DNA from: Labia minor
Taxonomy: Eukaryota; Arthropoda; Insecta; Dermaptera; Spongiphoridae
DNA: 64,000 nt
NCBI GenBank assembly: GCA_963082975.1
Contig: OY720350.1
Location: 17,950,910 to 18,014,909 of the forward strand
Reading direction: 5' to 3'
Numbering within the stretch: the stretch's first letter is position 1; each line of letters opens with the position of its first letter. Under the pieces are notes generated by a model. It worked only from the letters and a program-made list of their open reading frames with translations. It was not told the origin of the DNA and ran no database searches. Below, in pieces: positions 1 through 64,000 of the stretch. The position numbers and the translations under genes are program-made.

Positions 1-60
1 AAAAATATAGTAAATAATATAACAATAACTAAGTATAATAATTTATAATGGACAAACTAC

Positions 61-88
61 CTGAAAACGGGACGTATGGTCACTTTAT
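61..88. repeat. Fragment of hAT-like MITE family C (one end only)
   Basis: The stretch reads like the end of the complete copy at 63699-63878 (GGGACGTTTGGTCACCCTA there, GGGACGTATGGTCACTTTA here). Only about 28 bp remain, so it is called by similarity alone. Confidence 0.55.
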
Positions 89-98
89 ATATACCACA

Positions 99-595
99 TA
101 TACGAGGGGTGTTCAAAGTATAGGTATGAAGGAAAATGCAGAAACTTCTAACTAAAATTTATTTTTCAATGTAGTCCCCCATAACCATAATACACTTGTT
201 TGCTCGGGAAACTAACTTTTGAATTCCCTCTAAAAATTATTTTTCTTCCTTGTCTTCAAAATGTGCGTTAATTACCACCTTCAGCTTTTCATCGTCAGAA
301 AAACATTTTCCACCAAGATCTTTTTTTTTAGGTTGGGGAACAAGAAGTAATCACTGGGGCAAGGTCTGGGCTGTAAGGTGTATGCTTATTTCTTCAAAGC
401 ATTTTTTTCAGCATTGTCGCATCAGTCATTCTGGTCTTCTTCCACCAACGATAATTAGATTAGTACTAATGATAAATAAATGAAATTTTGAGGTTATGTT
501 CTCAGGGAGTGTCGTTACCAACTGAAATAATTTAAATCCCTTCGTCACTGCTAAATTACCCCGTTACCGAGAATACTTTGAACACCCCTCGTATA
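99..595 (-). mobile_element. Internally deleted mariner-like element
   Basis: A perfect 23-bp terminal inverted repeat is visible (99-121 and 573-595, beginning TATACGAGGGGTGTTC), and both ends carry the TA of a Tc1/mariner target. The left two thirds hold the C-terminal part of a mariner transposase on the minus strand. The rest of the transposase is missing. At about 500 bp, against about 1.3 kb for a full mariner, it is a defective deletion derivative. Confidence 0.9.
127..452 (-). pseudogene. Mariner transposase C-terminal remnant
   Basis: The minus strand reads, in pieces, through the signature PDLAPSDYFLFPNLKK of mariner transposases, the segment carrying the last aspartate of the D,D34D triad. 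It continues into the typical tail with GIQKLVSRANKCIM and MGDYIEK. In-frame stops and small frame changes break it, and the N-terminal HTH and first catalytic residues are absent. Non-functional, lying inside the inverted repeats of the parent element. Confidence 0.88.
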
Positions 596-837
596 AGAAA
601 AATATTAATCATTTCATTATATATATATATATGTGGTTATTATATTTTGTTATTTGTTGAATATCTATTTTTTTTAAAGAGAGTTTATTTTTTGTAGCAT
701 TTTTTTTAAAGCCACTTTGATTGCTGGTAAGTTAATGTTAAATAGACACAAACAAAGACATACATATTATTACTAACACATCTGTAAATACAAATGAAAA
801 GGATTGAAAATCTTCTCTCCTTGAACTTTTCAACAGC

Positions 838-877
<40 letters not shown>

Positions 878-1435
878 TTGGGTTGTAGAGACACGTACAT
901 TTTTACTATTCGACTACTAGTCACGTAGTTCACTGATTGCTACAGTTGCTCTTGATAGAAAAGAAAAATATCCGATTTGAAAACTTTTCAGTAGCGAACC
1001 ATGTCATTTATAAGTTATTACCATTGTATTCCTTCACGTTGATGATGACGATGATCGATTGGATATTTTTAAATTATTTTCGTGGATCGAATAAATCGAA
1101 GGGATTCCAGCCACTGGAATTGAACTTATCCCAATAAAAAATAAATTATAAATTTTTTTTATAAACTAAAAGTATGGTTGTAGGTACATGAAGTAAAATT
1201 ACAAAATTACTTACTTATTTTGAAATAATAGTCTTTTAAGTGAATTAAGATTTGGGATTGATATTTTTGAAATATTATTATACCTGTAAATCATCTCTTT
1301 TCTAAAGATTAAATTATTCAATCATTTAAAATCACAAATTTCGATTATTTAGTCTTCAAAAAAATTAAAAAAAAACAAAAATACAGAAATGCGATAATTT
1401 TAATACTATATGCATATTTCATAGCAATGGACACT
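596..1435. repeat. AT-rich filler with (TA)n(GA)n microsatellite
   Basis: A compound microsatellite lies at 839-877, (TA)n running into (GA)n. The small ORFs over it are low-complexity artefacts. Nothing else is recognised. Confidence 0.6.
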
Positions 1436-1804
1436 TTAGCGTGCCGCGAGATTATGAGGCTCTTAAACATTTCCGACTTTTGTTCTAAATTTTTTCAATT
1501 TGGTTCTAAAAAAAAAAGATAAACCGTTTTTGGGACCACTTTCTTTCAATATGGTAAACTTTTGCACTTTTCTTTTGCTTTGTCTGTCTTTCATCCATTT
1601 AGGGCAGTAATTCTCAACCACTGTGCCGCGAGATTATGAGGCTCTTAAACATTTCCGACTTTTTTTAAAAAAATTTTCAATTTGGTTCTAAACTTTCTTT
1701 CAATATGGTAAACTTTTGCACTTTTCTTTTTCTTTGTGTGCCGCCAAATTTTTAAAACCGTTAAAAGTGTGCCGCGGTAAAAGAAAAAAGGTTGAGAATC
1801 ACTG
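1436..1804 (+). mobile_element. hAT-type MITE with partial tandem duplication
   Basis: The complete unit is 1605-1804, from CAGTAATTCTCAACC to GGTTGAGAATCACTG, a hAT-style inverted terminus. The interior contains GTGCCGCG near both ends. Upstream at 1438-1560 is a second, endless copy of the left interior (GTGCCGCGAGATTATGAGG at 1440 and again at 1623). No clean 8-bp duplication is seen, unlike sister copies at 38260 and 56901. Confidence 0.8.
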
Positions 1805-1969
1805 CTCTAAATTATTTACTTGATTCTAGGTGATTTTAAAATATAAATAGTTTTGTTTTTCTTTACACTAAATATGTAACAGTTGAAATAAATTCAAAAG
1901 AAGGGGAAAAAAGATGAATATTTATTTGTTTACAAAATATTAGTATACAATTCAAAGAAAAACAGACCA

Positions 1970-2425
1970 AATGTCAAGTTGGCCTTGACGCGTTGGTCGC
2001 ACTTTCGTCATTTGATCCGTTGGTGAAAATAATTATTCCTCCTCTAATAATCTGTATTTAATCCATCTGAAAGCACTTGATGTGTCTTTGGAATGGTGGT
2101 AACCAGACCTAGATCTGCGGAGGTTAGGCAAGTGCACGTACGCGCAGTTCATCTGTGCAAAGGGAATAGGGATCAGGCGGAGGGGACCAGGGAACAGGAC
2201 TCGAAGGGAGCAGCTGGATCTCATCAGACCTCGCCCGTCGCTCTCCTCTCTGGACCAACTGGCTCTCTTACGAGAAGTTTATACAGCGTATGTGTAGAGA
2301 GAGAGAGAGAGAGAGATAATTTGGGATTGTCGTGCCTTTGCTTGGATATGCCTGATTATATACCAAAAGGCTTGATCCTCGCTCAATCACTCTTCATACC
2401 TTTATTATCATACTATCCCTAAACA
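1970..2425. other. Single-copy, GC-richer island with GA repeat
   Basis: Base composition is much more balanced than the surroundings and I find no match elsewhere in the window. A (GA)n tract lies at 2296-2316. The overlapping ORFs on both strands resemble no protein I know. It may be regulatory or an untranslated exon. Confidence 0.35.
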
Positions 2426-3128
2426 CTAATATAATTGTAATTTTTTTTCGAAAATATACTTATATATAATATTTCCCCAAAATGTATTTGAAATATTTTA
2501 TAACAATTATTAAAGATAATTGAGTATTATTGAAAGACAAATTTCAATGGCGTCAATTAATAAAATTAAAGAAAATCTCAAAATCCATTAATTTTATTAA
2601 TTAGTGATATAGAAAAAAAATCAATAAATATTGTTTTTCTTCAAATAACTTAATACAAATGTATTTCAGTTTTATCAATTAATACTATGGCTAATATTGA
2701 TTGAATACAAATATAATTTCAATTCGAAATGAAAATATTAAAAGAGAATCACTCTGAAAGATATAATATTAAAAAATAAATATAATTATAATTCAAGTGT
2801 TTGAGAAATATATTACTCCATTAATTATATATATTTTTAAAATTTTTTATTAAAAAATAATATTTAAAATTGCTAAATGAGGCTAGAATGGATGAGGAAA
2901 GATTAATTAATATACCAAGGACAATTTAAGAGAGTCGTGAAGGAATTTGGAGGGGATGAGAATTGTATGGAGATATGGCTAAGAATATGAACAATTAAAG
3001 GAATATGATTACTGTGAACAAAAGTGCTCGAAATCAGTTAATTATTATAAAAAATTAATTATGAAAAGTTAAAATTCATAAAGGGGTTAATTTATTTACC
3101 ATAATTGTTAAATAATTATTTAAATAAA
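2426..3128. other. AT-rich stretch, nothing recognised
   Basis: No ORF, repeat family or structured element is visible beyond A/T runs. Confidence 0.5.
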
Positions 3129-3748
3129 CTGGAGTGTCTCCACTCGACTATCTCGCAAATTTGAATTGGATTAGTTAACATATATTATATTTAAATTAAA
3201 TTTAATTAATTATAAATTAAAATTAATAAATAATATTTATTAAACCAGCGCATATTTGGCTCTTTGTTGATGGCACCACGTCACGTATTGGCGCGTGATT
3301 TGCAGTGTTAAAAAATTAATTCCGGTACTTTCAGCGATTCAATCAAGCTGAAATTCTATATATAGCAGTTTTATACAATTTTTTAATCATGTGAAAAACT
3401 ATCAAACATATATCTTTAATTTTACGGTCAGTTTAGTGGGAAAAAAATGAAAACGTGGTAGGTAATCACCTTCTTCCGATTGAGCTACATTTTTCAAAAG
3501 TTGATAGAAAACTGCAAATTAGGAACAAATTAGGAATAATGCCCGTATACCAAATTCCATTATTCTAGCTCAAACCGTTTTTGGGTAATCTTGTCTACAT
3601 AATACACACATACACACACAGAGAGACAGACAGTCATTTTTCTCAATCTTAGTGAAAATGATTCAGGAACCTTCAAAACGTATAAAAACATCAAAATCTC
3701 GACATCGAAAATTTTCGTGATCGCAATACTATCTCTGGCGAGATAGTA
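3129..3748 (-). mobile_element. Family A Helentron-like element, full-length copy
   Basis: Orientation is set by the hairpin end. On the minus strand it starts TACTATCTCGCCAGAGATAG and ends GCGAGATAGTCGAGTGGAG plus ACACTCCAG. The 5' ACTATCTCGC is the inverse of subterminal GCGAGATAGT, and the last bases fold as TGGAG-ACA-CTCCA. A GT-rich tract lies near the 5' end. No long ORF, so non-autonomous. These are the marks of Helentron/HINE elements; the family assignment is inference from structure. Confidence 0.75.
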
Positions 3749-4791
3749 AAAATGAGAAGTCGATCAATTTACTAGAAAAAAAACAATCAACAAATGTCAC
3801 TAGATTTGCAATCGATATAATTTTAAAATGTTTTATTATTTATTATCATTATATTAATATTATATTGCTTTCTATAATATATAATATAATAATTTTATAT
3901 AGAAATAGATAAATATATAATATTAAATATTAATTAATAACAAATAAATTAAATGAAATTTCAAATATTTATGATAATGAAAATAAAAACCAGATAGAGA
4001 AGTTTTTTCCAAAAAAAAAAAAAAAAATAAGAATTTATTGTAATTAGCATGTGAAAGAGTGTTGAAGAAGTCGTTGTTATTGTGGACCGTTTATGTTTCG
4101 ATGTTTTGTGCTCTTCCTCCTCTCTCCTCTTTACCCAATGAATGTATCTAGAGGCATGACAAAAGTTCTTTTACAAGATAAAAAAAGAAAAAAAAAATCA
4201 TCTCGTATCTGTAAAACCAGCGACAGCGTAGGGAAGAGGGATTGTAGGGGGGAGGGGGGGAAAAGAGAGAAGATGGAAGCTCGTAAAAGAGGCCTTGATC
4301 CACGAGCTAAGACGTAACAAATCACACATGATCAAAAATGACGTAGCACGAAAAATAAATATACATAAATTAACTAAACATCATAATTAGAAAATGAAAT
4401 TTCCATTTAGAACTGCATGTTATGATAATGAATTCAAGTATGGATAAAAGTGACAAGATAAATGAGAAAATAGGGATTTATTTTTTATGTTCAATGAAAT
4501 TATTTATATTTATTTTTATTTTATTTAAAATGAAATGCAAAAAAATATTTGGAAAATTGTTATTTTTATGGATTTACTTACTTAAAGTAAATGTTGATAA
4601 TATTAACACTTTAAAGGGCAATTAATAAATAATATATATTGTGTATGCAAATATGTGAGAATCTATAAATATAATAATAAAATAAATTTAATTTTTAAAA
4701 ATGAAATACAAAAACTATATATCGTATTATCACGTGACCAAAAACAAACGTCACTTTGCTTCTGCAGGGCTTGGGTACCAATAGAAAAAAT
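3749..4791. other. AT-rich stretch with small G-rich patch
   Basis: A purine-rich patch lies at 4190-4316. The short ORFs at 4093-4317 and 4422-4625 are low-complexity. No gene or repeat is recognised. Confidence 0.45.
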
Positions 4792-5150
4792 CTGGAGTGT
4801 CTCCACTCTACTATCTCGCAATTTGAATTGGATAAAATAACATATATTATATTTAAATTAAATTTAATTAATTAAATTATAAATTAAAAAATAATAATTA
4901 TTAAACCAATAATAATATTTATTGACGCATGATTTGCAGTTTTAAAAAATTAATTCCGGTGCTTCAAGCTGAAATTCTATATATAGCAGTTTTATACAAT
5001 TTTTAATCATGTGAAAAACTATCAAATTTATCACTATCTATTTTTATTTTTACGGTCACTTTAGAGGAAAACAAATCAAAACGTGGTAGGTAAATGACCC
5101 TCTTCCGGTTGAGCTACATTTCTCAAAAGTTTATAGAAAACTACAAATTT
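4792..5150 (-). mobile_element. Family A, 5'-truncated copy
   Basis: It begins at the hairpin (3') end CTGGAGTGTCTCCACTC and runs to the GAGCTACATTTCTCAAAAG block. The microsatellite and the 5' terminus are missing. Confidence 0.75.
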
Positions 5151-5154
5151 TGAT

Positions 5155-5592
5155 CAAAATGAAGGAAATAGATTTTTCTTTTTATATTTTATTTATAATT
5201 GATATTCTAGAACTAAAATTTTTATTTTTATAAAAATAAGCTGGAGTGTCTCCACCCAACTATCTCACAGATTTGGATTAATTAACATATATTATATTTA
5301 AATTAAATTTAATTAATTATAAATTAAAATTAATAAATAATATTTATTAAATCAGCTCATGTTTGGCTCTGTTGATGGCATCACGTCACGTGTTGACGCG
5401 TGATTTGCAGTGTTAAAAAATTAATTCTGGTACTTTCAGCAATTCAATCAAGCTGAAATTCTATATATAGCAGTTTTATACAATTTTCAATCATGTGAAA
5501 ACTATCAAACATATATCTTATTTTTTACTGTCACTTTAGAGGAAAAAAATGACCCTCCTCCGGATGAGCTACATTTTTCAAAAGTAGATAGA
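5155..5592 (-). mobile_element. Family A, 5'-truncated copy with shared 3' flank
   Basis: The element body is 5241-5592 and stops in the same central region as the neighbouring truncated copies. The 85 bp outside its hairpin end (5155-5240) are homologous to the flank of the copy at 6855, including TGATATTCTAGA. Confidence 0.75.
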
Positions 5593-6354
5593 AATATCAA
5601 TATTGGAATGTATTGTACTTATTTGATCAATAATTCATTGAGTAATATTAATATTCCAAATTGTATTATATATTAATAAAAATATCAAAATTCCAACTTA
5701 CCAAAATTCTTAAATGAAAACTATTTGTGTTAATGTCAACATCACCCCAGTACTATACAGTTTTTAACTCATGGTTGTAGAATTTAAAATTTTATTGTTA
5801 CTATTTTCTCTAAATATTATTGCTTACATTCAGAACTTGAAACGATCCTAGAATTATTAATTATTAATAATTATTTTAAGTTTTATAATATAATAGATTA
5901 TAAAATTTCATTATAATGGAAATAATGTATTTTTCTTCAATTCCTTCTTAAATTTTATTATTTAACGAAGAACAAAATTATCTATTAATTAATACATTAG
6001 TATATTTATGATATATGATATATATATATATATATATTAGATATAGATGATATATATATTTATGATACTAGTATATTTTTGCTGAAAATCTAATTTTGGC
6101 GGAACACTTAACCTAATCCCACGGGACGCTATTGTTTTGCGGAACACCGGTTAAGAACCACCGATATATATTATGGAAATTACTATTGTTATTATCAATT
6201 TCGCCATTTGCATAAGTTCACAATAATAATTTTATTATTTACCTATAAACTCTCAAAATCGTGCAAAAATAAATCCAATCCATGTTTATTATGATGATTA
6301 GAAAAATTGAATGAATATCATTTTAATAAGCATGCATTTTTCTAATTTGATGAA
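5593..6354. repeat. AT-rich stretch with hAT-end fragment
   Basis: A (TA)n run lies near 6019-6038. At 6090-6165 is a degraded transposon end with GCGGAACACCGG followed by TTAAGAACCACCG, the reverse of a hAT-style GGTGGTTCTTAACC terminus. Nothing else is recognised. Confidence 0.5.
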
Positions 6355-6665
6355 GAATGTTGGATGGGAGGGGAGGGCCATAGGCAATTGGCAGCTGGTT
6401 GCGAAATGCCTCTCTAGGTCATTTGTGAGGATAGGTCAGGATTTTGGCGGCCATCGATCCGACAAACGTCGGCCAAAACACATACAACATCCACTCAATC
6501 ATTAAAGTTGATTTAAACCCCATCATCATCATCATCTTCCTGGTCGTCCACATCGGCGGCATCAATAATATCAACAACAAACAAAGCCGGTCCGTGAATT
6601 TGCATCGCGCATCGGATATTATGTCATCGGCAGCCGCTTCACGGCTCGTCTCCAATTAATCGTCT
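6355..6665. other. Single-copy island, candidate conserved regulatory element
   Basis: The base composition is balanced and non-repetitive. Motifs visible: E-box CAGCTG near 6392, two AGGTCA nuclear-receptor half-sites (6416 and 6435), GGCGGCCATC (YY1/Pho-like core) near 6447, and an octamer-like ATTTGCAT near 6598. ORFs on both strands are rich in simple HHH or III codon runs and look non-coding. The regulatory role is inference. Confidence 0.4.
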
Positions 6666-6759
6666 CGACACGATAAGATTGGGGGGAAAAAAATACAATC
6701 ATTTTCTGGAAGAAATCGAAAGTGAATTTGATCAAATTTATTCAATAAATATTTGATTA

Positions 6760-7166
6760 AATGAAGGAAAAATTGATTTTTCTTTCTATAGATTTATATT
6801 TTATTTATATTTGATATTCTAGACCTAAAATTTTTATTTTTATAAAAAAAAAAGCTGCAGTGTCTCCGCCCAACTATCTCGCAAATTTGAATTGGATTAA
6901 TTAAAACATATATTATATTTAAATTAAATTTAATTAATTATAAATTAAAATTAATAAATAATATTTATTAAAACAGCGCATGTTTGGCTCTGTTGATGGC
7001 ACCATGTTACGTGTTGGCGCGTAATTTGCAGTGTTAAAAAATTAATTCCGGTACATTCAGCGAGTCAATCAAGCTGAAATTCTATATATAGCAGTTTTAT
7101 ATAATTTTTAATCATGTGAAAAACTATCAAACATAGATCTTTATTTTTACGGTAACTTTAGAAGAA
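6760..7166 (-). mobile_element. Family A, 5'-truncated copy with shared 3' flank
   Basis: The body at 6855-7166 starts at a mutated hairpin end (CTGCAGTGTCTCCG) and stops near the GGTAACTTTAG block. The flank at 6760-6854 repeats that of the copy at 5241. Confidence 0.72.
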
Positions 7167-8029
7167 AAAACATTAGATTTTTCACTTGTATGATTTCTTT
7201 CCTTCTTCACTGATAATTGCAACCTCAACAATTCTTTCTCATACCTTATAAGCAAAAGTAAATAGATCAATGATATTTTGAAATCTTCCAAAAATTATTA
7301 AGAATCAAAGGATTATTAATATAAAATGTATGTATATATATATATATTAAGTGGCGTAGCGTGATCTATTATGTTAAGGGGAGGGGGGTGGCAGGGAAAA
7401 CTTTTATTTATTTATCATAACGTTTAGACTTACTTAAACATAATTTAAAGCTGATTTTTTTTTTTACTTTTGGGTTCTCACTTAAAAAACTAATCACATT
7501 TTAATTTATTTTTTGCACAATGTTTCCCCCCCCCCCCGGCCCAATGCCAATGTATATATAGAATTAAATTATTTTTAAAGGAGTATATATATATATATTT
7601 ATTACTCTGAGAGGTTAATTATTGTAAGTTAAGCAATGAAGTAGGTATAATAATATTCCTCCAAAATCCAAATATAAACATCGATCGTTTTTCTTGGTCA
7701 GGCCGGAAACTTTTCACCCCACCCTCGTATAAATTCTAAGTACAATTATTTTAATATAAATTAATATATATTAATATAAAATATATATTATAATATAAAA
7801 TATTTATTAAGAAATATATTACGAATCAAAGAATTATGAATATATTATTAAAATGTAGAATTATAATTTAGGAATAATATTTAAAATAAATTTAGGAATC
7901 ACAATTAAAGAAAAATTTGTACAATATGATATTTTATAGTGTAATATAATAAATATACTAGGATGTAAATTTAAATATACATATTTTAATCTACACTTTG
8001 GTTATTTGAAATTAAATCTTCTTTATTTT
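7167..8029. other. AT-rich stretch with solo mariner end
   Basis: C-runs at 7518-7527 and short TA repeats occur. At 7703-7732 a mariner-type terminus, read on the minus strand as TATACGAGGGTGGGGTGAAA, has no partner in view. Nothing else is supported. Confidence 0.45.
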
Positions 8030-8703
8030 AATGCTTATTTTCATACCAAATTTCACATGAGGAGATTTTTTTACATATCTCCACAGCACTTTGTATTGAT
8101 TTTATCATAAGGGAGGTATTGTTTTCATAACAAATTTCACATGTGGATATTTTTATATATATCCACGAATGATGCATTTTCTTAACAGAAAAAAGATTTT
8201 TTAGCATGATGTCCGTCCGTCCGCTGTGTGTCCGTATAGATGTGTACAGCTTGAACGGCTCAACGGATTTTGATGAAATTCGGTATATTTACTTAATGCA
8301 TCAGTATGATGAATGGATCAACTTTTGGTGTATATTCAGAAACCGGAAGGTGTAGTATTACCGATCGACGATAGGAAGGAAAGGCTTATTTTCACACCAA
8401 ATTTCACATGAGGAGATTTTTTTACATATCTCCGCAAATCATGCACTTTGTATTGGTTTTATTCTTGGTTTTTTCTTAATTTAAAATTATATGACGTCAC
8501 CAAGCCCTTTATGACGTCACAGCCAGCTCTTACTTATATATTATAAATAAAATATAATTAAAAATATTTATGTTATATCGATATCTGTTTTTTATTGCAT
8601 TAATATATACATTTAAATTATTTGAAATTGTTTCTGTAACTAGAAATTAACTTATTTCAAATCGTCGGTCGCTTCTGCGTCTGGCCACAGGTCAACTTAT
8701 TTT
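8030..8703 (+). mobile_element. Family B Helentron-like element, rearranged
   Basis: 8110-8703 carries the GGGAGGTATTG block, a short GTCCGTCCG tract, paired TGACGTCA sites, the subterminal CGTCGGTCG and the hairpin end ending AGGTCAACTTATT. At 8030-8110 part of the element's second half is duplicated in front, and the exact 5' terminus is lost. More diverged than other B copies. Confidence 0.75.
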
Positions 8704-8890
8704 ATATAATTTCATCGATTTATCTGATAAAAACAAACATTTTGTTTTTGAGTTTGAAATTTATATTTAGTATATTATTTTCCTATATGTACTAAAAAAA
8801 GTTTGTTTTATTGTTAATTTTTAACTTATATTTATGTTTGGAACCCTCTTTAAGCAATGTTATTTATTTTTTTTCTTTGAGATGTGTTAT
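8704..8890. repeat. Flank shared with the family B copy at 62957
   Basis: 8701-8793 reads identically, in reverse complement, to 62864-62956, immediately outside the hairpin end of both B copies. The remaining bases are AT-rich. Confidence 0.7.
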
Positions 8891-9345
8891 TTTTCAACGG
8901 CGATAGAAACTCTTTCGTTGTCCTTGATGAAATCTTCCCCCCTGAACAGCCGACCCTTTTCTAATCTCCATCCAATTCCGGGAAGAATCTCTATTTATCG
9001 TCTAATTTCCACGACTTCTAAAAATATTCCTCAATCTGAATTTTACGTTTGGTGGGTGTCGACCAGAAGGTGAAGGAAGGATTCTTCTTGGTTTTGCTTT
9101 TCGCTGTCATGTCCGATTGCATTCGAAATTGGACGAGATCTGTGATTAACGGCTCTGGGTGCTGCGTTTGGGTTTGGGTCGTGCAAGACCATTAGCCTCA
9201 CACACGCCAGCCTTTTTCAGGTATATGCCTACACTTGTTTATGGACACGAACTTAAGCTAGGTCACTAAGACGCAATAGAGAGCGACCAAGAGGCCAATG
9301 ACCGGGTCCTCAGATTGATCCACGTCAACTGTTGCGTCTCCACTC
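8891..9345. other. Single-copy, GC-richer island
   Basis: It is non-repetitive and balanced in composition. A pyrimidine tract followed by CAG occurs at about 9212-9220, so a splice site is possible, but no ORF here (for example 8834-9073) resembles a known protein. Candidate untranslated exon or regulatory region. Confidence 0.3.
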
Positions 9346-10099
9346 AAACCACAGAATTAACACTTTACTCGTTGCATTTTATTTATTTATTTATTTATCT
9401 ATTCATTTATATATTTACAAAACAACAACAAAAAAAAAAGATATATGAACTTCAAAACAATTACATCTGATTTGTTTCACATTCCTAAACAAATTACATT
9501 CTCTTAATTTCAAATTTGATTTCATAAAAATATGTTGGTGGTTAATAATTGTTTTTTTTTTTAATGATAATTATTTTTCTTTATAATAATAATAAAAATA
9601 ATATTTATAATTAAGATGATGAAAAGAGCGGCAACAACATAAATATATCCCCCCTTCCCCACAAAATATAATTTTCAATTTTTCATGAATAAATTATTTC
9701 TCTAGAAATTAATTTTTTAAAAATTAAAAATAATTCTTGACCAGTTTGCTAGGATATTTATTATATATTTATTTATTTATTTATTTATTATCAATTTTGG
9801 AGGTCATTTTAAAATACATTTTAAGATCCATTTATTATTACTTTTGTGAGCGTTTTATCTTATTTTCGAAATACTTTTTCCGAATCGATTGAGGTAACTT
9901 AAAAAAAGGCATTGTTAAATTTATGTAGATTATTTGTAAAATAATAAAGTCAATTGAAATCATAACTATTTATCTTTCATTATTATAATTATCTCTCGTT
10001 TATGTATTGATATTGATTTTTTTTTTTTAAATTTATAAAAAATAATTTGAAGATTGCCCCCCTCTATATATAATTATTTATTTTCTTTATTTTGTTTTT
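9346..10099. other. AT-rich stretch, nothing recognised
   Basis: Short (ATTT)n tracts near 9380 and 9765 and homopolymers only. Confidence 0.5.
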
Positions 10100-10716
10100 A
10101 CCGACCGACGATAGTAAGGGAGGTATTGTTTTCACACCAAATTTCACATGTGGAGATTTTTGCATATCTCCACGAATCATGCATTTTCTTAACAGAAAAA
10201 AGTATTTTTAGATGTCTGTCCGTCCGTCCGTATAGATGTGTACAGCCTGAACGGCTCAACCGATTTGGATGAAATTTGGTATATTTACTTAATGCATCAG
10301 TGGGATGAATTGATCAACTTTTGGTGCAAATCCGGAAACCGGAAGTGGTAGTATTAGCGATCGACGATAGGAAGGGAAGGGTTATTTTCACACCAAATTT
10401 CACATGAGGAGATTTTTTTACATATCACCACGAATCATGCACTTTGTATTGGTTTTATTCTCGAGAAAAATCATTTTTATTAGTTTTTTTCTTAAATTAA
10501 AATTATATGACGTCATCCAGTCATTCATGAAGTCACAGCCTGGTCTTACATAAATATTATAAATAAAATAAAATTAAAAATATTTATGTTATATTCATAT
10601 CTGTTTTTAATTACATTAATAGATATATTAAAATTATTTGAAATTGTTTCTGTAGCTGGAAATTAATTTACTTCAAACCGTCGGTCGGTTCGGACCTGGC
10701 CACAGGTCAACTTATT
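10100..10716 (+). mobile_element. Family B Helentron-like element, full-length copy
   Basis: It starts ACCGACCGACGATAGTAAGG after a T-run. A CTGTCCGTCCG tract lies about 110 bp in, followed by GATGAAATTTGGTATA, one TGACGTCA site and one mutated one. It ends with CGTCGGTCGGT and the hairpin GACCTGGCCACAGGTC, then AACTTATT. The inverted repeat is terminal at 5' and subterminal at 3'. Non-autonomous. Confidence 0.8.
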
Positions 10717-11164
10717 TTTTCTGTTATTCTATTTATTAATTTTATTTATTTATTTTTATATGAATGCTGAGTATTGAATATCAAATAAAATATGTTTTAG
10801 ACAAAGCATTCATGTATTTTTCAAAAAAAATATTATATAATTTATTTAATTAAATTATTCATAAATGGGACCTTACTATTCATAAATAGACTCATTTTTA
10901 AAACTTTCCAATATACGCTGTGTGATTAAATTATCATCAATGATGAAGATAATTTTGATTTCAAAAATTCCAAAAGTTTTTCAGATATTCATAGCAATAG
11001 CTATTTTTTTAATGATTTGAAAATTTTTAAATTAATTAATTCTAATATTTTTTAAACTTTCTGAATAATGTCTAAGATTTCATTAACAATTTCAAAGATA
11101 AAATTCATAATTAACCCTTGACCTACAAGTTAAATGAAAATATTTTTTAGGAGACCCAAATTCG
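10717..11164. other. AT-rich stretch, nothing recognised
   Basis: No ORF or repeat family seen. Confidence 0.5.
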
Positions 11165-11410
11165 AGTGATATGTGTTGTTGATGCCACCCTCTCCTCTTC
11201 CTACGCTTCCACCCCTTCGTCAGCCCGTCCGTGGCCCATCAACCAGAGATCCCTATCTTCAGGGGCAAGTGGTTAATCTCAGACCATGATTAGAGACGGC
11301 CCTTTCCAAACCGCAAACAACGGCCTCTTTAAAAACGGAGAAACAACAACCATCACTTAACTGACTCGCACACTTACATTCACCAATCCCAATAGGGGAC
11401 ATAAATTTCC
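11165..11410. other. Single-copy, GC-richer island
   Basis: Balanced composition and not repeated in the window. It contains AACCGCA near 11310 (a Runt/Runx-type site) and TGATTAGAG. No ORF. Candidate regulatory DNA, weakly supported. Confidence 0.3.
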
Positions 11411-12217
11411 TTTTAAACCTCAATTCCATTTATTTTTGATTTATTGAAGAATCAAATTCATTATGTACGTATTTATATATATAAAAGCACTTATGGTTAA
11501 TATTCAATAATTATCTTATGATTTGAAAGAGCTATTTGAAGAGGCCATTAAAAATAGAACCTGATAAGGAAGAAAGTTTTTAATTGGCCCATATAAACTA
11601 ATACGTCATTTATAAATAAGTTAGATTTAGTAAAAAAAAAATCAACATTGGTAGATTTATTTATTTATTTGATGTAAATTTATTTTTTGTCTTCTAAAAA
11701 TTTAATAAAAATTTCAATAAAACCATAAAATTCACCTTTTTTTTATTTGTTTTATATATAATAAATAAATATATATATATTTTCACAAGTTTATATAAAA
11801 AATAAATTAGTATATAAATGTTACTTTATATAATCGGATTATATTTTCCTGGCAATTATTAATTTTAATATTTTAATACTTTATACTCTATTCATATATA
11901 TATATATATATATATGGCTACTTAACTACTTATGCTACTTAACTATTGGCCATAACAACCACATTCTTGGGGACTCTTAACATCTAGACAGAGGACTCTT
12001 CCCCCTTTATCCCCGGAGTGATAAATACAATTTTGTTGATAATTTATACATATTTGCTTTTCATTTATTTAGTTTATTCAATCTTTGATTTTCTTTTGGT
12101 TTTCTTATTTATTTTTTCATTATTTAATTTAAAATATAATATATTGTATGTTATAATGGAATACAATATACTTTAATAATTATTTTCTTTTACTTTTTTA
12201 TAATAATTTTCTAGTAC
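11411..12217. other. AT-rich stretch with TA microsatellite
   Basis: A (TA)n tract lies near 11896-11915. Nothing else is recognised. Confidence 0.5.
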
Positions 12218-12255
12218 AGTACAACCTCGATAATTGAAACCTCGGTAACTTAACA

Positions 12256-12400
12256 TCACAGTTGATAGCAAAACTATCTTTTGATTGTAAATTATTGGAA
12301 CTTGAAGAGATATTAACTTTAAAATTATGACCAATTGATTGGAGATGAAAGAATTCTAAAGAAGGTGGAGACTTCAATTCCCACAAGGAAAATAAATCAA
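12256..12400 (+). pseudogene. Possible Tigger transposase C-terminal remnant
   Basis: The plus strand reads TSQLIAKLSFDCKLLELEEI in one frame. A second frame then gives GDERILKKVETSIPT and RKINQK, a charged tail of the sort that ends Tigger transposases. Both copies in the window keep these pieces. Identification is by position and composition rather than a clear motif. The opposite strand is also open (12198-12470), which I take as a shadow. Confidence 0.35.
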
Positions 12401-12654
12401 AAACAACAACTTCTGATAGGAATATTCTCATTAATAACATACATAACACTTCATTATTAAATATTATCATTAATTTAAATTTATTTAATATATAATATTT
12501 TCACTTATATACAGTAAAACCTCGATAACTCAAACCTCGGTAACTTAAAAACCTCTATAACTTCAAAAAATAAGATGTTCCCTTCCCATCAGAACCCAAA
12601 ACCTCAATAACTTAAAATACGCAACCTCGATAACTTAAATAAGCAATCTCTGTA

Positions 12655-12924
12655 TTGGAAGCTGAAATCTTGAAGAAACAAGAATCAGTAGAAAGTGTTC
12701 AATGTAAAAGACGAAAAATTGCCGAATTCTCTAATTTAGAACAATGTCTGTTTACATGGTTCAAACGGTGTCGAAATAAAAACATCAGTGTTAGTGAACC
12801 TATATTGAAAGAAAAAGCTGAAGAGTTCGCTAATTCGCTGAAAATCAAAAATTTTAAAGCCAGCAGTGCTAGGTTAGTGAATTTTAAGAATCGACATGAT
12901 TTAGCCTTTAAAAAATGTTATTAA
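12655..12924 (+). pseudogene. Tigger/pogo transposase N-terminal (CENP-B-type HTH) fragment
   Basis: The translation from about 12658 contains RRKIAEFSNLEQCLFTWFKR, then the block EPILKEKAEEFANSLKI and FKASSARLVNF. This is the second helix-turn-helix of CENP-B/Tigger transposases, normally ending FKASxGWLxNFKxRH, and it binds the element's ends. The glycine and tryptophan of GWL are replaced here. The frame closes at 12924 with no DDE catalytic domain, against about 500 residues for a complete protein. No ATG opens the frame, so it is a fossil segment. Confidence 0.8.
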
Positions 12925-12985
12925 CCTATCCGCCTATCCCTAACATAGACCCTTGATAACTTAAAACCTCTATAACTTGGAGGTG

Positions 12986-14482
12986 TATAGAAGTTATGCA
13001 ATTTCTTGTTTTACAGAATCTACCATTTTTCAATGATTTCCTTATTTTCTTCCACCCATAAATGCTAGAAGATACCTATTTTCTTTTTAAAGATGCTTTT
13101 TTGGGTGTGAGAATTTGTAGAATCCTGAATTGGTGGTTTTATAGATCTTGGAGGTTCTATAAAGAGCGAAGCTTTTCAAAAAAATATTTTTCATAAACCT
13201 CTTTTGACGTCTATTATGTAAATCATTCAATTAAAAATAAAAAATAACAAAATTAAACTTTAAAAAAAAAAAAAAAAAAAAATAGAATCATGTTGGGTTA
13301 TGATAACGTTTGAAATAAAAAATTCAAAAATTAATTTCTTGAAGTCTTTGATTGAAATGTTCAAATTCGTTTTCTTATCAATTTTAAGTCAATAATATTA
13401 CAATTTCCCGGAAAATCAGTCAGACAGTCAAAAACATCTCTTGGAAATTTTTTAATGTTTAATCAGAAAATCTCATTAAAAAAAAATCACTTGATAATAA
13501 TTTATTATTGTACAAAAATGATCTTTAAAAAAAAACCAAGTTATGATTAATTATATTTGAATTTGTGTAAAAAAGTAATGAAAGAAAGAAAGAAAGGAAG
13601 TGAATAAATAAATAATGAATTTGAATCATTCTCTCATTAGAAGAATATAAATTTTTAAATTTATTTTATTTTATTTTCCATAAAATGATTATATATGAAT
13701 TTATCATAATATAAAAAAAATTTTTTTAAATAAATTCTACACAGATAACATTAAAAGAAACCAATTATTTTATAAATTTACTTATAAAAATTCTAATCAA
13801 TAAATTGCAATGGTATTTATTTAATTTAAACGTTGTTAAGTTGTTTACACTGGAAAGCTAATTAACTCAAGTTATAAATTTAATAAAATATACTAATTTA
13901 TATGCAAACAGATGATTTTTTTATGATTTTATTAGTAAATAAGTATTTTATGACAGACAATTGTTTATGTTTATATCACCGTCATTTTTTAGTATTTATT
14001 TTCTTTCACGGAAATAATTAAAACCACGTCAAGTTGAAGAAGTGATGTTTTAAAGTGGAAGTGTGACAAAGAGGGAGAGCATCAGCCATTTTCTGTAAGT
14101 ACCTACTATCTACATCTACAACTTAATAATATAGTAATTTAAGGATTAATATTTTTTTTCTAATTTATTCCCATATTTATTCTATATAGCTTTCAATCTC
14201 AATAAATTTATTTCTATGATTGAATCAAATAATATAAATATAAATATTTAATTTATAATCAGATTTATAGATATACTATCTCTCTAATATAATATATTAA
14301 TACAATAAATATTTTTTCTCTTTGAATAGACATATTATTAATAATATACAGGATTTTAATAAGGAATTTTTTTAATTGATTATAAAAAAATATTTTCTTT
14401 ACTTTTTTTCCTTAAAAAAATAAATATTAAAAATTCTCTCTTTAAAAATTTAAGCAAATGATATTCTTCGGTTGTTCACTTT

Positions 14483-14522
<40 letters not shown>

Positions 14523-14720
14523 ATGATTTTGATTACCTCTCTTCTTCCATTTGGTTGAAATTATCATTATTATTATTATTAATTTTATATAGTCTTTATA
14601 GCTTATCAAAACTAAGTATTTATCTTTATTTTAACAAACATGAAATAATTAGGATAGGAGAATTTTTTTTAATATTCTTAATATGAAAAGTTAAATGATA
14701 TTAACTACTTAAATAAATAA
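12986..14720. other. AT-rich stretch with (TTA)n microsatellite
   Basis: An A-run lies at 13262-13281 and (TTA)n at about 14484-14521. Nothing else is supported. Confidence 0.5.
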
Positions 14721-15003
14721 AGAGCTATAGCTTGGGGGGTTAACATCCTCGTGGCCCCGGGTTCAAGACCCGGGACTGGCAAGGGAATTTTTCTCGCTGG
14801 TACGGAGTCAACCCAGCCTTTGGGATCAAATTTGAGAAGCTACTTGAGAAAAAAATAACAGTATTTAATTAGTAATATTAGTATTATTAGTTAGTAATAT
14901 TCACAGTAAAGATTGATAGGACACTTGCTACTGTGATCATAAGATACCTAATTTATATAACCAACTTAATAGATCCTGTGGATGTAAAAAAGTCAGAGGT
15001 GTA
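14721..15003 (+). mobile_element. tRNA-derived SINE
   Basis: The head has a pol III A-box-like TAGCTTGGGGGGTTAAC (14728) and a B box GGTTCAAGACC (14759-14769) inside a perfect T-arm-like hairpin with CCCGGG stems. The body (ACTGGCAAGG, GGAGTCAACCCAGCC, GGGATCAAA) and the far 3' part (TTGATAGGAC, TATAACC, AAAGTCA.AGGT) match the copy at 53220-53506. There is a small insertion at about 14850-14905, and the copy ends in an AT repeat. Confidence 0.82.
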
Positions 15004-15395
15004 TATATATTATAAATATAATATAATGTATATATATTATGAATATATAAATATTGGTTTAAGTTTCAGTGAAAGTTTTCATTATTATGAGATGTTATTT
15101 TCTGGTTATTTTCACGTTTAATTGCGAGATTTGAGTCACGACGTTTCGGTCACATTTCATATAGCTGAGTTCTAGCAAGTCTGAATACCATGTTTAATGT
15201 AAATAGAAAAATTCACCCGTCCGTCGTAGGTAATTTATAGGTTACGATATATTGAGGGAGAGGGAAATGTTATTGTTATCACAATAAATATTTTGTAGCT
15301 TGCTTGAGTGACTCTTTCAACGCGACAACCAACGATGGAAGAATGCATGATAAAATACCAATTTAAGAACTTTTTCATGAGTTAAATCAATTTTT
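15004..15395. other. No feature recognised
   Basis: AT-rich at first, then slightly GC-richer at 15120-15370. No ORF or repeat match. Confidence 0.45.
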
Positions 15396-15657
15396 ACCGA
15401 CCGACGATAGTAAGGGAGGTATTGTTTTCACACCAAATTTCACATGTGGAGATTTTTTACATATCACGACGAATTTGGAATAATGCATGTATACCAAATT
15501 TCATTATTCTAGCTCAAACCGTTTTTGCGTAATCTTGTCTACACACACATACACCTAAGTGAAAATGACTCAGGGACCTTCAAAACAAATAAAACCATCA
15601 AAATCTCGACATATAAAATTTTCGTGATCGCAATAATATCTCTGGCGAAATAGTAAA
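15396..15657. mobile_element. Chimera of family B 5' end and family A 5' end
   Basis: 15396-15470 is the first 75 bp of family B (ACCGACCGACGATAG onward). At about 15471 it switches to the family A 5' third in reverse orientation, with GCTCAAACCGTTTTTGCG, a short CA tract and the terminus ATATCTCTGGCGAAATAG. Both outer ends are therefore element 5' ends facing outward, with no 3' hairpin. Confidence 0.75.
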
Positions 15658-15820
15658 AATAATAAAAATATAAATATACTCATATACATATTTACTTGAT
15701 CTAATTTGACCCATAAATGATATTTTGTAATATTTGGCAATGTAGATTTTTGCAATATATGTTTTAATATTGGATATGGTTGCTCTCTCAATTCCTAAGT
15801 ACTAGTTAAACATATTTTTA

Positions 15821-16226
15821 ATAAGTTGACCTGGGGCCAGGTCCGAACCGACCGACCGTTTGAAACCAATACAAAGTGCATGATTTGCGGAGATATGTAA
15901 AAAATCTCCTCATGTGAAATTTGGTGTGAAAATAAACCTTCCCTTCCTATCGTCGATCGCTAATACTACCACTTTCGGTTTCCGGATTTGCACCAAAAGT
16001 TGATCAATTCATCATACTAATGCATTAAGTAATTATTCCAAATTTCATCGAAATCTGTTTAGCCGTTCAAGCTGTACACATCTATACGGACGGACGGACG
16101 GACAGACATCATGCTAAAAATATTTTTTTCTGTTAAGAAAATGCAGGATTCGTGGAAATATGTAAAAAATCTCCACATGTGAAATTTGGTGTGAAAACAA
16201 TACCTCCCTTACTATCGTCGGTCGGT
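15821..16226 (-). mobile_element. Family B, internally deleted copy
   Basis: On the minus strand it has the 5' ACCGACCGACGATAG end and the 3' hairpin end (GACCTGGCCCCAGGTC variant). A jump near 15862 joins the terminal CGGTCGGT directly to the ACCAATACAAAGTGC block and removes the TGACGTCA region. Confidence 0.78.
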
Positions 16227-16302
16227 AAAAATAAGGAATTATTTTCATTATCTTATAGAAAAGAAAGAATTAATTTCTCTTTTAGAGAATTTGATTTTTT
16301 TT

Positions 16303-16935
16303 ACCGACCGACGATAGTAAGGGAGGTATTGTTTTCACACCAAATTTCACATGTGGAGATTTTTACATATCTCCACGAATCATGCATTTTCTAAACAGAA
16401 AAAAGTATTTTTAGCATGATGTCTGTCCGTCCGTCTGTCCGTCCGTCCGTATAGATGTGTACAGCCTGAACGGCTCAACCGATTTTGATGAAATTTGGTA
16501 TATTTACTTAATGCATCAGTGGGATGAATTGATCAACTTTTGGTGCAATTCCGGAAACCGGAAGTGGTAGTATTAGCGATCGACGATAGGAAGGAAAGGG
16601 TTATTTTCACACCAAAGGAGATTTTTTTATATATCACCACGAATCATGCACTTTGTATTGGTTTTATCCTCGAGAAAAATCATATTTATTAGTTTTTTCT
16701 TGATTTAAAATTATATGACGTCATCCAGCCATTCATGACGTCACAACCTGGTCTTGCATATATATTATAAATAAAATAAAATTAAAAATGTTTATATTTA
16801 TTATTTATGTATCCATATCTATTTTTTATTACATTAATAGATATATGAAAATTATTTGAAATTGTTTCTGTAGCTGCTAATTAATTTACTTCAAACCGTC
16901 GGTCGGTTCGGACCTGGCCACAGGTCAATTCATTT
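16303..16935 (+). mobile_element. Family B, full-length copy
   Basis: It starts ACCGACCGACGATAG in a T-run, carries a TCTGTCCGTCCG tract at about 16421-16450 and TGACGTCA twice, and ends with the hairpin GACCTGGCCACAGGTC and AATTCATTT. It lies 76 bp from the inverted copy at 15821-16226, with their 5' ends facing each other. Confidence 0.8.
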
Positions 16936-17380
16936 AAATTATATTTTAATAATCATTCCATATTTTAAATTATACATGTATATACTTAAGATTAAACTTA
17001 TCATATACAAACATCATTTAATTTGATTAAAAATTTTCTTTTTCAAAAATCTAAAATCTTTTTAACCAGCCATTCTTACTTTAATATATAAAATTAAATA
17101 TAAAAATAATTATTATAAATGTTGTTTTATTTAATGTTTAACATTAATCAAAATAAAATTGTATAATAGAAACGTTTGTATTTAACAATGTTATACATAA
17201 ATAAGTATAATATTCGTCGTTAAAAAAAAACAAAAAGACAGAATATTAAAAAATATAGATCAATTAATTTTGATTTATTGATGTTACCTAACGAACTACC
17301 GGTTTTAACCTCTTTTAATATTAGAAAATATTACTATATATAAATTAAAAAAAAAAAAGTTCATTTAAAAAGATTCCATT
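16936..17380. other. AT-rich stretch, nothing recognised
   Basis: No ORF or repeat family seen. Confidence 0.5.
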
Positions 17381-17865
17381 TCCCCTTCTCTCTTCTCGTT
17401 CAATTCTCCTTCCTCTTTTGACCTTTTCGACATCCATATTCCAACAAAACATCAATTTATATTGGGCCTGGCTAACAAACAACCTGATAACCTTAGCGCG
17501 CATACATTTCGTTTTTAACGGCACCCGGGAGGGGTTTCGTCCTGATTGAATCGGGCTACTGAAAGATTTTTTTTTTATTATTATTATTTTGGACATGGGC
17601 ACCCTAAACACCTGCACCTGACCCTATTCAGGGTTGAGGGGGGAAACTTTTCTCTGTGTATACGTAAAAAAGAGAGTGAGAGAGAGAGAGGGAGTAGGTT
17701 AGATTGTAGGAGGAAGGGAGATTTCGACACCTGCACCAAACCTGACAGAGGTATGGGTGAGTGAACCGAAACGTATAGGTTACCCCCCGGGGATTGCCTT
17801 CCTCCATCTCACTCACCCCCCCCCCCCCCACCCGCAACGCTACCCCCACCCAAACACATTACTCA
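17381..17865. other. Single-copy, GC-richer island with (GA)n and C14
   Basis: Balanced composition, with ACCTGATAACC and GCGCGCATAC near 17480-17505, a (GA)n tract near 17672-17690 and 14 consecutive C at 17816-17829. Overlapping ORFs on both strands are compositional. Candidate regulatory region. Confidence 0.35.
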
Positions 17866-18787
17866 ACTCTCAAATTATACCTATGAAAGACGAACAGAAA
17901 ACACACAGACACACGCATCCCTGAATACAAAAAAATTATATAGCTTAAATTTATGAATAGTGAGTGTTCAAAGCTCACGGTAGCTGGACAAGTTATCTTC
18001 TTCGGACTACTGGGAAGGAGGCTCGGCCAGCCAACTGTCAAATATAAATATTCCCGGATAGTATTTAGTCTGTTTGGAGTTGATTTTTAATAACAGTCCT
18101 CGCTATTAAGGACGATAAATAAAATAACCTATTATTAAATTCTATGTCTCTCTCTCTCTCTTTCATTATCCCTCTCTTTTATATATTTACAACCTTTTTT
18201 TACAATTTCAACGTCACCATTCGAAAGGATTTTTCTTTTTCAAAGATTATTTTCTTAATATAAATAATCAAAATCTGGATTTTTTTTTTCTTTCTCGTTC
18301 TATTCTACTTTTCAAGTAGTAATTTATGAAGCTAATAATACTAATATAAGAAGTATAAATTGATTGCTTTAAGGGAAATATTCTATTATTCGAAGAAGAG
18401 TTAATCGGATTTAATGATTTTATTTATTTGTTTGTTATTTATGAAGTACAACGCATTTTGTATTAAATATATTTTTATTATCTATCTAAAAAGACTTGAA
18501 AATACAAATGTTTCATTTATATATATGTAATTTTACTCGAGTTAAATTATTTTATTCCCTATTATATAAAAGATAGATTGGCTAATATTTATTTACATAT
18601 TTATCAAATATATATATATATATATATATATATACCCAGATAAATTTTAGATACTCAAATATATATATATATATTAGAAAATGAAATTCATCTTTAACTA
18701 CATAATAACCTCAAAAGAAGAAATATTATTTGTAAATTTTAATATACATATTTTAATTATTATGAATAATATATTCAGTATATTTTG
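17866..18787. other. AT-rich stretch with TA microsatellites
   Basis: (TA)n at 18608-18635 and 18661-18673. Nothing else is recognised. Confidence 0.5.
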
Positions 18788-19327
18788 AATTAATTTTAGT
18801 AATTGTTTACAAAACAAGAAACTTCAGAGATTTGAATGAAACTTTACCTGTCCGTTCTTTATTTAATTTTAAAGAAATGTTTCTTATAAAAATTTTTTTG
18901 GCTTCTTCCAGTTTACGAGATAAACATTATTAAATGATATTCTATTTATCTATCATGTTTTATTCATTTGCCTCCACTAATTTTCGGAGGTTTTTTTCAG
19001 TTCGGTTTAGATATATGAAAATTAAAAAATTAATTAATTAAATAATTTTTTTTATTTTCAAACCGAACCCAAAAAACTGAAAATTAGTGAATAGAGTGAA
19101 TAATTAATGAATTAGCCAATAAAATATAATTAAATGGCTGCTTATTCATAACTAGTTTATCTGTCAAAATTTAATAATTTTTATCTCGTAAACTTAAAGA
19201 GACCGAGAAATATTACTTAAGGAAAGGTTCTTTGGAATTAGAAAAGGAATTCACTGGCAAAATTTCATCCAAATCACTGATGATTTTCGTTTTGTAAACA
19301 ATTATCTTAAATTTTATTAATTCGTAT
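18788..19327. mobile_element. Large foldback (long inverted repeat) element
   Basis: The left arm (about 18788-19013) and right arm (about 19058-19327) are imperfect reverse complements. Outer blocks are AATTGTTTACAAAAC and its complement GTTTTGTAAACAATT. Middle blocks are GTTTACGAGATAAA and TTTATCTCGTAAAC. Inner blocks are CACTAATTTTC and GAAAATTAGTG. The loop is about 40 bp. No coding content is recognised. Confidence 0.8.
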
Positions 19328-19335
19328 TTTTTTTT

Positions 19336-19385
<50 letters not shown>

Positions 19386-19512
19386 CAAAAATATACCTAT
19401 ATTTTTATAAAACAAATAAATATTATTTATCTTCCTGTACTAGTAACTGTATAATTAATTAATTCTTAATATAATTTTAATTTTATAATATTTTTAATTG
19501 TAATGTTTTTTA
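19328..19512. repeat. (CT)n(AT)n compound microsatellite and AT filler
   Basis: A (CT)n tract runs straight into (AT)n at about 19336-19383. Confidence 0.7.
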
Positions 19513-20046
19513 CTTTCTCGTCAGAGATAGTATTGCGATCACGAAAATTTTCGATGTCGAGATTTTGATGTTTTTATTAGTTTTGAAGGTTCTTGAATGA
19601 TTTTCACTAATTGTAAGGTTGAGAAAGATGTATGTGTGTATGTAGACAAGATTACCCAAAAACGGTTTGAACTAGAATAATGAAATTTGGTATACGGGCA
19701 TTATTCCTAATTTGCAGTTTTCTATCAACTTTTGAAAAATGTAGCTCAATCGGAAGAGGGTCATTACCTACCACGTTTTCATTTTTCCCCCCTCTAAACT
19801 GACCGTAAAAATAAAAATTGTATATAACTGCTATATATAGAATTTCAGCTTGATTGAATCGCTGAAAGTACCGGAATTAATTTTTTAACACTGCAAATCA
19901 CGCGCCAACACGTGATGTGGTGCCATCAACAAAGAGCCAAACACGCGCTGGTTTAATAAATATTATTTATTAATTTTAATTTAAATATAATATATGTTAT
20001 TTAATCCAATTCAAATTGCGAGAAAGTCGAGTGGAGACACTCCAGC
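19513..20046 (+). mobile_element. Family A, near full-length copy
   Basis: It runs from TTTCTCGTCAGAGATAGT to GTGGAGACACTCCAGC. The 5' inverted arm is mutated and a short internal deletion is present, but the 3' hairpin is intact. Confidence 0.8.
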
Positions 20047-20992
20047 TTATTTTTATCAGAATTTTTTTAAAAATATTAAAAATAATATTGTAAATATTAC
20101 AAATTTATAATTAAATTTATTAAATGTATATACATATTATCAACTTAGATTTCACTTTATTTTTAATTTTAATTTTAAAGTAATATATTTAAATATTAAC
20201 CCCTAAATTAAAGATCCTGATGATGATCATCATGAATTATTATAATATTTATAAACTAAAAAAATAAAAAAATATCCTTTTTTGGCAATCGTTTCAATAG
20301 ATTAATCGTTTTACTATATAATAATCCACGAATTTAATCAATTCTGATTAAAATATTATATTTTTATGACTCTGTTTTCAACTTGAACATTTGCATAGCC
20401 TAAAGAAAAAGACAGACAGAATGAGGGGAGATTTTTTTTTGTGTTTGTTTAAAATTTATGAGGTGAAGGTTATGAGTTTATTATACACAAGGATATATGC
20501 TAATGAAGGTATATAAAATTTTTTGAATATATATATATATATATATATATAATAATATGAAGGATGTTGAACTTTATGTAGATTTTAATAAATGAGAATA
20601 TTTTTGTTTAAATAAATCTCGAATAGTGGGTTAAAACGATGATATTCATTTAAGGATCATTTATATCTTAAAGATAACCAAATATATTCAGTTGCTATGA
20701 CACAGCATATTGATCCAGACTATTGTCAGCTGAATATTATATATATAAAGCACTCTGATGATGACAACCATTACTTTGTTATTTTATATTTAAAAGGTAC
20801 CGGGTATTTTTAACATTAGTAAATTTTAGTATTGGCTACCCTTTATTTTAATAGATCATTCAAATTTATTTTAGTAGCTTTTTATTCGAAATTATAAAAA
20901 TAAAATTTTAAATTTATTATTGATTCATAATTTATGAACATATTGTAGAAATATCTAAAAATAAATAATAATATAATATATATATATATATA
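20047..20992. other. AT-rich stretch with TA microsatellites
   Basis: (TA)n at 20527-20553 and again abutting the mariner end at 20978-20996. No gene or repeat family seen. Confidence 0.5.
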
Positions 20993-21547
20993 TATACGAG
21001 GTGTGTCTAAAAAGTTAGGTGAATGGTATAGTAAAAACATAAAAACGGAATGTTATGTTTATTAACCTTCAAAATACTCTCCACTAGCCACAACACACTT
21101 CTGACAATGTTCGTATAACGCTTGAAAACTGTTGGAGAAGACTTGATGTGGAATCGTTCTCAGAATAGCCGTCACAACGTTCAGGCTGGCAATCCACAAG
21201 CAGGACACCAGAAAACACTGAACGTGTACATGAGATGCTAACAAAAGATCAGCGATTGACTCTGCGACTAATAGCCGAAGAATTGGTTATTAGTAAAAAC
21301 ACAGTAAGTAGTGTTTTCTGATGTGCTGCTTGTGGATTGCCGACCTGAACGTTGTGACGGCTATTCTGAGAACGATTCCACATCAAGTCTTCTCCAACAG
21401 TTTTCAAGCGTTATACGAACATTGTCAGAAGTGTGTTGTGGCTAGTGGAGAGTACTTTGAAGGTTAAAAAAGGTATTTACAATTAACATTCTCTTTTTAA
21501 TATTTTTATCATACGATTCACCGAACTTTTTAGACACACCTCGTATA
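20993..21547 (+). mobile_element. Mariner-derived foldback element
   Basis: The 32-bp terminal inverted repeats (TATACGAGGTGTGTCTAAAA...) have one mismatch. The left arm (21018-21223) is an inverted copy of the mariner 3' coding end that also occupies the right arm (21305-21500). Between them about 80 bp of the transposase N-terminal HTH remain (TKDQRLTLRLIAEELVISKN). The right arm encodes QALYEHCQKCVVASGEYFEG, a mariner C-terminus. Defective in coding but with intact ends. Confidence 0.88.
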
Positions 21548-22820
21548 TATAGGTAGTACCGGGACCCCGAGCCTCGGCTCGGTACTTAAGTTAAAAAAAA
21601 TGATTCATTATTATTGGATTTGGCTGGTAATATTAATACCTGGGACACCGAGCTCTCGCTCTACCCTTTAAAAAATATTGATACACAATTCTTTAATTAT
21701 TTATTACAATTATTAAATGTTACACATTTGCATCAATCTGATTAAAATTAATGAACTTGTGCTCCTCAATAATACATAAATATATAATATATAGGTACAT
21801 ATATTTTTTTTCTATAGTGTTTTTTTGAAAAACTGTTTAGCGCCCCAAGTGGTTATAAAACAAACTAAAGACAAAAAAACGTGCTTTGCAGCTTTTCGGA
21901 ATTAAAAAAGCAAAATTGGCAGTCGTGGGACTGGCCGACAGAAGTGAAAACTTCTGCGTAAGAAATTTTAAAACAGACGAAATTCGCGCTATTTCACGAG
22001 AAAGATGAATTTCATATGCATGTATATATATATAACTTATATATTATTTTAAACATATATTTTAAACAAATTTGTAACTTATATTTATATATATATAAAT
22101 ACACAACTTTGTTTAAAATATTGCAATACGAACTGTTTTATAATTCTTATCTCTAACATAAAATATATATTTATTATGTGAAGTTCATTTCGTATAATTT
22201 TGATTATATATGTATATATGAAATGAACTTTACATAATAAATATATATTTATATGTTAGAGATAATTTATAAAACAGTTCTAATGACAATTCAAATTTCG
22301 CGCTCTGTTATAAGAAATTTGAAAGCAGATGGTTTCATGGTGTTGGTCACGATCACGCGAGTTCTATACTTTTTCCCCATCCCGCAAAAGTGCTCAACGC
22401 CGCTAAAGAAGTTTTCACTTCAAAAATTATTTAATATTTGGAAATATATCTGACTTATAGAAAAAATGAATATTAATTAAAGAAAGAAATAGTTTTTAAA
22501 ATATCCTGAATAATATGTAACAATTTTCAAGATAGAAATTTATTACAATATTACAATTATTAACTGTTGCATCATTGCATCAATCTGATTAAAATGAATG
22601 GAACTTCGGGTACTCAATAATAATAAATAAAATAATATTAATAAATATATTGAATAATATTTTATTGAAAAAATATTAAAACTTATAAAACTATCTAAAA
22701 CTTTATTAATAAAAGAACAATGAATAAATAAATATAGAATAGTAATTTATTAAAAAGTAAACAATAGATAAAAAGAAAAAAAAATAACAAAATCATTATT
22801 TTCATTTTTAAATAACGATT
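21548..22820. repeat. Region of inverted and direct repeats, unclassified
   Basis: 22130-22192 and 22218-22283 form a long hairpin (GAACTGTTTTATAA ... TTATAAAACAGTTC). A wider pair GAAGTGAAAACTTCT (about 21939) and GAAGTTTTCACTTC (about 22408) encloses it. Around these, about 75 bp near 21700-21770 recur directly at 22545-22620 (shared GCATCAATCTGATTAAAAT). No coding sequence is recognised, so an unclassified MITE is likely. Confidence 0.55.
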
Positions 22821-22824
22821 CACC

Positions 22825-22895
22825 CGGCGAGTTTCGAACCGACGAAATCCACTCGTTAAAACATCAGTCCAACCGCTGGACTATATGTATTTAGA
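22825..22895 (-). other. tRNA-like (pol III promoter-like) sequence
   Basis: The minus strand reads TAGTCCAGCGGTTGGAC (A-box-like), then about 30 bp later CGGTTCGAAACTCGC (B-box-like). The 5' acceptor strand does not pair with the 3' side, so it is a tRNA pseudogene or SINE head rather than a tRNA gene. Confidence 0.5.
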
Positions 22896-22899
22896 TAAA

Positions 22900-24115
22900 A
22901 AATTGTCATTTTTTTACTGTCTTAGCAGGCAGTATTAAAAATTTTGACGTTTTCCATATATAATTTTCAATTAAGAAATTAATAATGAAGCTGTATGTTT
23001 CAAGAGATATCATCAATAAAACTTAATTTTTCTTTATAAATACTATATCTAGTGTGAATTTGAAAAAAATCGTTAGAGCGGTTTTTGAGAACCAATATAT
23101 ATAGATAAATACATATATACAATTTTAGCTAGCATAATAAGATAAGATAATTTTAACTACAGATAATCAAATTGAAAATTAATATAATTTTTTCATAATT
23201 ATTTTTAATTTTGAATTATTATTAAAATAAAGGAATTTATAATATAATATAATAAAATATAAATTAAATGTTTGATTTTTTGACTTGGAAAATATGATTT
23301 ATTTGTCATTTTTATTCTCCATTTTATTTGTTTAATATAAATATATTCTTATATATAATATATTTAGACTATTAAATCAAATTAGATTTAAATATACATT
23401 TTTATACAATATATATCTATATATTTAAACTTCCTATGAAATGATTAATAAAATTATTAGAATATTTGGAAAACATCTCTTAAGGCTTTAACATCTAAGC
23501 ATTTCAGAAAAATTTAAACTATTTAGTTACTAATTAAAATTTATTAGACGTATAGGTTCATACTTTTTGTGAAAATGAGTTTAAATTCAAAGTATTATAC
23601 GCCTACTCTCATATCAATATGATACTATTCATCTGTTTATATTAAAATATGATATCCTATGCCTTCAATTCTCTCTCTTTTTGCTAATATACTGTTTAAT
23701 ACAATCCATTAGTACTTTCTTGGTTATTTGAATGATTCTATAAAATTTAAATAATAATTAATTTTTAATATAATTGTCCCCCCCATTAGAATATTAATAT
23801 TATCATTTTATTCATCCTATTGTTTTATATGATAAAGTAAAAAATGTTTTTTTTTTGTCTTCTAAACCCGAATACATATATAGAAATGCGATTAGATAAA
23901 ATATATTGCTGTTTGTCATTTTTTGAGTAAAAAATAAAATCCATTTAAAAGATTTGTTACAAATAGAGATATTTTATTTATAGCTTACAAAATAACGTTT
24001 TGTTTTCCTCTTCATTCTCTTTCAATATATATCAAAATAGATTTTATTTATTTATTTATCATTTCTAATTGATATATTTCTTATGTAAATTTGATATACA
24101 TACATTTGTTGTGCA
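22900..24115. other. AT-rich stretch with possible repeat end
   Basis: The sequence at 23095-23150, ending in AGCTAGCATAATAAGATAAG, resembles 57300-57350 (GCTAGTATAATAAGTAATAAG) and may be the end of another interspersed family. Otherwise nothing is seen. Confidence 0.4.
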
Positions 24116-24606
24116 CTCTTTCGACAGGAACGAATCAAATTTAGAATAGACAAATTGTCAAAAAGACTTGCTTGGGCTGTTTCTCATTAAGACTTTGATC
24201 TTTTCTCCAGGGTAAAAGTGTTATGTGTGTGTCAGAGTGAGGGGAGGGGGAGAGGAGAAAGAAGGTGGCTGGAGAGGGATGTCAGCCTGTCAGGTGTCCA
24301 AAAAGGCCGTAAATCAGAATGTCAACCGCTTTAGAAAAATAATCCAACATATGCATCGTCAGTTGGTTATTGCTTTGTTTCGTCAACGCATCGCGAAGAT
24401 CCTAAAACTGGAGTGGATGGTGATAACCCATTACAAGAAAAACAGAAATCCAAATAAGAACGGGTCAGTCACTCAACGATTGGGCTTGAAACAGATCTCA
24501 TTAACAGCATCTGTACGTATCAATCGGCGATAAAAAAGCAACCAGAGAGGCTGCAAGGGTATCTACCAACACTCAGGTCCTTTTACCAACAAGAAAAATA
24601 TAAAAT
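24116..24606. other. Single-copy island, candidate conserved regulatory element
   Basis: Long, balanced and non-repetitive. Contains CTTTGATCTTTT (TCF/LEF-like) near 24191, and several balanced blocks such as GTCAACGCATCGCGAAG near 24381. The ORF at 24225-24533 (102 codons, no ATG-led match to a family) starts in a GA-rich tract. I do not recognise a protein and favour non-coding function. Confidence 0.4.
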
Positions 24607-24806
24607 AATCCTTGACTGAGAAACTTATCACTCATGCTTTTTTACGCTTACGATGTTTTCAACTAACAGTTTATATTATCTAATCATTTTGTTACCCTAT
24701 TAGGAAGAATAATACCCACAGAAAAACACTCTTGTTGATCATTGCATTTCAATTTTATTTTGACTAATTATATGAATCTAAAGTAGAGTTGCCTTAAATT
24801 GATTTT

Positions 24807-25399
24807 TACTATCTCGCCAGAGATAGTATTGCGATCGCGAAAATTTTCGATGTTGAGATTTTGATGTTTTTATACGTTTTGAAGGTTCCTGAATCATTTT
24901 CACTAAGGTTGAGAAAAATGTCTGTGTGTGTGAATGTATTTAGACAAGATTACGCAAAAACGGTTTGAGCTAAAATGATGAAATTTGGTACATAGGCATT
25001 ATTCAAAATTCATAGTTTTCTCTCAACTTTTGAGAAATGTAGCTCAACCGGAAGAGGGTCATTACCTACAACGTTTTGATTTTTTTTCCTCTAAAGTGAC
25101 CGTAAAAATAAAGATATATGTTTGATAGTTTTTCACATGGTTTTAAAAATTGTATAAAACTGCTATATATAGAATTTCAGCTTGATTGAATCACTGAAAG
25201 TACCAGAATTAATTTTGGTAACACTGCACGCGCCAACACGTGAAGTGATGCCATCAACAAAGAGCCAAACATGCGCTGGTTTAATAAATATTATTGATTA
25301 ATTTTAATTTATAATTTAATTAATTTAATTTAATTTAAATTAATATATGTTATTTAATCCAATTCAAATTTTCGAGATAGTCGAGTGGAGACACTCCAG
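24807..25399 (+). mobile_element. Family A, full-length copy
   Basis: The cleanest 5' end in the window: TACTATCTCGCCAGAGATAG at the start, GT-rich tract near 24923, AGCTGAAATTCTATATATAG complement in the middle, and GTGGAGACACTCCAG at the end. Orientation is plus. Confidence 0.82.
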
Positions 25400-26924
25400 A
25401 TTTTTTTTTTAATTTTATACTATAGGTTGTCTAATATGAATTCAAAATTTTAAATAAGATCTTGGTTTATATTTTATTTAGAAGCATATATAATATAATC
25501 ATTCTCTATTATATTGGACATACATACTTGTATTATTATAAGAAAGGGTAAAATTTATTCTTAAAAAAAATATTCTTATAAGATTTTTCTTCTAAAATAA
25601 AGCTCTTTTTCATAAATCCTTAAATATTTTGATATAATTATAAATTAAAATAAAAATTTAAAATTTTAAACAGTTCTTAGAAAATAATAAAAAACAATAA
25701 AAAGTCGGTGAAAAATCGATTTCAATTTGCCAAAAGAGCGAACAGACACGGGGACAGATAGACGCCAAGTGAAGTTGAGAAAAACGTTATAATAATAAAA
25801 AATGGATTTGAACTTTTAATAAAGAGTCGCATATGCCCAATGTTCTTATATAAGAATACATTTTTTTAAAAATAATACTAACTACCCGGCTATAAAATAA
25901 TAATAACACTAGTAAAAGTAGTATTTTTTTCATTTTCTTATATTCAGACAATAAGATAAATATTAGAAGTGTTTTTGAAATCTTTTGTTAAAAATGTTGA
26001 TTTTAAAATTTTGAATTCCAACTAGAAGCTTGATTTGCTTCCTCGAGCCAAGGGCATGTAAGTTACCATCAAAGGTAAAGATTAGAAATTCAAATATTTG
26101 TATAGAATTTCAAACCATTCTTTTTTTTTCAATATATAATTTTTCACTTCTATTTCCTTCTTATCAAAAGGTTGCCTTGCAAATATTTGCAGAGATCAAT
26201 CTTTCTATTCCCACTTTATTACACCCAACCTAGGAAAATAGAAGCAGAGGCATAATTTTAAATATTTTTTTAAAAAATTATATTACTTAAGTTTTTTGTG
26301 ACCAAATATTTTAGAAATGTATTATAATAATTATCAATGAACAATGTTAAATACAATTTCACAAAAGATATCATTGAAAGGCAAATAATGTTTACTAAAA
26401 TGATATGATAGAGAATCCAAATTAAATTATTAGTGATAATGATTAACAAAAGAATGTAATATTGTTCAAATGGAAATTTAATTTAATAAAAAAAAAATCT
26501 CCATATTTTAAAATAAAATATGAAAAATAAATTTCAATATATACCCAAACATAATTATAATGAAATAAAATTTAAGAAATTATATATCTTTCTTTTATCC
26601 ACTTATATTGATATAAAATAAAGAAATGTTTTTTTCTTAATGACATAAGTAAAAATAATAAATAAAAACAAATATAAAACAATATTTTACAAATTAGTAA
26701 TGGAAAATGTATTACCTAATAATACTAGATTAGATTGTGAGTCGATGTAAAAAGAAATGAATTAATGTCAAAAAACGAAGCTTAAGAAAATTTGTTCGTT
26801 CAATGAAACAAATGATGCCTACTATTTTAAAAGTATTCAATTTATGACGCACTCACTCAGCATTATATTCAATCCTCTGTCCATTACAATCACTTTTCAT
26901 ATTGGATTCTTACTTAATACCTGG
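25400..26924. other. AT-rich stretch, nothing recognised
   Basis: The ORF at 26030-26233 resembles no known family. No repeats seen. Confidence 0.45.
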
Positions 26925-27732
26925 CGATTAACATCACAGTTGATAGCAAAGCTATCTTTTGATTGTAAATTATTGGAACTTGAAGAGATATTAACTTTAA
27001 AGTTATAGAGACATGTTCGTTCGAATAGAAATTATGACCTATTGGTTGGAGATGAAAGAATTCTAAAGAAGCTGGAGACTTCAATTCCCACAAGGAAAAT
27101 AAATCAAAAAAACAACAACTTCTGATAGGAATATTCTCATTAATAACACACATAACACTTCATTAAATATTATCATTAATTTAAATTTATTTAATATATA
27201 ATATTTTCACTTATATACAGTAAAACCTCGATAACTCAAACCTCGGTAACTTAAAAACCTCTATAACTTCAAAAAATAAGATGTTCCCTTCCCATCAGAT
27301 CCCAAAACCTCAATAACTTAAAATACGCAACCTCGATCACTTAAAAAAGTAATCTCTGTATTGGCCCTCAGAAGCTGAAATCTTGAAGAAACAAGAATCA
27401 GCAGAAAGTCTTCAATGTAAAAGACGAAAAATTGCCGAATTCTCTAATTTAGAACAATGTTTGTTTACGTGGTTCAAACAGTGTCAAAACAAAAACATCA
27501 GTGTTAGTGAACCTATATTGAAAGAAATAACTAAAGAGTTCGCTAATTTGCTGAAAATCAAAAATTTTAAAGCCAGCAATGGCTGGTTGGAGAATTTTAC
27601 AAAACTACATGATTTAGCCTTTAAAAAAATGTTATTAACTTATCCCTAACATAGACCCGTGATAACTTAAAACCTCTATAACTTAAAATATTTTATGTTT
27701 CCCTTGAACATTAACTTATCGAAGTTCTACTG
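26925..27732 (+). mobile_element. Tigger/pogo-like composite, second copy
   Basis: 26930-27210 repeats the putative transposase C-terminal block of 12256-12510. 27218-27732 is an element with CAGTAAAACCTCGATAACT at the left and the inverse ATCGAAGTTCTACTG at the right, enclosing only the HTH coding segment. The outer left terminus seen in the first copy is absent. Confidence 0.78.
27383..27649 (+). pseudogene. Tigger/pogo transposase N-terminal (CENP-B-type HTH) fragment
   Basis: It carries RRKIAEFSNLEQCLFTWFKQ, SVSEPILKEITKEFANLLKI and FKASNGWLENFTKLHDLAFK, a clearer version than the copy at 12655 because the family's NGWLENF core is kept. The DDE domain is deleted and the frame stops at 27649, followed within 100 bp by the right terminus. 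It resembles a MITE that keeps only the DNA-binding half of the transposase. No ATG precedes the conserved part, so translation is doubtful. Confidence 0.83.
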
Positions 27733-28560
27733 TGTATATATATATATATATATATTAAAGTAATTAATTCATACCTTGTATTAACTTTATTTAATACAAT
27801 GAAAAACTAATTTGATTACTCGGGTTAAATAAAAAATGTAAATAGGTTGATATAGAATGGTTAATAGAAAATAGTGTCCTCTTTATCAACATAATACGTT
27901 CCAAACTTGAACAAAGCTGTATTATTTGTATAATCAATTTATAAGTGATCAATTCTTATAGTCAAAAAAATAAAAAAATTATTAAAAAAAAAACTTGGAT
28001 AGAAAAACCGGCTCTAAGCGTCCCCTCCGATAATAGTGACATACATACAAGTACGAGTAAAAGAATCAGTTACTAATCGTTCAAATAAGAATCGAAACAT
28101 CTAAATGATGACACACTGCTTAGTAAAATACATATTTAAACAACGTACCAAAGCAAATCCATTAACTTCCCCATTAGGAGAGAAAAACAAATCCAAAATG
28201 GGACAAGATCTATTGGTTTGATGCTTAGGAGCTCATTTTTAATCTTTTTTTTTTTTCTTCAGAGGACTTACAATTAGAGAGAATACCATATATATATTAT
28301 TTACTTTTAATTTATAATATTTAATAACTATCAGTTTCATCTCATTAATATCGACAGTTCTTTTCTACTAATTATTTATAAATATTTTTGTTTCTATTTC
28401 TTCCTTATTCTTTGTTCAATTTATATTCTATATTTTAAAAAGCATTTACATATATATATAATTTGATCAAAATTCATTTTGATGATTATAATCTTCATTA
28501 CCTGTTGAAGTTTTTGTTCAAATTTTCCTGAACAAGTGCAAGTTTTTTGTTTTATTTTTC
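27733..28560. other. AT-rich stretch, nothing recognised
   Basis: (TA)n at 27735-27755; otherwise featureless. Confidence 0.5.
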
Positions 28561-28990
28561 AGCTCAATTATTTAATTTAGGACGACAAAGAACTAGAATA
28601 ATATATGTCGATAAGGGACGCCCAACGGACCTTTCAAAACCGCCTCGGGTCATCGAGGTTGAACCTTGGGTATCATTACAACCCATGATTACTGCCAGCT
28701 CTTGAAAAAGCCTGATTTTTTTTTTATAGTTGATTTGGGTTTGTTTTGATGAATGATGTGGCAACATTGTAACCGCACGCCCGAGAGGTGCTTGACCAGG
28801 ATCCCCCGGCTGGGTTGAACTTAGCCGAGCTAGAGAAGAGCTTGTAGCCTGGGGGGAGACCAGAACTAAGACCTAACTTACATCCCATCTTACACCCCCC
28901 ATTCCACCATCGACCGAAACAAACCGTCGCTATCTCTTTCCCCCTCCCTTTCACTAGACTCTTCTTCTTCTCCTTCAGTGAAAGAACGGG
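28561..28990 (-). repeat. GC-richer island containing SINE-related fragment
   Basis: 28796-28860 resembles the reverse of the SINE body (GATCCC, GGCTGGGTTGA, CGAGCTAGAGAA as in 53380-53428). The rest (28575-28790 and 28865-28990) is single-copy here and balanced in composition. The two minus ORFs across it resemble no known protein. Confidence 0.5.
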
Positions 28991-30052
28991 ACAAGATGTA
29001 CAAGTTCTCGTCTTATATATACTTATATATATATATATATATTCTGAAACAATACATCGACTATTAGATCTAAAATCTATTATACATATTAATGAAAAAT
29101 AACCTATTTCGTTTACTTCTAAACGAAAAAAATAGTAATTATTTTGAAATGAATTACTTAAAAATACGAAATACACAATTTAATAAGCAATATGGGTTAA
29201 CATATTATATAGATATATAATGATGTCGGTAGATTATTTAATTAAATAGAGAAACTGCTGGGTAAGTATATACATTACCTAACATCAATGTTAATTTAAT
29301 ATTAATTAAAATAAAAAATATATATACCTTACTAAAGTTTAAATTGATATTTATATGATCTAGATCTAGAGTTCATATTTTAATAATAAACTTTGTATTT
29401 GTATTGTTTGTCATCTAGTCTTCAATGGATATGAACATTGAAGGAGAGAGTAATATAATAATAATTAGTATAAAATACATATTTCATGAATTATAAACAA
29501 TAGTATGCTAATTCTTCCGAACTATAATATCTTCTGGAGTTAATAATGTTGGTACTAAGACAGTGAAATTGAAACCTGATAAGAAATACTCAGCATTGTG
29601 GTGATTTATACACAAATTTATATAAATTTGCATATCTTTATGAACCTTGAACCATTATCAGTATACTATTATATGAAAGATCTTCTTCCGATAGAAGAAT
29701 GAGAGAGAGAGAGAGAGAATATTGAATGTTGAATTTATAATTCAACTCGAAGTTGTAAGATGCAACTTCTTTTTCTCCACCTATTAACTTCTTGGGTCAA
29801 TGACTGTACAGTAATCACTTTTGCCTTGTTGGGTCTTCTAAACGATCATTCACTGCATTCATAATCATTTCTAGCCTTAAGGGGACGAATTTTCATTAAC
29901 TATGGCGCTGAGGGAAATGACTTCAATAATATTCAATGCTGCAAATTATTTTGTTTAGTAATAATGATGAAGATCATTGTTAGAAACGATATTGCACATT
30001 AAAGTAGTACTATTGATATTCAAACTGATGAATTGATTATAGATTTCAATTC
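28991..30052. other. AT-rich stretch with microsatellites
   Basis: (TA)n at about 29025-29042 and (GA)n at 29700-29719. A slightly GC-richer patch at 29760-29900 is unassigned. Confidence 0.45.
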
Positions 30053-30271
30053 AACCAAACGCGCGTCCCGGTTTTCCGAAGTTGTTCCGTTTTTAGGTGC
30101 TCTGTCCCGGCGTCCCGAAAAATGTCTTCGGGACAGCCTATTGTCCCGGTTTTTAAATATTTAGGACATTTCGTACTTTTTTTCAAAATTTTTCCTTTTG
30201 GTTCTTAACAAAAAAAAAAAAAAGGTAAACCGTTTGTCGCGGTTTGGTGTTTTCGAAATATGATCACCCTA
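30053..30271. mobile_element. hAT-like MITE family C, degraded copy
   Basis: It shares with 63699-63878 the blocks CGTCCCGGTTTT, TCGGGACAGCC, TAGGACATTTCGTACTTTTT and CGGTTTGGTGTTTTCG and ends TGATCACCCTA. Its left terminus is degraded. Confidence 0.7.
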
Positions 30272-31636
30272 TAATTTTTAATAATTTTTAAATATATTAG
30301 GAGACAAATCATAATCCTTTAATTAAAAAATCAATGGATTATGCATTAATTTTACACGAGTTAAAACAATTTCAACTGATTTGCTATAATAGTTTTTGAT
30401 TGATTGTTTTTGTGATTGATTAATAATGAATGTTTTTACACCACATCGAAAAAAAATCAGAGTACGTTTTTAATATTAATTTATAAATTTCAAATAGATT
30501 TAAGATGGATTCAAAAACAAAACAAAAAATAACAATTCATATAAAAAAAGCGAATAATAATCTCAATGGTTGGTTTACGAAATTTTAGAAAGAAAGTGTT
30601 AAATCCCAACAAAGTTGATAAAGATTTAGGAATTTGGTTTATTAAAAAAATTCTTAAATATGCTGATATACTCAGTTTTCATATTTTTTAAAATTAGTAT
30701 TTTATTATAAAGAAAAAATATACTTATTTATAGTATATCTATTTTGAATTTATTATATATGTATCTTTCATAGGTTATCAATTGTTTTTATTATATAATT
30801 TAATCCCTATTTCCATCTTCTTCATTTTCTATGGAGATTATATTTAATTCGCTTTTTCTTTCATTCGTTAAGATTAAAATTTTTCTGATCCTTCTTCATT
30901 TAAGATAGATGTCGAGCAGCCGATGGTTGGGATTTCTGGCGCCAGGTCGGTGATTTTTTCTAAGAACTCCTCCCCCACTACGTTCTGTTTAAGAAATGAA
31001 GCCTTAATCGTTTGCTAATTGCCTAAAGAAGTTAATCAAGAAGAAATAAAAAGAACCCTGGAAAAAAAATACACGAAGCAGACCACTCACTCACTCATAA
31101 TGAAACTTATCCATGTTTTGCATAAAAGATAAAAAAAAAAACGATGAGAAAATTGGATAATTAGGAAAAAAAAATAATACTTATAATTTGGGATAAAAAT
31201 AGATATATTTTTGTTTTAAACTAAAAATCATATATTATCTCAACAAATAGTAAACAAATCAAAAATTATTCCTTTTATATATAAATAAGCAATATTTGAC
31301 AAAAAAAAACAAAAACAGATTAAATTATTAAGAATTATCATTATTATTATATCATTATGATTATTATTATATTATTATCATTATATGATTAACAATTATT
31401 ATTGAAAAAGACATGAATTTTTCAATAAATGTTTATTTTTATTTTATTTTACATTAAGGATTACAAATGATACATCTATTTTACTTCTTTTAATCATTTT
31501 ACTAAACTAAAATTAGTTTAAAAAATTTAATTAATTTTATTAATTCTCTATCTAATTTCTTTTACATGTCATGGTAAATATTTATTTATATTTTATTTCA
31601 AAATCAAGAAGTTTGCTATAGTAGTTCACATATAGC
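30272..31636. other. AT-rich stretch, nothing recognised
   Basis: A small balanced patch at 30900-31000 is unassigned; the rest is A/T filler. Confidence 0.45.
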
Positions 31637-32470
31637 TAGCTTGACCATAATTTGAAAACACCAAACCGGGACATTTTTTTTTAGAACCGAATTGAGAAAA
31701 AAAAAATCGGAAATGTTTAAGAACTTAGTCCAGAAAACGTTTTACCTTTTTTACCGACCGACGATAGTAAGGGAGGTATTGTTTTCACACCAAATTTCAC
31801 ATGTGGAGATTTTTACATATCTCCACGAATCATGCATTTTCTAAACAGAAAAAAGTATTTTTAGCATGATGTCTGTCCGTCCGTCTGTCCGTCTGTCCGT
31901 CCGTATAGATGTGTACAGCCTGAACGGCTCAACGGATTTTGATGAAATTTGGTATATTTACTTAATGCATCAGTGGGATGAATTAATCAACTTTTGGTGC
32001 AAATCCAGAAACCGGAAGTGGTAGTATTAGCGATCAACGATAGGAAGGGAAGGGTTATTTTCACATCAAATTTCACATGAGGAGATTTTTTACATATCAC
32101 CACGAATCATGCACTTTGTGGTGGTTTTATTCTCGAGAAAAATCATTTTTATTAGTTTTTTTCTTAATTTAAATTTATATGACGTCATCCAACCATTCAT
32201 GACGTCACAGCCTGGTCTTACATATATATTATAAATAAAATAAAATTAAAAATATTTATGTTCTATCCATATCTGTTTTTTATTACATTAATAGATATAT
32301 TAAAATTATTTGAAATTGTTTCTGTAGCTGGAAATTAATTTATTTCAAACCGTCGGTCGGTTCGGACCTGGCCATAGGTCAACTTATTTTAGAACCAAAT
32401 TGAAAAATTTTTGAAAAAAAGTACGAAATGTCCTAAATGTTTAAAAAAACGGGACGTACAGCTAGGATTA
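31637..32470. mobile_element. MITE family C copy split by a family B insertion
   Basis: The left half, 31640-31751 (ACCATAATTTGAAAACACC, AAACCGGGACA), and right half, 32388-32465 (AGAACCAAATTG, GTACGAAATGTCC, AACGGGACGT), reconstitute one C element interrupted in its T-run. Confidence 0.75.
31753..32387 (+). mobile_element. Family B, full-length copy nested in MITE C
   Basis: It starts ACCGACCGACGATAG and has a TCTGTCCGTCCG-type tract at about 31871-31905, paired GACGTCA sites, and 3' CGTCGGTCGGT with hairpin GACCTGGCCATAGGTC and AACTTATTT. It lies in a T-run, as in other copies. Confidence 0.82.
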
Positions 32471-34309
32471 ACAAATACCTTATTCATGTGTAATACAAAT
32501 ACTATACTTGAACCGATGTGAATGAGGAATATTAAAATATATTATAATAAGAAAAATACGTCCCTAATTGTGTGAATGGGGATGATTCTTGGAATTTGAA
32601 TTGTGATTCCATTTTCTAAATAGTGGTAGATAAATTAATATACCTATGCAAATATCGAATTTAATATTTATTTTTTTTTTTTTTAATTATATATTAATTA
32701 GAATTATTATTATATTAATTATATTATAAAAATAATGTTATTATTTGTTAAATGTTGAAAAATAATTGGGTTCTTGGAATTGAAGATATATTTTTCAGAA
32801 AATCTCCAGTATCGAGATAGAACATGGTAATAAATCATCTGGCTAAACAGGAAAGCACTAACATTTCCCATTTCGATATTCCAAACACATATTTTTACAC
32901 TCTCTCTATTTAACATTTTTATTTTATTATTATTTCTAATCATAAAAAACAAATTTACATTTTTTTTATTAAAATAAAAAAAAAAATAAACTTAAATATC
33001 ATATATATAATACGTTGATGATGAAAATAAATTAAGTTTTAAATAAAATTTTTATTACTTACTTGACTGTTTAATCAAATATTGCAAAGAAAAAAAAAGA
33101 TTACGTTTTATTCAGAACAGCATGTAAACAAGGATCTCCTCTAGTAAATATTTACCCACTTATTATTTATTTATGTATTTCTTAATATATATACAAATGT
33201 AAGATATATATCTTCCATCATTAGCAGATTTTATATTCAATTTAAATTAAGTCCCAAGCACAAAATTCTATTACGTATTATTTTTTGTTGAAACAAATAA
33301 TGAAATACAATTATAATAACAATATTATATTCAAGAATTATCAAATTGCCTACCCTTATTATATGAAATGAAAACTCTTTCTTATTAAATCCATTTTTGG
33401 ATAAAATTGAAATGAATTTTTAAATTTTTTAATTAATACTATTTATTTACTTACTAGTTGGCCAATGCGAAGATTTCGCACTGATATAGTAATGAATAAA
33501 CGCATATTAAAACAGTCAAATTATTTCAAATTCTTTAAAATTAAAAATATCAAGCAAAGATTCAAAGAAAAGATAAGTGAAGCAAGTTTTATTATTTAAT
33601 ACATAGTAATTTGTTAAAAGTTTGCATGCGAAAGGTTTTAATTCATTTTAATTCAATCAGTATATTAAAATACGACGGCGTTCAGTGTATATAACTCTTT
33701 TGTTGATCACTTTTGAATAGCATATCTTCTTTTTTCTACTTTTAAATTGTTTTTTTACAATATTATTAATGACAACACGTTCTTTTATATTATGAAAATT
33801 TCTGTATAGATGTCCTGAGAAAAATGAACATGGTTTAATATACCAATTTTTATTTTATATCATCATAGGACATCTAAGTTAAAAAAAATATTTAATAAAA
33901 TTAAATAAAATGAGCTACTTTATTTAAATTATTATAAATTTTTACTACTACTTTTGAATAATATTTACTAAATAAATATATGTAATAAATAATTCTATAA
34001 AATATGTGTATAAAGAAAATAGCAATTCAATATCATCAATACAAATATACAGACTTCTTTTAATTTTTTTCCGAGATAACCATCATGCTCTTCAGCCAAT
34101 AGACGTTTTCTTTCATTTGGATCTTTGTTTTCACTCAAATTTGCAAATTGCACAATTTTTCAAAATATAAATTTAAATATAAAAAATATTACTTAGTTTG
34201 TTTTAGTAAATATTAATCAATTAGGACTAATATTCAATTTAATTTAATTTTACTTTTAATATTATAGAATATTAGAACTTAAAGTAAAAATTTAAATATT
34301 ATAAAACAT
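32471..34309. other. AT-rich stretch, possible old repeat end
   Basis: At 33462-33482 ACTAGTTGGCC is followed by the hairpin TGCGAAGATTTCGCA, which looks like the terminus of an interspersed repeat. No partner is identified. Otherwise AT filler; the ORF at 32719-32952 is low-complexity. Confidence 0.35.
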
Positions 34310-34572
34310 TCTTTGTGTGGAAATTTCTAGAATTATGAATTTTATATTGAGTGTTAATTTCTTTACTGAGCCACCAGAGGCGCCACATGGGTTGGGTCTG
34401 TTTTTTGCCCATAACTTTGGAACGGATCAACTTATAGAAATTTTAAACCTTATACCTTATCATTGGATCATGCCGATTCTAATGATACCCGACACATTAA
34501 GATCCATCAAGCCGTTTAGAAGGAGTTTAGGATTGTGTAGTCGTTTAATTATATAGATAGATATAGATATGT
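34310..34572 (+). repeat. Unclassified interspersed-repeat tail with GATA repeats
   Basis: Balanced text ending in TATAGATAGATATAGATATG. The wording CATCAAGCCGTTTAGAAGGAG is typical of non-coding ends of arthropod interspersed repeats. The 79-codon ORF is not believed. Only one copy is seen here. Confidence 0.4.
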
Positions 34573-35826
34573 TGTTTTTTTTTTAAATTAATATTCATAT
34601 TCCACCCTTTTATATATTTATAGGTAGGTGTCTTTTAGATTTTTCAAAAAGATATTGAAAGATTTGTGACTATTTTCATCCCCCATCTGAATTTGAATTT
34701 GAATTTTAATAAACTCCATGTGAAGTTTGTCATTCAATTGGTAGATAATAAATATTTCTATTCTGTTTTCTCTCTCTCTCCCTCTCTTGCTCATTTTTTG
34801 TCTATTATTTATTTATTTATTTGAATAAAGACACTCGGTGGTTACTTTATTAAGCCGAGTGGAAATTGGAGTCGTCTCCTTTCACGTAGATTTCCTCCCG
34901 TTGTTTGGTTGGGCTTCTGTGCTGTTCGAACACCAACAACATTTATAGACCTCTCCTCGCTTATCTCTCCACTCTTCATCTATCATCCGATGAATAATAA
35001 ATAATATAAATAAATTTAAGAAAAAGAAAGAGAGATAGAGAGCAAAAAAAAAAAACATAACATAGAATCTTTTGTCTTTCTCTTGGGCTTATTTATTTAT
35101 TTTCAAATATTCACTTTTTTTTTCTCTCTCTCTCTCTCTTTGTCCCTCTCATGCAGATACATATTGAGAGTAAAAAAGATGAAACGATTATTTATTATGA
35201 AAAATAAATGCAACCGTATACCAATTAAATTCGAGTTTATTTGCATAAGTTATGTTCGGTTGGGAATAATTGACGTGATTTATTTTATTTTACAAATATA
35301 CCAAGATATTCAAAAAAAATGTAGAAAAGAGAACTATTTTTCAATTGTTGTTTCTTATCTTTGAATATATACGAGGGGCTTTATGCCAGATTTTGAGTAT
35401 GAGAAAAAAATATAATTTATTATATTATGTATCCACTCAAATTCACACACACATTTGTAATACAACGAAATACATTATCACCGTCTCTTTGTTCATTTGT
35501 AAAAAGTCACAAGCAATTAAAGCTTTTAAATTTTTAAAGATTATGAAAATAATTTTTTAATGCTAAATATTGAAAAAAAATTACATATGTATGTATATGT
35601 AAATTTTATATTTCTATTTTACATTTATTTAGGTATTCTAGGAAATTTTTATTTCGAAAGTTAATAGATTTAACCGTAGGCACTCGTTGAAACATTTTAT
35701 TTTATTTTGTAAAAGTAAAACTAAAGTTAAAATATAAATATTTAATAAGGATAGTTTAAATTTAAAGACTCGGTGTAATTTCAAAATTTACACTCATGGT
35801 TATTCATATGCTTAATTAAAAATTAG
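34573..35826. other. AT-rich stretch with microsatellites
   Basis: (TC)n at 34767-34785, (TC)n near 35120-35138, and a small GC-richer patch at 34830-34960. ORFs at 35083-35364 and 35345-35560 are low-complexity. Confidence 0.4.
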
Positions 35827-36468
35827 CTGGAGTGTCTCCACTCGACTATCTCGCAATTTGAATAGGATTAAATAACATAATATATTATATTTAAATTAAA
35901 TTTAATTAATTATAAATTATAAATAATAAATATTAAACCAGCGCATGTTAGGCTTTTTGTTGATGCCACCTCGTCACGTGTTGGCGCGTGAGATTTGCGG
36001 TGTTAAAAAATTAATTCTGGTAATTTCAGCGAATCAATCAAGCTGAAATTCTATATATAGCAGTTTTATACAATTATTAATCATGTGAAAAATTATCAAA
36101 CATATATCTTTATTTTTACGGTCACTTTAAAGGAAAAAAATCAAAACGTTGTAAGTAATGACCCTCTTCCGGTTGAGCTACATTTCTCAAAAGTTGATAG
36201 AAAACTACGAATTTTGAATAATGCTCATGTACCAAATTTCATCATTCTAGCTCAAACCGTTTTTGCGTAATCTTGGTTACATACATACACACACACACAT
36301 ACACACACATACATACACACACACACATACACACACACACATACACACACACAGACATTTTTCTCAACCTTAGTGAAAATGATTCAGGAACCTTTAAAAC
36401 GTATAAAAACATCAAAATCTCAACATCGAAAATTTTCGTGATCGCAATACTATCTCTTACGAGATAGT
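35827..36468 (-). mobile_element. Family A, full-length copy
   Basis: Both ends are present (CTGGAGTGTCTCCACTCG to CTCTTACGAGATAGTAA). It has the longest CA tract of the family at 36279-36353, with interspersed TA. The small ORFs at 36085-36467 are family A text, not genes. Confidence 0.82.
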
Positions 36469-36717
36469 AATAAGAATTATATTTTATTTAAAAAAAAAAA
36501 TTCTTTTATTAAAATATTATATTTGTAAAAAGTGTAAAATTTTATATTCATTAAAATATTAAAGTGATAAGTAATAAATTTTAATAGAAATGTATGTGGT
36601 TTCGAGATATACAAATATATACATAATTATTAACTAAACTTCCATAAAAATAAAAATTCAAAATAAATTTAAATTTCAAAAAAAAAAATTTAAGAGAATG
36701 AATCATTTATTTCAAAA

Positions 36718-37213
36718 ATAACCGACTGACGATTTGAAATAAATTAATTTACAAACAATATTATCCATATATATATAATATATAAAGTATCAAAAAAAAA
36801 TATTTTTAAAACTTGAATCAAAATGACTAAATTATATTATCTTGATTTTTATTTTTAGTTTAATTACTCAATTATAATTACTACTATATTCTAAGTGAAA
36901 TATTTTCGGACACTGAATATAAAATTAATACTTTGTAAACTACAACTTACGGTTTCCGGATATAGACCAGGAGTTGATGAATTCATGCTACTGATGAATT
37001 AAGTAAATATACCAAATTTTATCAAAATCTGTTGAGCCGTTCGAGCTGTACACTTCTTTTTATACGGACACTCAATGGACAGACGGACAGACATCATGCT
37101 AAAAATATTTTTTTTTTCTGTTAACAAAATGCGTGACTCGTGGAGATATGTAAAAATCTCCACATGTGAAATTTGGTGTGAAAACAATACATTCCCTTCC
37201 TATCTTCGGTTGG
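36718..37213 (-). mobile_element. Family B, diverged partial copy
   Basis: 36720-36760 matches the B 3' end (ACCGACTGACG, TTTGAAATAAATTAATTT) and 36948-37213 matches the 5' half up to CTTCGGTTGGTAAAAAT. The middle is diverged or replaced. Confidence 0.65.
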
Positions 37214-37575
37214 TAAAAATATATATTTATTTTTTTAATTACAATCTTCAAATATATATTCTTTTTTTTATTAACCATTTTTAAATTAAATATATATTAT
37301 CTAAGAAATAAAAAAAATTAATTGAAATTGTTATTTTTATTAATTCTTACACAAAATTTGATATTGTTAAAGTAACCACTAAAATTATAAATAACATGTT
37401 TTTGACATAATTTTATAAAATTAAAAAAAAAAAAATAATGCATAATAACTGAGATATTGAATTTAATAATGGCTTAAAAAATTATCTATTTTTTTTTTAT
37501 TTTATCCTATTATTATATTATATTTTTTTTTTTCTTTATAAGAAAAAACGAATAAAGAGGAGAGTGGAATATAAA
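37214..37575. other. AT-rich stretch, nothing recognised
   Basis: Homopolymer runs only. Confidence 0.5.
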
Positions 37576-37925
37576 TAAAACGGGCGATGGGTGTCCACGT
37601 GTTGCTTGGCCATAAACGGCGTATCTCAACTAATTTGCTTCACTCAGAGTTCAAATCCCGAGAAACCACAACGGGAAAAAAATCTTCCAAGTCCGTTGCT
37701 CACGCAAACTGTATTATCTCTTCTTCTACTACGTCTTTTTGTTGAGAAACCAAGAAACAGGGCCCTACGATGCCTCTGCCCCTTCTCCTCCCCCAACGAC
37801 CCGCATTGCCTCTTCACATTATTATTATTATTATTTTTATTATTATTATTATTATTATTTTCGAGTTGTTATTTTTATTATAATTCACTCAATCATTATT
37901 TCCCTGGATGAACTCGAATTGATAT
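37576..37925. other. Single-copy, GC-richer island with (ATT)n
   Basis: Contains GGCCATAAACGGC near 37608 (caudal/Abd-B-like) and GAGTTCAAATCCC near 37647 (B-box-like, without a foldable tRNA). (ATT)n follows at 37822-37860. The 106-codon ORF ends in microsatellite-encoded leucines and is not believed. Confidence 0.33.
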
Positions 37926-38259
37926 ATGCATAACAAATGAACGACCAGGTTTATTTATTATTTATATCATGAAAACAAAAAATAGATAATTTATGAGTGA
38001 TTTGTTTAAAATTTAATTTCTTGTTCTTATACTTTTTGACATGTTCAATTTAAAATATGATAATTCTTTTTGATACAATATATATCTATTTTTTTTTTAT
38101 TAAAATCACATATCTCAATGATGAATAGAATTATAAATGTTAAATTGTTTCACAAAAATCATATTAACATGAAATTTTAGAAATCGAATTTTTTCAATAA
38201 AATAGTTTAATAGTTTAATAATTTAAACCTGTTGATTAAATAATAATTATTCTATAATC

Positions 38260-38521
38260 CTCTGATTCTCAACCTTTTTTTACCGCGGCACACTTTTAAC
38301 GGATTAAAAATTTGAGGGCACACAAAGAAAAAGATAAGTGTAAAATTATTTACTTATTTACCATATTGAAAAAATTGAAGAAAAGTCGAAAATGGTTAAG
38401 AGCCTGATCTCAAAAACATTTTACCTTTTTTTTTACAGGCATAAAAAATAAATAAGTACTTTTTCTTAATTTGGACACACATTTTGAAAATCTCGCGGCA
38501 CAGTAGTTGAGAGAATCACTG
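38260..38521 (-). mobile_element. hAT-type MITE with perfect 8-bp target duplication
   Basis: CTATAATC flanks both sides (38252-38259 and 38522-38529). The ends are CTCTGATTCTCAACC and GAGAATCACTG, and the interior has ACCGCGGCACAC, so it is the reverse of the family at 1605-1804. Confidence 0.88.
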
Positions 38522-38529
38522 CTATAATC

Positions 38530-39335
38530 CCTTCCAATAAATATTTTTAAAATTCTCATTCTTTTAAAATTTTAAAAATAAAACATTGAAAAATTATTTT
38601 TATTATTTTTAAATCGTTCTGAAAATATATCAATGAAATGTAAAAATAAAATAAATAATGTATTGATTATGTATTTTTTTTTCGAAATTTATACATTTTT
38701 TGCTTTTATTTCCTTTTGACTGTTTTTATTTTATTACATTAAAATTATTAATTTCATATATTTAATATTTTACTTCTTAAATTTTTTATAAATTGAAAAT
38801 TTCCATAGATTAAATTTTAATGTCTAAATATGTTGAAAAATTTCCTTTTCCTTTTTGTTTTTAATATCAATAATAAATAATCCAAAATTGCATTTTATTT
38901 TTTAACATCAAGTAAAGTTATCTTCCACCATATTTTTTAAATTTTATATAATTTACATATTCAAATTTTATTTAGCTTATTTCATCTACATAGATTATTA
39001 TAAGCGAATGGAGATATATCTCAGTTTCAAAAGTCATTCTTTATATTTCTTATTTATTTCTATTTTCATATTTTCTCTTGTATTTAATTTTTTTTTATTT
39101 ATTTATTTATTTATTTTCTACATTTATTTATATATCATTTCTTCAGTTAGGTTGTCCTCCCTCCATTATCTATCTATCTTTCTCTTTCTCTCTCGCTCAT
39201 CTCTATATATCAATCCAATTTTCTTGTCCCAGTAGCTTGTAAAGATCTAAAACAAAAATAAGAAAAAAAAAAATTAAACAAAAAAAAAAAAAAGAAAAAG
39301 AAGAATAAAAAAAAGGGAAAACAGAAAGAGAGAAT
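38530..39335. other. AT-rich stretch, nothing recognised
   Basis: A/T homopolymers; the ORF at 39008-39235 is low-complexity. Confidence 0.5.
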
Positions 39336-39575
39336 AAAAAGCAGATCAGAAGAGCCCCTTTAGGCATGAGTCAGACAGAACGCGAGCGAATGAAGTTAGG
39401 GGGGATAGGAAGAGAGTGGGCCCCCTCTGGAGGTTTTCGCCCCCCCCCCACCCCCACCACTCCCTGCCCGCCTCAGTTTCAAGATCGTTGCCTATTAAGT
39501 GGCTACCGAGTTCACCAGAGCTATCTCTCGATCGTCGATATAAAAGGCTATCATTTATTAATGTGCACAATTTAA
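39336..39575. other. Single-copy, GC-richer island
   Basis: It contains ATGAGTCAG (AP-1-like) near 39365, a C-rich run near 39440 and TATAAAAGG at 39540. The TATA-like site is followed by AT-rich DNA without an ORF. Function unknown. Confidence 0.3.
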
Positions 39576-39910
39576 TTATATTACCATTTTAGGGATATTT
39601 TCAAAAGATAAGGGATGACTTTTTAAGGGTAAACATGATTGAATATATAAAAATGATAATCACTTCGCATGTATGTTCTCAGAATTATCTGTAAAATAAT
39701 GTTTTAATTATCACTTCAGCTAATTTTGATTTTATTAATGAAAAAAAAAAAAAAAAAAATAAAATAAAAATAAAAAAATATTCAAAAGGAAAACTACGGC
39801 AATTAAATATATAATTATTTGATAAAATTATTATTTTTTAACTAATTGATAATATTTAAATAAAATCATTATTTAATTAATTTAGGAAAAAAGAATATAT
39901 TAAAAAAAAA
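39576..39910. other. AT-rich stretch, nothing recognised
   Basis: An A-run lies at 39741-39759. Confidence 0.5.
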
Positions 39911-40274
39911 GTTGACCTGTGGCCAGGTCCGAACCGACCGACGGTTTGAAGTAAATTAATTTCCAGCTACAGAAACAATTTCAAATAATTTTAATATATC
40001 TATTAATGTAATAAAAAACAGATATGGATACATAAATAATAAATATAAACATTTTTAATTTTATTTTATTTATAATATATATACAAGACCAGGCTGTGGC
40101 GTCATGAATGGCTGGATGCCGTCATATAATTTTAAATCAAGAAAAAACTAATAAATATGATTTTTCTCGAGGATAAAACCAATACAAAGTGCATGATTCG
40201 TCGTGATATGTAAAAAATCTCCTCATGTGAAATTTGGTGTGAAAATAATCCTTCCCTTACTATCGTCGGTCGGT
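39911..40274 (-). mobile_element. Family B, internally deleted copy
   Basis: Both termini are present (GTTGACCTGTGGCCAGGTC hairpin side, and CGTCGGTCGGT at 40264). The microsatellite and the GATGAAATTTGGTATA block have been deleted. Confidence 0.8.
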
Positions 40275-41249
40275 AAAAATTGGCATTAGAATTTAAAACA
40301 ATTTTCTTAAATCAATAATTTTATAAGAATTGTTTGGTTCATTAAGTTAAAATTAAATTACTCCATAAGAACTTAAAAATTTTCAACAATTTATAAAATA
40401 AGAAACAATGTTAAATTCATCTTAAGGTATAATTATTATTGAATATTATAATTATAATAAATCTATAATATGTAATCTATTTTTTTTTTCTTTTTAATTT
40501 TTTATGATAAATTTCTCGACGAAAAAGTCAAAATTATTAGCATTAATCAAAAAGTTTTGCTAGGTATTAGGGACTATTGGAAGTTTAAAATTTTTATGAT
40601 TTTATATATGATTTTTGACAAGAGAAGTAATCTTAAATGAATTATAATGTCATATTATAATAAATCTATAAATAAATCTTATAAATATTTAAAGTATAAC
40701 TTAAGCTAAGAGAAATTTTTTTATAAACTTTGTTTTAAATTTTAAAATTCCAAATTAAAACATTTCATTAAATATATTTTTAACACATCTTGATATTAAA
40801 AATTATGAATATTTATAATTAAAACCATATATATATATATATAATAAATATTTACATATAGGCAAACAAATTTTAAGATATTGACTACAAAGTATTTAAA
40901 ATAATTACTTATATGATTTAATTTAAATATTTAATATAAAAATTACTATGCTCCTTCAGTTATTTTAATAGAGTAAGATTTGGTACTAATGATAACATCT
41001 AATTTTTATGTTTGAAGATTATTATAATTAAACTAATAAAAATTTGACTTTGAATGAACAATTATTTCAATTAAATCTCACTGGTCCCAGGGATTAAAAA
41101 AATAAAAATTTACATTTTAATTAAATTGAGGTCCTGGGGAAGATTCTTTTTTTTTTTTTTTTTTTTTTGTATGTATGTATATTTTTTGGGTGCGTTTTCT
41201 GTCATCTCTCTTCTCCATCCAAGTTCATCAACGTTTTAATGATAATATA
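40275..41249. other. AT-rich stretch, nothing recognised
   Basis: (TA)n near 40829-40843 and a T-run near 41149-41168. Confidence 0.5.
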
Positions 41250-41560
41250 CATTAAGTGTGCGAGCGAGATGGACCGAAGAGAGCACTGGACTAATGTCTA
41301 ATACCGGGGTTCGAACGCCCGTCCCGCCAACTTGGCAACGTTTTGTTTGGGTTGCCCCCACCCACGGCATCTCGTCTACCTGGTCCAAGAGGGGGGAGGG
41401 AGGGGGGGTGCCTGACACCTGTCTGAAGGGGGCCGAGCCCCTCGATGTCTGGGCTGGGCCTCTGGCTTGCGAAACCTCATCTCATCTCATCTCGCTCCTT
41501 GAAACTGGCTTTCTCTACTGCTCTCTTCAGCCTCCTCACCTGACAAATAAAGGTGCAGAT
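41250..41560 (+). repeat. Probable tRNA-derived sequence with GC-rich body
   Basis: GAGAGCACTGGACTAATGTC followed by GGGGTTCGAACGCCCG resembles a D-arm to T-arm sequence with a good B box at 41307. The GC-rich body ends in repeated CATCT. A long ORF on each strand (41258-41767, 41236-41418) follows from the composition, and I recognise no protein. Confidence 0.45.
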
Positions 41561-42001
41561 TATTCGAGAAAAGAAGAACCAGCACCGTCATTGTTTTTGC
41601 AGGCGGTCCCTTCCGAAACAAATCAAAATATTATTCAATTTGCGAATTACAACACAAAAAATAATGGAAATCTATCTCATACAGATACAAAAACCTCTTG
41701 TTCTTCAATCTTTCACTTTACCAGGTGGATTGGATTGCTTTTTTACATTCAATTGATTATTTTGTGATAATACTTCAAGACGTTATTTTCCATCTACCTA
41801 CCTGTTCCTTTGTCAATAAATCGAATTCTTATAAACACACAAGAGCTAGTTTACTAATAGTATACTTATTATACGTTATATTATTCTAAACTAATTCTAT
41901 ATTAGTATTCATCCATATCTATGGTTTATTATTGAACTATTATTAATTATTTTTGTCAGTTGAAAATATTCAAAAATTTTATAAATATAATTCAAAATAA
42001 G
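41561..42001. other. No feature recognised
   Basis: Moderately AT-rich, no repeats, three overlapping ORFs without family resemblance. Confidence 0.4.
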
Positions 42002-42543
42002 CTGGAGTGTCTCCACTCGATTATCTCGCAATTTGAATTGGATTAAATAACATATATTTAAGTTAGAATTAATAAATAATATTTATTAAACCAGCGCGTG
42101 TTTGGCTCTTTGTTGTTGGCACCACTCCACATGCTGGCGCGTGATTTGCAGTAGTAAAAATTTAATTTCGGTACTTTCAGCGATTCAATCAAGCTGAAAT
42201 TCTATATATAGCAGTTTTATACAATTTTTAATCATAGGAAAAACTATCAAACATATATCTTTATTTTTACGATCACTTTAGAGGGGAAAAAAATGAAAAC
42301 GTGGTAGGTAATGACCCTCTTCCGGTTGAGCTACATTTTTCAAAAGTTGATAGAAAACTGCAAATTAGGAATAATGCCCATATACCAAATTTCATTATTC
42401 TAGCTCAAACCGCTTTTGGGTAATCTTATCTACATACACACACACATATATATACACACAGACATTTTTTTCAACCTTAGTAAAAATTATTCAGGAACCT
42501 TCAAAACGTATAATGATCGCAATACTATCTCTGGTAAGATAGA
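42002..42543 (-). mobile_element. Family A copy with internal deletions
   Basis: It starts CTGGAGTGTCTCCACTCG and ends CTCTGGTAAGATAG. It lacks part of the AT-rich 3' segment and the CATCAAAATCTCGACATCG block near the 5' end. Confidence 0.8.
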
Positions 42544-42889
42544 AAAAATTTAAAAAAAAATATTTTATTATTATTATAGTTTATATATTTAAGTTTAATT
42601 TTTCACACTATAAAATAATTTTATAATTTTTTTTAATTACAATTAAGTTGTTCATTTTATTTCTATTATTATTATTTTATTTTTATTAATATTATTTTTT
42701 ATATATATATATTATATAATTTATATGATCATTTTTTTTTCAATAAACTTGGATATCTACTAAGAAGATTTTTGTCAATATTTTAAATAATGAATATGAA
42801 ATAAAATAATTCTTTTATAGAATATTAATTAATATTATTTCGATTGAATCGAAATAAAGATCAGAAGATACTCTCTGTTTCTAGCTGTC
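42544..42889. other. AT-rich stretch, nothing recognised
   Basis: Homopolymers and a (TA)n near 42700. Confidence 0.5.
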
Positions 42890-43090
42890 ATGCAATTAAC
42901 GCAGATCAATTAGGATAATTAGCGAGACAGCTGCCGACGCTTAATCCCCGCTCCAGGGGGCAATTGCATACAGTTGTGCACAAGAGTGCATCCTCCGAGA
43001 TGCACATTCCACAGGAGGTTTCAAGCGCACTAATGAGTAACCAGATGAGCCAGTAATCTAATCAACTTCATTAGTTCACTAGAGTGAAAC
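42890..43090. other. Single-copy island, candidate conserved regulatory element
   Basis: A sharp 200-bp island of balanced composition with dense homeodomain and bHLH-type motifs: ATAATTAGCG, CAGCTG, CTTAATCC (Otx/bicoid-type), GGCAATTGCAT, CTAATGAG and CTAATCAAC. It is not repetitive and has no ORF. A regulatory role is inference from motif clustering. Confidence 0.42.
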
Positions 43091-43386
43091 TTAATTTTGC
43101 ACTGAAAATTTCTACTTCATTATAAACCAAAAAAAAGGAATCTTTTTTTGTTCTGTCTTCCTCTATTATACTATATTATCTTATATTATCTTATATGATT
43201 ATAATTTTAATATTATTTCTTTTTTTTTTTCAATGAGCTTAAATGTTTTCTGAAATGATTTATTTCATATATTTTTAACATAAAATAAAAGATGACAATA
43301 GAGCAAGAGAGAACCACACCAACCCTTTGCCAGGTATATTTCAAACACTCACACATACTTTAGAATTCAACTTTCAAAAACATTTT
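43091..43386. other. AT-rich stretch, nothing recognised
   Basis: No feature seen. Confidence 0.45.
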
Positions 43387-43514
43387 ACAATCTCGCCAGA
43401 GATAGTATTGCGATCACGAAAATTTTCGATGTTGAGATTTTGATGTTTTTATACGTTTTGAAGGTTCCTTAATCATTTTCACTAAGGTTGAGAAAAATGT
43501 CTGTATGTGTCTGT

Positions 43515-43546
<32 letters not shown>

Positions 43547-44671
43547 AGACAAGAGTACGCAAAAACGGTTTGAGCTAGAATAATGAAATTTGGTATACGG
43601 GAATTATTCACTATTCGTAGTTTTCTATCAAATTTTGAGAAATGTAGCTCAACCTACAACGTTTTGATTTTTTTTCCTCTAAAGTGACCGTAAAAATAAA
43701 GATATATGTTTGATAGTTTTTCACATGATTATAAAAATTGTATAAAACTGCTATATATAGAATTTCAGCTTGATTGAATCGCTGAAAGTACCAGAATTAA
43801 TTTTTACCGACCGACGATAGTAAGGGAGGTATTGTTTTCACACCAAATTTCACATGTGGAGATTTTTACCTATCTCCACGAATCATGCATTTTCTAAACA
43901 GAAAAAAGTATTTTTAGCATGATGTCTGTCCGTCCGTCTGTCCGTCCGTCTGTCCGTCCGTCTGTCCGTCCGTCTGTCCGTCCGTCTGTCCGTCCGTATA
44001 GATGTGTACAGCCTGAACGGCTCAACCGATTTTGATGAAATTTAGTATATTTACTTAATGCATCAGTGGGATGAATTGATCAACTTTTGGTGCAAATCCG
44101 TGAACCGGAAGTGGTAGTATTAGCGATCGACGATAGGAAGGAAAGGGTTATTTTCACACCAAAGGAGATTTTTGTATATATCACCACGAATCATGCACTT
44201 TGTATTGGTTTTATCCTCGGGAAAATCATATTTATTAGTTTTTTCTTGATTTAAAATTATATGACGTCATCCAGCCAATCATGACGTCACAGCCTGGTCT
44301 TACATATAAATATATACATATATTATAAATAAAATAAAATTAAAAATATTTATGTTATATGCCTATATGTTTTTTATTACATTAATAGATATATTAAAAT
44401 TATTTGAAATTGTTTCTGTAGCTGGAAATTAATTTACTTCAAACCGTCGGTCGGTTCGGACCTGGCCACAGGTCAACTTATTTAACACTGCAAATATCAC
44501 GCGCCAACACGTGACGTGGTGCCATCAACAAAGATCCAAACATGCTCTGTTTTAATAAATATTATTTATTAATTTTAATTTATAATTTAATTAATTAAAT
44601 TTAATTTAAATATAATATATGTTATTTAATCCAATTCAAATTGCGAGATAGTCGAGTGGAGACACTCCAGC
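43387..44671 (+). mobile_element. Family A copy interrupted by family B
   Basis: The A halves 43387-43805 and 44483-44671 join at AGAATTAATTTTT and AACACTGC. Its GT tract at 43511-43545 is long. Ends: CAATCTCGCCAGAGATAG and GTGGAGACACTCCAGC. Confidence 0.85.
43806..44482 (+). mobile_element. Family B, full-length copy nested in family A
   Basis: It begins ACCGACCGACGATAG and ends with CGTCGGTCGGT, hairpin GACCTGGCCACAGGTC and AACTTATT. Compared with the empty site (six T then AACACTG in the copy at 19513) no target bases are duplicated: five T lie to the left and one to the right. It holds six perfect units of TCTGTCCGTCCG at 43925-43996. Confidence 0.87.
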
Positions 44672-46280
44672 TTATTTTCTTTTGTTTCTAAATAGGTATG
44701 AAAATATTATGATACATACTCTGTTATTCAATATTTTGAATATCTAATAAAATTAATAGCTATTATTACTTATTGATATGAGTTATTATTATAAGCCAAA
44801 TCATCGGTCGTTGATGGATGGGTTGAGAATTTGAAGAATAAAGATTCTTCTCTTTGTCTTTGGTTGTTGAAAGGTATAAAAATATTTTTTTTTTAATTCC
44901 CAACACGTTTCAATCATCCACCTAAAAAATTGGCGTCTCTTAGATATATTAAAATATTTTACAGTTATTTTGTTTAGATGATTTTTAAAATATGTGTGAG
45001 TGTTAGATTAGTCATTGAAGGGTCTTTTTGGACTTCTTTTTTTGCCCTATTATCATCTTATATTTTATACTAGAAGTGGGTGTCACACCATTTAAGAAAT
45101 ATTTCAGTCTGACAATAAATATGGCATCAATCACTTGTTAATTAGTATTTTATACCAGAAAAGAATATTTACCACATATTCTTTGGATAATCCAGAAATA
45201 ATTTAACATTAAATAATATTTATGTTAATTTTAGTTTTTATAAATGCTTAACTATCAAATGAATCATATTATATTAGAATCATTATATTAGGAGATATTC
45301 CCTTCTAGAAAAAAGGTTGTCTAGAGAGAAATTTAAATAAAAACTACTAAAAAAATTTAAGTATTTTTCTTTTATATTTTTGAAACAAATAAAATAATCA
45401 TTTAATTGTTTATTATTTTGAAAAATAAATAAAAATAAAAAAACAATATAAAAATTTAAATCCCTCTACATAAAAAGAAAATGAAAAAGAAACAATAATT
45501 TCTTTACCGATTAATTCATTTTTAGGCATTTCGCCAATTTTATGTAAATGTATTTCAAACTATTCAAATATATATGTACTAAAGTGAAAATGGCAAAATT
45601 AATTATAAATAACAATTTTTTTTTTTGCACTGAATTTTTTATTCCATTTTATTAATTAATTTCTCACGGGGAAGGGATAATAAAAATGGAAAGGATCAAT
45701 CAGTTGATGGAAGATGATAAAAATTCAAATGTTATTTATAATTAGTTAAGACGAAGTTTTTTTTTTCTAAAGAGGAGACAGAAAAAATACTAAAAAAAAA
45801 AAATTTAATTTATTCAATCGTGAATTTCGATTTTACGATCCTGTTTTGGAGTGTCGTGAAACATTCAAACAAATAACCATATTTTTTTTGTGTTGCTGAA
45901 GGTAGTCGTAAAAATCTCGAATATTAGTCTTAGTTTCAGTGGACGACCTAAAAGTGGGGGAGGGGAAAAAGAGGTGGGGAAGAGAAAACAGACAGTTTGT
46001 TTTTTAAAAAGGATTATTTATTAATTAATTTGTTTTTCCAATATTATGTTTTTTTGCCTTTTTTGTTTTTCAACACAACAGATCGATTGGAGGAGGAGAG
46101 AATTCAATTTTAATGATTTCTAAGAGATCCATTTATGGGGTGACTTAGCATTTTTATCGAAATAAATATTACTATTTTTTTTTCCTACATCAACTGATAA
46201 TGATCTTTCTCCTTAAATAGAAACATCGTTACAAATTGAATAGAGGGATGAAAGCTATACATATATATATATATATTTGT
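44672..46280. other. AT-rich stretch, nothing recognised
   Basis: A small G-rich patch lies at 45950-45990 and (TA)n at 46259-46275. No ORF or repeat family. Confidence 0.45.
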
Positions 46281-46288
46281 ATTTAATT

Positions 46289-46586
46289 CAGTGTTTTCCA
46301 ACCAGTGGGGCGCGCCCTCCCTGGGGGCGCGAGACTGTTGTAAGGAGGCCGCGAATAATAGATCCTATTTTTTTTTTTCTAAAATCTATAATAATCTATA
46401 ATATGTTTTTGCTTAATTGAGTGTATGTGGGTGAGTAATGTGTATGTGTGATTTTGTAGTTCATTAAATAAATTACTATACAATTATGTGAGTATTTATG
46501 AAATTAGATTGTTACAAGAATTAAGGAGGCGCAATAATTTTTTTTAAAAAAAGGGGGCGCCGGTACAGAAAAGTTGGAAACCACTG
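46289..46586. mobile_element. hAT-type MITE, second family
   Basis: The ends are CAGTGTTTTCCAACC and GTTGGAAACCACTG, flanked by ATTTAATT and ATTTAACA (six of eight bases match). The GC-rich subterminal GGGGGCGCGAG is mirrored by GGGGGCGCCGG near the right end. Confidence 0.83.
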
Positions 46587-47066
46587 ATTTAACAAGAAAC
46601 CTTTGTATAGTTCATGATGATTGAGGGTTACAAGTTGTTCGTTTTAGTTATAATATTTAAATACCGTTTATATGCGAAGAAGTTGAATTAAGATCAAAAC
46701 TTTGGAATCAAATTGTATAATTTATAAATTCTTTTAGTTTTGTTACATTGTAAAAGTTTTACTAATTGTGAGATATTCAGAGTTCCTTCTTCCTAAACTT
46801 GATGATTTTATTTAAATTAACATTCAAATTTAGGTAGGGATATTTGAACAATTAAGGTGTTTTGGTTTGAGTTTGAGTTTGAAAATCATTGAATGTCAAA
46901 GAGTCAGAGTACTAAGAAAGTTTTTAATATTCACCCTCTTTTTATGCTCCATAAAAAAAAAACATATGATGGTAAGTTTATCTTTAAACCCATTAATTTT
47001 CAACTAAAAAACTCCAGGAAGAAATGATCTAAATGATTAGAATTTAGTCTAATTTCGACGGTAGAG

Positions 47067-47098
<32 letters not shown>

Positions 47099-47139
47099 AA
47101 ATGAAAACATTTTAGCTAATTGCACCCTTGAATAGGGGA
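46587..47139. other. AT-rich stretch with long A-run
   Basis: About 26 consecutive A at 47070-47095; otherwise nothing. Confidence 0.5.
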
Positions 47140-47510
47140 TTGGAATTGGAAGGCTGACAGCATCATGAGCCATAGACGGGCTATTATGGTTGTCTTGTGC
47201 TTGGAAACCTCTTTCTTGGAGAGGCTGTTTGGGCCCCGGGGGCTTTTCGGGGGCCGAGAGGGGAATGGGTTTCTCTTTGTTCCCCAGTCTGGGCGCTCAA
47301 GACCAGGAGCTGTCGCATTTCAATCGGTGGAGGGGACTTGCCTGGGGAGGGGGACACGCGCGAGCCTGTTTTAAGGAGGATGGGGGACCCAACTGGAGAG
47401 ATGGAAGTCCCCCTGTGCTTCGAAGCGGGGCTACAGTCAAGGTTGAGGTTTCGGGGTTTAAGTCCTATCACTAGAAAAAGAAGACCACTCCAGAGCGCCT
47501 CCCTTCGTTC
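47140..47510. other. Single-copy, strongly GC-rich island
   Basis: The most GC-rich 300 bp in the window. ORFs are open in several frames on both strands (47165-47580), a consequence of low A/T rather than coding. None resembles a known protein. It has no repeat partner here and could be a SINE-like element or CpG-type regulatory DNA. Confidence 0.35.
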
Positions 47511-48529
47511 CCTTCATATTTGCTCTCCTTTTGTATACATAAATAGATATCTAAATATAAATAGTAAAATGTTTATTTAGGATTTATTATATAGATATTC
47601 TGATAAAAATAAACATTATAAATAAATCTATTCTTTTGAAAAAAAAAAAAAAAAAAAAATATATTTAAATATGTACTTTATACAGAAACGGTTCGAACTT
47701 CTTTCAAGGCAATTCTTTGGTTCAATGTTCAGTCTTTCACTCTCTCATTGGAAATAAAATGAAAAAAAAAGAAAAACTTTAAAATATGTCTATATAAGTA
47801 TTATTTAATCAAAAATGAATTATTTTATAACATAAATATTTATAATATAAAGAAATATTTTGATATTTTTTTCCTTGAAATAGAGTTATGAAAAAAATTA
47901 ATTTGTTTGATGTTGTTTTTTCTTTATTTTAATATTTGAAAAAAATTAAAATAAAAATATATACGAGTATATTCAAATGATTTTTATAGTAATTACTTGG
48001 TATTTTACAATCAAATAATGAGATATTCATTTGTTTTCCATCTTGTTTGTGGGTTTAGTTGAAGATTCGTTAAATAACTCTCTTGGTGGGAGACCGCAAA
48101 CAGATTCAAGCCAGGTTATAAATTTAATCACAAATGGCATTGAAATTGTAATTTAAAATGTGCTGAAAATACATAAATTTTACATTTTCATTTAAAATAA
48201 TAAAGACAAATATAGTATATCTTCGGAAATGAATTGAAAAACAAACAAACAAACGTTTAAAATTTGCATGATATCATTTTGATTAAATAAACATGTATTT
48301 AAGATGATGAATATATGAGGAATTTAAATATTTTTTCTTCTTTTTTTTTACACATTATGAAGACGTGCGGTACTTTTGAATAGCTTTATGAACTTGATGA
48401 CAGTAATTATAAATTTATCTATTTATAATTTTTTTAATGAATTTTATTACTATGAATATTATTTAATTATTTTAAAAAATATGTATTATTAACCATAAAT
48501 TTTTTTATTGATGTCTGAAAAGAAATAAG
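47511..48529. other. AT-rich stretch, nothing recognised
   Basis: An A-run at 47639-47659; no other feature. Confidence 0.5.
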
Positions 48530-49030
48530 CTGGAGTGTCTCAACTCGAGTATCTCGCAATTTGAATTGGATTAAATAACATATATTATATTTAAATTAAA
48601 TTTAATTAATTATAAATTAATAAATAATATAATATAATAATCCAGCGCAAGTTTGGCTATTTGTTGATGGCACCACATCACGTGTTGGCGGGTGAGATTT
48701 GCAGTGTGAAAAAATTAATTCTGGTACTTTGAGCGATTCAATCAAGCTGAAATTCTATATATAGCAGTTTTATACAATTTTTAATCATTTGAAAAACTAT
48801 CAAACATATATCTTTATTTTTACGGTTACTTTAGAGGAAAAAAAATCAAATCGTTGTAGGTAATGACCCTCTTCCGGTTGAGCTACAATTCTCAAAAGTT
48901 GATAGAAAACTACACATTTTGAATAATACCCATATACCAAATTTCATGATTCTAGCTCAAACCGTTTTTGCGTAATCTTGTCTACATAACCTCACACACA
49001 CATACATATACATTTTTTTCAGAGATAGTA
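48530..49030 (-). mobile_element. Family A copy with deletion near the 5' end
   Basis: It starts CTGGAGTGTCTCAACTCG. After the CA tract it jumps straight to AGAGATAGTAA, losing about 100 bp next to the 5' terminus. Confidence 0.8.
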
Positions 49031-50525
49031 AAAAAGGTTAAGAGTAACTAATTTATTGGCCTTAAATATTATTATATCAAAATTTCATCAATTGTTTTAT
49101 AAAATTATATAAACTTCATTTTCTGAATATTTCTGAACAATTGACAAATATATTAAAATTATTTAAACAGACATATTGTATTGATTCATGTTTATTAATA
49201 ATTTAAATGAATAAAATGAATATATGTAAAGAAAACATTACGATAAGATAAATATAATTAATTTATTAATTATTTATATTATAATTAAAATTTGATATGC
49301 ATATAGTTGAGTCAATATGAAATGATGGTTTATTTGAGAAATTGGTTGGCTTAGTCTGAGAGTGACTTTTTGGTTCACTGGGTTCCTTCCTTTTATGAAA
49401 AATTGATTGAGCGGGTTGCGTTCGCGAAATCGACAGGCGTACCCGTGATTCCAACGACTCACTTTGAAGAGAATCGAATGGAACGATCCTTTTCTATTTC
49501 GTCGAATATTTATTTCATCAGAAATTGCTAGTCGATTAACCATCTTTCTTCGTTCTTTTATTTCCAATATTTAATGAATAATAAACGACTTTCTCTCTTT
49601 TTTCTTATTTAAATAAAATAAATAAAAAAAAATATTGAATTAATAATTGTATCTTTTAAAATAAAAATTAATTCATAAAAAATGTTGAGAATACGGCATT
49701 AAGCTTCAAGGACTAAATTCGTTATGGACTCTTTAGGAATCTTAGTTGAATTAACCTGTAAGGTCACCTGTATCTTTCCTTTCTCATAAACATTTAATAG
49801 GTGTTTTTTAAAAGACGCAATAGATTTTTATGTTAACTATTATTTTTCTATATTCCTCAAATTGTTTTCTCAATATGATAACGCATATCTAAAATTTCTA
49901 TCAATTGTAATTAACAAGAAAAGTATATATTTGATTTTTTTAATTTGAATTTTAAATTAAAAACAAAATTTATTCAGCTATTCTCTTGTAAGTAATTATT
50001 TAAATTCCTAAATTATTAGTTTTGATTATATTTTAAAATAATTTTACAAATTTAACATTTCATTTATATTATTTATGAAAAAAATTAATCTAAAAAATAA
50101 TTTTTAATTAAAAAAACTTATAGAAATAGTAAGTTGTTTGATACCTTTGCTTTGTTACACCATCATCGCCAAGTGTTATAATAAAATTATACTTATTAAA
50201 AGATTGATTTTAGTCTACATAAAATTTTTATTTTTTACTTTTTATAATATATTGAAATGTTTTATATATATATCGAGAACTTACATCTATTAATTTCATA
50301 AAATTTTATTTTAATTAAATTTTGTTAATATTAATAATTATTTATTTGAAACAAATTTTTACAAAAAATTCACAAAATGAAATTATCATTATAGAAAATA
50401 TTTATTATTATTTTTAATGGTAAAAGAAATATAGTTGTTAATTTAAAAATAAATTCTTTTGATAAATTTTCCGTAGAATTAAATATTGTATTAAATATTT
50501 TATTTTCAATTTTTTTTTTGTTTAT

Positions 50526-50565
<40 letters not shown>

Positions 50566-50701
50566 TCAGTTATTTTTATAGTTATATAAAGAAATAACAA
50601 ATAATAAAATATAAATATTATATAAGTATAATAAAGGTTTATTTATTTTTTTTAATTCATCTACTACTGTTATATACTATTGGTAAATATTATACAATAT
50701 A
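49031..50701. other. AT-rich stretch with one unassigned balanced patch
   Basis: 49330-49560 is more balanced and has a 97-codon open frame on the minus strand containing a good splice-donor-like GTGAGT near 49463. The protein is not recognised. (TA)n lies at 50528-50559. The remainder is A/T filler. Confidence 0.35.
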
Positions 50702-51113
50702 AAAACATCTGGGAATGCGCAAGCTTGCATTGCCAAAACGAACTTAAGTTCGGATTAATTTAAGTTATAAATAAGTCAAGATTAAATATAAATATTATTG
50801 AATATTTTTATTTATTAGTGTTATAAATAAAAATATTAATAAAATTTTTTTTATGTTCACTGGAATCGATGATTGTCACGAATAAATATATTATAAATGA
50901 CGTCACTATAATAATAAATATTAAAAATTTCAACTTTGGACGCCATTTTGACCATGTTCCCGAGGGGGTATCAAAAAATGAAAGGCACTTTACATTACTA
51001 CGTTTCGATGCTCTTTCCGAATCTGAAGTCAGAATTTCAAAATTTTGAGTTTGATGTCGGACAGAACGACAGACTGAACGATTTTATAAACTCACTTAAG
51101 TTCGTTGAATATA
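50702..51113 (+). mobile_element. Palindrome-ended repeat family D, copy 1
   Basis: The left end carries GGGAATGCGCAAGCTTGCAT and the perfect palindrome CGAACTTAAGTTCG (50739-50752). The right end is CACTTAAGTTCGTTGAA. A TGACGTCA site lies at 50898. A 60-codon frame without a proper ATG (50936-51118) is shared with copy 2. About 98% identical to the copy at 52518-52968 over this frame. Confidence 0.75.
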
Positions 51114-51639
51114 TTTAATAATTTTTAATTGTATAATAGTTGTAAATATTTTGTGATTATTTTTTTATTATTTAATTATTAAAAAAAATGATAATTTCAA
51201 GGAAGACAAGTGGGGGATTAAAATTTGTCGCACAAATTTGATGTAATTAATTGATGATAAAGTGAATATAAACAAAAGTAAACATTGCATTCTCTTCACC
51301 TGGGATTTAATTACATACGTAGTTATTTGTTAAAAAAAAAAAAATGAAAATTAAACGAATAAACATTCATGTCATTTTATTGATAACATGACAAATCATT
51401 AAAAAAAAAATCAATCAGGAGGAAGGTAAAAATTACCGAGAATTTCCTTTTGTATATTTATATATATATATGATTGTGTATCTGTGTGTATGTATATAAA
51501 ATTCTTTCAATAAAATTACATGGCTGATGTTGTTGCCTCTCCAACATCATGTATGCAACTTTTATTGTTTTCTCTTTCATCTTGGATATAAATCAAGATG
51601 TTTATCGAACAAAGATGAAAAAAAAATAATGATAAAAAT

Positions 51640-51671
<32 letters not shown>

Positions 51672-52517
51672 CAAAACCAATAAAAAAACATTTGCGTTGG
51701 TGTATAAGGGTAGTGCGGGGAAGGGGGGGTAGGGCGATGGCGCTTTCGAAGAAATCAAGAAGCTTCACATAATGAAAATGAAGGTTTTTTTTTTATAGTT
51801 TTACATTTAAGTTAAATACAACTGATGAATTTTTCTGATAAAATGGCTTCACCTTTCGGGGTGTTATCTGATGTCATTGATACTAATTTATTCTAATAGG
51901 GGTTACATTTGCTTTCAAGGATTACACTCAGATTGATATCATTAGAAAAATTAACTGTAAATGATCCGACTCATCGAATAATCAATTCAAATTTTAAAAT
52001 GAAAAAAAAAAAATCTTTCAACACTTGACTTAAAAAAAAATAATTGGAAAAAATATGAATTTCTTTAATAAGATGATAGAAATCTATTATAAATGTAAAA
52101 TATTAATAAGAAAAAAGAAAATCTTATGACTCATTAACATTTAGTCATTGGTTCAACAATATTTGTTGTTATACTATAATACAACTAAGAATATTATTTT
52201 TTAATCAATTAATTTACTCTTATTTTTCAACTTTTACAGTTTCAAAGAAATTTATAATTATTTTATATTATATAGATAACAGATCTCACATCTTGAATTA
52301 AAATGCAATGTAAGTGAAATCTACTAATCAATTTTTAGAGAGTGGTTATAATTTATTCATTTTCTTGACTTATTTAAAAAAAAACATATTTACTTTTAAT
52401 TGAATAAAATAATTTTTTTAAGATAGAACAAATTATATTAATATTTATTTTAATTATTCAAAGAGTATAAAAATTTTGATATAAGTAAAAGAATATATAT
52501 ATATATATTTTTAAGGA
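51114..52517. other. Spacer between inverted family D copies
   Basis: AT-rich, with a long A-run at 51648-51669, a G-rich patch at 51710-51732 and no transposase-like coding. Whether it is part of one long-inverted-repeat element cannot be decided here. Confidence 0.45.
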
Positions 52518-52968
52518 TTTTCAACGAACTTAAGTGAGTTTATAAAATCGTTCAGCCTGTCGTTCTGTCCGACATCAAAGTCAAAATTTTGAAATTCTGA
52601 CTTCAGATTCGGAAAGAGCATCGAAAAGTAGTAATGTAAAGTGCCTTTCATTTTTTGATACCCCCTCGGGAACATGGTCAAAATGGCGTCCAAAGTTGAA
52701 ATTTTTAATATTTATTATTATAGTGACGTCATTTATATTTATTCGTGACAATCATGGATTCCAGTGAACATAAAATTTTTTTTATTAATTATTAAACATT
52801 AATTAATTATTTATTATTTATTTTATTAATATTAACCCTTAATATTAATAACACTAATAAATAAAAATATTCAATAATAATTATATTTAATCTTGACTTA
52901 TTTATAACTTAAATTAATCCGAACTTAAGTTCGTTTTGGGAATGCAAGCTTGCGCATTCCCAGATGTT
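52518..52968 (-). mobile_element. Palindrome-ended repeat family D, copy 2
   Basis: Inverse orientation to copy 1. It has CGAACTTAAGTTCG at 52920-52933 and GGGAATGCAAGCTTGCGCAT next to it. It contains about 40 bp of AT-rich sequence absent from copy 1. Confidence 0.75.
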
Positions 52969-53203
52969 TTAATATATTTTTAAGATAGCGGTGAATTTTC
53001 AAAATATTATTCGAAATTACACAATTATAACAATTAATGAAGAAATTAATATTTTTAATAAATTATATTTTGTATTTCAATAATATAAATTTATTAAATT
53101 TTTTATGACAAATTGAACATACGTGTCTTGGATATATAAAGATAAAAAAAATCCTAAATACTCTTATTATAGGAAATATTTTTTTAATAATAATATAAAT
53201 TCT
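52969..53203. other. AT-rich stretch, nothing recognised
   Basis: No feature seen. Confidence 0.45.
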
Positions 53204-53219
53204 TTACATCTAATAATAT

Positions 53220-53506
53220 AAAAAAAAAACCTATGACTTTTGTACGTCCTAGGCAAGGACACCTATCTAGTCGGTTATATCAAGTAGGTTTCCTATGATC
53301 AGTAGAACGGGTCCTATCAACCTCTACCTTGATTTTCTTGATCGGAGGCGCTACTTTTTAAAAAATAGCTTCCCAATTTTGATCCCGGAGGCTGGGTTGA
53401 CTCCGTTCCATAGACCTCGGCTAGAGAAATTCACTTGCCAGGCCCTTAACCCGGGACCACGAGAATGCGAATTAGCTTCACTACCTCCCACCCTGTGGCG
53501 CCTTCC
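53220..53506 (-). mobile_element. tRNA-derived SINE with 16-bp target duplication
   Basis: TTACATCTAATAATAT flanks the insertion at 53204-53219 and 53507-53522, a LINE-type target-site duplication. On the minus strand the head contains CCCGGGTTAAGGGCC (degraded B box), then TGGCAAGTGAA, GGAGTCAACCCAGCC and the 3' end AAAGTCATAGGT. The body matches 14721-15003 over nearly its full length. The ORF on the plus strand is a shadow. Confidence 0.87.
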
Positions 53507-53522
53507 TTACATCTAATAATAT

Positions 53523-53785
53523 CACACTCCAAACACTTATTTACAAACTCTATTTTCTCCTACTTCTTTTCTATTTTATTTATTGTATTAAATATATATA
53601 TATATTTAATAGATAATTAATGATAAGAGAGATCAGATTACTTTTAATATTATTAAATGCTTGTGTGAAACATTAAAACGACTAACATTCTTTAAATATA
53701 TATTTTTAATATATATAACTACCTGGCATCATTTAAATGATTACTAATAATTAATATTTTTTTCTTTTAGGAAAAAGGAAAAAAA
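53523..53785. other. AT-rich stretch, nothing recognised
   Basis: A short (TA)n tract near 53593-53606. Confidence 0.45.
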
Positions 53786-53960
53786 CACTGTATCCTGCTG
53801 CCTGTGAATGGTTGAACACGAGTGAGGAGGGGGAGTGTAATGGAGTTCGCCTGAGGTGAATGTGTGCCTCCTTGGCTCTTCAGGATAATTGCTAGACAGG
53901 TTCACCCACGGCGGACGTTCATTTCAGGTGTTGGCTTCACCAACAGTTGCCCCACCATTA
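53786..53960. other. Single-copy, GC-richer island
   Basis: Balanced composition with CAGGTG/CACCTG-type E-box sequence (TCAGGTGTTGG near 53925), CCTGAGGTGAATG and GGTTCACCCACGG. No convincing ORF. Candidate regulatory element. Confidence 0.33.
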
Positions 53961-54436
53961 TTTTTTTTTTTTTTGCCTTCACTCTTTAATAATCTTGACA
54001 TCAAATTAGTTATTTTCATTTTATTTATAATTCATATATGCAACATTGTTTCAAAATATATATTTTTTTATTTATTAATATATTTATTTAAAAATAAAAC
54101 AAAAAAAAATGTTAGAAAGGTTTATCAAACAGTTTTATTTTTTAATAAATTTGTTCAGGGAAAAATATTACTATAATAGGTTTATTAATAATATTTATTT
54201 TAAAACAGATTTTAGCAAATGAAAAAAAAAAAATTTATAATAATTTCATTTTTAATTCAAAAATCAGTTTTTTCTTATTAATGGATCAAAAATAATCGTG
54301 CATTTTAAAAAGAACAGTTAACAAAAAAAAAAATCCTTTAACAAATTAATTAAACTGCTGCTACAAATTACTCTTAAGGTCTTGTCATTTGGGATCGAAA
54401 ATAAATATTACGGCCATGTTTTTGTTGAATCTAATC
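53961..54436. other. AT-rich stretch, nothing recognised
   Basis: Low-complexity ORF at 53889-54176. Confidence 0.45.
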
Positions 54437-55450
54437 TAGTGATTCTCAACCTGGGTGATATCGCCCTCTGGGAGGAGATCGACATCTTAAAGGGGGCGAT
54501 TATTTGACTATACGCTTATTTTTTTTTTTGGGGGGGGGGGGGGGCGATAGTTATTTTTGAGGGGCGAAATCATTTTCAACTCTAAAAAAAGGTAAGATGA
54601 TTTTGCGATCAGGCTTTTAAACATTTCCGCCTTTTTTCAATTTTTACTTTCTCGTAAGAGATAGTATTGCGATCACGAAAATTTTCGATGTTGAGATTTT
54701 GATGTTTTTATACGTTTTTAAGATTCCTGAGGTTGAGAAAAATGTCTGTGTGTGTGTGTATGTGTATGTATGTAACCAAGATTACGCAAAAACGGTTTGA
54801 GCTAGAATGACGAAATTTGGTACATGGGCATTATTCAAAATTCATAGTTTTCTATCAACTTTTGAGAAATGTAGCTCACCCGAAAGATGGTCATTACCTA
54901 CAACGTTTGATTTTTTTTCTTCTAAAGTGACCGTAAAAATAAAGATATATGGTTGATAATTTTTCACATGATTAAAAATTGTATAAAACTGCTATATATA
55001 GAATTTCAGCTTGATTGAATTGCTGAAAGTACCAGAATTAATTTTTACCGATCGACGATAGTAAGGGAGGTATTGTTTAACACTGCAAATCTCACGCGCC
55101 AACACGTGACGTGGTGCCTTCAACAAAGAGCCAAACATGCGCTGGTTGAATAAATATTATTTATTAATTTTAATTTATAATTTAATTTGTTTAATTTGAT
55201 TTAAATTAATATATGTTATTTAATCCAATTCAAATTTGCGAGATAGTCGAGTGGAGACACTCCAGCTTTTTCAATAAGGTTCTAAAAAAAAGATAAGATG
55301 ATTTTGCGATCAGGTTCTGAAACTCGATTTTTCCTATCTTATATTAGTGATTATCATGCAAATTTTATCTGTTAAAATTTGTAGGGGGGCGAATTATGAA
55401 GCCGGCCTTACGAAGTGGCCGTTTGGTCCAAAAATGCTGAGAAACGCTAA
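54437..55450. mobile_element. hAT-type element split by a family A insertion
   Basis: Left end TAGTGATTCTCAACCTGGG, right end ATGCTGAGAAACGCTA, with near-matching 8-bp flanks ATCTAATC and TTCTAATC. GGGGGCGA occurs at both sides, and AGATGATTTTGCGATCAGG is repeated at the two edges of the insertion. A run of 15 G lies at 54530-54544. Confidence 0.78.
54645..55266 (+). mobile_element. Family A copy with 5' stub of family B
   Basis: It runs from TTTCTCGTAAGAGATAG to GTGGAGACACTCCAGC. At 55047-55076 it contains only the first 30 bp of family B (ACCGATCGACGATAGTAAGG and on to GTATTG), at exactly the site where a full B sits in the copy at 43387. Confidence 0.83.
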
Positions 55451-56330
55451 TTCTAATCATTGCTTGTTTTTTCAAAAGAAAAAGTAGCACTGTAAACCTA
55501 TGATTTACTTACATTTTGCAGCCCATTTGTTAATCATATCGAAATTCTAAATTAAAACTTCTTCTCTTACTCTCACCACATTTTTATATAGGAGTATTAT
55601 ACATATAATTTAATTATGAATATAATATAATATTAATTGAGTAAATTTTTGCGCCCTCTCTCCTTAATTAGTAAAAGATATTCCTTAATTAAGAACAAAA
55701 AAAAAATAAATAAATAAATGAAAAAAATAAATAAATAAAAAAAAAAAATAATCATAAATTTTTTTCGAAAGAAGCAAAAGATTTTTCAACAAACAAAAAC
55801 CTTGAAATTGTTGGAATATTTCATCAAATACCATCAATTGTTTCAAACGCTATAATTTATTAATTCTCTCCCGCCAAACAAACATCTAGTGTTTGTTTTG
55901 TTTTTTTTTTCATCATGTTCTCTCTCCAATTACTAAAAAGAAATAATTAAAGCGTATTCTTCTATTGAAATCAGTTAAGGGAAAAAAAAATTCAAATTTC
56001 ATGATTTTTTGTTCATCCTTATTAATATATGTGCAACGAGATTGTTATTTTTTTTTCTATTTTACATTTTTTTTTTTTTTTTTATTTGGATTATTTTACA
56101 GATTAAAAATCCAATCGCTCCCGATGTAAATTCTTAAATGAAGAATTTCATTTAAAACATTCTTTAAATTTTTTGTTTAATAAAATAATTAATTAACATT
56201 AAATAATGAGAAATTGTAGTAAGTATAATAACTTAGATTATGAGAGTTAACACTAAATTGATAATTCCTTTTGATGTATATATATATATATAATATAGAA
56301 TTTTTTTATTTTATTTTATGGTCCAGACTC
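55451..56330. other. AT-rich stretch, nothing recognised
   Basis: Homopolymer runs and (TA)n at 56278-56291. Confidence 0.5.
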
Positions 56331-56700
56331 GATTGTCATTATTCATGGCTGGTGTTAGTTCTGTCAAGAAGAAAATAATAGAATAGGAAAGGTTGTTGTT
56401 GTTGTTGTTGTTGTTTTTCTTCATGATCTAATTCGCTCCATCTCTTTCCCACACCCGAGGCTCATTTTTATCCAGAGAACCATCTTGAAGTGTTGGTTTC
56501 CCGTCCTAACAACAACTTGTTATGATTTATTATATCGTTGCCAGATTAGCTCCTGGGCTTCACTCCCTTCTCCATTGCATCATTTCTCTCACCCAAATCA
56601 TATTGTATCATAGACGCTTCGAAATCTATTCTACGAAAGTCCTCAACTTGATAATTAAGTATTCTTGTTAGTAAACCGTTTGTTCTAACTACAATCAGAT
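56331..56700. other. Single-copy, GC-richer island with (GTT)n
   Basis: (GTT)n lies at 56392-56415. The rest is balanced, non-repetitive and without a good ORF. Candidate regulatory DNA. Confidence 0.3.
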
Positions 56701-57098
56701 AACTGAACGGAATGGTATCTGCAGTTGGTTATTTTATGGCCATTTTTTTCATTATCGATTGATTGGCTTTAGAAAGCTTTATGAAGTTGCCATTCTGGTC
56801 ATCTATTCTATTTTCTATATTCATTTCCATTTTGATTGATCCTAGTTTTTATCTCAACCAGGATTTGATCTCAAAAATACATTGAATTTAGACATTAATA
56901 CAGTGATTCTCAACCACTCTTCCGCGAGATTACGAGGCTCTTAAACTTTTTTTTCTAAATTTTTTCAATTTGGTTGTAAAAAAAAAAGTTAAACCGTTTT
57001 TGGGACTACCATAATGAAAAACTTTTATACTTATCTTTTTATTTGTGTGCCGTCAAATTTTTAAACCGTTAAAAGTGTGCCGCGGTAAAAAAAAATCC

Positions 57099-57284
57099 CT
57101 GGAGTGTCTACACTCGACTATCTCGCAGATTTGAATTGAATTAATTATCATATATATTATATTTAAATTAAATTAAATTATAATTATAAATTATAAATTA
57201 ATAAATAATATTTCTTATTTGGATCTTTGTTGATGACACCACGTCACGTACTGGCGCGTGATTTGCAGCCGTGTTAAAAAATTA
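57099..57284 (-). mobile_element. Family A, 3'-end fragment
   Basis: It begins CTGGAGTGTCTACACTCG and breaks off at TTAAAAAATTAATTT, the place where family B inserts in other A copies. Confidence 0.72.
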
Positions 57285-58116
57285 ATTTAATATTTCAAAA
57301 ATACAAATATATATACCATTTTTGCTAGTATAATAAGTAATAAGATATATGGAGAGGGTCCGAGGCCCTCATGACTTTATCACTTATAAATAATGAAATT
57401 TAATATATATATAATTAAAAACTTAGGCAATAAAATATAATAATATATAACAAAATAATATAAAATAAAAAATTGTTTCTAATCGAATTGTAAAAGTAAA
57501 TATATATATATATATAAATATATAGATTATCTTTTTCTAATGAAAAACATTCGTTAAATTATTTTCTTTATCAATTTAATTATTAATATATAAAAAATAA
57601 ATGATATTCTTTATTTTATAAATGCAGGAGGCAAACGGGCACAGCCAGAATAATTCGATTGTTTATATGATTGCATTGAAAAGCGATAAGCGACTCGGCC
57701 AATTCTTTGAAAAAGAATATTAAAATATTAAAATATAAAATAAAATAAATTAGAATAAAATAAAAGAATTTGATTTTTAGTATTCATTGAACAGTGAATC
57801 GGAAAAGATGCCACCAAAATGGCTGAGGGAAAGATCTAACAGGTAATTAACAACTGTTATATTGAATATACTCACTAATAATCCCTTTTTAATTATAAAT
57901 ATATTATTAATTAATCATAGTTATTCGTTTAATAAACTTCATCTATGAATAGATTTATTAATTATGATGATAATATTATTTTTCATATTCATAAACTCGT
58001 AAAGTTAAATAAATACTTTATATACCTCAATTACTTTTTCTAAGTTGAATTACAAATGATTTGTATTTGATATTCTTTGAATAATGAAGGAAAAACTAAA
58101 ATAAAAAAATCTCTCT
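57285..58116. other. AT-rich spacer between two family A pieces
   Basis: 57300-57375 contains GCTAGTATAATAAG, similar to 23125-23145, and GGGTCCGAGGCCCTC. The rest is featureless AT-rich DNA. Confidence 0.4.
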
Positions 58117-58732
58117 CTGGAATGTCTATCCCCCAATTTGAATTGAATTAAATAATATATATTATATTTAAATTAAATTTAATTAATTATAAATTATACA
58201 TTAAAATTAATAAATAATATTTATTAAACCAGCGCGTGTTTGGCTCTTTGTTGAAGGCACCACGTCACGTGTTGGCGCGTGAGATTTGGAGTGTTAAAAA
58301 ATTAATTCTGGTACTTTCAGTGATTCAATCAAGCTGAAATTCTATATATAGTAGTTTTATACAATTATTAATCATGTGAAAAATTATCAAACATATATAT
58401 TTATTTTTACGGTCACTTTAGAGGAAAAAAAATCCAAACGTTGTAGGTAATGACCCTCTTCCGGGTGAGCTAAATTTCTCAAAAGTTGATTGAAAACTAT
58501 GAATTTTGAAGAATGCCCATGTATCAAATTTCATCATTCTAGCTCAAACCGTTTTTGCGTAATCTTGGTTGCATACATACATTCATACACACACACATAC
58601 ATACACACACACTCAGACATTTTTCGCAACCTTAGTGAAAATGATTCAGGAACCTTCAAAACGTATAAAAACAACAAAATCTCAACATCGAAAATTTTCG
58701 TGATCGCAATACTATCTCTGGTGAAATAGTAA
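58117..58732 (-). mobile_element. Family A, near full-length copy
   Basis: It starts CTGGAATGTCTATCC (hairpin mutated, ACTATCTCGC arm deleted) and ends CTCTGGTGAAATAG. A CA-rich tract lies at 58570-58612. Confidence 0.78.
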
Positions 58733-58758
58733 AAAGGTTGAGAATCATTGCATTAATA

Positions 58759-59458
58759 GCAATCAAATAATTTTTCGTTTCCACAATATATATATATATA
58801 TATATATTTATAACGGAATTTAGTGTATATGTTTGTATTTTTTGAATAAATTTACAATAACAAATATCAATATGTGGTTTAATTTACAAAATTCCGTTAT
58901 AAATAAAAACAACCACCAAAGCTTTAATAATTTAATATATATATATGACTTTTTTATTAAGTTTCTCTAATAATTTTATCAAATTAATTAAATTTAATAT
59001 GTTTTTTTTTATTTTATTTATAGTTTATTTCAATTTCAGGATGATTTGGTCAACATTTTTAGAGTCAGTATTAAAAATAATTAGAAATTTATGTTTATGA
59101 ATTAACATAAAAATTAAATCTTATTTATTTACATTAAAATTGGATAATTAATATCATTTTTTTTAATAATTCACTTATATTTAAATATATATATATATAT
59201 ACTGTATATATATTCGTGTATGCATTTCATAATGAGAAATTTTATATATTTATATGGTGACTCCTCAAATATTTATATGAATCTATTAAAAAATATATTA
59301 AAATAAAATCCTACCGAAATGAAATATTCAAATTGTGTGCTTTAAATTTAAGATTCGAGTTGAAATTTGCTGTAAAAACTTAAATAAAATCTCCCATATC
59401 ATTTTTGAATGAGAAAAAACGACGAGAAATTATTTATTTTTTTTTTTTTATAAAAAAA
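58759..59458. other. AT-rich stretch, nothing recognised
   Basis: (TA)n tracts at 58788-58807 and near 59188-59202. No ORF or repeat. Confidence 0.5.
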
Positions 59459-59463
59459 GTAAA
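59459..59463. repeat. Target-site duplication GTAAA, left
   Basis: Five bases directly outside the TGTTATG terminus, repeated at 62337-62341 directly outside CATAACA. Confidence 0.75.
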
Positions 59464-59591
59464 TGTTATGTATTTAAATAAATACAATTAAATATAATTG
59501 AAGAAGTTTATTAATCGCGTTAAAATGTATACAATAATAATAATAATAATAATATGTTTTAATAAACAAACAATTACGTCAGCTATATAAG
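59464..59591 (+). repeat. Left terminal inverted repeat (128 bp)
   Basis: Identical without mismatch to the reverse complement of 62209-62336, including seven AAT units. Perfect identity suggests recent formation or homogenisation. Confidence 0.95.
59574..59591 (+). promoter_or_regulatory. Putative core promoter of the Gypsy-derived ORF
   Basis: A CRE-like TTACGTCA (59574-59581) is followed at once by TATATAAG (59584-59591), at the inner edge of the inverted repeat and pointing into the ORF. The ATG lies only 22 bp from the start of the TATA-like box, so a start 25-30 bp downstream would miss it. Transcription may begin further upstream. The mirror copy at the right end would fire antisense. 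Confidence 0.5.
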
Positions 59592-59605
59592 TCAGCCATA
59601 CATTA

Positions 59606-60160
59606 ATGTCACATAGTGTGACTTTCGAAATTTATAACAAAGATGAGGATTTTTCTTTATACAAAGAAAGACTAGAAAATTTTTTCAATTTACGACAACT
59701 CACGGCTGATACGGATGAAGTCCGGGTTGCTAAGCAACAAATTTTATTAAACTGTATCGGTAGTCAAACTTATAAATTGCTATCATCTCTCTGTGCACCT
59801 AAAAAACCTAATGAACTGACGTATAAAGAAAATATTGAACTATTAGAAAAGCAACTGTGTCCAACTATCAATGTTTTCACAGAAAGGCATAAATTTTTAT
59901 CAAGGATTCAATTAAAGCATGAAACGTTATCAGCTTATATAGCTGCATTGAAATTAAGCAGTCAAAAATGTAAATGGGAGTGCAATGGGTGCAGCCAGCA
60001 AGTAGACTCAGTGTTCATAGCTCAATTTATTAGAGGTTTAAGTGACGCAAACATAAGAGAGAAAATTTTGCAAATGGAATCAGCTGACACGGCAGATGTA
60101 AATAAAGTTTTAGAATATGCATTAAATATTGAGGCAGCAAGAAAGGAGAATGAAGAAGAA

Positions 60161-60207
<47 letters not shown>

Positions 60208-62086
60208 CGTCAAATTTAACTGGACCAAAGACTGTGCAAGAGCATTTAAAAAAATTAAAGATGAATTAGTCAGTGATAGAGTATTGATGCCATACGATCC
60301 GGACTTACCGCTAGTTCTGGAATGCGATGCAAGTCCATTTGGGCTAGCTGCTATTTTGTCGAATGAGGTAAATGGCGTATTAAAGCCAATTCATTTTATA
60401 TCCAGGACATTGACAAATGCAGAGAAAAATTATAGCCATCTAGATAAGGAGGCGACGGCAATTTTTTGGGCGACTAAAAAGTTGTTCCAATACCTATACG
60501 GAAAAAAATTTACTCTCATAACCGACAATAAACCATTAGAATCAATCTTTAATCCTGCAAAGAATTTGCCTGCTATCACTGCACTACGGTTGACACGCTA
60601 CGCTCTATTTTTAAGGCAATTTGAATATCAAATTAAATATCGCTCGGCGGCCCAACATACACATGTTGATTATCTATCAAGATCACCGGTCTCAAGTGTA
60701 AAAGAAGGATTTGTTGATGAATCTTATGAATTTGAACAAAATACAATAAATAAATTGTGTATATCACACATATCAGAAGCTATCACTGCTGTGACCGTAA
60801 AAAAAGAAACTGACAAAGATGAAGAATTGTCTAATTTTAGAAAAGAGCTATTAGCTAAAAGTAATTTAGAAAATATGGAGTATTCAGTACATCAAGGCAT
60901 TGTGATGAGAGGAGGGCGAGTCGTGATACCACGTACGTTACAACAAGCTATACTTAATGAGTTGCATAACACACATATTGGAGTAGTAAAAATGAAAGCC
61001 ATTGCGCGTTCTGTTTGTTATTGGAAAGGAATAGACAGGGATATTGAATCCTTAGTTAAATCGTGCAACAATTGCGCGGAAGTACACAAACAAGCTCCAA
61101 AAGCACCTCTTCATCACTGGGAGGATCCGAAAGAGCCCTGGCAAAGGATCCATGCTGACTATGCAGGTCCATTGGAGGGAAAATATTTTTTAATAGTTGT
61201 AGATGCGAAGACTAAGTGGCTGGAAATTAACTATCAAGCATCTCCTCCAACATCAGAGAGTACCATAAAAGCGTTTAAGAATATATTTGTAAATCAAGGT
61301 CTTCCATACATTATAGTAACTGACAATGCAACTTACTTCAAATCTCATGAATTTACAAGTTTTTGTGCAGCGCAAGGAATTATACAATTATTTTCAGCTC
61401 CAAACCACCCAGCAACGAATGGTTTGGCTGAAAGATTAGTTCAAACGGTAAAACAAAAATTAAAAGCAATGTTAAATTTTCAAAGCGGCTCCATTAAAGA
61501 AAAATTACAAGATATATTATTCTACTATAGGACTACACCGCTAGTTGACGGTAAAACACCAGCCGAACATCATATTGGAAGACAGTTAAAAACAAAATTA
61601 CACCTTTTAAAACCAGTACCAAAAGGCCTTTATCTTAGACCAGAAGAGCATAAGACAGAGAGACAATTCTGTAAGGGACAAAGAGTGCTATCAAGACACT
61701 ACTTTGGTAATAGGAAGTGGCAATTTGGAATTATATTGAATAGAGTAGGGAGATTACACTACTTGGTGAAGTTGGACTCTGGATATGTATTAAAGAGACA
61801 TGTGGACCAGCTGATATCTACTGAATGTAGAAAACGGGAAGATACTGACCAACATCTTAGCGGCTACACACGGGCTGAGGGACAAGAGCAAAAGAAGATT
61901 TTTGTCACTCTCCCACCACCTACTGAGAGAGCTGATGGGCCAATTTCAAGAACTGAGGGATCGAGTCCAAGGGAGGTCCAGCCCCCTACTCCTTCACAGA
62001 AGCAGAAGCCACCTGAATCTACTTCTCCACAGTTTGTGCGGCGATCAGTTCGGATAAGGAAACCAGTGAAAAGACTTAATTTGTAA
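59606..62086 (+). CDS. Gag-RNase H-integrase polyprotein lacking protease and reverse transcriptase
   Basis: 826 codons from an ATG with no stop. Residues 1-186 are a Ty3/Gypsy Gag of the Mag-like type (YKERLENFFNLRQL, then SQTYKLLSSLCAPKKP). Residues 187-200 are a lysine run from 42 consecutive A. The CCHC knuckle, protease and reverse transcriptase that should follow are absent. RNase H starts at about 203 with all four acidic residues present (D241, E282, D307, D355). Integrase has the zinc-binding H454, H457, C487, C490 and the catalytic triad D518, D573, E609 with the canonical 35-residue D-E spacing. A GPY/F-like module lies near 675-735, and a proline-rich tail ends VRRSVRIRKPVKRLNL. 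It should integrate DNA in the nucleus; it cannot reverse-transcribe without help. The lysine junction could be natural or an assembly join. Confidence 0.95.
60164..60205 (+). repeat. 42-nt A-run at the Gag/RNase H junction
   Basis: A pure A tract in frame within the ORF (14 AAA codons). It sits exactly where about 2 kb of knuckle, protease and RT coding is missing. Confidence 0.95.
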
Positions 62087-62132
62087 AACATGTTATAATT
62101 CAAATTTTTAATATTTTTCATTAGCAGGGGAG

Positions 62133-62336
62133 ACTGTAAAGTATCTTTTTAAATTAATCTTTTAAATCTTACAGAAGTTAGTTTACTTATATTTTGTTGT
62201 CAAGAAGGCTTATATAGCTGACGTAATTGTTTGTTTATTAAAACATATTATTATTATTATTATTATTGTATACATTTTAACGCGATTAATAAACTTCTTC
62301 AATTATATTTAATTGTATTTATTTAAATACATAACA
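62133..62336 (+). repeat. Putative 3' LTR (204 bp) of the parent retrotransposon
   Basis: It starts TGTAAAG directly after a polypurine tract and ends CATAACA. It contains TTATATAG and the polyadenylation signal AATAAA at 62288-62293. No direct 5' partner is present; only its last 128 bp recur, inverted, at the left end. Confidence 0.75.
62209..62336 (-). repeat. Right terminal inverted repeat (128 bp)
   Basis: Partner of the left repeat. Read forward, it is the distal part of an LTR ending in CA. Confidence 0.95.
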
Positions 62337-62341
62337 GTAAA
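62337..62341. repeat. Target-site duplication GTAAA, right
   Basis: Matches the left flank exactly. Confidence 0.75.
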
Positions 62342-62863
62342 GATATAAAGTGTGTCGAAAAAAAAACAAGAAAAAGAGAAAGGGAGAGAAAGAGAGAGAT
62401 AATTCTGAAAAAGATAATCTTAATTAGAGATACTATTGGAGGCTGTGAGGAGCTCCTGGTAAATTGCCTCAACCTTCTTCCTTCGTATAGAGATCTCAAT
62501 CTCTATAAATTAACAAAAAAAAAAAAAATAAATAAATAAATAAAAAATAAAACATCACAATTTATTAAACACATTATTATTATTATTAATTCCACTCCTC
62601 CAAAACAAAACTTAGACAAATAGATAATAATTGATAAATATAATTCAAGTCTACTTTTTAACATATATACTGAAAAACACTGAACTTACATATTAAAAAA
62701 TAAATAAACAAACCACATTACTAATAACTTAATATAATTTAAAAAATTAAAATAATTTTTTGTTCTATATTATTGAAATTTAATATAAAATTTATAAATT
62801 GAAAAATGTCTATATGTATGTCATAATTTTGATCAGAATACATAATTTATAAAAAAATAAGTT
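62342..62863. other. AT-rich stretch, nothing recognised
   Basis: (GA)-rich tract at 62370-62400 and a small balanced patch at 62435-62500. No ORF. Confidence 0.45.
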
Positions 62864-62956
62864 AGTACATATAGGAAAATAATATACTAAATATAAATTT
62901 CAAACTCAAAAACAAAATGTTTGTTTTTATCAGATAAATCGATGAAATTATATAAA
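62864..62956. repeat. Flank shared with the family B copy at 8030
   Basis: Reverse complement is identical to 8701-8793, directly outside the hairpin end of both copies. Confidence 0.75.
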
Positions 62957-63582
62957 ATAAGTTGACCTGTGGCCAGGTCCACACCGACCGACGGTTTGAA
63001 GTAAATTAATTTCCAGCAACAGAAACAATTTCAAATAATTTTAATATATCTATTAATGTAATAAAAAACAGATATGGATTTAACATAAATATTTTTAATT
63101 TTATTTTATTTATAATATATATATATATGTAAGATCAGGCTGTGACGTCATGAATGGCTGGATGACGTCATATAATTTTAAATTAAGAAAAAACTAAAAA
63201 AGATGATTTTTCTCGAGGATAAAACCAATACAAAGTGCATGATTCGTGGTGATATATATAAAAAATTTCCTCATGTGAAATTTGTTGTGAAAATAACCTT
63301 TCCCTTCCTATCGTCGATCCTAATACTACCACTTCCGGTTTCCGGATTTGCACCAAAAGTTGATCAATTCATCATATTGATGTAATACAGTAAATATACC
63401 AAATTTCATCAAAATCCGTTGAGCCGTTCACGCTGTACACATCTTTACGGACGGACGGACGGACATCATGCTAAAAATACTTTTTTCTGTTAAGAAAATG
63501 CTTGATTCGTGGAGATATGTAAAAATCTCCACATGTGAAATTTGTTGTGAAAACAATACCACCCTTACTATCGTCGGTCGGT
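62957..63582 (-). mobile_element. Family B, full-length copy
   Basis: Both ends are intact (AAGTTGACCTGTGGCCAGGTC and CGTCGGTCGGT). (GGAC)n lies at about 63449-63464, with paired TGACGTCA at 63143 and 63163. The 60-codon ORF at 63203 is family B text, not a gene. Confidence 0.82.
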
Positions 63583-63698
63583 AAAAACTTAATTATTAAT
63601 TTCATTTTTATTTATCATTTTTTATTTAAAATGTAATAACTATGCTCAAAAAAATAATATAATAGTAACTGATAAAAATTTGATTTAATAGATATCAG

Positions 63699-63878
63699 TA
63701 TGGTGACCATATTTCGAAAACACCAAACCGGGACAAACGGTTTATCTTTAACCAAATTGCAAAAATTTAAAAAAAAAGTACGAAATGTCCTAAATATTTA
63801 AAAAAACGGGGCAATAGGCTCGACTTTTTTCGGGACGCCGGGACAGAGTAGGTAAAATCGGGACGTTTGGTCACCCTA
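63699..63878. mobile_element. hAT-like MITE family C, complete copy with 8-bp target duplication
   Basis: GATATCAG flanks both sides (63691-63698 and 63879-63886). The ends are TATGGTGACCAT and TTTGGTCACCCTA. It is 180 bp long and without coding content. Confidence 0.87.
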
Positions 63879-64000
63879 GATATCAGGGACATTTTTAAAA
63901 AATATTTTTAAAAATTGACTAACTAATAATTGTCTTTAAAAAAAGAAAATTAAAAAAAAAATTACAATTCAATAAATCGTGAATAATAATATTTAAACAA

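Follow-up and report, generated by a model that had tools for sequence, protein, structure and literature searches.

The element at positions 59464 to 62336 of the stretch analysed here is genuine and arose recently, as a single insertion of an aberrant cDNA, and does not represent a new class of transposon. This stretch, called the window below, spans C9:17950910-18014909 (64,000 bases, G+C 27%). The insertion is very probably a single aberrant reverse-transcription product of an active Ty3/Gypsy element with direct long terminal repeats (LTRs), put in place by an integrase. This interpretation is built on features that can be read directly from the assembly, namely the source family with its direct LTRs and 5-bp target-site duplications, junctions that were found in the window alone, and a 2-nt overlap at one of them, and it adds to these a presumed switch of the minus strand onto minus-strand DNA inside a particle. 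The locus itself, including both junctions, is known from the assembly alone. Its parts are as follows, with L010 denoting a direct-LTR relative in the same genome.

59459 to 59463, no strand: left target-site duplication, GTAAA.
59464 to 59591, minus strand: left arm, inverted LTR positions 75-202 from the TATA motif to the U5 end, 100% reverse complement of 62209-62336.
59590 to 59591, no strand: AG, the 2-nt overlap at the arm-gag junction (native ...CCAG/TCAG, arm ...TAAG/TCAG).
59592 to 60163, plus strand: gag fragment lacking the first 44 Gag codons and the zinc knuckles, identical to L010 throughout its 572 bp.
59606 to 62086, plus strand: fusion open reading frame (ORF) of 826 codons with truncated Gag, poly-Lys, RNase H and integrase.
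60164 to 60205, plus strand: run of 42 adenines (A42) in place of the zinc knuckles, protease and reverse transcriptase (RT); the native flanks are AA and A7.
60206 to 62134, plus strand: RNase H and integrase with H2C2 and D-D-E, both matched in Pfam, and then the polypurine tract (PPT), 1 difference from L010 over 1929 bp.
62135 to 62336, plus strand: complete 3′ LTR, 202 bp, TGTAAAGT...ACATAACA, directly after AGCAGGGGAGAC.
62337 to 62341, no strand: right target-site duplication, GTAAA.

The left arm (59464-59591) is the exact reverse complement of the right arm (62209-62336) at all 128 nucleotides, and GTAAA flanks the element at 59459-59463 and 62337-62341, just as the preliminary description had reported. 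The probability that two random 5-mers match at this place is 0.0026 when calculated from base composition and 0.0036 when calculated from the window's own 5-mers. The right arm is simply the last 128 nucleotides of an ordinary 202-bp 3′ LTR (62135-62336). The left arm, which begins with TGTTATG, contains the TATATA motif (LTR position 77) and lacks LTR positions 1-74. Both termini of the element read TGTTA and both are U5 ends, which bears out the earlier proposal that an LTR element had been recast so that its two termini represent the same LTR end. On the left side, the LTR terminus faces outward and adjoins GTAAA, and the junction of the arm with gag falls in the middle of the LTR, at position 75. 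Because no sense-orientation U3 is present on the left, the orientation of the arm implies that no LTR promoter would drive the ORF from that side. Save for two short weak matches, the right flank occurs once in the genome. The window as a whole contains thousands of 20-mer inverted repeats that derive from simple repeats, and Rfam gave no match at the gathering score anywhere in it.

The ORF matches the Pfam families RT_RNaseH_2 (4.3e-32), RT_RNaseH (2e-29), Integrase_H2C2 (4.3e-13) and rve (5.4e-9). Its best match in the PDB is Ty3 Gag-Pol (2.9e-31), and the D, D and E residues of its integrase core line up with those of Ty3 in an alignment read by eye. The Gag part shows weak Pfam matches to PNMA and DUF7083, both of which are below the cut-off. 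Neither RT nor protease has a Pfam match in the 826-residue product, in agreement with the preliminary description. The C-terminal 148 amino acids have no Pfam match at E values up to 5, so no OTU or Ulp1 domain is found there, and the ORF has no Pfam match to a tyrosine recombinase, with the integrase in its place. The same description had called the ORF intact. The frame is indeed open over 826 amino acids, but the word is misleading because translation would start 44 codons inside native Gag (the ATG corresponds to native position 261, which is 132 nt past the native ATG at position 129) and because the frame runs through a fusion across A42 (60164-60205). Gag and RNase H also share one frame in the relative L009, and retention of the frame across the A42 fusion would be expected by chance in about 1 case in 3.

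The source of the element is found in the same genome (an assembly of 604,477,936 bases in 71 contigs). A search with the arm sequence gave 40 scored matches among 57 candidates, which were grouped into 27 loci including that of the window. The 26 other loci were fetched and mapped, and all counts given here refer to our own sorting within the fetched stretches. Direct-orientation LTR sequence flanks internal sequence at 7 of the 27 loci (L009, L010, L011, L012, L013, L017, L031), and four loci carry a single LTR plus internal sequence (L015, L016, L018, L034). Nine loci are solo LTRs (L014, L020, L021, L027, L028, L029, L030, L032, L036), one is an LTR fragment (L035), two are tandem arrays that contain LTR tails (L022-L023, L024-L025), and three hold rearranged copies bracketed by target duplications (L019, L026, L033). 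Matches at C5:77315341, C5:77975785, C10 at about 15.088-15.090 Mb, C6:18977941, C6:23327523 and C9:48064413 were seen in the junction queries alone and are not among the fetched loci.

The source family is an ordinary, recently active Ty3/Gypsy element of about 4.8 kb with direct LTRs and 5-bp duplications. The internal sequence measures 4403 bp in both L009 and L010, and the 5′ LTR of the best-kept relatives is followed by AAAG and then by TGGCGACGAGG, which we read as the probable primer binding site (PBS). Duplications of 5 bp flank L009 (GGCCC), L010 (TAATT), L011 (TTTTA) and L013 (GTATG) as well as the solo LTRs L014 (ATAAG), L020 (TCGAT) and L021 (ATTTG); none was found at the flanks of L017, and none was evident in our reading of the flanks of L029 and L030. 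The LTRs are 202, 199, 197 and 209 bp long in L009, L010, L011 and L013, respectively, and the two LTRs of a copy differ by 0 mismatches in L009, L010 and L013, by 4 in L011 and by 11 in L017. Reading frames were examined in five copies. L009 has a single open frame that encodes a 1410-codon Gag-Pol with two zinc-knuckle motifs and DTG, and the frames of the other four (L010, L011, L012, L013) are interrupted. The RT of L009 matches RVT_1 (1.6e-24), and its Pfam matches to protease, zinc finger and Gag are all below the cut-off. The DTG protease motif is present in L009 and L010. No relative outside this genome was confirmed in viral or prokaryotic contig collections.

The window copy differs from L010 by 1 substitution in 2501 bp and by one ATT unit, the latter being a 3-bp difference in the LTR, in accordance with the recent origin that had been claimed for it. 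Relative to L009, it shows 3 differences on the gag side, 10 from RNase H to the PPT and 1 in the LTR. The parts shared with L009 and L010 are 99.5-100% identical, the ATT unit excepted. Each arm of the window copy contains 7 ATT units, and the corresponding counts in the two LTRs of five relatives are 7/7, 6/6, 6/6, 8/8 and 3/1; given the equal counts, one window arm was probably copied from the other.

Native internal positions 1 to about 244, which comprise the PBS, the leader and the first gag codons, are gone from the left side of the window copy, and the interval that separates its two inner pieces has lost 1656 native nucleotides with the zinc knuckles, the protease motif and RT. The element lacks the probable PBS of its relatives, as the preliminary description had it, and the sole match to this motif in the window, with 2 mismatches, lies at 14746. 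As the native flanks supply at most AA and A7, at least 33 of the adenines of A42 are foreign to both of them. Compared to the direct-LTR copies L009 and L010, the window copy thus begins with part of an LTR in inverted orientation, carries A42, and is devoid of PBS, leader, protease and RT, so that it is not an intact Ty3/Gypsy element. By descent, it is a Ty3/Gypsy element, with the common LTR, RNase H followed by an H2C2-DDE integrase, the PPT, a 3′ LTR and a 5-bp duplication of the family type (GTAAA).

The junctions that define this structure occur once among the scored matches. When neighbouring matches of the arm within 20 kb were paired (40 of the 57 candidates scored), 12 of the 13 pairs lay on the same strand, and the sole opposite-strand pair was that of the window. 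With 40 of 54 candidates scored, a query across the arm-gag junction yielded 41 matches. The window locus alone covered the full query (1-201); of the other matches, 25 lie on the arm side and extend no further than base 52, and 15 lie on the gag side and begin at base 51 or later. Likewise, a query across the A42 junction gave 21 matches (21 of 21 scored) and was covered from 1 to 201 at the window locus alone. No further copy sharing the inverted ends was found among the scored matches of the arm and junction queries.

The uniqueness of the junctions among the scored matches, the 2-nt overlap and the mid-LTR start of the arm make a one-off product of template switching, which the preliminary description had listed as one of its options, the probable origin of the element. 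The growing minus strand would have switched to a minus-strand DNA template within the particle, and either of two routes could lead to the same result. In one, the 3′ end, having stalled in gag, would fold back and pair at LTR position 75, close to the 5′ end of the same strand, and copy out to the U5 terminus. In the other, synthesis of a minus strand would have progressed as far as LTR position 75, and the nascent strand would then jump into gag on another minus strand. The resulting molecule would be identical in either case, with U5 on each end, and copying of a minus strand out to its own 5′ end would account in one step for U5 on both sides and for the identity of the arms. Self-priming of minus strong-stop DNA is described in the cited part of PMC4668388 as an origin of aberrant HIV-1 cDNA. 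The template in the present case probably held some U3, rather than being strong-stop DNA alone, since the arm reaches beyond the TATA motif. An overlap of 2 nt offers weak support for primer pairing, and a shuffling test for more extensive pairing of gag with the LTR gave P = 0.10. An integrase, presumably supplied by more complete copies, would then have processed the two U5 ends and inserted the molecule with a 5-bp duplication. In vitro, HIV-1 integrase prefers pairs of U5 ends, and most of the sequenced products carry a 5-bp duplication, according to the cited part of PMC8742673.

The A42 run probably reflects a second switch at an A-run that deleted the part from the zinc knuckles through protease to RT. 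The odds are about even that the template of this switch was the poly(A) tail of a gag RNA that had ended prematurely; alternatively, the adenines could have arisen by slippage on a short stretch of A. An ATTAAA hexamer ends 37 nt upstream of A42, which is rather far for a poly(A) signal, and the variant hexamers AAGAAA and AATGAA are found at 19 and 9 nt, respectively. A single product does not reveal how many switches took place or in which order. Lacking a sense-strand LTR promoter, a PBS, RT and protease, the window copy is expected to be a dead end.

The preliminary description had raised the prospect of a new class of integrase-driven transposon, in which the Gag-RNase H-integrase fusion would act on its own U5/U5 inverted repeats. 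The inverted ends of the TGTNR type, the open integrase with H2C2 and D-D-E, and the 5-bp duplication all fit such a self-moving element. Excision is thinkable because retroviral integrases are able to reverse strand transfer, and certain Ginger families are likewise nearly single-copy (both from the cited part of PMC2836005). Nevertheless, we consider a self-moving transposon highly improbable. The junction is present once among the scored matches and no second opposite-strand pair of arms was found, the ORF has no LTR promoter on its left, no protease is encoded that could free the integrase, and a copy that differs from a direct-LTR relative by 1 substitution has had no separate history. 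The same low probability applies to a newborn Ginger-like unit, in which a promoter in the flank would drive expression of the fusion protein and the integrase part of this protein would act on the paired U5 ends; if it were true, one error of reverse transcription would have made a retrotransposon into an inverted-repeat DNA element. The preliminary description had regarded a sole copy whose relatives are all ordinary direct-LTR elements as evidence against a mobile family, and this is nearly the picture obtained, with the qualification that L019 and L033 carry inverted internal segments.

Autointegration, in which an LTR end of the cDNA attacks its own interior, is known in retroviral cDNA and can generate inversions. 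It would, however, fuse an LTR terminus (CA) to internal DNA, whereas the internal junction observed here lies at LTR position 75, so that the self-integration considered in the preliminary description is extremely unlikely. A nested insertion or later rearrangement would have placed another copy's inverted LTR on the left or inverted the old 5′ LTR, and a course of this kind has been suggested for Ginger1 (PMC2836005, cited part). We regard it as very unlikely, since a single 5-bp duplication, matching on both sides, encloses the entire composite, which is not expected from two independent insertions, and since the arms are identical down to their ATT count. Some libraries generate inverted duplications, and the structure could in principle be an assembly or amplification artefact. 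The probability of this is close to negligible, given that the arm ends precisely at the LTR terminus beside a matching 5-bp duplication (chance 0.0026-0.0036, as above) and that the right flank is essentially single-copy.

The window copy resembles several known systems and differs from each of them. Like Ginger1 and Ginger2/TDD, it has a Gypsy-like integrase between inverted repeats and TGTNR ends, and its 128-bp arms may be set beside inverted repeats of about 40-270 bp in Ginger1 and about 50-180 bp in Ginger2/TDD (PMC2836005, here and below as far as the cited part goes). In Ginger1, however, the duplications are CCGG or CCGT, of 4 bp, and an OTU or Ulp1 domain follows the integrase; the duplications of Ginger2 are 4 bp and those of TDD 5 bp long, compared to the 5-bp GTAAA of the window copy. 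YPYY and GPY/F motifs are also named for Ginger1. Ginger elements form families with their own lineages, some of them very small, whereas the window holds one copy that differs by 1 substitution from a direct-LTR element and carries Gag and RNase H parts, unlike Ginger. As this copy descends from a local direct-LTR family, its TGTNR ends and inverted repeats are a resemblance to Ginger only. DIRS-1 is likewise a retroelement with inverted LTR ends, but where the window copy has an integrase and a target duplication, DIRS-1 encodes a tyrosine recombinase and contains an internal complementary region (PMC5633606, cited part). LTR complexes in Triticeae are similar in that aberrant cDNA, ascribed to template switching, was inserted as a single unit with a target duplication; in these complexes, parent elements are joined, and the main text of that report contains neither "inverted" nor "inversion" (PMC1950507, cited part). 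Among the papers listed in a literature search, judged by title and abstract opening, none described a Gypsy element with inverted LTR ends, which does not prove its absence from print.

A natural U5/U5 insertion implies that a Gypsy-type integrase can insert such DNA in the cell with the correct 5-bp duplication; the one comparable result found in this analysis is that for HIV-1 integrase in vitro (PMC8742673, cited part). Furthermore, the window copy shows concretely how direct LTRs could give way in one step to inverted repeats on either side of an integrase gene. How an LTR element would turn into a DNA transposon has been called unclear, and two oppositely placed LTRs have been proposed (PMC2836005, cited part). 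The path seen here leads to the inverted-repeat architecture more simply, but not to mobility, and illustrates one possible step by which a retrotransposon may come to resemble a DNA transposon.

Other copies of the family are rearranged in related ways. L019 is bracketed by GATAT and consists of a 5′ LTR and leader, two reversed internal segments and an LTR tail, with an 8-nt overlap at one of its junctions by our reading. In L033, LTR positions 1-109 are followed by reversed gag segments and then by the PPT and LTR, and its flanks, GTATG and GTAAG, match in 4 of 5 letters. U5 is not present at both ends in either copy. L026, bracketed by TATAG, has LTR position 76 fused to internal position 4321, and L013 has an internal deletion joined at A12, each native flank of which has A5. 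Judged by these four structures, strand switching and joining at A-runs recur in the family, and the arrangement of L019 and L033 suggests that this includes minus-to-minus switching, the rate of which should thus be measurable.

The family of the window copy contains a second strand-switched cDNA, L019, in which the 5′ LTR and leader are followed by two internal segments in reverse and then by an LTR tail, with GATAT on both sides of the copy. A further same-family copy, L033, in which LTR positions 1-109 precede reversed gag segments, the polypurine tract (PPT) and a full LTR, is probably a third such product; its flanks, GTATG and GTAAG, agree in four of five letters.

Copies and arrays matching the 128-bp arm
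L019 3814-5032 (G000:C2:60397813-60399031): same-family copy
L033 4566-5813 (G000:C10:12108065-12109312): same-family copy
L026 4692-5041 (G000:C5:57291191-57291540): rearranged copy
L012 811-1236 and L031 4633-4869: insertions in the 5′ LTRs of two copies
L022-L023 (G000:C10, 5.565-5.585 Mb): tandem array
L024-L025 (G000:C4, 38.326-38.342 Mb): tandem array

A-runs may be preferred switch points, as judged from an internal deletion in L013 (2035-2085) that is joined at A12, the native flanks having A5 each.

In L026, which is bracketed by TATAG, the final 83 bp of the internal region directly abut LTR positions 1-76, and a full LTR follows. The point at which the LTR is broken off is only 1-2 nt away from the arm boundary of the window copy.

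The 5′ LTRs of L012 and L031 are each interrupted near position 75 by an insertion that we take to be hAT-like, with LTR positions overlapping by 8 bp (68-75 and 74-81, respectively). The spot coincides with the same arm boundary.

The same LTR tail recurs every 5,676-5,677 bases in L022-L023 and every 5,198-5,204 bases in L024-L025, arrays located on two contigs in opposite orientation.
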